Part shown: positions 1-64,000 of the stretch, in pieces
Position numbering within the stretch: position 1 is the first letter of the stretch
How the letters are laid out: the number at the start of each line of letters is the position of its first letter
From: Heliomicrobium modesticaldum Ice1
Lineage (GTDB): Bacteria > Bacillota > Desulfitobacteriia > Heliobacteriales > Heliobacteriaceae
Direction of reading: 5' to 3'
Length of the DNA: 64,000 bases
NCBI RefSeq assembly: GCF_000019165.1
Contig: NC_010337.2
Span: 2,595,501-2,659,500, forward strand
Made by a program: the position numbers and the translations under genes
Notes under the pieces: model-generated
Database searches by the model: none
What the model was told of the DNA's origin: nothing
The model's input: the letters and a program-made list of their open reading frames with translations, nothing else

Positions 1-156
1 CTCAAGCAGTTCATGTGCGGCGCCCGCAAATTCTCCCTCGAACACATCACCCGCGACGACCTCTGCGCTCTCACCCGCGAGGCGGCCGAAATCACCGGGA
101 TCAAGTACATCATGGATCATGACGCCGAAGAGGCGGAGGCCATTCTGGAAGGTTAA
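1..156 (+). CDS. C-terminal fragment of an unidentified protein
   Basis: An open frame runs from the first base of the window to a TAA at 154-156 and gives 51 residues. It contains CGARKFSLEHITRDDL and ends DAEEAEAILEG. Base composition and codon choice resemble the neighbouring genes, and a good terminator follows at 241-282, so I read it as the real end of a gene whose start lies outside the window. I do not recognise the family from this fragment. Confidence 0.55.
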   Translation, partial: LKQFMCGARKFSLEHITRDDLCALTREAAEITGIKYIMDHDAEEAEAILEG

Positions 157-240
157 ATAAAAGACTGTTCACGAGAAGACGGCTCAACAGAAGATTGCTT
201 CACCAGATCATTTTCAACGTTCATAAAAGGCTTCAGCAAA

Positions 241-282
241 AGAACCACGGCCGGCATGAGCAGCGGTCGTGGTTCTTCTTTT
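241..282 (+). terminator. Rho-independent terminator after the first partial gene
   Basis: An inverted repeat pairs GAACCACG with CGTGGTTC, with additional CG pairs inside, and is followed directly by a T-rich run (TTCTTCTTTT). It separates the leftmost partial gene from the AAA ATPase gene. Confidence 0.75.
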
Positions 283-367
283 CACAGTGGACATACCTTC
301 GGGGCGCTTGGTATATTTGGGTATATATTCTGTGAACATTCCAAAAAAAGAATTTGAGGTATGACCG

Positions 368-2110
368 ATGGACACTGCCAATCGCCTACTGATCGAATTT
401 CACTCCCCCTCTCCACTGGCTTCTTTCGGCCTCAAGCGACAGTTTCCCGCCATCACCAAGGGGGACAACGGATGGTACCGCATCGCCTTCACTGCCGATA
501 GCAGAGACCAGGTCCAACTGTGCGAGTTCTGGAAAAAAGCCCGCCGCTGGGAGATCAGGCGCATCAGCGCTTCCGGAAAAGCGATTACGTCGGAACAGTT
601 GGACAAGATCGTCACCTGCCTGGAACAACGCCAAAAAGTCCGCGACGCCGCTTTCTACTGTGACGGGCGCAGCGTGGGGCTCACAGCCCGCGATGAAAGG
701 GCGCTCTTCTTTCCGGGCTGCCGTTTCCTCATCGTCGATGACGTAGACTGGAGCGACCCGGATGGGCCCCGCTGGTATCGCCACGGTGCTGTCGATGGCG
801 ACGGCTTTTTTCATACGGACAAGGCGGCTGTTCTCGCTATGCTGGAGCAGCTGGCCCAATCTTCAGGCTGCGCCGCCTGCCCCGCCCTCGATTGGCAGCA
901 GATCGCTCGTCGTGTCTCCGCCCTTCCCGATACAATCAACCCGCGCAAGGACGGCACCTGGGAGTACCGCTTCGATGCCGCTGGAACCACTGTGACAGGC
1001 ATCATTCGGACACCGCCTGAGCGGGTCGGCAATGGCCGCTTTGACATGGACACCTGCATGACCAGCGTCCGTGTAGACGAATCAAAAGCACTCACAAACA
1101 GCACAGAATCGAGACCTGTGAAGTCTGAAGGAGCCTATCGAGAGGCCGATCTTCTTACCGGCACTGGCAGTGGATCTACGACCGGCTCCTCTAAGACCGG
1201 CTCCTCCTCATCGGACGCCATCTCCCATCCGCTCGATAATCCCATGGAAGATTTCTTCCGCCCCGTCAAACCGGGCAAGGTCACCTATGCCGACGTGGGT
1301 GGTTTAAAAGAGGAACTGCGCCTGCTCCGCGAGGCCGTCGAACTGCCTTTGCGCTACCCTGATCTGGTGCGGACCCTCAACATCACGCCCCCGAAGGGTG
1401 TATTGCTCTACGGCCCGCCGGGCTGCGGCAAGACGCTGCTCGCCCAGGCTGTCGCCAACGAGGTGGAGGCCACCTTTTTCGCCGTCAAAGGGCCAGAGTT
1501 TCTCTCCTCCCTCCACGGGCAGAGCGAAAAGCGCCTGCGCGACCTCTTCGCCCAGGCCGAGAAAAAAGCTCCAAGCATCATCTTCTTTGACGAGATCGAC
1601 GCCTTCGCCTTCGACCGCAGCCGGACGACGACCTCCTATGAGGCAACGCTGGTGGCCCAGTTTCTCTCCCTCATGGACGGCTTTGATCGGCGCGCCCAGG
1701 TCGTCGTCATCGCCACCACCAACCGGCTCGACGTGCTCGACAAGGCCCTTCTCCGCCCTGGCCGCTTCGACTACCGCATCTGCGTGACCGTGCCGACTGT
1801 GGAGGACCGCCTGCAGATTTTTAAGCTCCATACGGCCAAGATGCCCTTGGAAGGGACGGTCAACATCAACGACCTGGCTGAGCAGACGAAGGGCTTCACC
1901 GGCGCCGATATCGCCGCCCTCTGCGCCAAGGCGGCCCTGATGGCGGTGGCCCGTGCGTTAGGACCGGACATGGACCGCTGGCCGGCCTCCCTCTCCAGCG
2001 ACTTCACCAGCGCCATCCGGATCACGGGAGAGGATTTTGCGGTGGCGCTGACCCAGGTGCGGGCCTCGGTGAATGTGGATGATGACGGTAGCGATGACAA
2101 CACCGCCTAA
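368..2110 (+). CDS. AAA ATPase, Cdc48/FtsH-like single AAA module with unknown N-terminal domain
   Basis: The 580-residue product has one AAA module in its C-terminal half. Walker A (GPPGCGKT) is at about residues 349-356, Walker B (IIFFDEID) at about 404-411, then the second region of homology with ATTNR and an RPGRFD arginine finger, and an AAA lid. This arrangement is seen in Cdc48/VCP and SpoVK-like remodelling ATPases. The first ~240 residues match nothing I can name and contain two Cys in CAACP. A Ser/Thr/Gly-rich linker (about 255-285) joins the two parts. The module following the linker opens with the typical TYADVGGL segment. No membrane segment or protease motif is visible, so it is a likely cytosolic protein remodeller with an unknown substrate. 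It stands alone between two terminators. Confidence 0.85.
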   Translation: MDTANRLLIEFHSPSPLASFGLKRQFPAITKGDNGWYRIAFTADSRDQVQLCEFWKKARRWEIRRISASGKAITSEQLDKIVTCLEQRQKVRDAAFYCDGRSVGLTARDERALFFPGCRFLIVDDVDWSDPDGPRWYRHGAVDGDGFFHTDKAAVLAMLEQLAQSSGCAACPALDWQQIARRVSALPDTINPRKDGTWEYRFDAAGTTVTGIIRTPPERVGNGRFDMDTCMTSVRVDESKALTNSTESRPVKSEGAYREADLLTGTGSGSTTGSSKTGSSSSDAISHPLDNPMEDFFRPVKPGKVTYADVGGLKEELRLLREAVELPLRYPDLVRTLNITPPKGVLLYGPPGCGKTLLAQAVANEVEATFFAVKGPEFLSSLHGQSEKRLRDLFAQAEKKAPSIIFFDEIDAFAFDRSRTTTSYEATLVAQFLSLMDGFDRRAQVVVIATTNRLDVLDKALLRPGRFDYRICVTVPTVEDRLQIFKLHTAKMPLEGTVNINDLAEQTKGFTGADIAALCAKAALMAVARALGPDMDRWPASLSSDFTSAIRITGEDFAVALTQVRASVNVDDDGSDDNTA

Positions 2111-2132
2111 ACGGCGCCTCTTCTATTGACAT

Positions 2133-2179
2133 AAAAAAGCTGGACGGTAAGACGGATGTCGGATCGGCCAGCTTTTTTC
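2133..2179 (+). terminator. Terminator of the AAA ATPase gene
   Basis: AAAAAAGCTGG pairs with CCAGCTTTTTT across a short loop, 23 bases after the AAA stop codon. It also argues against the earliest possible adhE start at 2156, which would lie inside this hairpin. Confidence 0.8.
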
Positions 2180-2326
2180 CACCTTTTTTTGTTATTTTCA
2201 TGGAAAAATTTAAGCATCCAGCAGGAGTGTTTTTACTGGCAATCGAAGAAAACGATTGCTATTTCTTTTGCTATTCAGGAAAGATTAAGGAATGGAGAAG
2301 TAACCGGCGCAAGGAGGTTCGATCAG

Positions 2327-4963
2327 ATGAACAAGGAACATCCCTTCCCCATGCTGGGCGCAGATGACGGCACCACCCACGGCGCTTCCCCCGCCTCCGA
2401 TGTCACCCAAGCGATTGACAGACTGGTGAATCAGGCCCAAGCGGCCTTGGACCGTTTTCTCGAACTCGACCAGGAGCAGGTGGACAATATCATCCACTCC
2501 ATGGCCGTGGCTGGCCTGGAGCAACGGATGCCCCTGGCCAAAATGGCCGTCGAGGAGACACGCCGCGGCGTCTATGAAGACAAGATCATCAAAAACACCT
2601 TCGCCACCGAGTCGGTCTACCACAGCATCAAGTACCACCAGACGGTGGGCGTCATCAGCGTTAACGAGTTTGACGACTACGAGGAGGTGGCTGAGCCGGT
2701 CGGCGTCATCGCCGCATTGACGCCGGTCACCAACCCCACCTCGACGACCATGTTCAAAGCGCTCATCGCCATGAAGACGCGCAACCCGATCATCTTCGCC
2801 TTCCACCCCGGCGCCCAACGATCCAGCGCCGCCGCCGCCCAAGTGGTCTATGAGGCTGCCGTCCGGGCCGGCGCGCCGGAGCACTGCATCCAGTGGGTCG
2901 AGCAGCCCTCTATCGACGCCACCAACCTTTTGATGCGCCATCCCGGCGTCAACCTGATCCTGGCCACCGGCGGCGCCAATATGGTCCTCGCCGCCTACAG
3001 CTGCGGCAAGCCGGCCCTCGGCGTCGGACCAGGCAACGTGCCCTGTTTCATTGAAAAGACGGCCAACCTGCACCGGGCCGTGACCGACCTGATCATGTCA
3101 AAGACCTTTGACAACGGCATGATCTGCGCCTCTGAGCAGGCCGTCATTGTCGACCGAGCGATTGCCGGCGACTTTGAACGCTACATGAGCGAACACAAGT
3201 GCTACTTCCTCAATGAAGACGAAAAGACCCGCCTGGAGGGCATCGTCATTAACGAGGAAAAATGCGCCGTCAACGCCGACATCGTCGGACAGCCGGCGGC
3301 CCGCATCGCCGAAATGGCCGGCTTCTCCGTCCCGCCCGACACGAAGATCCTGCTGGCCCGCTTAGAGGGCGTCGGCCCCCAGTATCCCCTCTCGCGGGAA
3401 AAACTCAGCCCTGTCCTCGCCTATTACATCGTCGATGGCGCCGAGGAAGGCATCGACCGGGCTGAGGAGATGGTCCGCTTCGGCGGCATGGGCCACTCGG
3501 CCGTCATCCACTCGGAAGACCCGGCGGTGATCGACGCCTTTTCTCGCCGCATTAAGGCCGGCCGGCTGATCGTCAACGCCCCGGCCAGCCAGGGGGCTAT
3601 CGGCGAGATTTACAACGCCAACATGCCCTCGCTTACCCTGGGCTGCGGCACTTTCGGCGGTAACTCCACCTCGGCCAACGTGTCGGTGGTCAACCTGATC
3701 AACAAAAAGCGGGTGGCGAGGCGGCGAGAAAAAATGCAGTGGTTCAAAATCCCCGAGCGGATCTATTTCCAATTCGGCGCAGTGGCCTACCTGGAGAAGA
3801 TGCCCGACATCCACCGCGCCTTTATCGTCACCGATCCGGTCATGGTACAGCAGGGCTATGTCGATCGAGTGCTCCACTACCTGCGCAAGCGCCACATCTA
3901 TGTACACAGCGAGATCTTCGCCGAGGTGGAGCCCGATCCGTCTGTCGAAACGGTCATGCGCGGCTGCCGCATGATGAGGGATTTCAAACCGGACGTGATC
4001 ATCGCCCTCGGCGGCGGCTCCGTCATGGACGCCGCCAAGGGGATGTGGCTCTTTTACGAACACCCGGAGACCGACTTCTCCCTCCTCCGGTTGCGTTTCA
4101 TGGACATCCGCAAGCGCGTCTACAAGTACCCTAAGCTGGGCGCTAAGGCGCGGCTTGTCGCCATCCCGACCACCTCAGGCACCGGCTCAGAGGTCACCTC
4201 CTTCGCCGTCATCAGCGACAAGGAGCGCAATATCAAGTACCCTCTGGCCGACTATGAACTGACGCCCGACGTGGCCATCATCGACCCCGAATTCGTCATG
4301 ACTGTCCCGCCGGGGGTGACAGCCGACACGGGCATGGATGTGCTGACCCATGCCATCGAGGCTTATGTGTCTGTCCTCGCTTCTGACTATACGGATGCGC
4401 TGGCGATCAAAGCGATCCAGATGGTCTTCGAGTACCTGCCGCGGGCCTTCCACAATGGCCACGACAAACAGGCCCGGGAGAAGATGCACAACGCCTCCTG
4501 CATCGCCGGCATGGCCTTCACCAACGCCTTTCTCGGCATCAACCACGCCATGGCCCACCAGTTGGGCGGCGTCTTCCACATCCCTCACGGTCGGGCCAAC
4601 GCCATCTTGCTCCCCCATACGATCGCCTTTAACGCCAGCCGGCCGACAAAATTCACATCTTTCCCGAACTACGAGTCCTATGTAGCTGACCGGCGCTACG
4701 CCGAGATCGCCCGCATGGTCGGCCTGCCGGCTCGCACTGTCGAGGAGGGCGTCCAGTCGCTCATCGAGGCCGTCCGCCATCTGATGCAGAAACTGCGCAT
4801 GCCCCTCACTTTGGCCGAGCTCGGCATCGAGCGGAACCGATTCATGAGCCTGGTGCCGGAACTGGCCGAGCGGGCTTTTGATGATCAGACGACGACGGCG
4901 AACCCGCGGATGCCGTTGATGACAGAGTTGCAGCAGATCCTGATAAATGCATACGGCGGATAG
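2327..4963 (+). CDS. adhE: Bifunctional acetaldehyde-CoA / alcohol dehydrogenase AdhE
   Basis: This enzyme reduces acetyl-CoA to acetaldehyde and then to ethanol with NADH, a fermentative electron sink. The 878-residue product has an N-terminal CoA-acylating aldehyde dehydrogenase domain (nucleophilic Cys in MICASEQ, about residue 266) and a C-terminal iron-dependent alcohol dehydrogenase domain. The latter shows GGGSVMDAAK, TSGTGSEVT, and the metal-binding segments DVLTHAIEAY, NHAMAHQLGG and HGRANA. I chose the ATG at 2327 because AAGGAGG lies 9 bases upstream and the length then fits the family (about 870-890). The open frame extends upstream to 2156, but that start falls in the preceding terminator. 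I saw no clear Rex operator upstream. The gene is monocistronic, with terminators on both sides. Confidence 0.95.
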   Translation: MNKEHPFPMLGADDGTTHGASPASDVTQAIDRLVNQAQAALDRFLELDQEQVDNIIHSMAVAGLEQRMPLAKMAVEETRRGVYEDKIIKNTFATESVYHSIKYHQTVGVISVNEFDDYEEVAEPVGVIAALTPVTNPTSTTMFKALIAMKTRNPIIFAFHPGAQRSSAAAAQVVYEAAVRAGAPEHCIQWVEQPSIDATNLLMRHPGVNLILATGGANMVLAAYSCGKPALGVGPGNVPCFIEKTANLHRAVTDLIMSKTFDNGMICASEQAVIVDRAIAGDFERYMSEHKCYFLNEDEKTRLEGIVINEEKCAVNADIVGQPAARIAEMAGFSVPPDTKILLARLEGVGPQYPLSREKLSPVLAYYIVDGAEEGIDRAEEMVRFGGMGHSAVIHSEDPAVIDAFSRRIKAGRLIVNAPASQGAIGEIYNANMPSLTLGCGTFGGNSTSANVSVVNLINKKRVARRREKMQWFKIPERIYFQFGAVAYLEKMPDIHRAFIVTDPVMVQQGYVDRVLHYLRKRHIYVHSEIFAEVEPDPSVETVMRGCRMMRDFKPDVIIALGGGSVMDAAKGMWLFYEHPETDFSLLRLRFMDIRKRVYKYPKLGAKARLVAIPTTSGTGSEVTSFAVISDKERNIKYPLADYELTPDVAIIDPEFVMTVPPGVTADTGMDVLTHAIEAYVSVLASDYTDALAIKAIQMVFEYLPRAFHNGHDKQAREKMHNASCIAGMAFTNAFLGINHAMAHQLGGVFHIPHGRANAILLPHTIAFNASRPTKFTSFPNYESYVADRRYAEIARMVGLPARTVEEGVQSLIEAVRHLMQKLRMPLTLAELGIERNRFMSLVPELAERAFDDQTTTANPRMPLMTELQQILINAYGG

Positions 4964-4970
4964 TTTTTAA

Positions 4971-5000
4971 GGGGCAGTCGAGTCACTGCCCCCCTTTTTT
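4971..5000 (+). terminator. Terminator of adhE
   Basis: GGGGCAGT pairs with ACTGCCCC over a 6-base loop and is followed by CCTTTTTTC, starting 8 bases after the adhE stop codon. Confidence 0.9.
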
Positions 5001-5113
5001 CGCCTGCTTATTTCGGATCGCCTTTACATTTCAGGGGCGCTTACAACGGAGCGTTTCAGCAGCGAGCAGAAGAAAAGCCGCAGTGTCTCTGCGGCGAAGC
5101 TCAAGTACGTGCC

Positions 5114-6031
5114 TCAATCGCTGTCACAAAATCGCGCCAGGGCCGCCTTGACCCGTTCATACTCTTTTTCCGCCTGCTCGTACAGCGATGCCAAGCCGTC
5201 CATAACCCCGCTCCGCGCCAGCAGCTCCATCTCCCGGTACAAGCGAGATAAACCAAGGGCACCCACATTACCGCTGGCCGACTTCAGCGCATGAGCCAGA
5301 GCGCAGACTTGCCCAATATCTTTCACCGCCAGAGCGAAACGGATTTTTTCCATTTTTTCTCCGGACTCGGTAAAAAAGAGGACGAACAGGTGAGAAAAGA
5401 GCGGCAGTTCTTCCAAAGTTACCCCAAGAAGTCCCTGGATGACGCCAAAATCGACAGGCGGCGCATCAAGCGCCGGTTCGGGCGCGGACAAAGCCTCAGG
5501 CACTGCTGACCCCTTCTGTGAAATGGACGCACTTTCAGGCGTCTCTTGGGCCGCGTCGGCGGCGGTGCCGATCTTTTGCTGCGCCGGCAGCCAGCACTGC
5601 AACGCTTCGAACAGCCGCTGCAACCGGACCGGTTTGCTGATATAATCGTCCATCCCTGCTTCCAGGCATTTTTCCCGGTCCCCCGGGAGGGCATGGGCTG
5701 TGACAGCTACGATCGGGGTATGGGTCTCCTGTCCTTCATTTGCCCGGATCAAAGCGGTAGCGCTGTATCCGTCCATCACCGGCATCTGGCAGTCCATCAG
5801 GATCAATCCGTATTGGTTTTGACGAGCCAATTGCACAGCCTCATTTCCGTTGACGGCCGTATGAATCATGTCGATCCCCAACTGTTTCAGTTGGCTTCGA
5901 ATCATTTTCAGATTGATCGGGTTATCTTCCACCACGAGCACCGGCAGCCCTCGGTATCCCTCAATCGTCCAGGGGGTCGTCATCCTGCACGGGGTTGTCC
6001 GATTATCTTTTTGTGATTGACAGACATCCAT
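5114..6031 (-). CDS. Response regulator receiver fused to an Hpt phosphotransfer domain
   Basis: The 305-residue protein has a CheY-like receiver at about residues 25-145: acidic pair in VVEDN, phospho-acceptor Asp in LILMDCQMPVMDG, Thr in VAVTAHA and Lys in ISKPV. A low-complexity linker follows, then a C-terminal Hpt domain whose histidine is in AHALKSASGNVGA. There is no DNA-binding or enzymatic output domain, so it should shuttle phosphate within a multistep phosphorelay, as in the tails of hybrid kinases. No histidine kinase is adjacent, so the partner is elsewhere. The start at 6031 is preferred over the upstream ATG at 6100 because AGGGAG sits just before it. Confidence 0.88.
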   Translation of the reverse strand: MDVCQSQKDNRTTPCRMTTPWTIEGYRGLPVLVVEDNPINLKMIRSQLKQLGIDMIHTAVNGNEAVQLARQNQYGLILMDCQMPVMDGYSATALIRANEGQETHTPIVAVTAHALPGDREKCLEAGMDDYISKPVRLQRLFEALQCWLPAQQKIGTAADAAQETPESASISQKGSAVPEALSAPEPALDAPPVDFGVIQGLLGVTLEELPLFSHLFVLFFTESGEKMEKIRFALAVKDIGQVCALAHALKSASGNVGALGLSRLYREMELLARSGVMDGLASLYEQAEKEYERVKAALARFCDSD

Positions 6032-6148
6032 GCGATCACACTCCCTGCGTGTCTGATAGCTTCCCCTATTTATCATAATCCTTGATAGGTTTTTGCACAA
6101 ACGAAAATTTGACTAACCATTGAGAAATCATTGTTCGGGAAAAATCTC

Positions 6149-6187
6149 AAAAAAAAGACACCCGGACTGCCTTCCGACCCAGGTGTC
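6149..6187 (-). terminator. Minus-strand terminator
   Basis: Reading the minus strand, GACACCTGGG pairs with CCGGGTGTC and is followed by a run of eight T. It lies 140 bases beyond the stop of the small membrane protein gene at 6326, so it ends either that transcript with a long 3' UTR or a separate small RNA. Confidence 0.75.
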
Positions 6188-6325
6188 AAGGGAAACAGAT
6201 TCAGTGCCTGTAGCCTTTTTTCATGGCCTGTTCTTTGTCAGCAGTCATCCCGCGAGAGGATGCCCGGGGAGCCGTTCGGGGTCTCAACCCAGCTGCCTCC
6301 ACGTTTATTCCAAGGCCTATGGGCA

Positions 6326-6652
6326 CTATTGCTCCGCTGTATCAGACTGGTAGGCGTTCAAATCGGCTCTGTAGCGAGCCAGCGCCACAAGCTTAGGGTT
6401 ATTTTTCATATACCAATTATTGTAAAAGTACTTTCCCCCAACAGCGACGGCAGTGCCAACAATAAAACCGATAGGGACCATCATCAACATCTTATCTTCG
6501 GGAATGATGCCGCTGCTGAAGAAGGCGTAAATGAGGCCGAGGGGGACGACAGTGATCACCATCTCCACCCACTTGCGGTCCTTGAACTTCTTTTCAATAG
6601 CAGGAATCTCGCTCTCGGACAAACCATAGTCGCTGAGCACAGGTTTTTTCAT
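6326..6652 (-). CDS. Small two-pass membrane protein of unknown function
   Basis: The 108-residue product begins MKKPVLSDYG and has two hydrophobic segments (about residues 30-48 and 55-75) separated by a short acidic turn (IPEDK). The N-terminal third is charged and the tail ends in a polar stretch. The ATG at 6652 follows GAGGTG by 6 bases. A GTG at 6661 is also in frame but would overlap that site. I do not recognise the family. It stands alone, transcribed in the same direction as the response regulator gene downstream. Confidence 0.7.
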   Translation of the reverse strand: MKKPVLSDYGLSESEIPAIEKKFKDRKWVEMVITVVPLGLIYAFFSSGIIPEDKMLMMVPIGFIVGTAVAVGGKYFYNNWYMKNNPKLVALARYRADLNAYQSDTAEQ

Positions 6653-6801
6653 GCAAAACACCTCAACATTTTATGTAATTACACGATACATCATCCCGTT
6701 GGATTCGACAAGCAGATCTGGAGAACAGCTGTCACAGATTTGCTCAGTGAAGGGGACTTAGTTCGACGCCCAGGTTGAAAAGATCGCTGCAAAGGGACAA
6801 G

Positions 6802-6840
6802 GAAAAACCCTGGGCAGTCGTCAAAGACCGCACAGGGTTC
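6802..6840 (-). terminator. Terminator of the 120-residue hypothetical gene
   Basis: On the minus strand AACCCTG pairs with CAGGGTT, with GC pairs further in, and ends in TTTTTCC, 23 bases beyond the stop codon at 6863. Confidence 0.8.
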
Positions 6841-6862
6841 TACTCGCTTCGGAACGTCGTGG

Positions 6863-7225
6863 TCAGGAATTGTGGCAAAGGGTCAATTTAGCCGGGGCAT
6901 CTGTTACTGGGAGACCGGGAACATCGTAAATAGAGGGATCCGAGGGTTCGCCGAAAATAGTCAATAAATCCTCTGTCAGCGCCAATCCCTCGATGAGGAA
7001 AAGCATCTTATCAAAGGTGATCATGCTCGGTTCGCAGGTGGTCGCCAAACTGGCGAAATAGTGAATTGTCGTCGATTGGGGCATTCGCTGTCTGAGTGTC
7101 TTCATGCACTTCCTCGCCCAGATCTCAACCGGCAGGATCCGGATGACCGCCTTTTCCGGCAGAGGCGACATCATGCTCTGTTTGAGAAATTCACCTTCTT
7201 CAGCCAGTTCGCGAAAGGTTGCCAT
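6863..7225 (-). CDS. Hypothetical protein, 120 residues
   Basis: The product starts MATFRELAEEGEF and is preceded by GGAGGG at good spacing. A terminator follows, so it is a genuine transcription unit. It is soluble, with no signal or membrane segment. The middle contains KCMKTLRQRMPQ, and the C-terminal half is rich in acidic residues and proline. No family recognised. Confidence 0.65.
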   Translation of the reverse strand: MATFRELAEEGEFLKQSMMSPLPEKAVIRILPVEIWARKCMKTLRQRMPQSTTIHYFASLATTCEPSMITFDKMLFLIEGLALTEDLLTIFGEPSDPSIYDVPGLPVTDAPAKLTLCHNS

Positions 7226-7488
7226 CTTTTCCCTCCAATAATGTTCGAGCAGTCTCTAGCAACTCAACTCCCTACCCTAATCATAGCCGATTGTTTTCCT
7301 GCGAAAAAGATGATTATTTATTATAAATACCTTACAATTTCTTTTTACAAAAAATTAATACGATAAAGCCCCTTTTTGCTTACATAACGAAATTAGAATG
7401 AGAATTTTACGGGCAATGATGCCGGTCTCCGATCGGCTTGAGCCGCCTTTCCATGTTTTTTCTTTCACTTTACCAAGGAGTGGAGAAC

Positions 7489-7524
7489 AAAATAAGGCGA
7501 TCCAGCCTGAAGGGTTGGATCGCC
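7489..7524 (-). terminator. Terminator of the small gene at 7548-7790
   Basis: On the minus strand GGCGATCCA pairs with TGGATCGCC and is followed by TTATTTTGTT. It lies just beyond the stop codon at 7548, which supports that short gene being real. Confidence 0.7.
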
Positions 7525-7547
7525 ACTTCGGCGGTTGTCTGGCTTTC

Positions 7548-7790
7548 CTACAAGTCCGTAACGGCCTGAACGCTGGCATCCGAATCCCTTGGATCGTCAT
7601 CCAGCAGTCGCTGGACATCGCTGGGAACGTCGAACCCGGAAAAAGTATCGCAGACGCGGTTCAGGAAACGGAGAATCTCCAGTGAGGATTCTTCTGAAAC
7701 GCTTTCGAAGCCATCGACGAAGCCCTTCGAAACCGGTCCTCCGATCACACGCTGCAGCATCGGGTCCAGCCATCGTTCGAAGAAAGCCAT
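7548..7790 (-). CDS. Small hypothetical protein, about 80 residues
   Basis: The frame encodes a protein beginning MAFFERWLDPMLQRV and rich in Asp/Glu/Ser, predicted helical and soluble. A perfect AGGAGGTGAT ribosome-binding sequence overlaps the ATG at 7790 and a GTG at 7793. That is too close for an ideal start, so initiation may be unusual or the start may be misplaced. The terminator downstream supports expression. No family recognised. Confidence 0.5.
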   Translation of the reverse strand: MAFFERWLDPMLQRVIGGPVSKGFVDGFESVSEESSLEILRFLNRVCDTFSGFDVPSDVQRLLDDDPRDSDASVQAVTDL

Positions 7791-7893
7791 CACCTCCTGG
7801 GATTAGGATGCCCCCCCGCTTCGATCATATTTTGACCGCGCAATAAGAGATTCCCGGGAGGCTTCTGGGGCGGGAGGATGAGAGCCTTTGTTT

Positions 7894-8739
7894 TTATGAT
7901 GATCGGATGGGTTGAGGCCGATGAGTGTTCTTTTCTATGTTGTTACGAAGCATAGCGAAATGGAGCATCGCCTCCAAGACACCACCGCCGATGGCCCGCG
8001 CTTTGTCACTGATGGTATAGCAGTAAGCCCTCTCCAGTCGGGGGTCGACATCGCCGATCTTCAGTCCAGCAGTGACGGAGATGCCATCCTTGACCAAACC
8101 GCGCACGATGCCGGCGATTTGCGCGTTGACCGGCTGACCATCCACCGTTCCCACCGACTCCCCTTTAGTGACCTGATCGCCAATTTCGCGACAAGCGGAA
8201 AATACACCTGACACAGGCGCGCGCAACAGCCGCTCCTGACGGTAGCCGCCCACTTCTCCCGGTATACCCGTATCGGCGATGGCATAGCCCTGATAGATCA
8301 CCCGACCAAGGTCATGACCGCGTTTTGTTTCCACGACGGCATGGACATCCTTCCCGGCGCAAAAGCCCGGACCCAAGGCGATCACGAAGGGCGCCTTGTC
8401 CTTGGTCAAACCGTCATTGCGTTTTCGTATCGTCGCTTCTACATAGTAGGTAGGCTTGAGGCTTTCCAGCGAACGGTCATCGGGATCGACGAGCACCGGA
8501 ATGACGCCCCGCTCCTGCCAGGCTATCGCCTCATCAGCGGTTTTGACCCGAAGGGCTTTCACGCCCTCCACCGTCGTCTCCCCCTGGTATACAGCTTCCG
8601 CAAAAGACACCCTTCGCCGGACGACAAGCGGTTCGGCCAATTCCGTCATAATCGGGACGACACCGCATTGGAAGAGCCGATGGGCGACGCCACTGGCCAG
8701 ATCCCCCGCGCCTTTAATCAACACCCGTTCTTGCTGCAT
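7894..8739 (-). CDS. yqeB: YqeB-type accessory protein of selenium-dependent molybdenum hydroxylases
   Basis: The product (281 residues from the ATG at 8739) matches the YqeB/EF2563 family, which co-occurs with selenium-dependent Mo hydroxylases and is thought to act in their maturation. An N-terminal Rossmann-like start (IKGAGDLASGVAHRLF) is followed by a conserved core (ALGPGFCAGKDVHAVVET, then RGHDLGRVIYQG) and a C-terminal GEVGGYRQERLLRAPV segment. The start at 8739 has GGGGGGAG just upstream. An ATG-less extension to 8769 is possible but has no ribosome-binding site. It is the last gene of the large purine operon, 52 bases after the XdhC-like gene. Confidence 0.88.
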   Translation of the reverse strand: MQQERVLIKGAGDLASGVAHRLFQCGVVPIMTELAEPLVVRRRVSFAEAVYQGETTVEGVKALRVKTADEAIAWQERGVIPVLVDPDDRSLESLKPTYYVEATIRKRNDGLTKDKAPFVIALGPGFCAGKDVHAVVETKRGHDLGRVIYQGYAIADTGIPGEVGGYRQERLLRAPVSGVFSACREIGDQVTKGESVGTVDGQPVNAQIAGIVRGLVKDGISVTAGLKIGDVDPRLERAYCYTISDKARAIGGGVLEAMLHFAMLRNNIEKNTHRPQPIRSS

Positions 8740-8791
8740 TCGACTCCCCCCACCGCTTCTGCATTCCATATCCTATATTCCCGTTGCCTGC

Positions 8792-9955
8792 TCAAACAGC
8801 CGTCACGGGTTCCAGCAGGACTTCCATAGTCCCGCCGCAGGCCATCCCCTCTTCCGCTGCCGCATCGTTATCTAAGGAAAAAGAGAAAAGCCCCGCAGCG
8901 CCTCCATCCAAAAGCAGGAGCGCCTCTCTCCGCGCCTCCGCCTCTATGCATCCCCCACCGATGGTCCCGCGCATCTGGCCGTCACGGAAAACCAAGAGCT
9001 TGGCGCCAGCCTTGCGCGGTGTCGACCCCCGCGCTTCCACCACAGTGGCAAGGACAGCCGAGGTACCTCGCCTGGCGCTTTCGACCAAGGTCCGCAACAG
9101 TTCCAAGTCCTGGACCGTAATCCCGGCGCCGCCTCTACCGCCTCTTCGCGCCTGGATCAACTGGGCAGCGATGCTGACGGCGATCTCCTCCGGCGTCTGC
9201 GCCCCGATGGGCAGACCGATGGGCATCTGCACCTGCTCGATGTCTTCCTCAAAGACGCCAGAAGCCCGCAGATGGTCTTTGATCAACTGAACGCGGCGTC
9301 GGCTTCCGAGCATACCGAGATAACCCAGCCGCTTCCCGACCAACGCTTCCAGGCAGCGGAGATCGTGGCGATGGCCACGGGTGATGATGGCGACGGCACA
9401 GCTGGGTTGCAGGTGTAGTTCCTCGATGGCCCGGACAAAATCGTTGCAAATCACCTTTGCCGCGCCGGGAAATCGCTTCGGTGCGGCAAAAGCAGGTCGA
9501 TCGTCGACGACGGTGACGCGATAACCCAGCATGACAGCGACAGGAACAAGTGCCTGGGAGACATGACCGCCGCCAAGGATGACCAACTCATCGGGGGGGT
9601 AAAAAGGTTCAGCGAGCAGCCGCGCCGCTTCTCCTTCTAAAGAAACCCTTTTGGAAACAACCCTGCCCGATTGCAGGGACGCCTCGGCGAGGGTAAGGGC
9701 TTCCTGCGCGAACAAGGGAGCAACCGCAAAAGACGCCAGGCCATTCACCTGACCGCTCGAGAAATCCTTCGCCTGATCGAACGGGGTCACCGAAAGGACA
9801 GGGATACAAGCGTCCATTGCAGCCCTTATCTCGGAATAAGACAAAAAACGCTTTCCCGCAACCCCTGAGCCCTTTTTCGCCTTTTCTTTTATCAGAGTGA
9901 GGACAACACAAGCCTCGCCCTGTTCCAACGTCTGGAGGACATCCTTATAAACCAT
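8792..9955 (-). CDS. XdhC/CoxI-type Mo hydroxylase maturation factor with repeated CoxI domain
   Basis: XdhC/CoxI proteins bind the molybdenum cofactor and insert it, often in sulfurated form, into hydroxylases. In this 387-residue protein the order is unusual. A degenerate CoxI-like N-terminus (about 1-110) comes first. It is followed by the XdhC Rossmann domain (GGGHVSQALVPVA, VDDRPAFA, TRGHRHDL, GMLGSRRR). A complete CoxI domain is at the C-terminus (ARGSTPRKAGAKLL and GGGCIEAEARREAL). Normal XdhC has CoxI first and ends with the Rossmann domain. The gene sits between the molybdopterin-binding gene and yqeB, consistent with maturation of the two hydroxylases upstream. AGAGGGA precedes the ATG. 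Confidence 0.88.
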   Translation of the reverse strand: MVYKDVLQTLEQGEACVVLTLIKEKAKKGSGVAGKRFLSYSEIRAAMDACIPVLSVTPFDQAKDFSSGQVNGLASFAVAPLFAQEALTLAEASLQSGRVVSKRVSLEGEAARLLAEPFYPPDELVILGGGHVSQALVPVAVMLGYRVTVVDDRPAFAAPKRFPGAAKVICNDFVRAIEELHLQPSCAVAIITRGHRHDLRCLEALVGKRLGYLGMLGSRRRVQLIKDHLRASGVFEEDIEQVQMPIGLPIGAQTPEEIAVSIAAQLIQARRGGRGGAGITVQDLELLRTLVESARRGTSAVLATVVEARGSTPRKAGAKLLVFRDGQMRGTIGGGCIEAEARREALLLLDGGAAGLFSFSLDNDAAAEEGMACGGTMEVLLEPVTAV

Positions 9956-10008
9956 TTTATCCCTCTGCCATTCACTGGATCACCAGCATCATTAAGAACC
10001 ATCGATGA

Positions 10009-11052
10009 CTATCCGCGCAAGATCCCGCCCTGCCCAAAGCTGCACCTCGGATATCGGCATTCCGAACAATTCCAGCAGAGCCCGCCGTGGGCCAGCGCGA
10101 TGATATCGGCGCGCCGGAGCTTTTCGCCGGCGAAAAGACGCGGCAGGATCAAGTCCAGCACGGTGATCCGGAAGTACATGCCGCAGGCCGGCATGCCGAT
10201 GATAGGAATTTCCTCCTTGTATGCAAGTAGAAACATGGCGCCCGGCAGGACAGGAGCCCCGTATTTTTCCACCTTGGCGCCGCTCAGACGGATCCCCTGG
10301 GGCGTCACATCGTCAGGGTCGACAGACATGCCGCCGCTGACCAGGATCAGTTCGGCCCCTTGACCGGCAAGCAGGTCGATCTGTTCGGCAATCACCCCGG
10401 CATCGTCGGGGGCGTAGGCCACGGGAAAGACCGAAGCGCCGTAGGATTGGAGCTTTTCCCGCAGAACCGGTCCAAAGGTGTCCTTGATCCGTTTATGATA
10501 CACTTCTCCGCCAGTGACTACTATTCCCGCTTTCAGCGCTTGATAGGGAACCACCTCAATGATCTTCCCCATAGTTTGGCAGAGGATCTCGGCATCGAGA
10601 ACAGTTTGCTCGGGAACAACCAGGGGTACCACTTTGGTTGCTGCCAAGAGTTCACCCGCTTCGACGGGCTTATAGTTGCTTAAGCAGGAGAAGACAAGGT
10701 CCTCCAACTCATTGAGGGCGAGCAAAGCCGCAACGTTCACCTTCAAGAGACCTCTGATGGCGCTGGTCAGATTGACGCGGCTCTCTTTCGGACGACCAGT
10801 CAGCACGTTCTTTCCCGCCGCCGCTTGGGCGATCCGGAGTCCGGCGTCATCTTCATGGATTTCGCCATGCTCCAGTTCGAGTACAAAGATATGCGCCTTG
10901 CCCATCTTTTGCAGTTCGGGAATGTCTTCCGGCTTGATGACATGTCCCTTGCGAAAGGCGGGACCTTTATGCTCGCCTCGAACGATCTTAGTCAGGTCAT
11001 GGGGGATGACCATACCGAGCGCTTCATCAAGGGGAACTTTTCGCTGCTTCAA
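10009..11052 (-). CDS. Molybdopterin-binding protein (MoeA/CinA-like fold) of the Mo hydroxylase operon
   Basis: The 347-residue product carries the MoCF-biosynthesis fold at about 160-300, with VVTGGEVYHKRI and SGGMSVDPDDVTPQGI. In MoeA/MogA relatives this binds the molybdopterin moiety. The N-terminal region resembles a shortened MoeA start (LDEALGMVIPHDLT). The C-terminus ends in a Cys cluster (CWNCSECRYPRC) that may bind metal. It begins with TTG at 11052, preceded by GGTGG at 7 bases. It lies between the fused hydroxylase and the XdhC-like gene and probably handles cofactor for these enzymes rather than general Moco synthesis. Confidence 0.82.
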   Translation of the reverse strand: MKQRKVPLDEALGMVIPHDLTKIVRGEHKGPAFRKGHVIKPEDIPELQKMGKAHIFVLELEHGEIHEDDAGLRIAQAAAGKNVLTGRPKESRVNLTSAIRGLLKVNVAALLALNELEDLVFSCLSNYKPVEAGELLAATKVVPLVVPEQTVLDAEILCQTMGKIIEVVPYQALKAGIVVTGGEVYHKRIKDTFGPVLREKLQSYGASVFPVAYAPDDAGVIAEQIDLLAGQGAELILVSGGMSVDPDDVTPQGIRLSGAKVEKYGAPVLPGAMFLLAYKEEIPIIGMPACGMYFRITVLDLILPRLFAGEKLRRADIIALAHGGLCWNCSECRYPRCSFGQGGILRG

Positions 11053-11152
11053 CCTTTGACCACCACAATTCTATAAACATAAGATTCGCAAATGCTCTCG
11101 AGTGCCTCCTACGGGGCCTATTGAGAAAACGGCCCCGGCGCCCTCCTATCCC

Positions 11153-13741
11153 TTATCCCTTGTCATAGGGCGTCCCTTTCAATGGCAGATCGAAACGCCT
11201 CTGCCGATCAGATCGGTAGTAGGCTGAAGCGACAGCCGGCGCCACGGGAATGGTGGCGATCTCCCCTATCCCTTTCGCGCCGAAGGCCAGCGGCGAAGGG
11301 TTTTTCTCGACGATGATCGTTTCGATCTCCGGCATCTCGGTAGAACGGAACAACCCCAGGGTCCCGAACTTCACCTGCGGAATACCGCCTTCGAGAGGGA
11401 ACTTTTCACGGAGAGCGAAGCCGAGGCCCATGGCGACGGCGCCCTCGATCTGGCCTTCGATCGCCTTCGGGTTAATGGCCCGGCCCACATCGTGAGCGGC
11501 GACCACCTTGGACACCCGCCCCTGCTCATCGAGCAGGACCACATGGGTGGCGTAGCTGTAGGCCACATGGTTAACCGGATTGGCTTTCGGCGAGTTGAGC
11601 GGATCGGTGATCCCATGATACTCACCGGAGAACTCTCGGCCTTCCAACGCCTCCAATGCTTGCGCTGACACAGGGACGCCGTCCTTTTCCGTTTTATTTA
11701 GCGCCTCCAGCAACGCTAAGGCGGCTTGGCGGGCGGCCTCGCCGGTGAACAAGGTCTGCCGGGAGGCGGTCGTCGTCCCGGCGTCGGGTGTGACCCCCGT
11801 TTCGGGCGGGGCGACTGTCAGGCGTTCCAGCGGCAGGCCCGTCACCTCGGCGACGATCTGCGAAACGATGGTGGCCATACCCTGACCGATGCAGGCGGCG
11901 CTCGTCAGGATGCGCACCACACCGTCCTTGACGCGCAGCTTCACCCTGCCGATGTCGGTCAGACCGACGCCGATGCCGGTATTCTTCATGGCGCAGGCGA
12001 TGCCCGCGTTGGGATGGGAGGCATAGGCGTCTCGAACCGCCAACAGGGTCTCCCTGATGGCCGTTCCTTCGTCGGCGATTTGCCCGGTAGCGTTGGTCAT
12101 CCCCGGCGCCAAAGCGTTGCGAAACCGGAATTCCCACGGGGAGAACCCTGCTTTTTCGGCCAACAGATCCATGTTGCCTTCACAGGCGAAGGCGGCCTGG
12201 GGGACGCCGAAGCCTCGGAATGCGCCGGCCGGCGGGTTGTTCGTATAGACGCATAGACCGGTGATGTCAACGTTGGGCACGTGGTAGGGTCCGGCTACAT
12301 GGGTGCAAGCCCGTTCTATTACCGCCGGTCCGAGAGAGGCGTAAGCGCCCGTGTCGGCGACGATGCGGGCCACGATAGCCGTCAGCTTGCCCTCGGCGTC
12401 ACAGCCGGTGGTGATCTCCCATTCCATGGCATGGCGTTTGGGATGGACGTTGATGCTTTCCTGGCGGGTCAAGGTGAGCTTGACCGGTTTTTTCGTGGCA
12501 TAGGCCAACAACGCGGCATGGTGCTGGACCGACAGGTCTTCCTTGCCGCCGAATCCACCGCCGATCAGCTTGGCGATCACCCGCACCTTCTCGGCCGGCA
12601 GGCCAAGGATGGCCATGATCCCCTGCTGATCCTTATAGACGCTCTGGGTGCCCACGTACACCGTCAAATTGCCATCTGCCCCCGGAATGGCCAGAGCGCT
12701 CTCCGGCTCCAAAAAAGCGTGCTCCGTCGCCGGGGTGGTGTAGCGATGGGTGACCACATGGGCCGACCGAGCCAGAGCGGCTTCGGGGTTGCCGCGCCGA
12801 ACATGGGTTTTAGAGAGCAGGTTTCCCTTCGGGTGGATCGACGGCGCACCTTCGGACAGCGCCACCGCCGTCGTGACGATCGGTTCGAGTTCTTCAAATT
12901 CCACGCGGATCGCTTTGACCGCTTCCCGGGCGATCCGACGCGTGCTGGCGGCGACAATGGCCAGGGCGTCGCCGATGTAACGCGTTTCCTCCCCTTCGGC
13001 AACGAGGGCCGGCCAGTCTTTGGCGATAAAGCCCCAGTGGCGCTGCCCGGGGATATCTTTTGCGGTAAGCACCGCTTCCACGCCGGGCAGCGCTTTGGCC
13101 GGAGCGATGTCGATCTTTTTGATCAATAAGCGGGCAGCTTTCGGACGCAAGACCGCGCCATAGAGCATTCCCTCGACCTGCATATCATCAACGTACTCGC
13201 CGATTCCCAACGTCTTTTCGCGGGCGTCGACGCGGTGGACGCTGATGCCCACACCCAATCGGTTATCGGTCATCGGTATGTTCAAATCGCCGCGCAGCAC
13301 TGCCGCTGCCAGGTCGATCGCTTTTTCAATCTTCACATAGCCGGTGCAACGGCAGATGTTGCCGCGGATGGCTTCTTTGATCTCCCGCTTTGACGGTTGC
13401 TGGTTCTTATCGAGGAGCGCTTTGGCGCTGATCACCATGCCGGGGATGCAGAAGCCGCACTGGACGGCGCCCGCCTCGGCAAAGGCCCAGGCGTAGGCTT
13501 CTTTTTCCCGGTGGGAGAACCCTTCTACGGTGACGATCCTTTTGCCGTCGGCTTTGGCGATGGTGAACAGACAGGCCCGCATGGCCTTGCCGTCAACGAG
13601 GACCATACAGGCGCCGCAGGCGCCCTCGCCGCAACCGTTTTTCATGGATGTAAGCCGCAGTTCATCGCGCAAAAAGTCGAGAAGATTTGCTTCGCCGCCT
13701 TCGACATGATGGATTACGCCGTTGACCTTCAGTTTATGCAT
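11153..13741 (-). CDS. Fused [2Fe-2S]-molybdopterin hydroxylase, selenium-dependent xanthine dehydrogenase type
   Basis: This 862-residue enzyme joins a small iron-sulfur subunit (about 1-155) to a xanthine dehydrogenase large subunit (about 165-862). Ligands of one [2Fe-2S] cluster are in NGCGEGACGAC, and those of the second in QCGFCIPG and NICRCTGY. The Mo domain shows GGGFGGKED, the GAFRGFGVPQ segment and the catalytic-Glu region KGIGEIATIP. This architecture, without an FAD domain, is typical of the selenium-dependent Mo hydroxylases found beside yqeB, and of aldehyde oxidoreductases of the Mop type. The substrate is therefore inferred from context (purine), not from sequence. Lacking FAD, it needs an outside electron acceptor. 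The next gene downstream encodes the molybdopterin-binding protein. Confidence 0.9.
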   Translation of the reverse strand: MHKLKVNGVIHHVEGGEANLLDFLRDELRLTSMKNGCGEGACGACMVLVDGKAMRACLFTIAKADGKRIVTVEGFSHREKEAYAWAFAEAGAVQCGFCIPGMVISAKALLDKNQQPSKREIKEAIRGNICRCTGYVKIEKAIDLAAAVLRGDLNIPMTDNRLGVGISVHRVDAREKTLGIGEYVDDMQVEGMLYGAVLRPKAARLLIKKIDIAPAKALPGVEAVLTAKDIPGQRHWGFIAKDWPALVAEGEETRYIGDALAIVAASTRRIAREAVKAIRVEFEELEPIVTTAVALSEGAPSIHPKGNLLSKTHVRRGNPEAALARSAHVVTHRYTTPATEHAFLEPESALAIPGADGNLTVYVGTQSVYKDQQGIMAILGLPAEKVRVIAKLIGGGFGGKEDLSVQHHAALLAYATKKPVKLTLTRQESINVHPKRHAMEWEITTGCDAEGKLTAIVARIVADTGAYASLGPAVIERACTHVAGPYHVPNVDITGLCVYTNNPPAGAFRGFGVPQAAFACEGNMDLLAEKAGFSPWEFRFRNALAPGMTNATGQIADEGTAIRETLLAVRDAYASHPNAGIACAMKNTGIGVGLTDIGRVKLRVKDGVVRILTSAACIGQGMATIVSQIVAEVTGLPLERLTVAPPETGVTPDAGTTTASRQTLFTGEAARQAALALLEALNKTEKDGVPVSAQALEALEGREFSGEYHGITDPLNSPKANPVNHVAYSYATHVVLLDEQGRVSKVVAAHDVGRAINPKAIEGQIEGAVAMGLGFALREKFPLEGGIPQVKFGTLGLFRSTEMPEIETIIVEKNPSPLAFGAKGIGEIATIPVAPAVASAYYRSDRQRRFDLPLKGTPYDKG

Positions 13742-13755
13742 GGCCTATCCCCTTC

Positions 13756-15270
13756 TCAATACAGGATTCGCGAAGATTCACGAAAGAGATAGCGACCACC
13801 CGGGGTGGTGTCGATCAGTACGCCATGGCGGACGATGAGACGGCCCCGGAGAAAGACATGGGCCGGGCGTCCGATCTGCCGGAATCCCGCGTAGGGGTTA
13901 TAGTCCAGCCGGTAGTGATGGTTGTCGTTGGTGATTTCCATACCGGTCGCGGGATCCCAGACGACGATATCGGCGTCAGCGCCAACGGCAATGGTTCCTT
14001 TGCGGGGGAATATTCCGAACAATTGGGCTGGCCGAGTGGCAGTTAGAGAGACAAACTGGTTCAGACTGATGCGCCCTGTTGCGACGCCATAGGTGTAAAG
14101 CAGACCCAGGCGATGCTCAACGCCCGGCATGCCGTTGGGGATCCGGCTGAAGTCATCGCGGCCCTTATCCTTTTGGCCTCGATAAAAAAAAGCGCAGTGA
14201 TCGGTGGCGACCGTGTCGATGGCGCCCCTAGCTAGGCCGGACCAAAGGGCTTCCTTATGTTCTTTTGAGCGCAGGGGCGGCGAGATGACATACTTGGCGC
14301 CTTCGAAAGGGTCGCTGCCGTCGATGGATCTGCTGACGCTGCAGCAGCCATCGCGACCGGAGTGGTTGCCGTCGATATTGGATCGGTTGCCGCCACTGCT
14401 GGAGCCATTGCCACCGCTACCGGAACAGTTGCCGTCGCTGCCATAGCGGCTCTCATCAAGCAGCAGGTACTGGGGGCAGGTCTCCACATAGACAGTCAGG
14501 CCCTGCCGACGAGCGGCTTCGGCGGCCTCCAGGGATTGCCGCGCCGACAGGTGAACGATATACAGGGGGGCTTCCACCATCCGAGCCAGGGCGATGGCAC
14601 GGTTCACTGCTTCCGTTTCAACGGCCGGCGGCCGGCTCCGGGGATGAAACCAGGGGGCTTTTTTTCCCTGTTGGCGGAACTCACGGACGAGCACATCGAT
14701 AACATCACCGTTTTCACAATGCAACCCCACGAGGGCGCCAATCTCCCGCGCCCGACGCAAGGCCTGAAAGAGGATGCCGTCGTCAACCTGAAGGAACTGT
14801 TTGTAGGCCATGTACAGCTTAAAGGAAGAAACTCCCTTTTCTCGAACAAGGATCGCCATTTCGTCAGGCGTTTTCTCACGCCAGTCGGTGATGGCCATGT
14901 GAAAGCCGTAGTCGCAAAGGCACTTGCCTCGCGTCCGTTCGTGCCAATTCTCCAGGGCGGTCATCAGCGTTTCGCCGCGAAACTGGGTGGCAAAATCGAT
15001 GATCGTCGTGGTCCCACCGAACAGGGCGGCCAGACTGCCGCTGGCAAAATCGTCGGCAGTGGCGAAGTCACCGACAGGGAGATCAAAATGGGTGTGGGCG
15101 TCGACGCCGCCCGGGAAGAGCAAGGCGCCAGTCACATCGATGACCCTATCGCCAAGCTGCCTTTCCAAGTTTTCGCCGATGGCGGCGATCTGCTCTCCTT
15201 CGATCCGCAGGTCGGCTCGGCGGCTCTCTGTGGCAGTCACGATCATGCCGCCACGCAACAGGGTGCCCAA
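13756..15270 (-). CDS. hydA: Dihydropyrimidinase / D-hydantoinase (YgeZ/HyuA type)
   Basis: Cyclic amidohydrolase that opens hydantoin or dihydropyrimidine-like rings. Zinc ligands are visible: HTHFD, the carbamylated Lys in SSFKLYMAYK, GLHCENGD, IVHLSA and VATDHCAF. I place the start at the TTG at 15270, because GGGGGAGGTGA lies just upstream and the product (504 residues) then begins right at the usual N-terminus. The frame stays open to 15432, but those residues do not resemble the family. A Gly/Ser/Asn-rich insertion of about 43 residues interrupts the conserved region between YLLLDESRY and DPFEGAKYV. In the same operon are YgeY, YgeW and carbamate kinase, the usual partners in the purine/urate degradation cluster. 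Confidence 0.92.
   Translation of the reverse strand: MGTLLRGGMIVTATESRRADLRIEGEQIAAIGENLERQLGDRVIDVTGALLFPGGVDAHTHFDLPVGDFATADDFASGSLAALFGGTTTIIDFATQFRGETLMTALENWHERTRGKCLCDYGFHMAITDWREKTPDEMAILVREKGVSSFKLYMAYKQFLQVDDGILFQALRRAREIGALVGLHCENGDVIDVLVREFRQQGKKAPWFHPRSRPPAVETEAVNRAIALARMVEAPLYIVHLSARQSLEAAEAARRQGLTVYVETCPQYLLLDESRYGSDGNCSGSGGNGSSSGGNRSNIDGNHSGRDGCCSVSRSIDGSDPFEGAKYVISPPLRSKEHKEALWSGLARGAIDTVATDHCAFFYRGQKDKGRDDFSRIPNGMPGVEHRLGLLYTYGVATGRISLNQFVSLTATRPAQLFGIFPRKGTIAVGADADIVVWDPATGMEITNDNHHYRLDYNPYAGFRQIGRPAHVFLRGRLIVRHGVLIDTTPGGRYLFRESSRILY
14315..14443 (-). repeat. Degenerate short tandem repeats encoding a Gly/Ser/Asn-rich insertion
   Basis: Within the dihydropyrimidinase gene, about 43 codons are built from imperfect 9-15 base units such as GTTGCCGTCGAT and GTTGCCGCCACTGCT (plus strand). 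They encode GSDGN/GSGGN-like units. The flanking protein segments are conserved and normally adjacent, so this is an expansion inside a working enzyme. Confidence 0.7.
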
Positions 15271-15534
15271 GGTACTCACCTCCCCCGGTGAAACGGAGGA
15301 GATTGCACGGCTTCGCCTCTCCTGCCCCTCGCCGGCTGGGTAGCCGAGTTCGGAAGCCGGGCAATCTCTAGTGACATCAGTGATTCGCCGAGTAGATACC
15401 GATTGGATGCTGCCCATATGCCAGGGGAGCACCTAGCAGATGCCCTTGCACAGACGGTCAATCAGACGCCAGTAGAAGGCCCCACAGATGCCAGCAGATG
15501 CTAGCGTAACGTCTCAAGTCATAACGGTTTACGG

Positions 15535-16485
15535 TTAAGGATAGATATGCGTCCCTGTCCGCCCGGCGACAGCCTCTTCCAGCGATTCCGGGTTGGTGAT
15601 GATCGCTTTTTTGCCGCCTCCTTCGAGGAAAGAGATGACAGCCTGCACCTTCGGCAGCATGCTGCCGGGGGCGAAGTGGTTTTCGGCGACGTACCGCTTC
15701 AGTTCCCCCAGGGTCACCCTGTCAAGAGGCTTTTGCTCCGCCGTGCCATAGTTCAGACAAACCTTCGGAACGCCTGTCGAGATGATCAGGATGTCAGCGC
15801 CGATGTCTGTTGCCAAGAGGCTGGAGGCAAAATCCTTATCGATGACAGCGTCGACTCCTTTTCGCGAGCCGTCTTCCTGGGTGACGACAGGGATACCGCC
15901 GCCGCCGACACCGATGACACAGTAGCCCTGACGAACGAGCAGGAGGATCACCTCTTTTTCGATGATCTCCTGGGGCAGCGGTGATGGTACGAGGCGGCGG
16001 TAGCCGCGCCCGGCGTCGTCGACCAGCACCCAGTCAGGGTGGGCCTTTTGTAAATTTTCGACCTGGGCTTTTGTATAGAAGGAGCCGATCGGTTTGGAGG
16101 GGTTTTGGAAAGCCGGGTCGTCAGGGGATACGGCAACCTGAGTGATGACAGTAACGGCCTCTTTGGCCATCCCGCGCTTTTTGAACTCATTGTCCATGGC
16201 CTGCTGGATCTGGTAGCCGATGGCCCCCTGTGTGTCGGCGCCGCAACTGACCAGGGGCACATGGTGCATGCCGGCCACCTCGCTGGCGATCTCGGAGCGC
16301 CGGAGGATGAAGCCGACCTGCGGACCGTTGCCGTGGGTGATGATCACCTCATAGCCCTGCTCGATGATCCCGGCGATATGTTTGGCCGTTTCACAGACGG
16401 CGGCGTACTGGTCCTCCACAGAGGTTTTGCTGTTGTCGATGATGAGCGAGTTGCCGCCGATGGCTACGACGACCAGTTCTTTCAA
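15535..16485 (-). CDS. arcC: Carbamate kinase
   Basis: Transfers phosphate from carbamoyl phosphate to ADP, giving ATP, ammonia and CO2. The 316-residue product has the amino-acid-kinase fold: VAIGGNSL at the start, THGNGPQVG, the DTQGAIGY segment, GVGGGGIPV, and the VIDKDFASSLLA core. It ends at 15535 and is directly preceded by ygeW (2-base gap), so the two are translationally linked. Its substrate would be carbamoyl phosphate released by the YgeW transcarbamoylase running in the catabolic direction, the ATP-yielding step of the pathway. Confidence 0.95.
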   Translation of the reverse strand: MKELVVVAIGGNSLIIDNSKTSVEDQYAAVCETAKHIAGIIEQGYEVIITHGNGPQVGFILRRSEIASEVAGMHHVPLVSCGADTQGAIGYQIQQAMDNEFKKRGMAKEAVTVITQVAVSPDDPAFQNPSKPIGSFYTKAQVENLQKAHPDWVLVDDAGRGYRRLVPSPLPQEIIEKEVILLLVRQGYCVIGVGGGGIPVVTQEDGSRKGVDAVIDKDFASSLLATDIGADILIISTGVPKVCLNYGTAEQKPLDRVTLGELKRYVAENHFAPGSMLPKVQAVISFLEGGGKKAIITNPESLEEAVAGRTGTHIYP

Positions 16486-16487
16486 TG

Positions 16488-17492
16488 TTAACGACCACCC
16501 ATCAACAAAGTCATGACGGCTTTGGCGGTGTGGAGGCGGTTTTCGGCTTCATCAAAGACAATGGAGTGGGGACCGTCGATGACGGAATCTTCCACTTCGT
16601 TGTTGCGGTCAGCCGGAAGGGCATGCATATACATGACATCCTTGTCGGCCATGGCCATCTTCGCTTCGGTGCACTTCCAAGACTTCTGGGCCATCAGTTT
16701 TTCATCAACGACCTTCGCGGCACCGGCGACAGAAGCGCCTGTCTGGTCATTGACCCAAGATCCCCAGTTCTTCGGGATGACGATATGGGCATTTTCGTAA
16801 GCCTCTTCTTCATTGTTGGTGACAGTCACAGTGCCGCCGAACTTGGCCGCGTTAGCTTTGGCTTTTTCGATGACCCAGTCGGGCAATTCCCAGCCCCTTG
16901 GATGGGCGAGGCAGACGTCCATGCCGTAGCGCGGGAAGAGCAGGATTTGGGATACAGGCACGGAGATGGGCTTCTTGTGGCTCTCGGCATAGGCCCAGAT
17001 GATGGAGACCTTGGTCCGCTTCAGGTCGCCGATCTTCTCTTTCATCGTCATCAGATCGGCCAGCGCCTGGAAGGGGTGGTAGAGGTCGCACTGGAGGTTC
17101 ATGATGGGAACCTTGGACCACCGGGCCATCTCGGTCAGGTACTTGTTGCCGTAGCCCCAGTTGCAGTAGCGGCAGGCGATGGCGTGGCCGAAGCGGGACA
17201 GGATGATGGCCGTGTCTTTGGCGCTCTCGCCATGGGCGATCTGCATGCTGCTTGAATCGAGGAATCCGGCGTGGCCGCCCAGTTGGGCAAGACCGGCTTC
17301 CATGGAGTTGCGGGTCCGGGTGGACTGCTCGAAGAACATCATGAACATGGTCTTGTGGAGCAGGTACGGCGTGGGCACACCCATGGCGAATTGTTTCTTG
17401 AGGTCAAAGGAGACCTCCAGCATGGTGTCGATTTCTTCTTTGGTGAATTCTTCGAGATCGATGAAGTGGCGACCGCGGAAAATCGTCTGCAT
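16488..17492 (-). CDS. ygeW: Knotted carbamoyltransferase YgeW
   Basis: Member of the aspartate/ornithine carbamoyltransferase superfamily, YgeW branch, whose exact substrate has been linked to purine breakdown. The carbamoyl-phosphate-binding STRTR is present in FEQSTRTRNSMEAG. The first visible motif is GRHFIDLEEFTKEEI, then QIAHGESAKDT and the C-terminal MHALPADRNNEV. The ATG at 17492 follows AGGAGG by 6 bases and yields 334 residues, the normal ATCase/OTCase length. The frame extends further upstream, but that part overlaps ygeY. The gene lies 10 bases after ygeY and 2 before arcC. Confidence 0.93.
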   Translation of the reverse strand: MQTIFRGRHFIDLEEFTKEEIDTMLEVSFDLKKQFAMGVPTPYLLHKTMFMMFFEQSTRTRNSMEAGLAQLGGHAGFLDSSSMQIAHGESAKDTAIILSRFGHAIACRYCNWGYGNKYLTEMARWSKVPIMNLQCDLYHPFQALADLMTMKEKIGDLKRTKVSIIWAYAESHKKPISVPVSQILLFPRYGMDVCLAHPRGWELPDWVIEKAKANAAKFGGTVTVTNNEEEAYENAHIVIPKNWGSWVNDQTGASVAGAAKVVDEKLMAQKSWKCTEAKMAMADKDVMYMHALPADRNNEVEDSVIDGPHSIVFDEAENRLHTAKAVMTLLMGGR

Positions 17493-17502
17493 GAGAATCC
17501 TC

Positions 17503-18759
17503 CTAGTTTTTTTGGTGATGGGTCGTATCCTTCGGCATCTGTGCCGCGTACTTCGACACATAGATGGAGGGGATGACAGCGTACATGGCCGCCGCCATGA
17601 CCAGTTCCTTTTTCCAGGTCCGTTCGTTGGGAGCATGGGCCTGGTCTTCGTGGCCGGGGCCGAAGCCGACGCAAGGGATGCCGTAGCGGCCCATGATAGA
17701 GACACCGTTAGTGGAAAAGGTCCACTTGTCCACGACTGGTTCAGTCCGGAAGAGCCCTTTGTAGGCGTCTTCGAGGGTGTAACAGACAGGGTGGGCGTCA
17801 TCGATCAGCCAAGTCGGAAAGTAGGCCTCTGTCGGGTAAACCAATCCGGTGTAGGCTGGACGTTCATAGGTGTACATCTCGACAACAGCGCCGGCAGCCT
17901 TGACGGCGGGGAGGTTGCGGATCTGGTTGAGGGCCAGTTCGGCGTCTTCCCCAGCGGTCAGGCGACGATCGATGGAGATCCAGCAGCTATCAGCGACGGC
18001 GCAGCGCGACGGCGAGGTGTGGAAGATCTCTGAAACGGTGAGACTGCCCTTACCCAGGAAGGGATGGTCTTGCAGGTTTTCGTGGAGCGCCCGCAGTTCC
18101 TTCAGGATGTCGGCCATCTTATAGATGGCGTTGTCGCCCCGCTCCGGCGCTGAACCGTGGCAACTGACACCCTTGGTGGTCACCTTGATCTCCATGCGGC
18201 CCCGCTGGCCGCGATAGATCTTGCCGTCAGTCGGCTCGGTGATGACGACGAACTCGGGACGGAGCTTGTCTTCGTTGATGATGTACTGCCAGCAGAGGCC
18301 GTCACAGTCCTCCTCTTGGACGGAGCCGACGATGACGAGGGTGTAGTCCTCTTCCAGCCCCAGGTCTTTGATGATCTTGCCGGCGTAGACCAGGGAAACC
18401 ATGCCGCCGGTCTGGTCGCTGGCGCCCCGACCGATGATGATCTCATCGTCTTCATAGCCGAGATAGGGGTCGTACTGCCAGTTTTCCAGGTTGCCGACAC
18501 CGACCGTGTCGATGTGCGCATCCATGGCGATCAGGTGTTTGCCACGGCCGATATACCCCAGGATGTTGCCCATGGGGTCGATCTCGACCTTGTCAAAGCC
18601 CACCTTCTCCATCTCTTCTTTGATGCGGAGCACGACCTTCTGCTCGTTGCAACTCTCGCTGGGAATGGCGATCAGATCCCGCAAGAACCGCGACATATCC
18701 CGTTTGTACTTCTCGGCCAGTTTCAGAACCTCGGCAAACTTGTTCTCCAACAGCTGCAT
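17503..18759 (-). CDS. ygeY: M20-family amidohydrolase YgeY
   Basis: Zinc-dependent M20 deacylase/peptidase-like hydrolase of the YgeY family, associated with selenium-dependent Mo hydroxylase loci. The 418-residue product shows the metal motif MDAHIDTVG, the bridging/catalytic region [10 protein letters not shown], the general-base Glu in [14 protein letters not shown], and the C-terminal ligand His in [13 protein letters not shown]. The ATG at 18759 directly abuts AAGGAG. The fourth codon, TTG at 18750, has better spacing and could be the real start. It follows the FeS subunit gene by about 125 bases and presumably hydrolyses an acyclic amide intermediate. Confidence 0.92.
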
Positions 18760-18885
18760 CTCCTTATCACCCGATTATGTATATCCACTGTCCGGGGGGA
18801 CAGGAGGGACCGCCTTTGTTTAGCGAAAGCTTGCTTGCGTCTTCGTCTCCAAATGCTTTTTGCCAGCGACAGGCAAATGGATCGT

Positions 18886-19353
18886 TTACTTCTCTCTCAT
18901 CGCCTTTTCAGCCGCGTTGATGATGTTGTGATACCCGGTGCATCGGCACATGTGTCCGGAGAGTTCCTTTTTCAGCCCCTCCCGATCGCAGTGGCATCCC
19001 TTTTCAGTAAGCGCCGTCACAGACATGACAAACCCAGGCGTGCAGAAGCCACACTGGACGGCGCCTTCCTCAACAAAGGCCTTCTGTACCTTTGTCAACT
19101 GGCCCTCCTTAGCTTCACCCTCGATGGTGCGGATCGCTTTGCCGTCCGCCCAGACGGCGAGGAAGAGGCAGGAGTCGATGGCTTCACCGTCAACCAAGAC
19201 GGTGCAAGCGCCGCACTCGCCGACGCCGCAGCCTTTTTTCGTGCCCGTCAGATGGAGGCGGTTGCGCAGGACTTCCAAAAGGGATTCGCCTACTCCCACC
19301 TCAAGGGAGTGTTTCTGCCCGTTGACGGTACAGTCGATTCGCTTAGTCGCCAT
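18886..19353 (-). CDS. [2Fe-2S] subunit of a three-subunit Mo hydroxylase (xanthine dehydrogenase type)
   Basis: The 155-residue protein carries the four-Cys plant-ferredoxin motif (KKGCGVGECGAC, with the last Cys in DSCLF) and the second cluster in QCGFCTPG and HMCRCTGY. It would pass electrons from the Mo subunit to FAD. Its start overlaps the end of the FAD subunit gene by 11 bases. Family length is about 150-165, so it is complete. Confidence 0.95.
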   Translation of the reverse strand: MATKRIDCTVNGQKHSLEVGVGESLLEVLRNRLHLTGTKKGCGVGECGACTVLVDGEAIDSCLFLAVWADGKAIRTIEGEAKEGQLTKVQKAFVEEGAVQCGFCTPGFVMSVTALTEKGCHCDREGLKKELSGHMCRCTGYHNIINAAEKAMREK

Positions 19354-20236
19354 GGATGAGCCCCCCTGCCTGTTGAAAGGCCTTGACCAGCGCCTGTTTG
19401 CTCAGTTCCTTGGCCAGGTGAAGCCGGAATTCGCGGGAAGCCCGCCAGGAGGTGCGCGGGTTGATCTCGGCTGCTGCCGCGTTGCCGAAGGATTCCACCA
19501 ATTCCAGGCTGAAGGGTTTACCTTTGACAACTCCTTCCGCCTCGGGACAGCGGATCGGCGTCGGCGCGGCCACGCCAAAAGCGAGCCTCACATCAGCGAG
19601 GATGTTGCCCCCAGCTACCTTGCAGTTGACGGAACAGCCCAGGGTAGCGATGTCCATCGCCTTGCGCATAGCATATTTGATGTAGTGGCCGCCATAACCC
19701 TCATAGCTTTCGGGCGCAATAACGATCGCCGTAAGCACCTCGGCCGGGCCCAGGTTGACTTTGCCCGGTCCCCGATAGAACTGGTGGATCGGCGTCAATC
19801 GGATTCCCTTCGGCCCCTGGATCTGGAGGATTGCATCGAGGGCAAATAGGGTCGAAGCGCTGTCGGCCGATGTGGCGCCGTTGCAAACGTTGCCGCCGAT
19901 AGTGGCGACACGGCGGATCTGGGGACCGCCGACGGTGTCGACGGCTTCCGCCAGGACGGGAAGGCACTGGCGGATCAACGGGTCGGAGGCGATACGGCTG
20001 AAGGTGGCTGCCGCGCCGATGAAGAGCGTTCCGTCATCCTTCCGTTCGATGCGGGTCAACGCAGCGATATGGCGGATGCCGACCAAATGGGCCTCGGGCT
20101 GCTTGCCTTCGCGGATGCGGATCAGCACATCAGTGCCGCCGGCGATCAACCGGGCCTGGGGATTGGCCGCCAGCAGGGCCACAGCCTCGTCGACGGAGCG
20201 GGCTTCATCATATCGGGCGATGTCGAACACGGTCAT
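19343..20236 (-). CDS. FAD-binding subunit of the three-subunit Mo hydroxylase
   Basis: The 297-residue product belongs to the FAD-PCMH family of xanthine dehydrogenase medium subunits. Motifs include RLIAGGTDVL (FAD pyrophosphate binding) and VATIGGNVCNGATSADS. The C-terminal CO-dehydrogenase flavoprotein-like domain follows. Unlike some relatives there is no visible extra FeS-binding Cys cluster. It overlaps the Mo subunit gene by 4 bases and the FeS subunit gene by 11, so the three subunits are translationally coupled. Confidence 0.94.
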   Translation of the reverse strand: MTVFDIARYDEARSVDEAVALLAANPQARLIAGGTDVLIRIREGKQPEAHLVGIRHIAALTRIERKDDGTLFIGAAATFSRIASDPLIRQCLPVLAEAVDTVGGPQIRRVATIGGNVCNGATSADSASTLFALDAILQIQGPKGIRLTPIHQFYRGPGKVNLGPAEVLTAIVIAPESYEGYGGHYIKYAMRKAMDIATLGCSVNCKVAGGNILADVRLAFGVAAPTPIRCPEAEGVVKGKPFSLELVESFGNAAAAEINPRTSWRASREFRLHLAKELSKQALVKAFQQAGGLIHGD

Positions 20237-22527
20237 CCCTCCTTTTCGATCAGCCCTTCCGCCTGAAAGCGGGCGATCAGGCGCTGGGGTGTGAGCGGCA
20301 GGTCGTTAAAGGCCACGCCGGTGGCGTCAAGGATGGCGTTGCGGATGGCCGGCGCCGGCGTGATAGTCGGCGGCTCGCCCAGGGCTTTGTTGCCGTAGGG
20401 CCCTGTCGGCTCATAGGGCTCGACGAAATGAACGCCGATCTCAGGGGTGTCGAGGGCGGTCATCAGCTTGTAGTCGAGGAGGTTATGGATGAGGGGTTTT
20501 CCCGTCTTGGGGTCAAAGAGCATCTGCTCGTAAAGGGCGTAGCCGATCCCCATGCTGACACCGCCATGGACCTGGCCGGCAGCCAACTGAGGATTGATGA
20601 TCTTGCCAGAGTCGTGGACGTTGTGGATCTCCAGGACCTCGACCTTGCCCATCAACAGGTCGACCTCAACCTCGACGAAAGTGCAGCCGTAGGCAAAGGC
20701 GTTGACGCGAGCGTTGTTGGAGACATCGGCCGTAAAGGGTTGGCAATAGGCCGTGTTCGTGTGCGCGTCGAGGGCCACCTCGCCGATGGGCAGGATCCCT
20801 TCGCCGTTGTGCTTGTAGACGAGCCAGCCGTCGACGATGTCCATGGCGCCGGCCGGGATATCGGTCATACCCCAGGCATAGTCGAGGACCTTGGCCTTGA
20901 TCGCTTCGGCGGCCTTGCGCACGGCCATGCCGGTGATGTAGGTCTGCCGGGAAGCGTAGGAGCCCAGATCGACAGGCGAGATGTCTGTGTCCTGTTCGGA
21001 GAGGATATGGACCATCGAGGGGGGAATGCCGACTGTCTCAGCCACCATCTGGGTGAAAACGGTGTCGCTGCCCTGGCCGATCTCGGTAGCACCCACCTGA
21101 AGCTGGACCGAACCATCTTCATTCATGACGATCCGCGCGCCAGCCACCTCAAGGCCGACGGGATGAGTGCCTGAGGCGTAGGTGAAACAGGCTACGCCGA
21201 CGCCACGCCGTTTCGTCCCCTTCCGCCGGCTGGCGTCGGCTTTTTTGGCGTCCCAGCCGATGATTTCTCGGCCCTTTTGCAGGCACTCGGCCAAACCGTT
21301 GCTGAGCACCTTGACGCCGCTGATCGGATCCTGGTAACCGGTACGGATGATATTCTTCAGGCGAAAATCGACGGGGTCGATCCCCAGTTCCCGGGCCACA
21401 TCGTCCATATGGCTCTCTAAAGCAAACATGACCTGAGGGATGCCGTAACCGCGCATGGCCCCGGCGGAGGGCAGGTTCGTATAGACCGAGGTGGACTGAC
21501 ATTTGATCGCCTGCTGGGCGTAGAGCTGGCGGTACTTGGTGCCGGCGTTGTTAGCGATGGACTGACCGTGAGAGGCGTAGGCGCCGTTGATGGAGACGAT
21601 CTCCAACTCGCGCGCCAACAGGGTGCCGTCTTTTTTGACACCTGTCTTGATCTTAAAGGCGATGGGATGGCGCACCCGGGAGGCGATGAAGCTCTCTTCC
21701 CGGGTGAATTCCAGTTTGACGGGACGGCCATGGACGACGGTGGTGAGAAAAGCGACAAGCGGCTCCACGACAGCGTCCTGCTTGCCGCCGAAGCCGCCAC
21801 CTATGTAGGGTTTGATCACGCGAACGCGGCCCCAGGGGATGCCGAGGGCCTGACCAACGATCCGCCGGCAGATGTGGGGGATCTGGGTGGAAGAAACAAC
21901 GACGATGCGGCCGTTTTCCTCCATGTAGGCGTAGGCGCTGTAGTTCTCCATGGCGCAGTGGGCAACCATCTGGGTCGTGAAGGCGTCGGAAAAGACGCAG
22001 TCCGACTCGACGAAGGCCTGAGCCAGATCGCCTAATTCGTAACCGCCTCGCCCCAGCACGTTGCCCCTGCCGGCGTGGATCTCCGGCGCGCCCGCCTTGA
22101 GGGCTGCCTCGGCTGTCAACAGCGGTTCATACTCCTCGTATTCCACTTCAATCAAGGCCAATGCCTTTTGCGCCGTCAACTCATCGACGGCCACCACAGC
22201 GGCGATCTCATCACCGACGAGGCGAAGGCGGCGCGTCAACAGGTTGCGGTCAGCCACGTCCTGGTGAGCAGGATCCTTCGAGTAGGGATGGCCGGCCGTC
22301 GGGAAGGTGTGAGCGGGCACATCCGCATAGGTGACGACGGCGACGACGCCCGGCAGCGCCTTGGCCTTGCTGACGTCGATGCGCTTCACCCAGCCGTTGG
22401 CAATGGCGCTGCGAAAGACCTTGGCATAGAGCATGCCGGGAACAAAGTGATCGTCAACATATTTCGCGGCGCCTTTCACCTTGGCCACAGCGTCGACACG
22501 GGGGATGCTCCGGCCTACGCTTTTCAT
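20233..22527 (-). CDS. Molybdopterin-binding subunit of the three-subunit Mo hydroxylase
   Basis: The 764-residue large subunit has the XDH fold: GRSIPRVDAVAKVKG at the start, GGGFGGKQDAVVEP, GAMRGYGIPQ and the catalytic Glu region KALGEPPTITPAPAI. It hydroxylates a heterocycle using water at the Mo centre. The start at 22527 follows AAGGAGG by 9 bases. The frame extends 14 codons upstream without a better site. It is the first complete gene of the operon and follows the frameshifted small ORF by 29 bases. Together with the two downstream subunits it would make a purine (probably xanthine) dehydrogenase; the exact substrate cannot be fixed from sequence. Confidence 0.94.
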   Translation of the reverse strand: MKSVGRSIPRVDAVAKVKGAAKYVDDHFVPGMLYAKVFRSAIANGWVKRIDVSKAKALPGVVAVVTYADVPAHTFPTAGHPYSKDPAHQDVADRNLLTRRLRLVGDEIAAVVAVDELTAQKALALIEVEYEEYEPLLTAEAALKAGAPEIHAGRGNVLGRGGYELGDLAQAFVESDCVFSDAFTTQMVAHCAMENYSAYAYMEENGRIVVVSSTQIPHICRRIVGQALGIPWGRVRVIKPYIGGGFGGKQDAVVEPLVAFLTTVVHGRPVKLEFTREESFIASRVRHPIAFKIKTGVKKDGTLLARELEIVSINGAYASHGQSIANNAGTKYRQLYAQQAIKCQSTSVYTNLPSAGAMRGYGIPQVMFALESHMDDVARELGIDPVDFRLKNIIRTGYQDPISGVKVLSNGLAECLQKGREIIGWDAKKADASRRKGTKRRGVGVACFTYASGTHPVGLEVAGARIVMNEDGSVQLQVGATEIGQGSDTVFTQMVAETVGIPPSMVHILSEQDTDISPVDLGSYASRQTYITGMAVRKAAEAIKAKVLDYAWGMTDIPAGAMDIVDGWLVYKHNGEGILPIGEVALDAHTNTAYCQPFTADVSNNARVNAFAYGCTFVEVEVDLLMGKVEVLEIHNVHDSGKIINPQLAAGQVHGGVSMGIGYALYEQMLFDPKTGKPLIHNLLDYKLMTALDTPEIGVHFVEPYEPTGPYGNKALGEPPTITPAPAIRNAILDATGVAFNDLPLTPQRLIARFQAEGLIEKEG

Positions 22528-22556
22528 GGGCGCTCCCTCCTTCTTTGCGCTCTCTG

Positions 22557-22792
22557 CTACAACAACCATAAGATAGGTAGAACCAGATCGGGATCTGCGA
22601 TCTCCACCTCGATCATCAAGGCCTCGGCGATCGCCTCGGCCCTTTGCTGCACCGTCTCTCCAATGTCACCCAGCCGGCACCCCGCTTCATGCAATCACGA
22701 GCACGCTGATTGATCCTATCTATTAGACTTTCAGGCCCTTTTTTCCTGCACTGGTTCTCACAATCGTCATTGAAGGTTCTTCTATTCTTCAT
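22557..22792 (-). pseudogene. Small ORF of about 78 codons, broken by a one-base frameshift, heading the xdh operon
   Basis: From the ATG at 22792 the frame reads MKNRRTFNDDCEN and continues through RINQRARDCMK to about 22687. There it runs into the wrong frame. Shifting by one base near GCTTCAT (22684-22690) restores a protein-like sequence: AGCRLGDIGETVQQRAEAI, then EVEIADPDLVLPILWLL and a stop at 22557. The 236 bases between start and stop are one short of 79 codons, as expected for a single deleted A. It could be a real mutation or a sequence error. Family unknown. It lies only 29 bases upstream of the Mo subunit start. Confidence 0.45.
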
Positions 22793-22890
22793 ATCTACGC
22801 ATCTTCATACTTACGCAAAAACCGCGCCAAGGGATGTCTAAAAAAGAAGCTTTGTTTTTCATGAATGCCTGTCGTCAGAGTCGATGATCT

Positions 22891-22899
22891 TGGTATAAT
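22891..22899 (+). promoter_or_regulatory. Extended -10 promoter element facing right
   Basis: TGGTATAAT is a perfect extended -10 (TGnTATAAT). Depending on where the IS begins, it drives the transposase or is the original ygfK promoter now cut off by the insertion. No good -35 is visible. Confidence 0.4.
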
Positions 22900-23061
22900 T
22901 TTTGCATTACATAAGATTGCTAGAGTCTGTCTAAAAACCCCCTCAAGAGAGGGCAAAAAGCAAGACGTTTTTATATGGAAATTGGTGGAATTTAAAGGGA
23001 ATTCGACTCTTCGCGTCGAAGGATATAGGTACAAAGACTGTTTATAGCGAGGCGATGTACC

Positions 23062-24684
23062 TTGTTTCGATTCGATGTGGACCCCCAAGTTAGCTTTTAC
23101 GACTTTGCAGCCCTCTGGGACCAACTTGTGCCTGCCGATTCCGTCTTTCGCCTGTTTCGTGAATTGGCGCCCCTATTAATACAACCGGAGGATTTTACAG
23201 GTCTCTATTGCCTTGACAACGGACGTCCCAGTCATGCGGCCCGGCAGATGACGATGGCCTGCATGTTACAGGAAATGCTGGGCGAAACAGACCGGGGGAT
23301 GGAAGCACAGACACGTGTGAACATCGAGGTCAAGTTTGCGTTAGGAATGGCCCTCGATGAACCGGGCATTGATCACGCCAATTTTGGCGTCCACCGGCAA
23401 CGGCTCATCCAAAAGGAACTTGATAAGGTCTATCTCGATCGCTTTATCCGGTTGATGTACTACCTGGGCGTTTTGACAGGGAAAGAACCTTGGATAACGG
23501 ACACGACCCATGTCATAGCTCCCATCAGTGCCCCCACGACCATCGAACTGATCCGCCAAGCCATGCGCCTGTTGGTGCGTCTTTTGGCGAAGCAATACAG
23601 TGTTCCATGGCATGCAATCCCCCATGCCCCTCGGGCGGTACGTTACCTGGAAACAGTGACGGAAGTGAAAGAGCATAACCTGGACGATAAGGCCAAAATG
23701 GAACGGCTTGTTGAAGTGGTCAGCGAGGCTGACGAACTGCTGGCCTACGTGGAGTCATCGGAGGCTTCGTGGAAGAAGAAGCCCGATGTCATTCATTACG
23801 CCCTTTTGCTTTGCCGTATCCTCCGTGAACGAATCATTCGGAAAGATGATGGAACTCTTGAGATAGCCCCCGGCGGTTCTGTCAAAGATATGATAGTTTC
23901 GGCTGTAGACAGCGAAGCCCGTTTCGGTTGTAAGGGCAAGACGAAATGGCGCGGGTATAAGATGGCCATCGTCGAAGTCGGAAATTCCGGATTTATCGCC
24001 GCCGCCGAGGCCATGAAAGCCAACGACTATGACGGCTCCAGTCTGGTGCCGTTAGCGGATCAGCTTCCCACCGATTGTGTAGAAAACCCGACGATCATTG
24101 GAGATACCCACTATGGTGCGGGCGATGACCGTGTCACCCTCAAGGAAAAAGGCATTGACGTAGTGGCGCCACTTTCACCAAAGACAAAATGTGATATCCT
24201 CGCGGGCGAGGGATTTCAAGTTTCCGAAGACCAAACACAACTGATCTGCCCGAGAGGAAAAGTCATCACCACCTATTCGGAAGTGGCAGATGGGAAGAAC
24301 TTCGTGCTTCGCGCCAAGGACCATGATTGCAAGCACTGCCCTCGTTACACGACCTGTTTTAAAGAAAAGAAACATCGGCGCACGATTTTTATTCACAACG
24401 CCTATGGTGTCATGCTCGAGGCGGCAAAGCACTCCCAAACGAAAATCTATAAGGAACAGATGCGTCTTCGCAGCCGCATCGAAGCCAAGCAAAATGAACT
24501 GGTCAACCGTTACGGACTGCGCCGGGTTCGCCGTATCGGAAAACGAAATCTGGCTTATGCCGCCCGGCTCAGCGCGTTAGCGGCGAACTTTCAAAAACTC
24601 AACCGTCTACGAAATGATAAGAATGCAACCATGGTGTTGGAGGTGAGTGCCTTACGCGGTGTTGCTTTCAAAAAAGCCGCATAA
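23062..24684 (+). CDS. IS1182-family transposase (DDE type)
   Basis: The 540-residue product has the family layout. The N-terminal domain includes the GRPSHAARQMTMACML segment, followed by a conserved HANFGVHRQRL region. The catalytic core starts at WITDTTHVIAP (first Asp) and continues with GDTHYGAGDD. A C-terminal Cys-containing segment (CKHCPRYTTCFKEKKH) and the KQNELVNRYGLRRVRRIGKRNL end complete it. The start is TTG at 23062, with GAGGCG upstream. No frameshift or internal stop is seen, so the element could still be active. Confidence 0.93.
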   Translation: MFRFDVDPQVSFYDFAALWDQLVPADSVFRLFRELAPLLIQPEDFTGLYCLDNGRPSHAARQMTMACMLQEMLGETDRGMEAQTRVNIEVKFALGMALDEPGIDHANFGVHRQRLIQKELDKVYLDRFIRLMYYLGVLTGKEPWITDTTHVIAPISAPTTIELIRQAMRLLVRLLAKQYSVPWHAIPHAPRAVRYLETVTEVKEHNLDDKAKMERLVEVVSEADELLAYVESSEASWKKKPDVIHYALLLCRILRERIIRKDDGTLEIAPGGSVKDMIVSAVDSEARFGCKGKTKWRGYKMAIVEVGNSGFIAAAEAMKANDYDGSSLVPLADQLPTDCVENPTIIGDTHYGAGDDRVTLKEKGIDVVAPLSPKTKCDILAGEGFQVSEDQTQLICPRGKVITTYSEVADGKNFVLRAKDHDCKHCPRYTTCFKEKKHRRTIFIHNAYGVMLEAAKHSQTKIYKEQMRLRSRIEAKQNELVNRYGLRRVRRIGKRNLAYAARLSALAANFQKLNRLRNDKNATMVLEVSALRGVAFKKAA

Positions 24685-24702
24685 GGTGCAAGGGGGAGAT
24701 CT

Positions 24703-24733
24703 GCCCTTTTTGAGGAAAATCCTCAAAAAGGGC
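24703..24733. terminator. Perfect hairpin after the transposase gene
   Basis: GCCCTTTTTGAGGA pairs exactly with TCCTCAAAAAGGGC over a 3-base loop. It would stop transcription leaving or entering the IS, in both directions. Confidence 0.65.
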
Positions 24734-24865
24734 CGGTGAGACCGATAAAAAGACTCTAGTTTTTTGCTGTTTGTATTAAAAAATCATGCTTTTGCAAGGG
24801 CTGGCTAGGGAATTTGCTTATTTTCTAGACGGCCTCTGCTACCTTTTTAACAAGGAGGGGATCCC

Positions 24866-27800
24866 GTGGGTGACATCATGCGACCGGTTCCGCTGAAAGA
24901 ACTGGTCTACCGTGCCTTCCAGGAGTACGCAGCAGATGGTTCCGTCTTTGCGCTTCCGGAAGCACACTTTTTCCGCAAAAGCGGAGAGCAAACCCTTCGC
25001 CTCTTCGGCGAAACATGTGAGACCCCGTTGGGACCGGCGGCAGGCCCGCACACCCAACTGGCTCAGAACATCGCCACGTCCTACCTGGCCGGCAGCCGCT
25101 TCATTGAGTTAAAAACGGTTCAAGAAAAAGAACCGTCCGTAGAAAAGCCCTGCATCGACGCGGAAGATGAGGGGTTCAATACGGAGTGGTCCTCCGAATA
25201 CCCCCTTGAGAAGGCCTTCGCCGAATACATCAAGGCCTGGGTGCTGCTGCACCTGCTGGAGGAGGCCTTTGAATTACGAATCGGGAAAGCGCGCTCTTTT
25301 ATCTTCAACATGAGCGTCGGCTACAACCTGGCAGGGATCCAGTCGCCCCGCATGAACGCCTTCATTGACGGGCTGATGGACGCCTCCGACCATCCCCTTT
25401 TCACAGCAGCGCTCCGAGACCTGGACGATTTGCTGAGGGAAGGGAACTTTTTACAGGGCACCGGCCTGGAACATCGTCTGTCGGCGCTGCAATCCCTGCC
25501 CGAAGGCATCTCGCCTCGGATCTGCAAGTCGGTCACCCTCTCGACGATGCACGGCTGCCCGCCCGAGGAGATCGAAAAGATCTCTGTCTACATGCTGACG
25601 GAGAAAAAATTGGAGACCTATGTCAAGCTGAATCCGACGCTGCTCTCCTACCCGGTCGTCCGGAACATCTTAGATACCCTCGGCTTCGATTATGTCGCCC
25701 TCTCTCAGACGTCCTTCGACCATGACCTGCAATACAAAGACGCCATTCCCATGCTGAAGCGGTTGCAGAAGCTGGCGGCCAGCCGAGGGCGCTTCTTCGG
25801 TGTCAAACTGACGAACACCCTCGGCACCGTCAACTTCAAGGGTCGCCTGCCCGGCGGCGAGATGTACCTGTCCGGCCGTGCCCTCTTCCCGATCTCGATC
25901 CATCTCGCCGCCAAAATCTGCAACGACTTTGCCGGGGAACTGCCTATCTCCTTCTCGGCAGGGATCAGTGAACATAACGTGGCCGAGGTCTTCGCCACCG
26001 GCATCCGGCCGATTACAGTGGCAACAGAGTTGCTGAAACCGGGCGGCCATGCCCGCATGGCGGCCATGGCTGTCCAGCTCGAAGCCATCGATGACTGGGA
26101 ACTGACCAAGATCGACCCGGCCAAGGTCGCAGCTCTGGCGGCCAAGGTCTTGGAGGTCGATTACTCCAAAAAGCGTTTCCGCAGCGGCGCCAAGGCGTCC
26201 ATCGCCTCCGAACTGCCTCTTTTCGACTGCGCCGAAGCGCCCTGCCAGGCGGCTTGCCCCATCCACCAGGATGTTCCCGCCTATATCCGCCTCGTCGGCC
26301 AGCAACGCTACGCCGAGGCGTTGGCGCTGATCTATGCGAAGAACCCATTACCGTCGATCACCAGCCATATCTGCGACCATGCCTGCCAGTATCACTGCAC
26401 CCGCCTCGATTATGAAGGCTCTGTGCTGATCCGGGAAATGAAGCGAATCGCTGTGAAAAAAGGCTTCAGTGAATATAAAGAAAAGTGGATTCTTCCAGTA
26501 AAGAGGCATACAGCCAAGGTAGCCATCATGGGTGCCGGCCCCGCCGGTTTGGCCTCAGCCTACTTCCTGGCCAGAGAAGGCTTCGCTGTGACCGTCTTTG
26601 AACGACGCGAATCAGCCGGCGGCACCGTCCGCCACATCATCCCGCGCTTTCGCATCAGTGACGAGGTGATCGACGCCGATGTCCGCTTCATCGAGGAACA
26701 GGGCGTGAAGTTTGTCTTCAACGCCTCGCCTGATCTGACGCCGGCTGCGCTGCAATCGATGGGCTACGCCTATGTCGTCGTCGCCGTCGGCGCGGGAGCG
26801 GAAAAGGATTTCCCCATCGCCGGGTTGTCCGGCTTCGATTCCGCCAATAGCGATAATGCCGTCGGTTCTATCGATTCCGTAGAAGCCCAAGCGGTCAGAG
26901 CCGTCGCTGGTGCCGGTGCGAAGGCCGAGCAAAAAACTGCCCTTCCCCGCATGATGTCGGCCCTCTCCTTCTTAGAACATTTCAACCGCAATCCGGCATC
27001 CCTCCGCCTCGGCAAACAGGTGGCTGTCGTAGGCGCGGGCAATACGGCCATGGACGCCGCCCGCACGGCCCTAAGGCTCCCCGGTGTAGAAAAGGTTACC
27101 GTCATCTACCGGCGAACGGAAAAAGAGATGCCGGCCTACCGGGAAGAGTACGAACTCGCCCTGGCCGACGGCGTCGAATTTCTTTTTTTGATGAACCCTG
27201 AAGGCGTTGACGGCGACGGCAATCTCCTCTGCCGAGTGATGCGACTCGGCGCGCCTGACGCCAGCGGACGCCGCCGCCCTGAAAAAACGTACGAGGTAAA
27301 GGCGCTGCCGATAGATACGCTGATCACCGCCATCGGCGAAACAATCGATATGGAACTCCTCGCCAAGTTGGGCCTGGCGCAAGGAAAAACGGCAGAGCCG
27401 CAGACGAATAAGTCCACCTGCGCCACCTCGCTGCCCGGTGTTTATCTTGTAGGCGACGCCTCACACGGACCCTCCTCCGTTGTCAAGTGCATCGCTGACG
27501 GGCGCAGAGCTTCTGACGCCATCTGCCGGGCAGAGGACCCTGCCTGGAAACGGGCATCCTTTATCTTCGGCCCTGCCGATGAAGATACGGTCAAAGCGAT
27601 CACCGCTAAAAAAGGAGGCCTCATCGCCCAATCAGACGTGCCGGCCGAGGCTGGATCTGAGGTGGACCAAAACGTCGGCGCCAGGGAGTTCCGTCGCTGT
27701 CTCGAATGTAGCAGCGTCTGCAACAAGTGTGTCGAGGTCTGTCCGAACCGGGCCAACATCGCAGTGCCGGTGGAAGGCGCGGCAACGGGATTCCGCAACC

Positions 27801-28120
27801 GCTTCCAGATCGTCCACCTGGACGCCTACTGCAATGAATGCGGAAACTGCGCCACCTTCTGCCCTTGGGACGGCCGGCCCTATAGAGACAAGCCGACCCT
27901 CTTCAGCCTGCGGCAGGACTTCGAGGCCAGCCGAAACCCCGGCTTTTTCGTAGAAAACGATACCGTCTATGTACGGGTGAGAGACGTTATGCGCACTTTC
28001 CCCTTGGTTGACGGCAGCTTCCAAGTCGATGACGGCGACGCCGCGCTAACCCGCATGGAAGTGATTTTTGCGGTCCTCTATGGCAAACGCCCCTCCCTCT
28101 TTGGACGCGTAATCGAATAG
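24866..28120 (+). CDS. ygfK: YgfK, putative selenate-reductase-like FeS flavoprotein
   Basis: A 1084-residue multidomain oxidoreductase. Residues 1-430 form a dihydropyrimidine/dihydroorotate-dehydrogenase-like barrel region (PLGPAAGPHTQLAQNI, SVTLSTMHGCPPEE). Next is a glutamate-synthase-beta-like FeS domain (CAEAPCQAACPIHQDV, about 452). A FAD site (GAGPAGLASAYFLAREG, about 556) and an NADPH-type site (VVGAGNTAMDAARTA, about 712) follow. The C-terminal FeS segment has CLECSSVCNKCVEVCP and YCNECGNCATFCPW (about 944-1000). YgfK accompanies SsnA and the hydroxylases in the urate/purine cluster and is a likely electron partner for them. The GTG start follows AAGGAGG by 7 bases and sits 35 bases from the outer IS repeat. 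Confidence 0.93.
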   Translation: MGDIMRPVPLKELVYRAFQEYAADGSVFALPEAHFFRKSGEQTLRLFGETCETPLGPAAGPHTQLAQNIATSYLAGSRFIELKTVQEKEPSVEKPCIDAEDEGFNTEWSSEYPLEKAFAEYIKAWVLLHLLEEAFELRIGKARSFIFNMSVGYNLAGIQSPRMNAFIDGLMDASDHPLFTAALRDLDDLLREGNFLQGTGLEHRLSALQSLPEGISPRICKSVTLSTMHGCPPEEIEKISVYMLTEKKLETYVKLNPTLLSYPVVRNILDTLGFDYVALSQTSFDHDLQYKDAIPMLKRLQKLAASRGRFFGVKLTNTLGTVNFKGRLPGGEMYLSGRALFPISIHLAAKICNDFAGELPISFSAGISEHNVAEVFATGIRPITVATELLKPGGHARMAAMAVQLEAIDDWELTKIDPAKVAALAAKVLEVDYSKKRFRSGAKASIASELPLFDCAEAPCQAACPIHQDVPAYIRLVGQQRYAEALALIYAKNPLPSITSHICDHACQYHCTRLDYEGSVLIREMKRIAVKKGFSEYKEKWILPVKRHTAKVAIMGAGPAGLASAYFLAREGFAVTVFERRESAGGTVRHIIPRFRISDEVIDADVRFIEEQGVKFVFNASPDLTPAALQSMGYAYVVVAVGAGAEKDFPIAGLSGFDSANSDNAVGSIDSVEAQAVRAVAGAGAKAEQKTALPRMMSALSFLEHFNRNPASLRLGKQVAVVGAGNTAMDAARTALRLPGVEKVTVIYRRTEKEMPAYREEYELALADGVEFLFLMNPEGVDGDGNLLCRVMRLGAPDASGRRRPEKTYEVKALPIDTLITAIGETIDMELLAKLGLAQGKTAEPQTNKSTCATSLPGVYLVGDASHGPSSVVKCIADGRRASDAICRAEDPAWKRASFIFGPADEDTVKAITAKKGGLIAQSDVPAEAGSEVDQNVGAREFRRCLECSSVCNKCVEVCPNRANIAVPVEGAATGFRNRFQIVHLDAYCNECGNCATFCPWDGRPYRDKPTLFSLRQDFEASRNPGFFVENDTVYVRVRDVMRTFPLVDGSFQVDDGDAALTRMEVIFAVLYGKRPSLFGRVIE

Positions 28121-28224
28121 TCATTGCGCAGATCTGGCAAAGGCCTGTAGTCGTTATTTACGACAGAATAATCAACACACTGAACATGCAACGCCAAAGT
28201 GAGGATCAAAGGAGGCACAGACCC

Positions 28225-29556
28225 GTGATCCTACTCAAAAACGCCACCATTGTCGAGTTCCAACCGCCGAGCGTACGAACGGGTATGGACATATACATCT
28301 ACGGAACAGAGATCATGGCCGTCGGCGCCGATCTCTCAGGGACTTATGACGCCGAACGGGTCCTCGATCTCAAAGGCGCTCTCGTCATGCCCGGCATCGT
28401 CTGCAGCCACAACCACTTTTACTCGGGCCTGTCCCGGGGAATTCTGGCCCGCATCAAGCCGAGCCCTGACTTCATCTCGGTATTGAAAAACCTCTGGTGG
28501 CGTCTCGACCGGGCTATCGATGAGGAGATCCTCTACTACAGCGGCCTCATCTGCTCCCTGGAGGCCATCCGTTGTGGGACGACGGCCGTCATCGACCACC
28601 ATGCCTCACCGAACTTCATCGGCGGTTCCCTCTCCGTGCTCAAAGCAGCTTTCGAAGAAGTGGGCCTCCGGGGAATCACCTGCTATGAGACGACCGACCG
28701 CAACGGCGGACTCAAAGAGGTGGAAGCCGCCGTCGAAGAGAACGTCGCCTTCGCCAAAGGCTGTGAAAAAGACCGGCAGATGGGGAACGGCCACTACCTG
28801 GTCGAAGCTATGATCGGCGGCCACGCGCCGGTGACGATGCCCGACGAAGCGCTCCGGCTGATGGCCGAGGCAGTCAAAGAGACCAGCCGCGGCATTCACG
28901 TCCATGTGGCTGAGGATCGTTATGACGTGTCTCACTCACACCACCGCTACGGAAAAGACATCATCGCCCGCCTGCACGATTTCGGCCTGATCAATGACAA
29001 GGCGCTCCTCGTCCACGGCGTCCACCTCTCTGACGACGATGTGCGCCTGATCAACGAAAAAAACGCCTACCTGGTCCATAACGCCCGTTCCAACATGAAC
29101 AACAACGTAGGCTACAACCACAAGATCCCACAGTACCAAAACCTCGCCCTCGGCACTGACGGCATCGGCAGCGACATGTTTGAGGAATTCAAATTCGCCT
29201 TTTTCAAACACCGTGACGCCGGCGGCTGCCTCTGGCCAGACCGCTTCCTCAAGTTTCTCTACAACGGCAACGACCTGCTTGAGCGCTATTTTGGCGCCCG
29301 CTTCGGCAAGGTGGAAAAGGGGTATAAGGCTGACCTGACCATTGTGGATTATGAATCCCCCACCCCGCTCGTTACCGATAATATCGCCGGACACATCGCC
29401 TTCGGCATGGATTCGAAGGATGTGAAGACAGTCATCGTCAACGGCAAGATCGTCTTAGAAAACCGGGAGTTCCTGAAGGATATTCAACCAATCTACGAGA
29501 AAGCCAAGAGAGCAGCCACTCGGCTCTGGGCACGAATGGACAGCTTAACCGATTGA
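28225..29556 (+). CDS. ssnA: SsnA, amidohydrolase/aminohydrolase of the purine cluster
   Basis: Metal-dependent amidohydrolase-superfamily enzyme, SsnA branch, which resembles guanine/aminopurine deaminases. The 443-residue product shows metal and active-site segments CSHNHFYSGLSRG, IDHHASP, HVHVAEDRYD, LVHGVHL and GTDGIGSD. The GTG at 28225 follows AAAGGAGG closely and gives the family length. The frame opens at 28186, but that start has no ribosome-binding site. It follows ygfK by about 100 bases and is closed by a strong terminator, so ygfK-ssnA is a two-gene unit. Confidence 0.92.
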   Translation: MILLKNATIVEFQPPSVRTGMDIYIYGTEIMAVGADLSGTYDAERVLDLKGALVMPGIVCSHNHFYSGLSRGILARIKPSPDFISVLKNLWWRLDRAIDEEILYYSGLICSLEAIRCGTTAVIDHHASPNFIGGSLSVLKAAFEEVGLRGITCYETTDRNGGLKEVEAAVEENVAFAKGCEKDRQMGNGHYLVEAMIGGHAPVTMPDEALRLMAEAVKETSRGIHVHVAEDRYDVSHSHHRYGKDIIARLHDFGLINDKALLVHGVHLSDDDVRLINEKNAYLVHNARSNMNNNVGYNHKIPQYQNLALGTDGIGSDMFEEFKFAFFKHRDAGGCLWPDRFLKFLYNGNDLLERYFGARFGKVEKGYKADLTIVDYESPTPLVTDNIAGHIAFGMDSKDVKTVIVNGKIVLENREFLKDIQPIYEKAKRAATRLWARMDSLTD

Positions 29557-29620
29557 CAAGGAAGCTGATTCCAATAAACGAAAAATTCCGTCTATTTTTG
29601 GAGACTGAAAGCCTGCTATA

Positions 29621-29647
29621 GACCGCGCTGAGGGCGCGGTTTTTTTA
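29621..29647 (+). terminator. Terminator of ygfK-ssnA
   Basis: ACCGCGCT-GAG-GGCGCGGT forms a compact GC-rich hairpin followed by seven T. It ends the plus-strand half of the purine cluster. Confidence 0.9.
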
Positions 29648-29801
29648 TTTATCATCCTTTTTTCCCAAGCAGTCCCTTGGCACCCTTGCTATTTTGTGAC
29701 TAAAATAATTTATTGATATATTGAACCCAAGACAGGACTTTCTACAATCTCGTCAAATCTCTTATACAATCATTAAATTTAGCTTCGGCAGGTGATGGTG
29801 G

Positions 29802-30608
29802 ATGGGCCTGTTTCCATGGAACAACTACTGGGAAATTGCCATTTGGTACGCCCTCTTCGCTGGAGTCTGGCACTACAGCGATCTGCTGGCAGGCAAATTG
29901 GTGGAGCAGGGATTCCTGCGACAAAGCATTGTCTGGGTACGGTTCTCTGCGCTCTGTGTCGGCGTAGGTTTCTTCCCTATTGCCTACCTGGGCTCGGAAC
30001 TGTTGCTGACCCAAGCCGTTCCCAACGCCATCGCCCGAGCAAACGGCTGGATAACCTCGGCAACCTCCATGGCTTTCATCGTCACACTGCTCTATGCCAT
30101 GGGCCGCTACGCCACACTGCGGCGGGACATTCTCTTCACGAAATTTTTGACCGAGTGGGCCTTCGACTACGGCCATCTGCTGAGCGAGCGGACTTGGAAC
30201 GGTCACTCCCTCAGCGAACTGCGCAACCTGAACCAGCAACTGGGCATCGGTCGTATCGTCATCGCGACACTTAACGCTGACGGCATCGTCACCTCCCTGG
30301 CCGTACGCCGGGCGGGTTGGCTGTTTATCAACGACCACGAATTATTCGCCATCAACTACTGGCTGCGCACAGAAGGCGGGCCCGACGTGGCTATTTGGTA
30401 CACCGCCGATGAGGAACGCAATCCCCTCGAGGCGGAATACGAGGAGACGCAACGCCTTGTCGGCAGACTGTCCCAAAACCGGACAGATACCCGCTACGTG
30501 CTCTTTCACAACGGTCGCCAGATGCAGTGCCTGTATGTTTCCCCATCGGTCACATCAACGCTAGGGGATCAATTGACCGGTCTGGAGGCAGAGTCATCGG
30601 GTCTGTAA
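29802..30608 (+). CDS. Membrane protein of unknown function with cytosolic C-terminal domain
   Basis: The 268-residue product has three hydrophobic segments in its first 120 residues (around 8-25, 45-65 and 85-105). A polar C-terminal domain of about 145 residues follows, with alternating hydrophobic patterning (GIGRIVIATLNADGIV, RAGWLFINDHELFAI). GGCAGGTGA precedes the ATG. No family recognised; the membrane-plus-soluble layout would suit a sensor or a small regulatory protein. Confidence 0.7.
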   Translation: MGLFPWNNYWEIAIWYALFAGVWHYSDLLAGKLVEQGFLRQSIVWVRFSALCVGVGFFPIAYLGSELLLTQAVPNAIARANGWITSATSMAFIVTLLYAMGRYATLRRDILFTKFLTEWAFDYGHLLSERTWNGHSLSELRNLNQQLGIGRIVIATLNADGIVTSLAVRRAGWLFINDHELFAINYWLRTEGGPDVAIWYTADEERNPLEAEYEETQRLVGRLSQNRTDTRYVLFHNGRQMQCLYVSPSVTSTLGDQLTGLEAESSGL

Positions 30609-30702
30609 CAACTATCGCAATACGGAAACGAATAAACGGCTAGGTTCTGCTTCACCTTTTGACAGAACTGTTCGCTTTCAAGGCACCTGTTCGCCGGAAA
30701 GA

Positions 30703-30748
30703 GTCGAGACGACTCCCTTCTTTTTGAGTTTCGGGAAGCCGTCTCGAC
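30703..30748. terminator. Inverted repeat between the membrane protein gene and the acetate carrier
   Basis: GTCGAGACG at 30703 pairs with CGTCTCGAC at 30740, with a 28-base loop and CTTTAT following. It is a weak terminator for the upstream gene or a protein-binding palindrome just upstream of the carrier promoter. Confidence 0.45.
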
Positions 30749-30777
30749 CTTTATACCGCCTGCGGTCCAACACCCCC

Positions 30778-30806
30778 TTGTCTTGCGCCCCTTTTTCCTT
30801 TACAAT
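30778..30806 (+). promoter_or_regulatory. Sigma-A type promoter of the first acetate carrier gene
   Basis: TTGTCT and TACAAT are spaced by exactly 17 bases, about 53 bases before the ATG at 30859. Confidence 0.6.
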
Positions 30807-30858
30807 CAAGCAAGCGTTAGTTCTCACGAATAACAAGAATCCAGACAGGAGGCTCACC

Positions 30859-31515
30859 ATGTCCACCGAAACCAAGCACGTTGAAACGAAAATCACCGTT
30901 GCCGACCCGACTGCCCTTGGCGTCTTCGGCCTCGCCATGGTCACCTTTGTGGCCTCGACGCAGAAGCTGGGCTGGACCAGCGGCGTCTCTGCTCTCGTTC
31001 CCTGGGCCCTCTTCCTCGGCGCCTTGGCCCAAGTGATCGCCGGCATCTTTGACTTCAAAAAGAACAACTACTTCGGCGCTACTGTCCTCACCGCTTACGG
31101 CCTCTTCTGGTTCTCTGTCGCCATGTCCTGGGCGATCACCCTAGGCTGGCTGGGTCCCGAATTCAAGGCTGCCTTCAGCAGCGTCCAACTCGGTTGGGGC
31201 TTTTTGGGTTACTTCATCTTCTCCCTCTTTATCATGATCGCTTCTTTTGAAACCAACAAAGTCTTCGCCGCCATCCTGGTGTTGATCAATGTGTTGCTCC
31301 TCTCCCTGGCCCTGACGGCCTTCCAGGTGATCGACCTCCACGCCGTAGCCGGCTGGTCCGAATTTGCCATCTCCATCCTCGGTTTTTACGCCGCCGGTGC
31401 CTTCTTCCTCAACAACTTCTTCGGTCGAACCATCCTCCCCCTCGGCGCCCCCTTGGGCTTGATCAAAAAAGGTCCCGCCAATGTGAAGGTCATCAACAAC
31501 CGCCGCCCTGCTTAA
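30859..31515 (+). CDS. Acetate uptake/exchange carrier, GPR1/FUN34/YaaH (SatP) family, copy 1
   Basis: The 218-residue integral membrane protein has six hydrophobic helices. It opens with the family signature region just before the first helix (ADPTALGVFGLAMVT) and has FDFKKNNYFGATVLTAYGLFW in the middle. Relatives move acetate and sometimes succinate with protons across the cytoplasmic membrane. The ATG at 30859 follows CAGGAGG. A longer frame from 30724 has no ribosome-binding site and covers the promoter. A second copy lies at 34173-34835. Confidence 0.9.
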   Translation: MSTETKHVETKITVADPTALGVFGLAMVTFVASTQKLGWTSGVSALVPWALFLGALAQVIAGIFDFKKNNYFGATVLTAYGLFWFSVAMSWAITLGWLGPEFKAAFSSVQLGWGFLGYFIFSLFIMIASFETNKVFAAILVLINVLLLSLALTAFQVIDLHAVAGWSEFAISILGFYAAGAFFLNNFFGRTILPLGAPLGLIKKGPANVKVINNRRPA

Positions 31516-31528
31516 AGACGAAAGGAGC

Positions 31529-31549
31529 ACGCCCGGTTTTTGCCGGGCA
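31529..31549 (+). terminator. Short GC hairpin after the first acetate carrier
   Basis: GCCCGG-TTTTTG-CCGGGC lies 14 bases after the stop codon. The following bases are not a clean T-run, so termination is probably partial. Confidence 0.45.
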
Positions 31550-31594
31550 TACATGATTAGAAATTTTTGTAACCTCAAGCCTCAAATTTCTTTG

Positions 31595-31624
31595 TTGTGT
31601 TTTTTTCCGTTTTCAGGTTATACT
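31595..31624 (+). promoter_or_regulatory. Possible promoter of the zinc-ribbon gene
   Basis: TTGTGT and TATACT are separated by 18 bases, about 125 bases upstream of the zinc-ribbon gene start. The match is moderate. Confidence 0.4.
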
Positions 31625-31748
31625 AGAAACTGCTCGTAACCATCAGGAGCAGACGATATCCCCTTCCTCGATAGCCTCCGGCTCGGGAAGTCAAGGAGTT
31701 CTGTCGCTTCCCTCGCGCCGGGCAAAAATTATCGAGGAGGATTTTCTC

Positions 31749-32051
31749 ATGTTTCAAGACAAGTACCTGACCTGCAAAGACTGCGGCTCCGAATTCGCTT
31801 TCACTGCGTCGGAACAAGAGTTCTTCGCTGAAAAAGGCTTCACCAACGAACCTGGCCGTTGCTCTCCCTGCCGCGCCACCCGTCGTGGCCAGCGCAACAA
31901 CAGCGGTGGTTTCGGCCATCGTGAAGAGCGCCAGATGTTCCCCGCCGTCTGCTCCAGCTGCGGCGTCGAAACCACTGTCCCCTTCCAGCCCCGCGGCGAC
32001 AAGCCGGTTTACTGCCGGGACTGCTTCAGCACCCGCCGTTCCAACTGGTAA
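31749..32051 (+). CDS. Zinc-ribbon protein with two CxxC pairs
   Basis: A 100-residue protein with four CxxC pairs: CKDC and CSPC in the first half, CSSC and CRDC in the second, an arrangement seen in small clostridial zinc-ribbon proteins of unknown role. The central part is basic and Gln/Asn/Gly-rich (TRRGQRNNSGGFGH), and the end is basic (STRRSNW). It probably binds zinc and possibly nucleic acid. GGAGGA precedes the ATG and a strong terminator follows. It lies between the first acetate carrier and the ABC-F gene. Confidence 0.82.
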   Translation: MFQDKYLTCKDCGSEFAFTASEQEFFAEKGFTNEPGRCSPCRATRRGQRNNSGGFGHREERQMFPAVCSSCGVETTVPFQPRGDKPVYCRDCFSTRRSNW

Positions 32052-32067
32052 GCCATCGGCACACAGC

Positions 32068-32098
32068 AACTCCCCAGGCTTTGCCTGGGGAGTTTTTT
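32068..32098 (+). terminator. Terminator of the zinc-ribbon gene
   Basis: AACTCCCCAGGC pairs with GCCTGGGGAGTT over a 2-4 base loop and runs into TTTTTT. Confidence 0.92.
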
Positions 32099-32134
32099 GC
32101 GGTGTACCCCCCCCCAAATCCACAAAAAGGTTAG

Positions 32135-33757
<1,623 letters not shown>

Positions 33758-33817
33758 GGTTTTCCGGTAAAGAGTAATACAGAGCACGCTGTAATAGGCG
33801 CTGTGAATTTAAAAAAC

Positions 33818-33860
33818 GCCGCTCTAAGGTCTGTGGCCTGAAAGCGGTCTTTTTTTTTTG
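33818..33860 (+). terminator. Terminator of the ABC-F gene
   Basis: CCGCT and AGCGG close a nested stem (with AGG/CCT pairs inside) followed by TCTTTTTTTTT. Confidence 0.7.
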
Positions 33861-34172
33861 CCTGTACACTGCATTTTACTGCTGAGAGGCCTGGCGAACT
33901 TGTTTTGCAGTGATGGGTCGTCCTGAACCGCTTTGGACACCTCAGCAGCTAAACAACAATGATGCGCTAAAATGTTTGCAAATTTGCGCAATTCAGACTT
34001 GTCTTTTTTCGGGATACCGACTAAAATGGGATGTGCTTGCAACAAAAGGAGGTCGAAAAAACCCGCAGAAAAAGAATAGACAGGTTTATCTCAGGAGTAT
34101 CGCAGTTGTCCTCTAAAAAATCAGAAAATTTTCTCAATACGGAATTTTTGTAGTTTTTAGGAGGCGAATCCA
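33861..34172. other. Gene-poor stretch ahead of the second acetate carrier
   Basis: About 310 bases, more AT-rich than the surroundings. It includes an AAAGGAGG at about 34045 with no start codon at proper spacing. The minus-strand frame here (33824-34045) lacks a ribosome-binding site. I see only a vague TTGTCC/CAATAC promoter-like pair near 34107-34140. Otherwise nothing supportable. Confidence 0.4.
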
Positions 34173-34835
34173 TTGTCGAACGAAGCGAAATCCATTGAAA
34201 CAAAAATTACTGTGGCCGACCCGACCGCCCTTGGCGTCTTCGGCCTCGCCATGGTCACACTGGTCGCATCGAGCCAGAAACTGGGCTGGACCACCGGCGT
34301 CTCCGGCATCTTCCCCTGGGCCATCTTCCTTGGCGCCCTGGCCCAGTTTATCGCCGGCATGTATGACTTCAAAAAGAACAACTACTTCGGCGCCATCGTC
34401 TTGACATCCTATGGGTTGTTCTGGTTTGGCGTCGCCACGTCCTGGGCGATCACCCTCGGTTGGATGGGTCCCGAGTTCAAAGCTTCCTTCAGCGGTGTCC
34501 AACTCGGCTGGGCTTTCCTCGGCTACGGCATCTTCTCATTCTTCATCATGATCGCTTCTTTTGAGACCAACAAGGTCTTTGCAGCGATTTTGGTGCTGAT
34601 CAACCTGTTGCTCGCTTCGCTCGCCTTGACGGCCTTCCAGGTTGTCGACCTTCACCTGGTCGCCGGCTGGTCTGAATTCGCGATCTCCATGCTCGGTTTT
34701 TACGGCTGCGGCGCTATCTTCCTGAATACCTTTTTTGGACGCACCGTTCTTCCCCTTGGCGCTCCCCTCGGGCTGATCCGAAAAGGACCGTCGATCACCG
34801 AAGCTAACCGGCAAAAAACGCGCCAGGCCAGTTAA
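34173..34835 (+). CDS. Acetate uptake/exchange carrier, GPR1/FUN34/YaaH (SatP) family, copy 2
   Basis: 220 residues, six hydrophobic helices. It is almost identical to copy 1 through the first 130 residues (ADPTALGVFGLAMVT, DFKKNNYFGA, SWAITLGW) and shows the same ending (LPLGAPLGLI). The start is TTG at 34173, 8 bases after GGAGG. The first and last 15 residues differ between the copies. The duplicated pair suggests acetate exchange matters to this organism, or that the copies are expressed under different conditions. A group II intron has entered 105 bases after the stop codon. Confidence 0.9.
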   Translation: MSNEAKSIETKITVADPTALGVFGLAMVTLVASSQKLGWTTGVSGIFPWAIFLGALAQFIAGMYDFKKNNYFGAIVLTSYGLFWFGVATSWAITLGWMGPEFKASFSGVQLGWAFLGYGIFSFFIMIASFETNKVFAAILVLINLLLASLALTAFQVVDLHLVAGWSEFAISMLGFYGCGAIFLNTFFGRTVLPLGAPLGLIRKGPSITEANRQKTRQAS

Positions 34836-34940
34836 CAGGACTCTGGATCGGGCGCATCTCTTCCCCACTTCCGACCAAAGCTGCTTATTTTTTCTCCGGC
34901 GGTGAGATGGGGGCGGCCTTAATACCTACGAACGGCGATA

Positions 34941-35012
34941 ATCGAGTAGGAGGGGGTGATTAACCCCCGTCCTCTCACACCACCGTACGTACCGTTCGGT
35001 ATACGGCGGTTC
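34941..35012 (-). ncRNA. Group II intron domains V and VI
   Basis: On the minus strand, a domain V hairpin (about 35011 to 34978) reads CCGTATACCGAACGG followed by TACGTACGG, then GTGTGAGAGG. Domain VI is GGGGGTTAATCACCCCC with a bulged A, followed by CTACTCGAT, the 3' splice site ending AT. These are the catalytic core and branch point of the ribozyme. Confidence 0.85.
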
Positions 35013-36438
35013 ATGCTGGTTGACGATGAGATTGGTATGTTTCGACTAAACTGACTAAGCCCTGTTCCCGCCAGTAGGCGAGGCCAAGGGCTTTATTCAT
35101 TTGCGGGGTCAAGGACAGACGCCAATATCCTTTTCGTGAGCCGCTGATGTTGCATGCCCATTCCTCCGGGATCCCCAACGCCACTAAGTTTCGTCTTCGT
35201 GTCTTCGGGCGCTTCCATTGCTTGAGCAGGCACATCCGCAGTCGTCGGCGAAGCCACTCATCCAACTCTTTAAGTACGCTTGGCGTGTCAATGAGTCGAA
35301 AGTAGCCCATCCAGCCTTTCAGGTATTGGTTGAGGGTGACCAGTCGGTCCTCCATCGCAATGCTTCGGTTCCGCCCAGTGAACTGGCGGATCTTCTCTTT
35401 CACCCGTTTCACCGTTTGGGGGGCGAGCCGAATCTTTGCTGCCTTATGCCACGTAAATGAAAACCCCAGAAACTTTCGGTTCCAGGGTCGGTCGACTGCG
35501 CTTTTCTCCCAGTTGACCTGCAGTTTTAACCGCCCCTCCAGAAACTTTGCCATACCCTCCATCACTCGTTGCCCTGCCCGTCGACTGCGGACGTAGACGT
35601 TACAGTCGTCGGCGTACCGGCAGAAGCGATGTCCCCGGCTTTCCAGTGCCTTATCCAAATCATCCAGGATGATGTTCGCCAGCAAAGGGCTGAGTGGACC
35701 TCCCTGGGGTGTTCCTTCCTCGCTCTTCACACGAATCCCGTTGAGCATGACCCCGGCCTTGAGGTATTCTCGGATCAACTTCAAGATTCGTTTGTCCTTC
35801 ACCTTGCGCGCTACGCGCGCCATGAGAATGTCGTGATTGACGCGATCAAAGAACTGGGCCAGGTCCATGTCAACCACCCATCGGTAGCCGTCGGCGATGT
35901 ATTCCTTCGCTTTCTTCACCGCTTGGTGCGCACTCTTTCCCGGACGAAATCCGTAGCTGTTCGTGGAAAAGTCAGGGTCGAAGATCGGCATCAGGATCTG
36001 GTTCAGGGCCTGTTGGATCAGTCGATCGACGACAGTGGGAATGCCCAGCTTCCGTGTTCCGCCTTGGGGTTTGGGAATTTCAACCCGCCGGACCGGTTGC
36101 GGTCGATAGGTCCCCTCCAACAATTCCTGTTTAATGCGCGACCATTCCTCTTTTAGGTACGGGCGCAGGGATTCTAGCCCCATACCGTCGATTCCGGCCG
36201 CGCCTTTGTTGGCCATGACTCGCTTATACGCTTCCGTCATGTTCCCTCGTTCGACGACTTTCTCCATCAGATCATACGTCTCTTCGCGGGGTTGCTTCGC
36301 TTCTTGTGCCGGTAACGCGCTCGGCACTCCACCGGTCCCCTGCGGATTCACCGCTTCCTCCCGTTGGCAGTTCCCTTTCGGGATATTCGGCTGTCTCTGC
36401 GCGTCACGCGAACGCATCGTCGCTTCCCCTTCCATCAT
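35011..36438 (-). CDS. ltrA: Group II intron reverse transcriptase/maturase
   Basis: The 475-residue product has the RT palm: GTRKLGIPTVVDRLIQQAL, NSYGFRPGKSAHQAV, DLAQFFDRVNHD, GTPQGGPLSPLLANI and the catalytic FCRYADDCNV. A maturase (X) domain follows (LNQYLKGWMGYFRL, RRRLRMCLLKQWK). It ends soon after the maturase domain, so there is no HNH endonuclease. Mobility would use nicked or replicating DNA, as for endonuclease-lacking introns. AAGGA precedes the ATG at 36438; a second in-frame ATG at 36417 also has a good site. Confidence 0.94.
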   Translation of the reverse strand: MMEGEATMRSRDAQRQPNIPKGNCQREEAVNPQGTGGVPSALPAQEAKQPREETYDLMEKVVERGNMTEAYKRVMANKGAAGIDGMGLESLRPYLKEEWSRIKQELLEGTYRPQPVRRVEIPKPQGGTRKLGIPTVVDRLIQQALNQILMPIFDPDFSTNSYGFRPGKSAHQAVKKAKEYIADGYRWVVDMDLAQFFDRVNHDILMARVARKVKDKRILKLIREYLKAGVMLNGIRVKSEEGTPQGGPLSPLLANIILDDLDKALESRGHRFCRYADDCNVYVRSRRAGQRVMEGMAKFLEGRLKLQVNWEKSAVDRPWNRKFLGFSFTWHKAAKIRLAPQTVKRVKEKIRQFTGRNRSIAMEDRLVTLNQYLKGWMGYFRLIDTPSVLKELDEWLRRRLRMCLLKQWKRPKTRRRNLVALGIPEEWACNISGSRKGYWRLSLTPQMNKALGLAYWREQGLVSLVETYQSHRQPA

Positions 36439-36833
36439 GTTCGGTCCTTCATCTGGCCGGACGTCGGGCCAGCCTACTATGACCTCTGCTGACTCCTGCC
36501 GGTTCAGCCACGCCTTTCGGCGTGGTTTCCCAAGTTACTTGGTCCCCCGGCAGGCCTCCCCGGGTAAGAACGTTGCCTTTCCCTCCATCTACCCGCCCCA
36601 TTTACTCTCGGCAGCCTTCGGTGACAAGGACTTCGCTTTGTTCGGCAAGCTCATCCAACTGCCGCTAGCCTCACCTGGGGTTCGTGGTCCTCGGGCCGGA
36701 GGTTTGCCGCTGGCTTCCTTCAGATTCCGCCTCGCGGCGGACACCCTTGCCTTAAGCTAACGCCTACTGCCACCTTCGGCGTTCGGGACTTCCACCCTAG
36801 AGACAACGCCCATGCCGGGCGCACCGAGAGTAA

Positions 36834-36862
36834 CCCCGGGACAGGAGCCCGGGTTTTTTTTT
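36834..36862 (+). terminator. Plus-strand terminator cut off from its gene by the intron
   Basis: CCCGGG-ACAGGAG-CCCGGG is followed by nine T on the plus strand. Upstream in that direction the nearest gene is the second acetate carrier, now separated by the 1.9-kb intron. The T-run touches the stop codon of the minus-strand gene. Confidence 0.8.
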
Positions 36863-37163
36863 AGCGAATTGCCAAGTTGGCTGGACCGTCCTTTTCTCGC
36901 TTCTTCATGGGCAACAGGCCGATATAAGCGCCGACGAGGAGACAGCGAAGCGTCAACAAGGTCAATTTGGGCAGCAACGGCGCGAACACAAAGGTGGTCG
37001 CCCACAAGGCGACAAAGATGAAAAAGAGCAGCCCTGCCTGTGTCTGCCAGCCGCTCCGGCGTTTAAGAGCATGGGCGACAGCGGCGGCGGAAAACGAGGC
37101 GGCTCCATAAAAAACCATTCCGGCGAAGAGATTCGTCTCGATCAGCGTGACCAACATCTCCAT
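36861..37163 (-). CDS. Small membrane protein, about 100 residues
   Basis: Three hydrophobic segments (about 8-28, 42-62, 65-85) and a basic C-terminal tail (MKKREKDGP). GGAGG is 9 bases before the ATG at 37163. It precedes the symporter operon in position but lies downstream of it in transcription, 140 bases after the symporter terminator. Family not recognised. Confidence 0.65.
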
Positions 37164-37194
37164 ATTCGTTGACCTCCCCAGATTAATCTTTCCG

Positions 37195-37236
37195 AAAAGG
37201 AGCCCGGCTCCAACCTATCGGGCGGGAGCCGGGTCC
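37195..37236 (-). terminator. Terminator of the symporter operon
   Basis: On the minus strand GACCCGGCTCC pairs with GGAGCCGGGCTC and ends in CTTTT, 70 bases beyond the symporter stop codon. Confidence 0.8.
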
Positions 37237-37305
37237 AACGGCAGGCCGCGCTGCAAGGATTGTGCGCTGTTGCAAGTCATAGGCGGCAGAAACCCGGATT
37301 CTTCC

Positions 37306-39132
37306 TTACTTCTGCTCCGGCTGCAACACCATTTGCTGCATCCGACGCTCCCGGCGCTCTGCCGCGGTGCCATGGATGCGCATCCAGATCTGCTCCACAT
37401 TAGCAGGCAGCTTCTTGTCAGTGATGGACACGATGAAGATGACCGCGAAGGACAGCGGAACAGTGATCAAGACCGGGAAAGTCAGGGTACCCAGGGTGGC
37501 GAAGAAGGAGTCGGGGGCGACGGCTTTCGTCTCTTTCAGGATGTTCATGACGATGAAGAAGATGGCGCCGAAGCCACCGGAAAACATGCCGGCCAGCGCG
37601 CCTTTCTCGGTCGTCTTCTTCCACCAGATGGACGCCAAAAGCGTTGGGACGAAGGCGCTGGCTGAGACGGAGAAGGCCCAGGTGACCATCATGGCGATGA
37701 GCGCCGGATAAGCCTTGTCGAGACCAGCCGCCGGGATACCAAGTCCGACCAGCAAGGAGAGGGTCGCCATGCCGACAACGGCGATCTTGCCGACGAGAAC
37801 CCGTTTCCACTCCTCCGCATGGGGGTTGACGTAGTTTTCGTAGATGTCATGGCCCCAGGAAGCAGCCGAGGCCATCAGCAGACCGCCGATGGTGGAGAAC
37901 ATGGCGGCAAAGGCGCCGGCGGCCACATAACCGAGACCGAATTCACCGGCAAAGATCTTGCCCATGACCGGCATGACCTGGTCTGCCTTCAACAACAGCC
38001 CGTCTACAGTCAACTTCATCAATTCGGGATCTTTGGCCACCTCCGGCGGGATGATCTGACGAGCGATGGCGCCTACATACTGGCTCATCATGTAGAAGAG
38101 GGCGACGAAGCCCAACACCCAGACGGTCGTAAAGCGCGCCGACTTGCCCGAGGGGTTTGTGTAGTAGCGATTCATCACGTGGGGCAATCCAGCCGTACCG
38201 AGAACGAGTGCCAGCACCATGGAGAACTGGTCGAGGGCGCTGTAACGATGACCCGGTTCGTTGAACATCATCGCACGCTCAGGATGGAGCTTGTTCTTTT
38301 GCGGCACCAGGATGTTAACTTCAGCTGTGGGGTCACCTTTGTCCACAACCGCTTGGACCTTGGCAAACGCCTCGGGGGTCATGTTTTTCTGGTTGACATC
38401 GTAGAGCCGCTTGCCCGGTTCCCCTTCCATCAGCTTGGCGACAGTCACCTTGCCGGGGTTTAAAAGCGGTTTTTCCGAGTTCTTGGCTACCGAATCGGAG
38501 TATCCCACACCGTTGACGATACCCATGATGACAACCAGGATCATGGCGGTGAAGAGGACCCAAAACTGGATGAGCTGGTTCCATGTGGTGCCCTTCATCC
38601 CACCGAGAGCAACGTAGAGGGTCATGATCAGGACGACCACCCACACCCCAGTCGCATAAGGGCTAAGACCGAAGAGACCTTGACCGACCAGTACGTTCCA
38701 GGTGGTACCGGCGCCAACCATCTGCGGCGCCAAGTAGAAGATGGAAATCAACTGCACCATGACGACGCCGATGATCCGCGCCCGATGGCTCTGCCCGTAG
38801 CGGGCGAAGAGAAAGTCAGGTATCGTATATTCGCCAAAACGGCGAATCGGTGAAGCCATGAAGAGCACAACAGGAACGAAAGCGGCGCCGAAACCGGCAG
38901 CGAACCAAGCGCCGTCTAGACCGGAGGCATAGACGGCGGCGGCCACGCCAAGGAAAGAGGCGGCGCTGAAATAGTCGCCGCAGATGGCCGAGGCGTTGGT
39001 GAAAAAGCCAACCTTCCGCCCGGCCAGGTAAAAATCAGCCGTATTAGCTGTAGCCCGTTTCCCCATGATCGAAACGATGATCGTCGTCACGATGAGGGCG
39101 ATCACCATTCCGATGGCCCAGATGTTGATCAT
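37306..39132 (-). CDS. Sodium:solute symporter, acetate-permease (ActP-like) type
   Basis: A 608-residue polytopic protein of the SSS family with about 13 hydrophobic helices. Family landmarks are DFYLAGRKVGFFTNASAI near the N-terminus, the GDYFSAASFLG helix, and GTAGLPHVMNRYYTNP, typical of ActP-like carriers for short monocarboxylates. The insert between helices (about 205-285) is long and hydrophilic. It would take up acetate or a related acid with sodium. It overlaps the small-subunit gene by 4 bases. The LytS/LytT pair lies upstream on the same strand, as is common for regulators of carboxylate uptake. Confidence 0.9.
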   Translation of the reverse strand: MINIWAIGMVIALIVTTIIVSIMGKRATANTADFYLAGRKVGFFTNASAICGDYFSAASFLGVAAAVYASGLDGAWFAAGFGAAFVPVVLFMASPIRRFGEYTIPDFLFARYGQSHRARIIGVVMVQLISIFYLAPQMVGAGTTWNVLVGQGLFGLSPYATGVWVVVLIMTLYVALGGMKGTTWNQLIQFWVLFTAMILVVIMGIVNGVGYSDSVAKNSEKPLLNPGKVTVAKLMEGEPGKRLYDVNQKNMTPEAFAKVQAVVDKGDPTAEVNILVPQKNKLHPERAMMFNEPGHRYSALDQFSMVLALVLGTAGLPHVMNRYYTNPSGKSARFTTVWVLGFVALFYMMSQYVGAIARQIIPPEVAKDPELMKLTVDGLLLKADQVMPVMGKIFAGEFGLGYVAAGAFAAMFSTIGGLLMASAASWGHDIYENYVNPHAEEWKRVLVGKIAVVGMATLSLLVGLGIPAAGLDKAYPALIAMMVTWAFSVSASAFVPTLLASIWWKKTTEKGALAGMFSGGFGAIFFIVMNILKETKAVAPDSFFATLGTLTFPVLITVPLSFAVIFIVSITDKKLPANVEQIWMRIHGTAAERRERRMQQMVLQPEQK

Positions 39133-39482
39133 ATCGCCTTCACCGCCATCTTTTTATTTTCAGCCACCCGGCCCTCGACGCGCCGGCCCAGCAACTCATC
39201 TTCCAGTTTGTTCGCCTGCAACGTATAGGCAAGGCCGATCACAATGTAAAAAATGTGGTAGATAAAAGCTAAAACAAAATAATTAAGGGTCATGCCGCCA
39301 AAGATCGGCTTTCCGTACCAGGCGTCGGAAAAGAGACTGAGCGTCGGAATCGCCAATGTCACCAGGAAGAAGATGAAGCCATAAGTAAAACTCAGCTTCC
39401 GTTGCGCGCGGAAGATGCGTTCGACCTCTTCCGGGGTGTCAAAGTCGTCGTGGACCAGATGTTCGTCTTTTTTGCCCACCAT
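39129..39482 (-). CDS. Small membrane subunit of the symporter (DUF485-like)
   Basis: About 117 residues with two hydrophobic helices (roughly 35-55 and 70-92) and the pattern LNYFVLAFIYHIFYIVIGLAY then TLQANKLED, as in the small proteins that accompany ActP-like symporters. The ATG at 39482 follows AAGGAGG by 6 bases; an upstream TTG at 39488 is less likely. The stop overlaps the symporter start, so the pair is translationally coupled. Confidence 0.82.
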   Translation of the reverse strand: MVGKKDEHLVHDDFDTPEEVERIFRAQRKLSFTYGFIFFLVTLAIPTLSLFSDAWYGKPIFGGMTLNYFVLAFIYHIFYIVIGLAYTLQANKLEDELLGRRVEGRVAENKKMAVKAI

Positions 39483-39906
39483 CGGCAACCTCCTTTTTGT
39501 CTGTCATCGTTCTGCCGGAAAAGTCCGACTACCGCTCGCGAGTGCGGCTTCTGGTTTCCAGTCCACGTTCGCCGGCTGATCCGGCCATCTGTAACCTGTC
39601 ATCATCGGCTGACCGGACTCGTCGGGGGTCGACCCCACCTCAGGAATCATCGACGCCGCCTCACAGGGCTTTCTAGGCCGAAGTTCGTTCCCTCCTTTCT
39701 CCTCGGGCGGCGCGTTTGGTCTTATGGTATGCTATTTTTCTGAATATTTCAAATAGTATTTTAATTTTTTGTTTAACTGGTCGATTTTCCTATCTGAAGT
39801 GCATGGGAAGCGGTTTCAACGGCAAACGGCGAAGCGCCGCTCGCCTCGCCGTTTGTATGCGCCTTTTGGCTCCCTCTCAAAAGGACTCTTTTGGGAAGGC
39901 AGGAGA
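39483..39906. other. Intergenic region between symporter operon and response regulator
   Basis: About 420 bases. Both flanking operons are on the minus strand, so it should hold the symporter promoter. An AT-rich tract (39720-39790) and several CCGGC/GCCGG-type inverted repeats are present, and CAAACGGCGA pairs with TCGCCGTTTG at 39831-39862. No clean T-run terminator and no reading frame with a ribosome-binding site. Confidence 0.4.
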
Positions 39907-40623
39907 TTACCCGTTCAGGCGCTGCAACACATTTTTGGCAGCGGACCGGCTGACAGGAAGTTTGGTCCCGCCTATCCCCTTGAGGATGATGTTATAGGTC
40001 CCGTTCTGCCATGGCTCGATCTCGTCCACATAGTCGAGGTTGACAAGGAAGCTGCGATGGCAGCGTACGAAAGGATGACCGGACAGCTTATCCTGCAACT
40101 CCTGCATGGTCAACCGCGTCTCAAAACGTCCGCGATCACAATAAATGACCACCCGCCGTTCCTCTTTCTCGGCGTAATAGATCCGCTCCGGTTTGACGAC
40201 GATCAGCTTGTCGCCCTCTTCCAGGAGGATGTTGCTGATGGGCGTCTTCGGAGGGGCCGACTCTTGCAACCGTTGCCGCGCTCGCTGCAAGGACTCAAAC
40301 AATCGCTCCTCATCAACAGGTTTGAGCAGGTAGTCGAGGGCGCGCAGACCAAAAGCCTCCACGGCGTACTGTTCATAGGCCGTCGTGAAGATGATCAGCG
40401 GCGGCGCACTCGCCTCGGCCAGTTGACGGACCGCCTCGACGCCGTTTAATTCAGGCATCTCAATGTCGAGAAAGATAAGCTGCGGCTGATGTTCCTTCTG
40501 GAGGCGCAGGAGTTCCTTGCCATTGCGAGCGCTCGGGCAGAGCTCCACATCCTCCGCCTGCCTTAGGAGATACTCCAATTCCTCACGAGACAGTGGTTCG
40601 TCTTCAGCGATCATCACTTTCAT
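39907..40623 (-). CDS. LytTR-family response regulator
   Basis: The 238-residue protein has a receiver domain (AEDEPLSREELEYLL, phospho-Asp in IFLDIEMPELNG, Lys in YLLKPVDEERL) and a LytTR DNA-binding domain (RIYYAEKEERRVVIY, LSGHPFVRCHRSFLVNLDYV). It is phosphorylated by the kinase encoded just upstream, with which it overlaps by 20 bases. Its likely target is the symporter operon directly downstream, by analogy with LytST/YpdAB-type systems that switch on carboxylate transport. Confidence 0.94.
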   Translation of the reverse strand: MKVMIAEDEPLSREELEYLLRQAEDVELCPSARNGKELLRLQKEHQPQLIFLDIEMPELNGVEAVRQLAEASAPPLIIFTTAYEQYAVEAFGLRALDYLLKPVDEERLFESLQRARQRLQESAPPKTPISNILLEEGDKLIVVKPERIYYAEKEERRVVIYCDRGRFETRLTMQELQDKLSGHPFVRCHRSFLVNLDYVDEIEPWQNGTYNIILKGIGGTKLPVSRSAAKNVLQRLNG

Positions 40624-42391
40624 CGTTCACAACCTCCTCCTTCGGTTCCGGCAGGAAGAAACGGACTTCACAACCGCCCTCAGCCAGATTCGAGAAAACC
40701 AGTTGTGATTCTCCCCCCAGCAAAGAAGTCAAACGCTGGCTCACGTTGTGGACGCCGATTCCGTTGCCCTTCTGGCTGGGTAGTTGCTGGCGAGCGATCC
40801 GGTTGAGCAAGGATTCGGGGATCCCCGACCCGTTGTCAGTAACTCGGACCTGAACGCCGTTCCCATCACGAGCGATCGACAAGACGATCGATCCGCCTTC
40901 AGAGATATCCTTCAACCCATGCTGAATGCTGTTTTCGACGAGGGGCTGAAGTGTGGAAGGCGGAATGCGGAAATTGTTCAAGCCAGGTTCCACCTCCAAC
41001 CGGATTGTCAGCCGATCAGCAAAGCGAAGCTGGACAATATCGATGTACGCCCTTAAGTGGCGCAGTTCCTCTTCCAGGGAGACAAGGGGCATCTCCATCA
41101 TCTTCAGGTTCATGCGCATGAAATCGGCGAGTTGAACCATCATCTTGCGCGCCAGGCTCGGGTTTGTCCGGATCAGTGACACAATGGCATTGAGCGAATT
41201 GAAGAGGAAGTGAGGGTTGATCTGGGCTTGCAGCATTCGCAGTTCAGCGTCTTTGAGCAGCAGGCTCTTTTTTTCCGTCTCTAAGAGGCTGAGCTGGTAT
41301 GAGATGAGTTTGCCCAAGCCCTGGGCCAGGCCGATCTCATAGGGCCGAATATCCTGGGATCGGTAAAAATAAAGCTTGAGCAGGCCGATCACCTGACCGG
41401 AGCAGCTGAAGGGGATGACGATAGCGGCCCGAAGGATTTTGTCCAGGTAGGAGTGCTTGTAAGGTTCATGGCGGTAAACAACCTGAAGCTTACCTGTTTC
41501 AAGGGCCTTTAATGAACCTTTCGTGTGAACAAGCCGCCCCGGGGGATACTCCTCCTCGCCAATGCCCACATGGACGAGGACGGATTTGTTGTCTGTGATC
41601 GTGACGGCTAAGGTCTTCAGCTCGGTCATGAAAACCTCGGCGATGGCCCGCCCCGTATCGGCGTTCAGCCCCTGCTGAAGTTGGGATAGGGTGAACTCGC
41701 TCAGCTTGAGCGCTCTTTCCGTCTCCAGGGCCACCTCCTCTACCTCCCGCGAGACTGTGCGAAGCATCTCCATGAAGACGGCGGCGGCCAAGGCGTTTAC
41801 GATAGCAGAAGGCAGCACGGTCCCTTCCAGAAAGCGTACAGGCCCATCGTCTGGATGCAAGTGGGTCACCAGGGCGCCGCCGGCCAGCAGGGTGACGAAG
41901 AAGGCCACGACGAAGGCCCATCGCCCCGACAGGAGCGATTCTCCGCTGCGCTGCACCAACCACCCTGTCAACAGACCCGTCAAAACCATTGTAATGGCGT
42001 TGATCTCCGCCGCCATTCCGCCGAGGGTAAGCAGATGCATCCCGGCAATTGCCCCGACAGCAAGTCCGACGGGCAAGCCGCCGACGAGCCCCCCGCCGAT
42101 GACGCTCATCCCTGCCAAAGTGACTACCGCCTGATCGGCCTGCACAGGAGCAAGGGGCACGTTGCTCAATACAGGCGCCGACGACAAAGCAGAGCCGGCT
42201 GTGATGACGGCGCTCGCCTGGGTCCCTGCCACTGCCAGCAGCCCGAACCAGAGGATGAGATGAGCTTTCCGCTTTCCGACCAGCGGGCGCTGGATGAGGG
42301 AGCGAAAAAAGGGCAGACGGAGAAAGAGAAAGAGCACAACGAGCAGAAGTGCCACCCTTTGGAGCAGGAAAAAGCTTAGGGCGATGTTCAG
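40604..42391 (-). CDS. LytS-type sensor histidine kinase
   Basis: N-terminal membrane sensor with about six helices of the 5TM-LYT type, containing the GGLVGGLPVGLAVGAIAGMHLL loop. A GAF-like region (about 225-350) follows, then a His_kinase domain with NPHFLFNSLNAIVS and an ATPase domain with PLVENSIQHGLK and DNGSGIP. I place the start at a CTG at 42391, preceded by GGGAGGGGAGGA. The frame is closed by a stop just upstream and contains no ATG. From there the protein reads NIALSFFLLQRVALLL, the usual LytS beginning. A GTG at 42355 would remove most of the first helix. It signals to the LytTR regulator. Confidence 0.9.
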   Translation of the reverse strand: MNIALSFFLLQRVALLLVVLFLFLRLPFFRSLIQRPLVGKRKAHLILWFGLLAVAGTQASAVITAGSALSSAPVLSNVPLAPVQADQAVVTLAGMSVIGGGLVGGLPVGLAVGAIAGMHLLTLGGMAAEINAITMVLTGLLTGWLVQRSGESLLSGRWAFVVAFFVTLLAGGALVTHLHPDDGPVRFLEGTVLPSAIVNALAAAVFMEMLRTVSREVEEVALETERALKLSEFTLSQLQQGLNADTGRAIAEVFMTELKTLAVTITDNKSVLVHVGIGEEEYPPGRLVHTKGSLKALETGKLQVVYRHEPYKHSYLDKILRAAIVIPFSCSGQVIGLLKLYFYRSQDIRPYEIGLAQGLGKLISYQLSLLETEKKSLLLKDAELRMLQAQINPHFLFNSLNAIVSLIRTNPSLARKMMVQLADFMRMNLKMMEMPLVSLEEELRHLRAYIDIVQLRFADRLTIRLEVEPGLNNFRIPPSTLQPLVENSIQHGLKDISEGGSIVLSIARDGNGVQVRVTDNGSGIPESLLNRIARQQLPSQKGNGIGVHNVSQRLTSLLGGESQLVFSNLAEGGCEVRFFLPEPKEEVVNDESDDR

Positions 42392-42646
42392 GTCCTCCCC
42401 TCCCGTTCAATACTGAAGCCATGCGCTTTGACAGGCGTAACGACAAAAAGACTGATTGTTTTTCACCGTTCTGTCTTGGCTTTTTCTCCATAACGGCAGC
42501 GTCTTCCTTCTAAAGAACGCCATAGATGAGCGGTGGATGGGTTGGTATTATTTTGCAGACGTTGCCCTTTCAAAGACACCAACAGTAACCGATTCCATAG
42601 TTTGCCATAACCTGTTGGTAGAAACCACGAAAGGAGGTCGTTTCAG

Positions 42647-42769
42647 ATGGGCGGTTCTTACGGCTTCTTCGGTTCCGGTTTTGGGGTCGTGGCCGGTCTT
42701 GTCATCGCACTGATCATCATTGGCGCCTTCTATCCCCATATCGTCGGCTTCGGTTACAGCGGCGACTAA
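42647..42769 (+). CDS. Tiny hydrophobic glycine-rich peptide, YjcZ-like, 40 residues
   Basis: A short ORF with a perfect AAAGGAGG ribosome-binding site 8 bases before the ATG. The product starts MGGSYGFFGSGFGVV and has one hydrophobic helix (about 12-28). It resembles the YjcZ/spore-coat type mini-proteins of spore formers. A second one follows 40 bases later, and both precede a terminator at 42967-43003. Confidence 0.65.
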   Translation: MGGSYGFFGSGFGVVAGLVIALIIIGAFYPHIVGFGYSGD

Positions 42770-42809
42770 TCTTTCTTTGCCCGATTTCTGATGAAAGGGG
42801 GTTCCTTTT

Positions 42810-42941
42810 ATGGGCAGCTCTTGCGGTTGCGGGACCGGCGGCTATTACTTCGGCAATAGCATCGTCGCCCTGGCCATCTTGATCATCATCATCGCCATCC
42901 TCGGCACAGGTTTCGGTTTCGGATACGGTTACGGCTGTTAA
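42810..42941 (+). CDS. Tiny hydrophobic glycine/tyrosine/cysteine-rich peptide, YjcZ-like, 43 residues
   Basis: Starts MGSSCGCGTGGYYFGN, has one helix of Ile/Leu/Ala (about 17-31), and ends GFGYGYGC. AAAGGGGG lies 8 bases before the ATG. It forms a pair with the peptide gene just upstream, from which it differs by its three Cys. Likely membrane-associated, perhaps sporulation-linked. Confidence 0.65.
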   Translation: MGSSCGCGTGGYYFGNSIVALAILIIIIAILGTGFGFGYGYGC

Positions 42942-42966
42942 GACTGAGCTTCTCACGTAAGGGATC

Positions 42967-43003
42967 AAAAAACCCGCCTGCTGCGCAACAGGCGGGTTTT
43001 CTA
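42967..43003. terminator. Bidirectional terminator between the tiny peptides and gntP
   Basis: AAAACCCGCCTG pairs with CAGGCGGGTTTT over a 7-base loop. It serves the plus-strand peptide pair and the minus-strand gntP operon. Confidence 0.9.
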
Positions 43004-43040
43004 GTTCGGTCGTTCCGATTCATTTTCCTTCGCTGCTCGG

Positions 43041-44426
43041 TCAACCGAAGAGGGCATTGGCGATCAGCAGCGTCGCCAACGACGTGACCCAGGCGATGGT
43101 CGTCGGGACGGACCAAACTTTCAACTGCTCCTTCGTGTCTTCGATACCGAGCATGCGGTTAACAACCCAGTACAAGCTGTCATTGAAATAGGAGAAGACG
43201 AAGGCGCCCATAGAGGCCGATTGGGCCGCAAAAACCGGGTTGACGCCAAGATTCGCCAGGATCGGGGCGCTGATAGAGGCGGCGGTGATCATGGCCACAG
43301 TGCCGCTGCCCTGGATCAGGCGCACCAAGGTGGCGATGACGAAGGGGAGCAAGATGGCCGGCAACGCCGTTCCGGCGATCAGTTTGGCCAGATAATCGCC
43401 GGCGCCGCTGTCGCGGAGGACCTGACCGAGGGCGCCGCCACCGCCGGTGACGAGGATGATGATGCCAGCCGAGGTGACACCTTCCTCCATACGCTTGAGC
43501 ACATCTTTTTTGTCATCCTTGCCGGCAAGACCGTAAATGGAGATGAGCAGTGCGATAGCCGTAGCGATGATGGGGGTTCCCAGAAAGATGAAGGTCTCGG
43601 CGATGGGGCCAGTCGCTTTCATGGCCGATAGGACCGTGTTAGCTAGAATCAGCAGAACCGGAACGACGATGGGCGCAAAAGAGATGGTAGCCGAGGGAAG
43701 CTTTTTCTGTTCTTTTGATTGCATCCAGTCGTCGTAGGCCGCCTGGATTTGGGGACGTTCCCAGCCCATGCCTGTTTCGTCGGGCAGTTGGTAGATGCGT
43801 TTGCCCAGCCACTTGGCGTAAAGGACACCGGTGATCAGGACAGGGATGGCGAAAAGGATCCCCCACAGGATCATGGCGCCCAGATCGGCTTTGAAGATAC
43901 CGGCGGTGCCGAGGGGACCCGGTGTAGGCGGGACAAGATGGTGAGTGGCGACGAGGCCGACAGCCAAGGCGACACCAAGGGAGACAGCCGATTTTTTTGT
44001 TTTCCGGGATAAGGCTTTGACGAGGGGCATGAGGATGACAAAGCCGGAGTCGACAAAAATGGGGATGGAGACGACGTACCCAGTCAAGGCCAACGCCCAT
44101 TCCTCTTTTCTCTTACCGAGGTACTTGAGGAAGGTGTAAGCCATTTTCTCAGCAGCGCCAGAAACCTCTAAGATGCGTCCCATCATGACGCCAAAGCCGA
44201 TGACGATGCCGATGCTCCCCAGCGTGCTGCCAAAACCGTTGGAAATCGACTTGGCCACAGCTGGCGTGGCCATCCCGCCGACGATGCCGGTGACAGAAGC
44301 GGCGATGATCAGCGCGAGAAAAGCATGGACCTTGGTGCGCAAAACGAAAAAAATGAGCAAAAAGACGCCGAGAGCGAGCCCAATGAGCATTTGGGAACCT
44401 GATACAGTGGCGGCTGCAGGTTGCAT
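43041..44426 (-). CDS. gntP: Gluconate/sugar-acid:proton symporter, GntP family
   Basis: The 461-residue polytopic protein has 12-14 hydrophobic segments and GntP landmarks: PGPLGTAGIFKADLG after HHLVPPTP, the KKDVLKRMEEGV loop, GGGGALGQVLRDSG, and VRLIQGSGTVAMITAA. GGAGG precedes the ATG. It is the last gene of a minus-strand operon with pdxA-like and dtnK-like genes, so its substrate is probably a four-carbon sugar acid such as threonate or erythronate. Confidence 0.92.
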   Translation of the reverse strand: MQPAAATVSGSQMLIGLALGVFLLIFFVLRTKVHAFLALIIAASVTGIVGGMATPAVAKSISNGFGSTLGSIGIVIGFGVMMGRILEVSGAAEKMAYTFLKYLGKRKEEWALALTGYVVSIPIFVDSGFVILMPLVKALSRKTKKSAVSLGVALAVGLVATHHLVPPTPGPLGTAGIFKADLGAMILWGILFAIPVLITGVLYAKWLGKRIYQLPDETGMGWERPQIQAAYDDWMQSKEQKKLPSATISFAPIVVPVLLILANTVLSAMKATGPIAETFIFLGTPIIATAIALLISIYGLAGKDDKKDVLKRMEEGVTSAGIIILVTGGGGALGQVLRDSGAGDYLAKLIAGTALPAILLPFVIATLVRLIQGSGTVAMITAASISAPILANLGVNPVFAAQSASMGAFVFSYFNDSLYWVVNRMLGIEDTKEQLKVWSVPTTIAWVTSLATLLIANALFG

Positions 44427-44493
44427 GATGTTGCGCCTCCTTTTTTGAAAAAGTGGTGATTAGTGCACTATTCGGCATGAAATCTCCCGGAGT

Positions 44494-44521
44494 TTCCTCC
44501 CCCAACGTGTTGGGGAGGATA
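44494..44521 (-). other. Strong hairpin between pdxA-like gene and gntP
   Basis: CCTCCCCCAA pairs with TTGGGGGAGG-like bases (TCCTCCCCCAACGTGTTGGGGAGGA). There is no T-run on the minus strand, so it may be an mRNA-stability or attenuation element that sets gntP level relative to the enzymes. Confidence 0.45.
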
Positions 44522-44541
44522 CGTTCCTATTCATCTAACTG

Positions 44542-45543
<1,002 letters not shown>

Positions 45544-45555
45544 AAGACTCTCTCC

Positions 45556-46875
45556 TTACTCGGCTGGATAGGTTTCATTAGAGATCTTCGTCAACAGATA
45601 ATCGACACAGGTGCAGGCGGCGTCGCTGTTGCCCACCAATCCTCCCTTGGTGATGATCGGCGTCTGATGGAAAGCGCCGCCGATGAGCCTCCCATAAGCG
45701 GCCAAGGGGACAACTTCATCTTTGACCTCGACGCCACTCGCCGCCAAGGCTTGGCAGACGGCGACGGTCACATCGCCGCCGCTGGTGTATAAACCTCCCA
45801 CCTCCCCGTGGCTGACTTGGAGGACCCGGCGAGCTATCGCAGCCAAACCGTCAGCGATGCGCGAGGCGATCTCTTCTTCGCTGATCATGTATGCCAAGGC
45901 GACCGAAGCGAGATCGAGGACTTGTCCCGCCTCTTCAACGGTGCGCACGCCAAGCACCTGGTGATCATCGAGGTGGTCCAGCACTTCGCCGGAGACCCGC
46001 TCGATCTCCTCAGCGTTGCGCCAAGGGTCGATCAAGGCATGGACATCGACGGTGGTAAAACAGGTGGAGTAGGCGTTTTCGACAGCTTTCAACTGCTGGC
46101 GTGTTAAAGCAGTGACGCTGCCGACCACCATCAGCACCTTCTTCCCTCTCCCCTGCTTGGGCTTTGGCAGCACATAAGCGGCGAGCGCTTCCGTGAAAGG
46201 GCCGGGATCGACGGCGACGACGGAGAGTCCTGAGAGGTAAGCCCCGTGGGCGATGGTGTCCAGATCCTTTTGGGTGGCGGCGTCCATGACGACGATACGC
46301 TTGCCCGCCTCTTTTTGCGCTCCGAGGGCTTCCATCACGGCAGTGCTGCCCTGCAATACTGTGGCCAAGGGGATAAATCCCACAGAATGCTTCGACTGGG
46401 CGGCGACGATATCGGCGACAAGGGTCTGATGGACAGGCGTCTTTGGATCACGGGCCACATCGGTCTGTTCGAGGGGAATCGAGTGGACGAGGAGGTAGCC
46501 GCCGACGGTGATCCTCCCGGAAGTCGGAAAGGCGGCGACGACTACAGCCAGGCTGTCCGGCCCGAGCACATCCAGCATGGCGTCTATCTCCGGCCCGAGA
46601 TTTCCGCGCAAGGTGCTGTCGATGCGTTTCGTAAACAAGCCCGGTTTGTTTCCCAACATTGCCCTGGCGGCTTCCGCCACGCGACGGTAGGCCTCCTCGG
46701 GAGCCACGGCTCGGCTGTCGGTCGTGATGGAGATGACATCAAAGCGATTGCCGTTTTCGAGCGGATCCTGCGGGAGTTGCAAAAAAGTGGCCGTCTTGTA
46801 GCCCTTGCGGGCTAGGAGGACACCAGTGGCATTAGCCCCGGTCAGATCGTCGGCGATGATGACCACGTTGCTCAT
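45556..46875 (-). CDS. dtnK: Four-carbon acid sugar kinase (DUF1537; D-threonate/erythronate kinase type)
   Basis: The 439-residue kinase has the DUF1537 N-terminal domain (VIIADDLTGANATGVLLARKG, KRIDSTLRGNLGPEID) and C-terminal nucleotide-binding domain (GGLYTSGGDVTVAVCQALAASG, KGGLVGNSDA). It phosphorylates a four-carbon sugar acid at O4, providing the substrate for the PdxA2-type dehydrogenase downstream. The ATG at 46875 has AAGGA at proper spacing; the one at 46881 is too close. It is the first enzyme gene of the operon, 54 bases after the DeoR regulator. Confidence 0.9.
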   Translation of the reverse strand: MSNVVIIADDLTGANATGVLLARKGYKTATFLQLPQDPLENGNRFDVISITTDSRAVAPEEAYRRVAEAARAMLGNKPGLFTKRIDSTLRGNLGPEIDAMLDVLGPDSLAVVVAAFPTSGRITVGGYLLVHSIPLEQTDVARDPKTPVHQTLVADIVAAQSKHSVGFIPLATVLQGSTAVMEALGAQKEAGKRIVVMDAATQKDLDTIAHGAYLSGLSVVAVDPGPFTEALAAYVLPKPKQGRGKKVLMVVGSVTALTRQQLKAVENAYSTCFTTVDVHALIDPWRNAEEIERVSGEVLDHLDDHQVLGVRTVEEAGQVLDLASVALAYMISEEEIASRIADGLAAIARRVLQVSHGEVGGLYTSGGDVTVAVCQALAASGVEVKDEVVPLAAYGRLIGGAFHQTPIITKGGLVGNSDAACTCVDYLLTKISNETYPAE

Positions 46876-46929
46876 AGACATCCTTCTTTCGAGGTTGAAA
46901 TGATTCGTCTGGTAAAAATCGACCTGTTC

Positions 46930-47691
46930 TCAGACAACACGCGTCTCTAGACCCAGTTCCTGCAACTGGCGGACCATGTCCGTCGCTAAGCCGTCATCGG
47001 TGATCAACAGGTCCACCTCTTCCAAACGCGCGATCTGACAAAAAGCCTTGTTGCCAAATTTGCTGTGGTCGGCCACAAGCACTACCTGTTCCGCCACGGC
47101 CATCATGCGCCGCTTGATCTGCGCCTTCTCCATGACAGGTGTTGTAATCCCCCAAACGACATCAATGGAAGAGGCGGCCAAAAAGGTGATGTCGACGCGG
47201 ATGCTCTCCATAAATTGCAGTGTCGGCGGTCCGATCAGGCTGCCTAGGTTCTTCTGCACCCGACCGCCGGTGCAGTAGAGGGTGACGCCATCCACATCAA
47301 AGAGTTCCAAGGCGATCTTGAGGTCATTGGTGATCACCGTCAGGTCGGAGAAGCCTTTCAATTGCCGCGCGATCTCCAAGGTGGTCGTTCCGGCGTCGAG
47401 GAGGATGACCTGCCCTTCTCGGATGAGTGATAGCGCCTCAGCGGCAATGCGGCGCTTGGCTTCCCGATGAGCCGCCTGCTTCGTCTGGTAGGTGGTCTCC
47501 TGCAGCAGGCTCCCCACCGGAAGTGCTCCGCCATGAGTCCGCTCGACCAGCCCCTGCCGTTCCAGCAAATTCAGGTCACGACGAACCGTCATCGGCGATA
47601 CGCCCAGCTCGGTCGCCAACGGCTCAATCTCAACCTTCTCCTCTTTTTTGATGATTTCAAGAATGCGCTTACGTCGTTCAGCAGGTAACAT
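46930..47691 (-). CDS. DeoR-family transcriptional repressor
   Basis: The 253-residue product has the typical N-terminal winged helix (RRKRILEIIKKEEKVEI, then VSPMTVRRDLNLLERQGLVERTHGGA) and a C-terminal sugar-phosphate-binding DeoR domain (ILLDAGTTTLEIARQL, VITNDLKIALEL). It heads the threonate-type operon on the same strand and probably represses it until a phosphorylated intermediate binds. GAGGGTG precedes the ATG. Confidence 0.92.
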   Translation of the reverse strand: MLPAERRKRILEIIKKEEKVEIEPLATELGVSPMTVRRDLNLLERQGLVERTHGGALPVGSLLQETTYQTKQAAHREAKRRIAAEALSLIREGQVILLDAGTTTLEIARQLKGFSDLTVITNDLKIALELFDVDGVTLYCTGGRVQKNLGSLIGPPTLQFMESIRVDITFLAASSIDVVWGITTPVMEKAQIKRRMMAVAEQVVLVADHSKFGNKAFCQIARLEEVDLLITDDGLATDMVRQLQELGLETRVV

Positions 47692-47885
47692 CGTTCACCC
47701 TCTCTTCTGACGGGTCGAATACTCGACTCTTCCGGTTCAACCCGAGAGCCAAAGGAATGCTATCACAAGCTTCAATGATGATATATTCTGTTAGTTTTTG
47801 TGTTTTCCTGCACGTTTTTGAAAAGTTTATTGATTTTTTTGTTCGAACCTTTTGCCCTTACATCGCCAGATCACAATCGCTTCGT

Positions 47886-48110
47886 CACTCAGCCCGCTGG
47901 CTTCCACCTTCCCCCTTCCAATCGGCGACATACATCTGATCGAGATAGGGAGTGCTTCCAAGCACCTGAAAGGCGTTGACGAATATCCCCCGCTCGTTCA
48001 GGATGGAGTAAGCCGTCCGCTACAGTTCTTGTTTCTCGAGATCGGTCAGGTGATGGACCACGGAAAGTAGAGCGAGCAACGACCCATCGCCGCTTGCCGA
48101 CAAAGCGAAC
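47886..48110 (-). pseudogene. Remnant of a class I SAM-dependent methyltransferase
   Basis: A minus-strand frame reads LLALLSVVHHLTDLEKQEL, a TAG stop at 48022-48020, then RTAYSILNERGIFVNAFQV, LGSTPYLDQMYVADWKGEG and a stop. HHLTD-EKQ, the GIFVNA strand and the QVLG-TP motif are characteristic of the middle of a methyltransferase. The SAM-binding N-terminus and the C-terminus are missing, and an internal stop is present. It sits between the DeoR gene and moeA, pointing to an old deletion at this junction. Confidence 0.55.
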
Positions 48111-48209
48111 GATGAGAGCAGGGATCGCACCGATTTTCTCGAAATTAACAACATCATTTATCATTGACGACTTAGCCATGCAACCCTGCACAGAAAAGAG
48201 GAATCGACT

Positions 48210-49475
48210 GTGGATTTTTTCCATTGCATCTCCTTACTAGAAGCGCAAGACATGATCGTCAAAGAACTGACCGGCAGCGTCGTCGCTCTTGAACAAGTCC
48301 CTCTCGTGGATGCCTTGGGGCGAGTGGCGGCAGAGGATGTTGTATCCGCCGAGAACCTCCCCCCGTTCAGCCGTTCAACCGTCGACGGTTTTGCCGTGCG
48401 CAGCGCCGATACCTTCGGTGCTAGTGAGGCGGCGCCTTCGCTGTTCACCGTCGTAGGCGAGGTGCTCATGGGGAAATCGACCGGCATTGAATTAGCCCCC
48501 GGACAAGCGGCGGCAATCCCGACAGGGGGCATGCTGCCGGTCGGCGCCGATGCTGTGGTGATGCTCGAGTATGCCGAGCAACCGGATCCCCATTCCCTGC
48601 TGATCGCCAAGATGATCGCCCCAAGGGAAAATGTAATCGTCAGCGGCGAAGACATCGCCTTCGGTTCGATTCTCCTCCATAGAGGACAAATAATCACACC
48701 GGCTCACATCGGCGTCCTCGCCGCAAGCGGCGTCACCCATGTGCCGGTGCGCCAACCTGTGAAAGTCGCCATTATTTCCACCGGTGACGAGCTGGTCGAT
48801 ATCGATATGCCTGTCAAGGCGGGACAAATCCGTGATGTCAACTCCTACGCCTTGGGCGCCCTGTTCACCAAATGGGGCTGCCGGGTATCACCCATGGGCA
48901 TCGTCCGGGACAGTTATGAAAAATTCTACTGCGCCTTGCTCGAGGCGGTAAAGACTTGCCAGATGGTGGTCATCTCCGGCGGCAGTTCCGTGGGCGCCCG
49001 TGATTTCACCGTCAAGGCCATCGACGGTCTCGGCGCTCCCGGTGTGCTCTTTCACGGCATCGCCATCAAACCGGGAAAGCCGACCATCTTTGGCATGGTC
49101 GACAGGACGCCCATCTTCGGATTGCCGGGACATCCCGTGGCAGCGATGACCGTCAGTGAGCAGTTGGTCAAGCCTGCTGTACGCCTTCTCTCCGGCCAAA
49201 AGGAGATCTTTGCGCGACGGAGCGTCCCGGCCCGTCTCACCCGCAACGTAGCCTCCTCCCCCGGCCGGGACGATTTTGTCGGCGTCCGGTTGAACAGGCA
49301 GGCAGATGGCGGCTATCAGGCGGCGCCGATTTTCGGCAAGTCGGGCCTGATCCGGCTGATGGCCGAATCAGACGGCATCATGCACATCCCCTCCGACAAG
49401 AGCGGTGTATATGAAGGGGAAACGGTCGAGATTCTCCTGCTCAACGATGCTGATGAAGGAGGCCGGCCTGAGTGA
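48210..49475 (+). CDS. moeA: Molybdopterin molybdenumtransferase MoeA
   Basis: Inserts molybdate into adenylylated molybdopterin, the last step of basic Moco synthesis. The 421-residue product has the MoeA N-terminal region (LPPFSRSTVDGFAVRSADTFGA) and the core MoCF domain (KVAIISTGDELVDID, GQIRDVNSYALGALF, SGGSSVGARDFT). It continues with HGIAIKPGKPTIFG and the FGLPGHPVAAM loop, then the C-terminal beta domain. The GTG start follows AGAGGA. It overlaps the second moeA gene by 4 bases, so the pair is translationally coupled. Confidence 0.93.
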   Translation: MDFFHCISLLEAQDMIVKELTGSVVALEQVPLVDALGRVAAEDVVSAENLPPFSRSTVDGFAVRSADTFGASEAAPSLFTVVGEVLMGKSTGIELAPGQAAAIPTGGMLPVGADAVVMLEYAEQPDPHSLLIAKMIAPRENVIVSGEDIAFGSILLHRGQIITPAHIGVLAASGVTHVPVRQPVKVAIISTGDELVDIDMPVKAGQIRDVNSYALGALFTKWGCRVSPMGIVRDSYEKFYCALLEAVKTCQMVVISGGSSVGARDFTVKAIDGLGAPGVLFHGIAIKPGKPTIFGMVDRTPIFGLPGHPVAAMTVSEQLVKPAVRLLSGQKEIFARRSVPARLTRNVASSPGRDDFVGVRLNRQADGGYQAAPIFGKSGLIRLMAESDGIMHIPSDKSGVYEGETVEILLLNDADEGGRPE

Positions 49476-51412
49476 AGAACAAAGCATACCTGAACTGCCT
49501 GCCGCGTGATGAAGCGCAGTCGATGTGGCGAAAAAGCCTGAGTGAAAGGGGCTATTTCGATCGTCTGCCTGTGGAAAGCCTACCGGTTACGGCAGCGCTG
49601 GGACGTGTCACTGCCAGCACCGTCTACGCAAAGCAATCGGTGCCTCATTACAACGGGTCGGCCATGGATGGCATCGCCGTCTATGCCCCAGATACCTTCG
49701 GCGCCCAGGAGACGGCCCCGAAGAAGTTGACTTTATTGCCGCCTTCCAGCCCCTTCACCCCGGGGGGCTGCTATGTTGTCGATACGGGCGATGCGATGCC
49801 GGCTGGTACGAACGCCGTGATCATGATCGAAGATGTCCATATCGCCGGGGGCATGGCAGAGATCATCGCCGCCGCCGCTCCCTGGCAGCATGTGCGGATC
49901 ATCGGCGAAGATATTGTGACCGGTGAATTGGTCATCCCGGAACACCATGTCATCGCGCCGGTGGATATTGCCGCCTTGCTGGCTACCGGGTTGGAAAGGT
50001 TGGATGTGGTAAAAAAACCGAAGGTCGCCGTGATTCCCACCGGCGATGAGCTCGTAGCGACCCGAGAGGAACTGCAACCAGGCTCCATCCTGGATGTCAA
50101 TTCCCACATGCTCGCGGCAGCGGTGACCGAATGGGGCGGCGAGCCCATCCGGAAGCCCATCGTCAAAGACAACCGTGAGGCTATCGAGCAAGCCCTGTTG
50201 GAGAGCTTGGCCGAGAGCGATATGGTGATCATCAATGCGGGCACATCAGCCGGCCGGGAAGATTACACCGCCCATGTTCTGGGCGCCATCGGCGAAGTCC
50301 TCGTCCACGGCATCGCCATCAAACCGGGCAAGCCGGTCGTCCTGGCCATCTGTCAGGGCAAGCCGGTGATCGGTTTGCCCGGTTATCCCGTCTCGGCCAT
50401 GCTGACGGCGGAACTGTTCGTTCGGGACATCCTCCTGGCCAGGCAAAAACTGCCTTCGCAGGAGCCGCCTCAGGTGGAGGTAACCCTGGCAAAGGCGGTT
50501 ACGTCAACGCTCGGCATGGAGGAGTATATCCGCGTCTCCATCGGCGATGTGCAGGGCAAGCGGATCGCCGCTCCCCTGAGCCGAGGCGCCGGAATGATCT
50601 CGTCGCTGACCAAGGCGCAAGGCGTCATTCGCGTCGACGGCGGCAGCACCGGCCTCCCTGCCGGCTTTTCTATGCCGGTCACATTGTTGCGCAAGCACAA
50701 GCCGGCCCGGACCATCCTATCTGTCGGCAGCCACGATCTGGCCCTGGAACTGCTGGGCCTGCACCTGCGGCGGCAGTTGAAAAATGTCGCCCTCTCCTGC
50801 GCCAACGTAGGCAGCATGGGCGGCATCATGGCCATACGCAACAAGGAAGCCCATATCGCCGGCATCCACCTGCTGGACGAGCATTCGGGCCGTTACAACG
50901 TCCCATTCGTGAAAAAGTATTTACCCGATCTAAAGGGCTGTCTCGTCCATCTCGCCATGCGCGAGCAGGGCTTGATCGTCTCACCGGGCAACCCGAAGGG
51001 CATTCGCGAATTACGTGACTTGGTTCGGCCGGAAGTCACCTACATCAACCGACAGCGCGGTTCGGGAACGCGGATGCTTCTTGATTACGAACTCGGCAAA
51101 GCAGGAATCACCCCTGCCGCCATTGCCGGCTACGATAAAGAGGTGGGTACTCATATGGCAGTGGCCGCCTCCGTCGCCGCCGGCACAGCCGATGCCGGCC
51201 TCGGCGTGCGGGCAGCAGCACAGGCGCTGGCATTGGATTTTGTCCCGATCGCTCATGAACAATATGACCTGCTGTTAAACTTCGCACCGGACGACGATTG
51301 CCTGCAGGCGATCATCGTTAGCTTGCGGTCAGAAGATTTCCGCCGGGAGGTAGAGCACCTCGGTGGCTATGATCTTCGCAATGCCGGCAAAATAATATCG
51401 GTTGACGGCTAA
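49472..51412 (+). CDS. moeA: MoeA fused to a periplasmic-binding-protein-like domain
   Basis: The first ~405 of 646 residues form a second full MoeA (YNGSAMDGIAVYAPDTFGA, KVAVIPTGDELVATREE, NAGTSAGREDYT, HGIAIKPGKPVVLA, GLPGYPVSAM). Residues ~410-646 are a PBP-like ligand-binding domain (SVGSHDLALELLGLHLRR, FVKKYLPDLKGCLVHLA, INRQRGSGTRMLLDYEL, GTADAGLGVRAAA) of the kind fused to MoeA in many anaerobes. It lacks a signal peptide, so this domain works in the cytosol, perhaps binding molybdate, tungstate or a pterin. The GTG start follows AAGGAGG. Confidence 0.93.
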   Translation: MKNKAYLNCLPRDEAQSMWRKSLSERGYFDRLPVESLPVTAALGRVTASTVYAKQSVPHYNGSAMDGIAVYAPDTFGAQETAPKKLTLLPPSSPFTPGGCYVVDTGDAMPAGTNAVIMIEDVHIAGGMAEIIAAAAPWQHVRIIGEDIVTGELVIPEHHVIAPVDIAALLATGLERLDVVKKPKVAVIPTGDELVATREELQPGSILDVNSHMLAAAVTEWGGEPIRKPIVKDNREAIEQALLESLAESDMVIINAGTSAGREDYTAHVLGAIGEVLVHGIAIKPGKPVVLAICQGKPVIGLPGYPVSAMLTAELFVRDILLARQKLPSQEPPQVEVTLAKAVTSTLGMEEYIRVSIGDVQGKRIAAPLSRGAGMISSLTKAQGVIRVDGGSTGLPAGFSMPVTLLRKHKPARTILSVGSHDLALELLGLHLRRQLKNVALSCANVGSMGGIMAIRNKEAHIAGIHLLDEHSGRYNVPFVKKYLPDLKGCLVHLAMREQGLIVSPGNPKGIRELRDLVRPEVTYINRQRGSGTRMLLDYELGKAGITPAAIAGYDKEVGTHMAVAASVAAGTADAGLGVRAAAQALALDFVPIAHEQYDLLLNFAPDDDCLQAIIVSLRSEDFRREVEHLGGYDLRNAGKIISVDG

Positions 51413-51463
51413 AGCAAATATCGGTTGAACTTCAAAATAGGCGGCACACAGTCGATGGAGGGA

Positions 51464-51495
51464 TTAAAAAAGCCTCGGATGGCCCGAGGCTTTGC
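51464..51495 (-). terminator. Terminator of leuS
   Basis: On the minus strand GCCTCGG pairs with CCGAGGC around a 5-base loop and is followed by TTTTTTA. On the plus strand the same hairpin may also stop transcripts from the moeA pair. Confidence 0.85.
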
Positions 51496-51498
51496 TCA

Positions 51499-54039
51499 TT
51501 ACTTCACCACAATATTCACCAATTTATTCGGCACCGTAATCAGCTTCACCACACTCTTCCCAGCGATCAGGGCCTGCACCTTGTCCATCTCCAGCACCTT
51601 CGCCTTGATCGCCTCACCGTCCAAGCCGTTGGCCACTCGCAGCTTTTCGCGCACCTTGCCGTTGATCTGGACGACCACTTCCACTTCGTCCCGAACGAGG
51701 GCTTGTTCGTCATAGGTTGGCCAGGGCTGTTTGTAGACCGATTCACCGCCACCGATGACCTGCCACAGCTCTTCGCAGATGTGCGGGGCGAAGGGAGCCA
51801 GGACGAGGACGAGGCGGGCCAGGGCATCTTTGACAAGAGGGATGTTCTGCTGTTCGGCGGGAACCTTGTCCTTGTACTGATAGAAGTAATTGACCATCTC
51901 CATGATCGCTGAGACGGCCGTGTTAAAGTTGAAGCGCTGACCGATGTCTTCGGTGACTTTTTTCACGGTATAGTGGGCCACCCGGACGAGTTCGCGGTCA
52001 TCGCTGTTCAGGCTAAAGAGGTTATCGCCCTTTGACCCATTAGGTTGCCCTTTTCCATACCCCACCATCGTCCCCGGCACGCTGGCGATCTGATCGCTGT
52101 AGGCATAGACGAGCCGCCAGAGGCGGTGCAGGAAACGGTGGGCGCCTTCGACGCCGCGGTCGCTCCACTCGAGGTCGCGCTCGGGCGGGGCAGCGAAGAG
52201 GATGAAGAGGCGGGCCGTGTCGGCGCCGTATTTGGCGATGATCTCTTCGGGGCTGACGGTGTTGCCTTTCGATTTGGACATCTTGGAACCGCCCATGAGG
52301 ACCATGCCCTGGGTGAGCAGGTTTTCAAAGGGCTCTTCGACCTTGACCAGTTTCAGGTCGTAGAGGACTTTGGTGAAAAAGCGGGCGTACATGAGGTGCA
52401 AAATCGCGTGTTCGACGCCGCCGATATACTGGTCCACGTTCATCCAGTAGTCCACGTCCTCTTGTAAGAAGGCGTGGTCTTTGTCTTTCGGCGTGCAGTA
52501 GCGCAGGAAATACCAACTGGAGCAGACGAAGGTGTCCATCGTGTCTGTCTCGCGCCGGCCTTTGCCGCCGCATCGGGGGCAGGTGCACTCGTAGAAATCG
52601 GGCCGGCTGGTCAGGGGTGATTCTCCGGAAGGGGTAAAGGCCACGTCGGTGGGCAGCATGACCGGAAGCTGCTCGTCGGGGACGGCTACTTCGCCGCATT
52701 TTTCGCAATAGATGACGGGGATCGGCGCGCCCCAGTAGCGCTGGCGCGAGATCAGCCAGTCGCGCAGGCGGTAGTTCACCTTGCGGACGCCCTTGCCCTC
52801 CCGCTCCAGCTTGTCAGCGATGACGTCGAGGGCTTGCGTGTTGATCAGGCCATCGAACTCGCCTGAGTTGACCAGGCGGCCTTCCCCTTCATAGGCGTGG
52901 TCCATCTCCTCTACGTCCAGGTCGGGCAGGCCTTCAGGCTGGATGACCACTTTCATAGGGATATTGTATTTGGTGGCGAACTCAAAGTCGCGCTGATCAT
53001 GGGCCGGCACGCCCATGACGGCGCCGGTGCCGTAGTCGACGAGGACGTAGTTGGCCAGGTAGACGGCCACCTTTTCGCCGGTCAGCGGGTTGATGCAGTA
53101 GTGGCCGGTGAAGATGCCCTCTTTTTCCGTGTCGTTCGCTGTGCGGTCTATCTCGCTCTGACTGAGGACCTTTTTAATGAAGGCGCGCAGCTCCGCCTCG
53201 CGGGGGTTGCCGCTCACCAAGGCTTCTACGGCTGGATGCTCCGGCGCCAGCACCATGTAGGTGACGCCGAAGATGGTGTCCTGGCGGGTCGTGTAGACGG
53301 TCAGCTTGTCCACGCCGCCGACGGGGTTTTCCAGGGCAAAGTCGGCCTCGACGCCTTCGGAGCGGCCGATCCAGTTTTCCTGCATCGTCTTGACCTTGTC
53401 GGGCCAGCCGGGCAGTTTGTTCAAATCGTCCAAGAGGCGCTGGGCGTAGTCGGTGATGCGGAAGAACCACTGCTCCAGAGCTTTTTTCTCAACGGTGGCG
53501 TCGCAGCGCTCGCAGAGGCCGTCGACGACCTGCTCGTTGGCGAGGACGGTGGCACAGTCGGGGCACCAGTTGACGTTGGCTTTTTTCTTATAGGCCAGGC
53601 CGGCCTTGTAAAGCTGCAAGAAGAGCCACTGGGTCCATTTGTAGTAGTCGGGGTGGCAGGTGGCCACTTCCCGCTCCCAATCGTAGGAGATGCCCATGGA
53701 CTGGAGCTGGCGACGCATGTTGGCGATGTTGCTCCAGGTCCAGTCGGCAGGGGGCACCTTGTGCTTGATGGCGGCGTTTTCAGCGGGCAGGCCGAAGGCG
53801 TCCCAGCCCATGGGGTGCAGCACGTTGTAGCCCTGCATCGTTTTGAAGCGGGCGACAACGTCGCCGATGGAGTAGACGCGCACATGGCCCATGTGCAGGT
53901 TACCCGAGGGGTAAGGGAACATCTCCAGGCAGTAGTATTTGGGCCGGCCTTCCTCCTGCTGGAGGCGGAACATGCCTGTGTCCGCCCAGTATTTTTGCCA
54001 TTTTTTCTCGATCTGCTGGTAGTCGTAGCGCTCTTGCAT
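51499..54039 (-). CDS. leuS: Leucyl-tRNA synthetase
   Basis: Class I aminoacyl-tRNA synthetase charging tRNA-Leu. The 846-residue product has the HIGH-type motif in [16 protein letters not shown] and KMSKSKGN. The large CP1 editing domain includes [14 protein letters not shown]. Zinc-binding Cys pairs are in CPDC and CERC and in CEKC and CPRC. The anticodon-binding and C-terminal domains follow. The ATG at 54039 follows GGGAGGAG by 9 bases. The frame continues upstream to 54306 but runs into the T-box leader. Expression is controlled by that leader. Confidence 0.97.
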
Positions 54040-54087
54040 GAGTGTGGACTCCTCCCAAAAGAATATCGATCGCTTTTTTATCCCTGT

Positions 54088-54430
54088 TTTTCTGGAAAAA
54101 AGGAAAACCTTCCCGCCCGTCATGGGACGAAAAGGTTCTTTCCGCGTTACCACCCAAGTTGCCGCACCGGGGGACTTCTCCATGCTATTAAACCTTCCAG
54201 GCGCTTTGCCTGGGAGGGCTGGCTCGCGTTGCCTCAAAAACAACCTTCGCGCATGAGGTCCGTTGCCGGAAATCGGCCGCTCGCGCAGGGATAACGGTCC
54301 TGCCACCGGCAGGTCTTACAGGGATGTGCCGGCTGACTTCCTATCGGATCGCTGCCCCTTTTGGGACAGCCATACAATCAGCCTGCGCATCTGACGCTTT
54401 CGTTGCGCCAGCGTTCCCCCTTCGGCCCTA
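54088..54430 (-). promoter_or_regulatory. T-box riboswitch of leuS
   Basis: On the minus strand GGGTGGTAACGCGG (54155-54142) is the T-box antiterminator sequence that pairs with the uncharged tRNA acceptor end. It is followed by a competing terminator hairpin (AACCTTTTCGTCCC with GGGCGGGAAGGTT, then a T-rich run) at about 54137-54088. The structured 250 bases upstream would form stem I and the II/IIA-B region. A CTC (leucine codon) in GGACCTCATG at about 54252-54261 is a candidate specifier, but I could not fold stem I with certainty. Confidence 0.85.
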
Positions 54431-54680
54431 CGACTCCCGGGCGAGGTTCGACCGCCTCTCCCCTGCCTTGCACCAGCCGGCAGGTCTCTGGTGGAAGATG
54501 GACGGTATACTGCTCCCGTTCATCGTCATTTTCGTCATATCGGGGTCATATGTCTTCCATTATAGCATTTCCCGCAACAAATGCAATGTCGTCGCTGCGA
54601 TCCCTGCAGTTCAGACCTAACATTTCATACCCAACGCTGTTGACCCGAAAATCTTTTAGCAACAACTCCGTCTTTGCCGA
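54431..54680. other. Region upstream of the leuS leader
   Basis: About 250 bases between the T-box and the end of the dedA gene. It should carry the leuS promoter on the minus strand, within the AT-rich 54540-54670 stretch. No reading frame with a ribosome-binding site. Confidence 0.4.
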
Positions 54681-55313
54681 TCATCTCGGGCGGCTCTCCC
54701 GGTAGTCCTTGAACTTGTGCCAGAGCCAAAAAGCGCCAAGCAGGCCGATAAGGGCGATGATGACGATGTCGATATCATGGCCGTACTTGCGGATGGACTG
54801 CCAGTTCTCGCCGAGGACGTAACCGATGTAGGCGAGGCCGTAGCACCAGGGGAAGGAGCCCAAGAAGGTGTAGAGGGTGAACTTCTTCACGTCCATCTTA
54901 GCGATACCGGCCGGCAAGGAGATGAAGGTGCGGATGACCGGCAGGAGGCGGCTGATGAAGATGGCCGCGTCGCCGTACTTGTCAAACCAGCGCTGAGCCA
55001 TGTTGAATTCCTTGCGCGAGATGAGCCAGCCGAAGTATTTGAAGAGAAACTCCTCGCCAAGGGCACGCCCGGCATAGTAGGCGGCCCATGAGCCGATAAC
55101 GTTGCCAACAGTGCCGGCCATGGCGGCGCCGAAGAGGGTAATCGAGCCCTGGTAAGCCATGAAGCCGGCCATGGGCATGATGATCTCTGACGGCAGGGGG
55201 ATGCAGGCGCTCTCGATGGCCATGCCGATAGCGACGCCGGTGTAACCGAAAGAGTTGAGGTAGGCGACGATTTGGGTCAGGAAGGCCTCGATCACCTTGA
55301 TCAGATCGCTCAA
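54681..55313 (-). CDS. DedA/SNARE-associated family membrane protein
   Basis: A 210-residue membrane protein with 4-5 hydrophobic segments. It carries the DedA-type ESACIPLPSEIIMPMAGFMAY motif, GNVIGSWAAYYAGRALG, and FISRLLPVIRTFISLPAGIA. Recent work links DedA proteins to undecaprenyl-phosphate or lipid recycling across the membrane. Initiation is from TTG at 55313 with AAGGAG 8 bases ahead. It stands between leuS and a methyltransferase gene on the same strand. Confidence 0.9.
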   Translation of the reverse strand: MSDLIKVIEAFLTQIVAYLNSFGYTGVAIGMAIESACIPLPSEIIMPMAGFMAYQGSITLFGAAMAGTVGNVIGSWAAYYAGRALGEEFLFKYFGWLISRKEFNMAQRWFDKYGDAAIFISRLLPVIRTFISLPAGIAKMDVKKFTLYTFLGSFPWCYGLAYIGYVLGENWQSIRKYGHDIDIVIIALIGLLGAFWLWHKFKDYRESRPR

Positions 55314-55417
55314 CGATACTTCTCCTTAATGAACATTGTTTGTTGGTTCAGAGGGCATTGGTTTATAGATGTAGAGGGGTTTATTGGTCTCGCCCCCCAA
55401 TGGACCTTCTGGCCACC

Positions 55418-56170
55418 CTATTCGCTCCCTTTTCGGGCGACGATATAGATGCGATCGCTCGTGTCTGCCGGCGCGTTGCCGTCCAGGTCGCCGTAAAAGC
55501 CTTCCAGGGTAAGGCCGGCAGCGGCTACAGCGCTTTCGATCTCGTCGCGGCTGAACCACACCTGATAGTGGCTCTCTTCAAAACGTTCATAGAGGCCGTC
55601 CGGGCGAGCCACGAAGAAGAGTAGGTCCATCTCCACCATGCGGGTGACTGGAGAATAGTAATTTGACCAGATGTAAGCCAGATCCTCCCGGATTTCGGTA
55701 AAAGTTTCGTTACCCAGCACCGTCGACAGCTTATGTTCTGTATGCAGGTCGGCCACCAGCACGCCGCCCGGCGCGAGCGTCTTGGCGACACGGCTCAGCG
55801 TCTGGGTCAGGTCCTCAACGGAAGCGAGATAGTTCAAGCCGTCGAGAAAGCAGACGATGGCCTCCACCTGCCGGGGGTATTCGAGGCGACGCATGTCCTG
55901 ATTTAAGAGGAGCAGTTGACCCCGCTCCAGGTATTCCTCATGGCGATCGGCGCAGACGGCCAGCATGTCCGGCGAGAGGTCGACGCCGACGACGCGGTAG
56001 CCCCGCTTGAGCAGGCGCTCGGTGATGGCGCCGGTACCGCAGGCCAGGTCAAGGACGGTGACCGGTTGGAGCCCGTAGCGGGAAAAAACGCCTTCGGTGA
56101 AGTCCACCCAGTCGTCGTAGTTGACATCGGCCATCAGCCGGTCGTAGACGCCGGCTAGGAGTTCATACAT
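55418..56170 (-). CDS. Class I SAM-dependent methyltransferase
   Basis: 250 residues from the ATG at 56170. The start YELLAGVYDRLMADVNYDDW and the SAM-binding VLDLACGTGAITERLLKRGY with the acidic GVDLSPDML are typical of small-molecule methyltransferases. IVCFLDGLNYL and VLVADLHTEHKL complete the Rossmann core. The substrate is unknown. Upstream in-frame ATGs at 56179 and 56233 are possible, but the first abuts the GGAG and the second lacks a site. Confidence 0.88.
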   Translation of the reverse strand: MYELLAGVYDRLMADVNYDDWVDFTEGVFSRYGLQPVTVLDLACGTGAITERLLKRGYRVVGVDLSPDMLAVCADRHEEYLERGQLLLLNQDMRRLEYPRQVEAIVCFLDGLNYLASVEDLTQTLSRVAKTLAPGGVLVADLHTEHKLSTVLGNETFTEIREDLAYIWSNYYSPVTRMVEMDLLFFVARPDGLYERFEESHYQVWFSRDEIESAVAAAGLTLEGFYGDLDGNAPADTSDRIYIVARKGSE

Positions 56171-56323
56171 GCTGCTCATCTCCGCTTCAATTCTGTCACG
56201 ATATGATCCGGTTGCCGGACGTATGCTTCTCATTTTACCATGGTCGCCGGAGATTTCAAATGAGGCGATCTTTTATCGCTAATCAGCGGGCACTTTGATC
56301 GTAGCGCTATTCAATTTGATGAA

Positions 56324-57310
56324 TTACTGTTCTTCCACCCTCACTTCATAGATCACCGTATCCAGCAACGGCTGGCTGATCTCGCCGCCAGGCCCCGCTT
56401 CGACAGGCGTATCGGCGATCCGCTTCACCACATCCATGCCGCCGATCACCTCGCCGAAGATGGTGTAGTTGGGATTACTGTTCAGGTTCTTTGCGGCGTC
56501 GCCGGTGCAGATGAAAAACTGGCTGCCGTTCGTATCCGGACCGGCGTTGGCCATAGCGACGACGCCGGGACCGTAAGGGATTTTCACGGGCAGCTCGTCG
56601 GCGAAGCGATAACCGGGGCCGCCGGTGCCCTTGCCGAGGGGATCGCCCGTCTGGATCATGAAGTCACCGATGATCCGGTGGAAACGGATGCCGTCATAAA
56701 AGCGCTCCCGCGCCAGGAACAGGAAGTTGTTGACGGTCCGGGGAGCATCCTGGGGGCGGAGTTTGATGGTGAAGTCGCCGGCGTTGGTGCGGACGGTGGC
56801 GTGATACTCCTTGCCCGGATCGATGGTCATGGCAGGCGGTTTGTCATACTTGTTGTTTTTGGCAATCACCGTCTTTTCGGGGATGACCTGTAGGGTCACC
56901 CTATTCGTCTCACCGTCCCAGCCGGCTTTTGCGCCATAGACGGCGCTGATCAGTTGCAGCGGCACGAGGACGCGCCCATCTTGCCGGACAGCCGTTGTGT
57001 CTATCGTCGCTGTGACGCCGTTGATATAGGCCTTCGGTTGGCCGATAGGAATGGCGATCGTCTTGCCGCGGTACTGGATGAGCGCCATTTGTTCACTTTC
57101 ATTCCATCTCACCTGAGCGCCCAACTGTTCACTGATAAAACGCAACGGCACCATCGTGCGACCGTCATCATTCACATAAGGCTTCACATCGGGAAAGTCG
57201 ACGGTGACGCCGTTGACGCTGATGGTCACCTCATTGGCGCTGACCGCGCTAACCGGCGCGGTTAAAAGCAACATGGAACAGAGTATCGTCGTGATCGCCT
57301 TATTTCTCAT
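56324..57310 (-). CDS. Secreted cyclophilin-type peptidyl-prolyl isomerase with copper-amine-oxidase-N (stalk) domain
   Basis: A 328-residue exported protein. The signal peptide covers about residues 1-25 (MRNKAITTILCSMLLLTAPV, cleavage near VSA-NE). A stalk domain follows (TISVNGVTVDFPDVKPY, GRTMVPLRFISEQLGAQVRW). The C-terminal cyclophilin domain shows YDGIRFHRIIGDFMIQTGDP, GSQFFICTGDA and NYTIFGEVIGGMD. It would fold proteins outside the membrane, with the stalk domain acting as a wall-binding or spacer unit. The start at 57310 has GGAGGAG just ahead; upstream in-frame ATGs would hide the signal peptide. Confidence 0.92.
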   Translation of the reverse strand: MRNKAITTILCSMLLLTAPVSAVSANEVTISVNGVTVDFPDVKPYVNDDGRTMVPLRFISEQLGAQVRWNESEQMALIQYRGKTIAIPIGQPKAYINGVTATIDTTAVRQDGRVLVPLQLISAVYGAKAGWDGETNRVTLQVIPEKTVIAKNNKYDKPPAMTIDPGKEYHATVRTNAGDFTIKLRPQDAPRTVNNFLFLARERFYDGIRFHRIIGDFMIQTGDPLGKGTGGPGYRFADELPVKIPYGPGVVAMANAGPDTNGSQFFICTGDAAKNLNSNPNYTIFGEVIGGMDVVKRIADTPVEAGPGGEISQPLLDTVIYEVRVEEQ

Positions 57311-57455
57311 TTTTTTCTCCTCCAAAGCCTGCATTGTCATCTTGTTGATATATTTGCTGTTTTCTTTCCCAAATCCTTTTTCCCTGCCGCTTTCACGAAA
57401 GGGATTCGAACACATTACAGCACATCCTATTCCGCCCCCGCCAAATGTTGTGCGA

Positions 57456-57484
57456 TTGACTCTCTCTTGAGGCAATTATATAAT
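57456..57484 (+). promoter_or_regulatory. Strong sigma-A promoter of the marR-ABC operon
   Basis: TTGACT and TATAAT are spaced by exactly 17 bases, close to consensus, 58 bases before the marR ATG. Confidence 0.85.
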
Positions 57485-57500
57485 TAGTTAGGTTAACAAA
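57484..57500 (+). promoter_or_regulatory. Likely MarR operator overlapping the transcription start
   Basis: TTAGTTA-GGT-TAACAAA is an inverted repeat matching at 6 of 7 positions per arm. It begins at the last base of the -10, ideal for repression of its own operon by the MarR protein. Confidence 0.7.
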
Positions 57501-57541
57501 TATTTTTTCAGTAAATGGCAAATCGCCTGTGAGGTGACGAA

Positions 57542-58030
57542 ATGGTTCATGAAAGCGGCACGGCCCAAAAACTGCTGCAAGCCTTCATGCAGTTTAAGCG
57601 GATCGAGTGGCACCAGCGGAGTATCCTCGGATACAAGCCCAGCGAAATCAAGGTCCTCTTTTGCATCAAGAAAGGACGAAAGCCCGGTTCTCGCGGCATC
57701 AAGGCGTCCGAGATCAGCCAACTCCTGCGCGTAAGGCCCCCTACGGTGACGCAACTGATCAAGGACCTGGAGGCAAGAGGTCTGGTGGAGCGGGCCATCG
57801 ATCGGGATGACCGGCGCGCGGCGCTCATCGGGTTGACGCAGAAGGGCGAAAAGGTGACCAAAGCGGCAGCCGATGAGTTTGTGAGCGCCTTCGACGGATT
57901 GGTCAACCACCTGGGCGAGGTGAAGAGCCAGCAACTGGCCGAACTGCTGAATGAGGCGTTCCTTTATTTCGCCACAAAAGAGGCCCCCACATCACAGATC
58001 CTATCAAAGGAAGAGGATAGCGCATGTTAA
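57542..58030 (+). CDS. MarR-family transcriptional regulator
   Basis: The 162-residue winged-helix protein contains GIKASEISQLLRVRPPTVTQLIKDLEARGLVERAIDRDDRRAALIGLT, the full MarR recognition helix and wing. It probably represses its own operon and is released by a toxic or amphipathic ligand exported by the transporter. It overlaps the first ABC gene by 7 bases. GAGGTGACG precedes the ATG. Confidence 0.93.
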   Translation: MVHESGTAQKLLQAFMQFKRIEWHQRSILGYKPSEIKVLFCIKKGRKPGSRGIKASEISQLLRVRPPTVTQLIKDLEARGLVERAIDRDDRRAALIGLTQKGEKVTKAAADEFVSAFDGLVNHLGEVKSQQLAELLNEAFLYFATKEAPTSQILSKEEDSAC

Positions 58031-59766
58031 AGCTATACCGTTTTTTGCATCCCTATCGGGCCTCTGTCACCCTGCTCCTGGTCCTGCTCTTTTTGCAAGC
58101 CCTGTCCGAATTGTATCTGCCGACCTTGATGGCCGATATCGTGAACTGGGGCATCGTGACCGGCGACAGCGTCTATATCCTGAAGCTCGGCGGCCTCATG
58201 CTGATCGTGGCCGCTGTCGGGGGGATCTGCTCAATTGGGGCAAGCAACCTGTCTGCCAAAGCGGCCTCCGGCTTCAGCCGCGACCTCCGGAGCGCCCTGT
58301 TCACCCATGTGGAGCGCTTTTCCCTCCAGGAGTTCAACCGCTTCGGCGCCGCCTCGCTGATCACCCGGACGACGAACGACATCCATCAACTGCAGCAGAT
58401 GTTGACAGTGACGATGCGCATGATGATCAGCGCCCCCTTGATGTGCGCCGGCGGCATCATCATGGCTGTGTCCCGCGACGCCCGCCTGTCCCTCGTTTTC
58501 GCCGCCGTCGTCCCCATCCTGGCGGCGGTCATCTTTATCATGGCGCGCAAGGGAATGCCCCTCTTTAAAGCCATCCAGGTGAAGCTCGACAAATTAAACC
58601 AGGTCCTCCGGGAAACCTTGATGGGGATCCGCGTGATCCGCTCCTTCGACCGTGGCGACCATCAGAAGGTGCGCTTTCATGAGGCCAACGCCGACCTATC
58701 GAACACAGCGATCCAGGTAAACCGCATCATGGCCGCCCTGATGCCGATCATGATGCTGCTCTTGAACTTCTCCATCATCGCCATCGTCTGGTTCGGCAGC
58801 CTGCGCATCGAAAGCGGGCATTTGCAGGTGGGCGACCTGATGGCTTTTATCCAGTATGCCATGCAGATCCTGTTTTCGTTGATGATGGCGGCCTTTCTTT
58901 TTGTCATGATTCCTCGGGCCTCCGCCTCGGCCGCGCGCATCAACGAGGTGCTCGATACGGTTGCGACGATCGTCGATCCGGTGACGATTGACGGAACAAA
59001 TCCTCCCTTGACAAGCCCCGCTGTAGAGACCCTGGAGTTCCGCAACGTCACCTTCTCCTACCCCGGCGCGGAACAGCCGGTCCTCTCCGATGTTTCCTTC
59101 ACAGCCCGGTCCGGCGAGATCACGGCCATCATCGGCGGCACCGGCTCAGGCAAGTCGACGCTGTTGAGCCTGATCCCCCGCTTATACGACATCGACAGCG
59201 GCAGCATTCTCTTGGATGGCGTCGATGTGCGCCAGCTGGCCCAGCAAGACCTGCGTGCGAAGATCGGCTATGTGTCGCAAAAGGCGCTGCTCTTTTCCGG
59301 CACCATCGCCGAGAACATCCGCTGCGGAAAGTCCGACGCCTCTGGCGACGACATCCTGCGCGCCCTGGCGATCGCCCAGGCCGGCGAGTTCATCGCTGAG
59401 CGGGCCGGCGGTCTCGATTCCCCCATCGCCCAGGGCGGCGCCGACCTGTCAGGCGGGCAGAAACAGCGCCTCTCCATCGCCCGCGCCCTTGTGAGAAAAC
59501 CAGCCATCTACCTCTTCGACGACAGCTTTTCCGCCCTCGACTATAAGACAGCCGCCAACCTGCGCGCCGCTTTGAAACCGGAGATCGCCAATGCCATCGT
59601 GCTGCTCGTGGCGCAGCGGGTCTCCACCATCATGGACGCGACGCGCATCATCGTCCTCGACCAGGGGCGTATCGCCGGCATCGGCGACCACAAGCAGTTG
59701 ATGCAAAGCTGTGATGTGTACCGCGAGATCGTCGCCTCTCAACTCTCGGAGGAGGACGCAGCATGA
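58024..59766 (+). CDS. ABC exporter half-transporter, subunit A (degenerate Walker B)
   Basis: The 580-residue protein has a six-helix membrane domain (about 1-310) and an ATPase domain with Walker A GGTGSGKST (about 371), signature LSGGQKQRLS and Walker B YLFDDSFSALD. In Walker B the catalytic Glu is replaced by Asp, typical of the non-hydrolysing half of heterodimeric exporters such as BmrC/D or TM287/288. It overlaps the partner gene by 4 bases. Confidence 0.93.
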   Translation: MLKLYRFLHPYRASVTLLLVLLFLQALSELYLPTLMADIVNWGIVTGDSVYILKLGGLMLIVAAVGGICSIGASNLSAKAASGFSRDLRSALFTHVERFSLQEFNRFGAASLITRTTNDIHQLQQMLTVTMRMMISAPLMCAGGIIMAVSRDARLSLVFAAVVPILAAVIFIMARKGMPLFKAIQVKLDKLNQVLRETLMGIRVIRSFDRGDHQKVRFHEANADLSNTAIQVNRIMAALMPIMMLLLNFSIIAIVWFGSLRIESGHLQVGDLMAFIQYAMQILFSLMMAAFLFVMIPRASASAARINEVLDTVATIVDPVTIDGTNPPLTSPAVETLEFRNVTFSYPGAEQPVLSDVSFTARSGEITAIIGGTGSGKSTLLSLIPRLYDIDSGSILLDGVDVRQLAQQDLRAKIGYVSQKALLFSGTIAENIRCGKSDASGDDILRALAIAQAGEFIAERAGGLDSPIAQGGADLSGGQKQRLSIARALVRKPAIYLFDDSFSALDYKTAANLRAALKPEIANAIVLLVAQRVSTIMDATRIIVLDQGRIAGIGDHKQLMQSCDVYREIVASQLSEEDAA

Positions 59767-61634
59767 CGAAGGCAAGTAGCATCAAAACAGCACCACGTGC
59801 CGGTTTCAGCCCTGGCGGCGGACCACCCATGGGGATGCCGGTGCAAAAAGCGAAGAATGTCAAGGACACACTCCGCCGTCTGGCGGCCTACCTGCGCCCG
59901 CACCGGCTCTCCCTCTTCACCGTTCTCGTCACAGCCCTGCTCAGCACCGTCTTCTCCATCGTCAGCCCGAAACTGCTGGGCAATGCCACGACACGGCTCT
60001 TTGCAGGGCTGATGATGCGCTATCAGGGGTCGCCAGACGCTGCCATCGACTTTCCCTATATCGCGAAGATCCTGCTCGTCCTGGCGGGGCTATACGGATT
60101 CAGCGCCCTTTTCGGGTATGTGCAGCAGTATGTCATGGCCGGTGTGGCCCAAAAGACGGTCTTTGCGCTGCGGCAGGATGTGAACGAAAAACTGTCTCGC
60201 CTGCCGCTGCGCTATTTTGACAGCAAACCGCACGGCGAGACGCTGAGCCGGGTCGTCAACGACGTAGACAATATCAGCAACACCTTGAGCCAGAGCCTGA
60301 CCCAGCTGATCACGAACGTGGTGACGATCGTCGGCATCATCGTCATGATGCTGGTCATCAGCCCCGGGATGACCCTAATCCTCCTCGTCACCCTGCCCTT
60401 GAGCGCCTTCGTGATCAAAAGCATCGCCTCCCGCTCCCAGTCTCATTTCATCAACCAGCAAAAGACGCTGGGAGAACTGAATAGCCATATCGAAGAGATG
60501 TACACGGCCCATCCTGTCGTCAAAGCCTACGGCCAGGAGGCATCGTCGATCGCCAAGTTCAGCGCTATCAATGAACAGCTTTATGACGTTAGCTGGCGGG
60601 CTCAGTTCATCTCCGGCATCATCATGCCGCTGATGATGTTCATCAACAACATCGGCTATGTCCTCGTCTGTGTCGTCGGCGGCGTGATGGTCACGAAAAG
60701 GGCCATTGAGATCGGCGATGTGCAGGCCTTCATCCAGTACGCCCGGCAGTTCGCCCACCCTATCACCCAGACAGCCAATATCGCCAACGTGATCCAGTCC
60801 ACCATCGCCTCAGCCGAGCGGGTTTTCGAACTGCTCGATGAGGCGGAAGAAGCGGATATAGCCGCTGTTCCAGCATTCCGCCCCTTGGGGGACGTCGCCT
60901 TTGAAGCGGTCTCTTTCCGCTACAAATCGGACGAACCGCTCATCGAGGATATGTCGATCCACGTCAAAGCGGGACAGACAGTCGCCATCGTCGGACCGAC
61001 CGGCGCCGGCAAGACGACGTTGATCAACCTGTTGATGCGTTTTTATGAGGTCGACTGTGGGCGCATCACCATTGACGGCGTTGATATCCGTCATCTCCGT
61101 AGAAGCGATCTGCGGCGCTGCTTCGGCATGGTCCTCCAAGACACCTGGCTCTTTCATGGCACGATCAGGGAGAATATCGCCTACGGACGTGAAGGGGCCA
61201 CGGAGGAGGAGATCGTCCACGCCGCCAAGGCGGCGAAGGCCGACCGCTTCATCCGCACCCTGCCTGACGGTTACGCCACTGTGCTCGATGAGGAAGCCTC
61301 CAACATCTCGCAGGGGCAAAAGCAGTTGCTGACCATCGCCCGCGCCCTCTTGGCTGACCCGGCCATCCTCATCCTCGACGAGGCCACCAGCAGCGTTGAC
61401 ACGCGCACAGAGGCGCTGATTCAGAAGGCGATGGGGAGATTGATGCAGGGTCGGACCAGCTTCGTCATCGCCCACCGGTTGTCGACCATCCGAGAGGCCG
61501 ATCTGATCCTGGTCATGGACCATGGCAAGGTCATCGAACAGGGGAACCATGCCGATTTGCTTGCCAAAGGCGGTTTTTACGCAGAGCTGTATCACAGCCA
61601 GTTCCGTGAAGGCGGGCTTCCGCAGGCGGTATAA
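59763..61634 (+). CDS. ABC exporter half-transporter, subunit B (catalytic)
   Basis: The 623-residue partner has a ~40-residue polar N-terminal extension (GFSPGGGPPMGMPVQKAKN), a six-helix membrane domain, and an ATPase domain with Walker A GPTGAGKTT (about 409) and a complete Walker B ILILDEATSSVD. Its signature is ISQGQ in place of LSGGQ. Together with subunit A it makes one hydrolytic and one degenerate site. The substrate is probably a drug or lipid-like toxin, given the MarR regulator. Confidence 0.93.
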   Translation: MTKASSIKTAPRAGFSPGGGPPMGMPVQKAKNVKDTLRRLAAYLRPHRLSLFTVLVTALLSTVFSIVSPKLLGNATTRLFAGLMMRYQGSPDAAIDFPYIAKILLVLAGLYGFSALFGYVQQYVMAGVAQKTVFALRQDVNEKLSRLPLRYFDSKPHGETLSRVVNDVDNISNTLSQSLTQLITNVVTIVGIIVMMLVISPGMTLILLVTLPLSAFVIKSIASRSQSHFINQQKTLGELNSHIEEMYTAHPVVKAYGQEASSIAKFSAINEQLYDVSWRAQFISGIIMPLMMFINNIGYVLVCVVGGVMVTKRAIEIGDVQAFIQYARQFAHPITQTANIANVIQSTIASAERVFELLDEAEEADIAAVPAFRPLGDVAFEAVSFRYKSDEPLIEDMSIHVKAGQTVAIVGPTGAGKTTLINLLMRFYEVDCGRITIDGVDIRHLRRSDLRRCFGMVLQDTWLFHGTIRENIAYGREGATEEEIVHAAKAAKADRFIRTLPDGYATVLDEEASNISQGQKQLLTIARALLADPAILILDEATSSVDTRTEALIQKAMGRLMQGRTSFVIAHRLSTIREADLILVMDHGKVIEQGNHADLLAKGGFYAELYHSQFREGGLPQAV

Positions 61635-61638
61635 GTAC

Positions 61639-61682
61639 AATCCCCCCTATGGCAGCGTTCAGCCTGTCGTAGGGGGGATTTG
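61639..61682. terminator. Convergent terminator between ABC exporter and mocA
   Basis: AATCCCCCCTA pairs with TAGGGGGGATT, with inner CAG/CTG pairs. TTTGCTCT follows on the plus strand and ATTGTACTT on the minus strand, so it can serve both converging operons. Confidence 0.75.
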
Positions 61683-61735
61683 CTCTGTCGGGCTTTCCTA
61701 TCGATGGCATAAGATAATCAAAACATACAAAAGGC

Positions 61736-62644
61736 TCATCCTTGCCGGACGGGCCTCGCAGAAAAGGTTCTCTTTTGCCGTTGCAGGGCTTCGTAATCTG
61801 TCCAGGTATCGACATCTGCAAAAGGTCCTTCGTCCGCCCAGTCGACCGAAACAAGGCAGCCTGGGTTTTTCTGGATCAGATCTCGTCCTCCCTGGTCACC
61901 GGTCAGTGTCGACAAGGCAGATCGCCAGGCGACGCCGAAGAGGACCGGGCTGCGCCACTGTCCTGCGTGCCGGGGAACAACGATGGCGCGCCGATCATTT
62001 TTTTGAAAAAAGGCGTTCGCCATGGCCGCTATCAAAAGTGGTTCGATAAAGGGTTGATCGCCCGGCAAGAAGAGATATCCAGAAAGTTCGGTCGCTTGGC
62101 TATCTGGCGCCGGCAATGGACTTATCATTGGCGATGAGCTTACCACCGGCATTTGGCTTTCTGCCGTCGCCTGACTTACTGCCGGAGATGAGCATAACGT
62201 GGAGACTGCCAACCGGACCGACGACGCCTGCCCTTCCTCTCGACTTTCGTTGTAAACGACTCGGTAACCCCGGCTCAAAGACAGGTCAGCGAGGGCGTGC
62301 CTCGGCTCACCGATGACGACGAGTCGACGGCCCCAAGGCAAGTCGTTCATCCGGTCCAAGGCGTGGGCCAAGAGCGGTTTTTCTCCCAGGGGCAGTAGGA
62401 GTTTAGGCTGTCCCATGCGTCGCGAAAATCCTGCTGCCAAAATGGCGATGCCTAGAGAAGAGAATCGTTTTGGGGTCAGCAGGGCTGTCTGCGAGACTGA
62501 TGACACCGTTGATTGTCCTGGCGGTGCCGCCTTCGCAAGAGCACCGTCTTGCGGAGCAGAGGAAGCGATGCATAAAAAGGAAGAGGACTCTCCCTCTTCC
62601 CTATCGTGGCTGATAGACCCGCAGCGCCCGCAGTTCTCGGCCAT
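61736..62644 (-). CDS. mocA: Molybdenum cofactor cytidylyltransferase-like protein MocA/YgfJ
   Basis: Nucleotidyltransferase that attaches CMP to molybdopterin to make the dinucleotide cofactor used by Mo hydroxylases. The catalytic ILAAGFSRRMGQPKLLL is at about residue 67. EEGQASSVRLAVSTL and FLPGDQPFI follow, then PVLFGVAWRSALSTL and GDQGGRDLIQKNP. The annotated start at 62644 adds about 62 residues unlike the family; a GTG at 62506, with AGGA upstream, is a plausible alternative. An Ala/Ser/Pro-rich insertion (about 150-188) separates conserved strands. It overlaps the end of yqeC by 44 bases if the long start is used. Confidence 0.85.
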   Translation of the reverse strand: MAENCGRCGSISHDREEGESSSFLCIASSAPQDGALAKAAPPGQSTVSSVSQTALLTPKRFSSLGIAILAAGFSRRMGQPKLLLPLGEKPLLAHALDRMNDLPWGRRLVVIGEPRHALADLSLSRGYRVVYNESREEGQASSVRLAVSTLCSSPAVSQATAESQMPVVSSSPMISPLPAPDSQATELSGYLFLPGDQPFIEPLLIAAMANAFFQKNDRRAIVVPRHAGQWRSPVLFGVAWRSALSTLTGDQGGRDLIQKNPGCLVSVDWADEGPFADVDTWTDYEALQRQKRTFSARPVRQG

Positions 62645-63410
62645 ATCCTTTCGTCCAAATGACGCGCTCAGTGCGGCCGTCCCCTTCCTTCCAGATTTGA
62701 TGAACGATCGCTTCCACCCAGCGCCGGTGCAGATCCGCCTTGTCGCCGCCGGCGTCGCCGCTGTTCAGCACAAGCGTCCGTTTTCCCGCGGCGCCACGGA
62801 ATATCCCCTTCGGATGGAGGGCCAACCGGGCCAGGTCCTCCGGTTCGATGGGTTCCCCATTCTCCTTTCCGATGATGGGTCGAACAAGTCCTGGACGATG
62901 GACGACAGTCGTGTCAATGGGACTCCCGATGGCGCCGAGGTGAAGTACACCGACCGTCAGATCGCTCCGGGAGGGAACAGCCGGTTCATGGGCGGCCGGC
63001 GCTTTGAGCAGACGGCCGCCGGCACCGTCTGCCTCGATCAAAAGATGCCAGGAACATCGATAATCACAAAGGCGGTCCACCCATTCCGGCGGAAGACCTT
63101 TCACTTTTTCCTCGGAAAAACCCAGGAACCAGCCGGCCCGGCCGAAGCGCCTCAGGTCGGAAAGCACCTGCAAAAGCCCAGGCTGAAATTCCTCCTGAAA
63201 GACGGGCGCCAGATGCTCCACCTGCGCATAAGCCATTCGGGTGGTCGTCGTCAGCACATAAGGGATCCGCTCTGTATCCCACTGGTCGCTGAGAGACATC
63301 AGGAGCGAACTCTTTCCACCTGCCCCGACGACCGACACTACCGTCGGGCTCATGATGCCGAACGCCTCTGATAACCGCACGATATCAACCTCCGGAATAA
63401 ACGCTTCCAT
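62601..63410 (-). CDS. yqeC: YqeC-type accessory protein of selenium-dependent Mo hydroxylases
   Basis: The 269-residue product has a P-loop-like start (VVSVVGAGGKSSLLMSLSD), a TTTTRMAYAQ segment and LLIEADGAGGRLLKAPAAHEP, all typical of YqeC, a putative nucleotide-binding maturation factor that co-occurs with YqeB. Here it is 54 kb away from yqeB but next to mocA, with which it forms a second maturation operon for the same enzymes. The ATG at 63410 follows AGGTG. Confidence 0.9.
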   Translation of the reverse strand: MEAFIPEVDIVRLSEAFGIMSPTVVSVVGAGGKSSLLMSLSDQWDTERIPYVLTTTTRMAYAQVEHLAPVFQEEFQPGLLQVLSDLRRFGRAGWFLGFSEEKVKGLPPEWVDRLCDYRCSWHLLIEADGAGGRLLKAPAAHEPAVPSRSDLTVGVLHLGAIGSPIDTTVVHRPGLVRPIIGKENGEPIEPEDLARLALHPKGIFRGAAGKRTLVLNSGDAGGDKADLHRRWVEAIVHQIWKEGDGRTERVIWTKGYGRELRALRVYQPR

Positions 63411-63518
63411 ACAGCGTTACACCTGCCGGTCGCCCGATTCTACTCACTGGTTCAACTTCAGAGACAGGGCTTCACGAGGCGGCTGTCACCGACCATTGCA
63501 TTCATCGAATTGCTGCAG

Positions 63519-64000
63519 TCACCGGACGATCCCGGCCCTGCGGACAACGCGGACGATGGCTTCACTCGCGTCGCGGAGCAAGTCTTTTTCATCGATCGTG
63601 GTCAGTTTCCCTTCCTCATAGACGATGCGACCGTCGACCATCGTCAACACCACGTCGCTCCCCCGCGCCTGGTAGACCAGTTGGGTGTACACATCGGCGC
63701 CCTCGATGGGGGCGCAGTGGAGATGATTGAGATCAAGCATGGCCAAATCAGCCCGCTTACCCACTTCGAGAGAACCGATGCGGTCCGCCATGCCCATCAC
63801 CTGAGCTCCGCCTAAGGTGGCCAGTTCAAAGACCTGCCAGGCCGGCATGGCTGTCGGGCCGTGAAGCGCTTTCTGGATCAGTGCTGCGGTGCGCATCTCC
63901 GTGAAGGGATCGAGGTTATTGTTGCAAGGAGCGCCGTCGGCCCCGATGGAGACAGCGACATTCCGGCGGATCAGCTCCGGGATAGGCGCGACGCCGGAGC
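63519..64000 (-). CDS. Amidohydrolase, SsnA/S-adenosylhomocysteine-deaminase-like (C-terminal part)
   Basis: The minus-strand frame is open to the window edge. From there it reads GVAPIPELIRRNVAVSIGAD, GAPCNNNLDPFTEMRTAALI, then GKRADLAMLDLNHLHC and VYEEGKLTTIDEKDLL. GADGAPCNNNLD is the metal-binding/active-site segment of cytosine-deaminase-like amidohydrolases. The Cys in place of the usual Ser/Ala is of note. It is upstream of yqeC and mocA on the same strand and may belong to their operon, as a further purine/aminohydrolase. The start lies outside the window. Confidence 0.85.
   Translation of the reverse strand, partial: SGVAPIPELIRRNVAVSIGADGAPCNNNLDPFTEMRTAALIQKALHGPTAMPAWQVFELATLGGAQVMGMADRIGSLEVGKRADLAMLDLNHLHCAPIEGADVYTQLVYQARGSDVVLTMVDGRIVYEEGKLTTIDEKDLLRDASEAIVRVVRRAGIVR

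Follow-up and report, generated by a model that had tools for sequence, protein, structure and literature searches.

The E. coli protein YgeV is described as a putative sigma-54-dependent regulator, and has been renamed IsrR in enterohaemorrhagic E. coli (PMC9426417). An RpoN site is listed in the E. coli ygeV-ygeW region (PMC8743547). In the Clostridiales, the DioR group of sigma-54 activators has targets that include dpaL-pyrC-argE, pbuX and ygeW-ygfK-ssnA-ygeY (Nie et al. 2019, PMC6615313); that 2019 regulon study, which is cited in PMC11448449, lists the function of DioR as unknown. YgfK, SsnA and YgeX are presented as steps of the reductive urate pathway, with YgeX as its last enzyme (PMC12507026).

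Here we analyzed a 64,000-nucleotide stretch of the Heliomicrobium modesticaldum Ice1 genome (the window), which carries genes of this kind. Directly upstream of xdhA lies what we read, with a probability of about 0.93, as the pseudogene stub of a YgeV-like sigma-54 activator, in a cluster that keeps most of its enzyme genes and has lost its dedicated activator. The features at this site are as follows.

20233 to 22527, minus strand: xdhA (Mo subunit), intact, above the cut-offs of NF007426 and NF043082, with its ribosome-binding region kept.
22557 to 22694, minus strand: 45-aa ORF MHEAGCRLGDIGETV...ILWLL, which reads the stub and then the former regulator-xdhA spacer.
22581 to 22582, no strand: deletion junction; positions 8095-9999 of locus L024 (from the relative G001) have no counterpart here.
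22582 to 22676, minus strand: sigma-54 activator stub, identified by tblastn and blastn against the relatives G001, G002, G004 and G008 and by codon comparison.
22616 to 22792, minus strand: 58-aa ORF MKNRRTFNDD..., which begins in leader DNA, reads the stub out of frame and is not a conserved gene.
22690 to 22763, minus strand: conserved leader block, shared by this genome, G001 and G002 ahead of the regulator.

The initial annotation had taken the two ORFs for one coherent 78-residue protein broken by a single-base slip. Both overlapping minus-strand frames are present, and the distance from the first start to the last stop (22557-22792) is indeed of the form 3n-1, at 236 nt or 3x79-1. Such a joint length is expected one third of the time for two unrelated frames, and short ORFs are common locally, with 71 ORFs of at least 40 aa overlapping positions 19000-29000. 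When the joined query was searched in 61 genomes (this one and 60 others, E≤0.1), it matched in 27, the own genome included. Outside the own genome, strong matches ended at residue 72 and mostly began at residues 41-42, which is the extent of the stub, and they lay at the beginning of frames of about 588-659 codons; one of them, in G024, has three stops listed inside it. Strong protein homology was thus limited to the second frame, and no match among the 27 genomes was a short protein spanning both halves. The weak rows off this pattern were leader DNA (residues 9-30 in G001 and 2-43 in G002) and matches in G039 (38%) and G017 (28%) that are probably chance.

The genomes of the relatives show what the stub belongs to. 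Four of the eight same-genus or same-family relatives match it (G001, G002, G004 and G008), while G003, G005, G006 and G007 do not; XdhA was likewise found only in the first four and not in the others (E≤1e-50). Thus, every xdhA-bearing relative has an intact regulator, and the combination of stub and xdhA occurs only here. In all four (loci L024-L027) the intact gene lies directly upstream of xdhA in the same orientation, within the order ssnA, ygfK, [ygeX], regulator, xdhA, xdhB, xdhC and on. The ygeX gene is present in three of these loci and absent in L024, and it adjoins the regulator in all nine short loci from relatives (L015-L023). The initial annotation had proposed looking at the proteins encoded upstream of xdh in relatives, and this long regulator gene decides against the joined protein.

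The intact G001 and G002 proteins carry Sigma54_activat, AAA+ lid, GAF_2 and HTH_8 domains above the Pfam cut-offs, with the AAA+ sigma-54 interaction domain (PF00158) at 248.4 and 245.1 bits (cut-off 20.2) and the C-terminal Fis-type HTH (PF02954) at 43.2 and 43.9 bits (cut-off 22). GAFTGA is the loop motif of sigma-54 activators; the loop in the intact regulators reads GSFTGA. None of the 25 of 30 matches inspected for each intact protein reached an NCBIfam cut-off, so the assignment as a sigma-54 activator rests on the domains and not on an NCBIfam name. A further scan of contigs for the regulator gave at least 80 loci, none of the 80 listed being titled heliobacterium, and neighbors were compared for 23 of them (L034-L056). 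In ten of the listed loci (L034-L042 and L056) the match spans almost the whole regulator, and clear pathway genes lie nearby in four of these (L035, L038, L039 and L041); the neighbors of L034 and L056 include just a partial YgfK-like match of about 30%. Separately, two class-level relatives carry a second activator paralog, 46-47% identical, shortly before an xdhA homologue (G009:C20 4510-6276 and G011:C3 2101394-2103157).

The stub holds codons 3-33 and two bases of codon 34, out of about 587. Without AAA+ and HTH domains, the remnant does not qualify as a sigma-54-dependent enhancer-binding protein, and we expect no functional product from it because the roughly 32 of 587 codons left end well before the GAF domain does (residues 5-138). 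The stub differs from G001 by 3 nonsynonymous and 13 synonymous changes, and G001 from G002 by 1 and 12, numbers too small to judge decay. Two points speak against the pseudogene reading: the stub itself shows no clear decay, and the species is represented by one genome, known from its assembly alone, so an assembly error is possible. A search of the own genome for an ortholog of the regulator at another place gave nothing at E≤1e-120, a threshold passed in five of the eight other genomes searched.

Alignments with the relatives place the break precisely. The left blastn alignments end at 22582 with all four relatives, and the right alignment begins at 22581 (G001), 22549 (G002) or 22528 (G004 and G008). 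The window is collinear with G001 on both flanks, positions 22914-22582 running up to L024 8094 and the sequence from 22581 resuming at L024 10000. The deletion therefore measures about 1.9 kb, and codon 34 is now joined to DNA 54 nt before the xdhA start codon. Since the G001 regulator occupies L024 7994-9757, everything from codon 34 onward and a 242-nt spacer are missing here, and the 54 nt upstream of xdhA are kept. The regulator start codon and codon 2 are also missing; G001 and G002 have extra bases at that place, together with their starts, and the start of the 45-aa ORF is a chance TTG. Compared by eye with G001, the junction has no clear microhomology. A literature search on the species together with xanthine dehydrogenase or pseudogenes, which turned up the genome papers PMC9147875 and PMC7143216, showed no description of this deletion.

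The IS element that the initial annotation had noted next to the frames lies ahead of ygfK.

22923 to 24836, plus strand: IS1182-family element of 1914 bp (NF033551), with a TGCTA duplication at 22918-22922 and 24837-24841.
24866 to 28120, plus strand: ygfK (TIGR03315; 1326.7 bits, cut-off 835.3), starting 29 nt after the IS.

At least 31 near-full-length IS1182-family copies are present in the genome, the window copy included (40 of 52 candidates scored), and their near identity suggests a recent expansion. Among ten copies compared, eight have an exact 5-bp duplication, one (L122) is one base off and one (L119) was not scored.

Might the two frames nevertheless be a cluster-specific small protein of about 78 residues, with a one-base frameshift or a sequencing error? 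Apart from the joint length of 3n-1, the point in favor is that the leader DNA of G001 and G002 has a comparable frame that stays open for about 20 codons (...GNQCRKKGP.G.IDRDNSSCS*). That frame has no matching ATG, however, and it meets a stop and never joins the regulator; the MKNRRTF... half aligns with this leader DNA, including the strongly conserved block 22763-22690, and from its sequence we read it as leader. The second half belongs to the N terminus of a protein of about 587 aa, and none of the relatives has a homologue that continues across both frames. At the supposed slip near 22687, relatives have not one extra base but tens, among them the regulator start codon, and the short A run blamed for it is only an AA pair. 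Nothing reached a curated cut-off when both frames and the join were compared with Pfam and both frames with NCBIfam. A Lambda_CIII match of the first frame in Pfam (E 0.035, 14.6 bits against a cut-off of 25.7) was taken as chance. We thus consider a frameshifted small protein extremely improbable. That the IS1182 element caused the truncation, for which its closeness would speak, is also very improbable: the deletion junction lies 341 bp from the IS end, and the element is flanked by an exact 5-bp duplication of its own, which means that no adjacent DNA went missing along with it. On the grounds of this separation and the intact TGCTA duplication we rejected a deletion by the IS, whose insertion is independent of the deletion. 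What the initial annotation had right, then, is that something is broken just ahead of the Mo subunit, and a regulator was among its guesses; the size of the component and the kind of break did not hold. The object is of an ordinary kind, the deletion remnant of a regulator gene, previously misread as a frameshift.

We also looked at the leader block as a possible RNA. Rfam gave three matches in window positions 20000-29000, all elsewhere and far below the gathering scores, and none at the gathering threshold in the four relatives, so at these thresholds the block belongs to no described RNA family. The start of the block (22737-22757) has two 20-nt look-alikes in the genome (95%, E 0.028; G000:C1 1462594 and 625993), both just after a transposon-like ATPase gene; they may be chance.

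Two promoter-like sites lie between ygfK and the former regulator.

22814 to 22830, minus strand: -24/-12 (sigma-54) like site TTGGCGCGGTTTTTGCG, pointing toward the regulator and xdhA, or toward ygeX in the relatives that have it.
22890 to 22906, plus strand: promoter-like site TTGGTATAATTTTTGCA, pointing toward ygfK; sigma-54-like and also of the extended -10 type.

The first scores 11 of 13 here and 12 of 13 at the same place in all four relatives. The ygfK-directed site, present in five of five loci at 10-11 of 13, fits both a sigma-54-like and a sigma-70-type (extended -10) reading, and here the IS1182 element separates ygfK from it. A divergent pair of -24/-12-like sites therefore lies between ygfK and ygeX or the regulator in five of five loci. 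Across the window, sigma-54-like sites at 10 of 13 or better number 12 against 11.5 expected, which is chance, and those at 11 or better number 4 against 1.8 expected (largest of 20 simulations, 6); with scores at chance, the control-site argument rests on conserved position only. In the spacer between regulator and xdhA, no sigma-54 site with the invariant GG/GC and at least 7 of 13 was found in any of the four relatives. Direct control of xdhA by the activator is therefore no more than possible, and we do not claim that xdhA had such a promoter.

Palindromes of the TGTCTCA/TGAGACA type, a candidate operator, occur upstream of xdhA in four relatives and of the permease in three. Their positions are L024 9777 and 9965, L025 8893 and 12738, L026 6164 and 9929, and L027 6676 and 10442, some of those in L025-L027 being the ones upstream of the permease. 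All of those in L024, L026 and L027 fit the strict pattern, which has no occurrence in L025, in the E. coli region or in the window. Allowing up to 3 mismatches gives 3 in L024, 4 in each of L025, L026 and L027, and 3 in the window (at 6110, 9827 and 57457).

Most of the pathway is still encoded. XdhA, YgfK, the IS1182 transposase, a selenium-dependent xanthine dehydrogenase, D-hydantoinase, carbamate kinase, YgeY, SsnA, YqeB and YqeC score above NCBIfam cut-offs in the window, and XdhB and XdhC were identified by E. coli similarity (47% and 54%). Among the genes used to recognize a reductive urate cluster (PMC12507026), YgfK (Se_ygfK), SsnA, YgeY, hydantoinase and carbamate kinase are present, and a carbamoyltransferase occupies the YgeW position with scores of 178-187 bits, below the YgeW cut-offs (453-500). 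At E≤1e-20, YgeX was found in four of nine genomes and not here or in G001, G003, G005 and G010. The cluster permease is 84-100% identical in G002 and G004, and this genome and G001 have only a 35-36% paralog. YgfK is longer here, at 1084 aa, than in three relatives (1055, 1054 and 1047 aa), and the ygfK stretch at about 26834-26941 aligned with none of the four relatives. Elsewhere in the window, 30724-31515 and 34173-34835, 3 kb apart, encode predicted proteins that closely resemble each other and share ...ETKITVADPTALGVFGLAMVT..., likely a duplication.

Against G001, dN/dS is 0.058-0.134 across eight genes, in a comparison whose G001 and G004 xdhA ranges ran a few codons past the stops. Changes unique here versus unique to G001 are 48:11 in YgfK, 12:0 in YgeY and 10:0 in the YgeW-like protein (uncorrected p 1e-6, 5e-4 and 2e-3), and 13:14 in XdhA, 5:3 in XdhB, 1:1 in XdhC, 5:3 in carbamate kinase and 11:6 in SsnA.

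These observations are consistent with the following model. An ancestor carried a gene for a YgeV-like sigma-54 activator of about 587 aa (GAF, AAA+, Fis-type HTH), which was oriented like xdhA and opposite to ygfK, and a deletion of about 1.9 kb took codon 34 onward and the 242-nt spacer, the start codon going as well. We infer that the activator turned on the purine and urate genes through the conserved -24/-12-like sites; given that role, the cluster would have lost this control. The purine-breakdown genes here have thus probably lost their usual switch, with the consequences for expression deduced from the genes. RpoN (sigma-54) is present in the genome. Other activators might substitute, which argues against a loss of control: PF00158 exceeds its cut-off at ten places in the genome, four of them strong, and apart from the stub the regulator strongly matches four sigma-54 activators of this genome (37-48% identity), with alignments that start no earlier than residue 150. 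A weaker own-genome match (31%) covers residues 10-113 and falls elsewhere, in a frame of 214 codons.

An alternative to silencing is adaptive rewiring, in which the xdh genes, now behind the leader of the former regulator or ygeX, would be expressed without purine sensing. The intact xdhA, xdhB and xdhC (dN/dS 0.06-0.11 against G001), the lack of excess changes in xdhA on this branch and its retained ribosome-binding region are what one would expect of it. However, the minus strand from 22500 to 22920 has no sigma-70-type promoter-like site, the site pointing to xdhA is sigma-54-like and would need an activator, and the excess of unique changes in YgfK, YgeY and YgeW fits relaxed constraint; we regard rewiring as possible but unlikely. 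A rather doubtful further reading is that the control layer has been dismantled around mostly intact enzymes, the shortened pathway now running without regulation to scavenge nitrogen and carbamoyl phosphate and ending at 2,3-diaminopropionate. The losses behind it are the activator and the xdhA spacer with its palindromes, both deleted, ygfK cut off by the IS, and YgeX and the cluster permease, neither found. The pathway of G001, which lacks YgeX and the permease and has kept the activator, may also stop at 2,3-diaminopropionate. On the preferred reading as an activator stub, the locus holds no new small xdh protein and no frameshift, which corrects the earlier interpretation, and it offers a natural example of the loss of a YgeV-like activator. 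Purine-dependent expression here, compared with intact relatives, would directly test the control of this activator over the reductive urate pathway.

Among known systems, PrdR (NF041552), the proline reductase regulator, is the best NCBIfam match of the G001 and G002 proteins (451 and 443.8 bits); we rejected this identity, as the scores are far below the cut-off of 795 and the match begins only at residue 135. The DioR group acts on the same kind of target genes, a likeness by target list alone, and xdhA is not named among the targets in the part of that study concerned (PMC6615313). The intact G001 protein resembles YgeV of E. coli K-12, with 37% identity across 590 aligned positions. The E. 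coli ygeV gene sits between xdhC and ygeW and points away from ygeW, whereas in heliobacteria the regulator gene precedes xdhA in the same direction. As in E. coli, it belongs to an xdhABC-ygeW/X/Y-ygfK-ssnA cluster; unlike E. coli YgeV, it survives here as about 32 codons.
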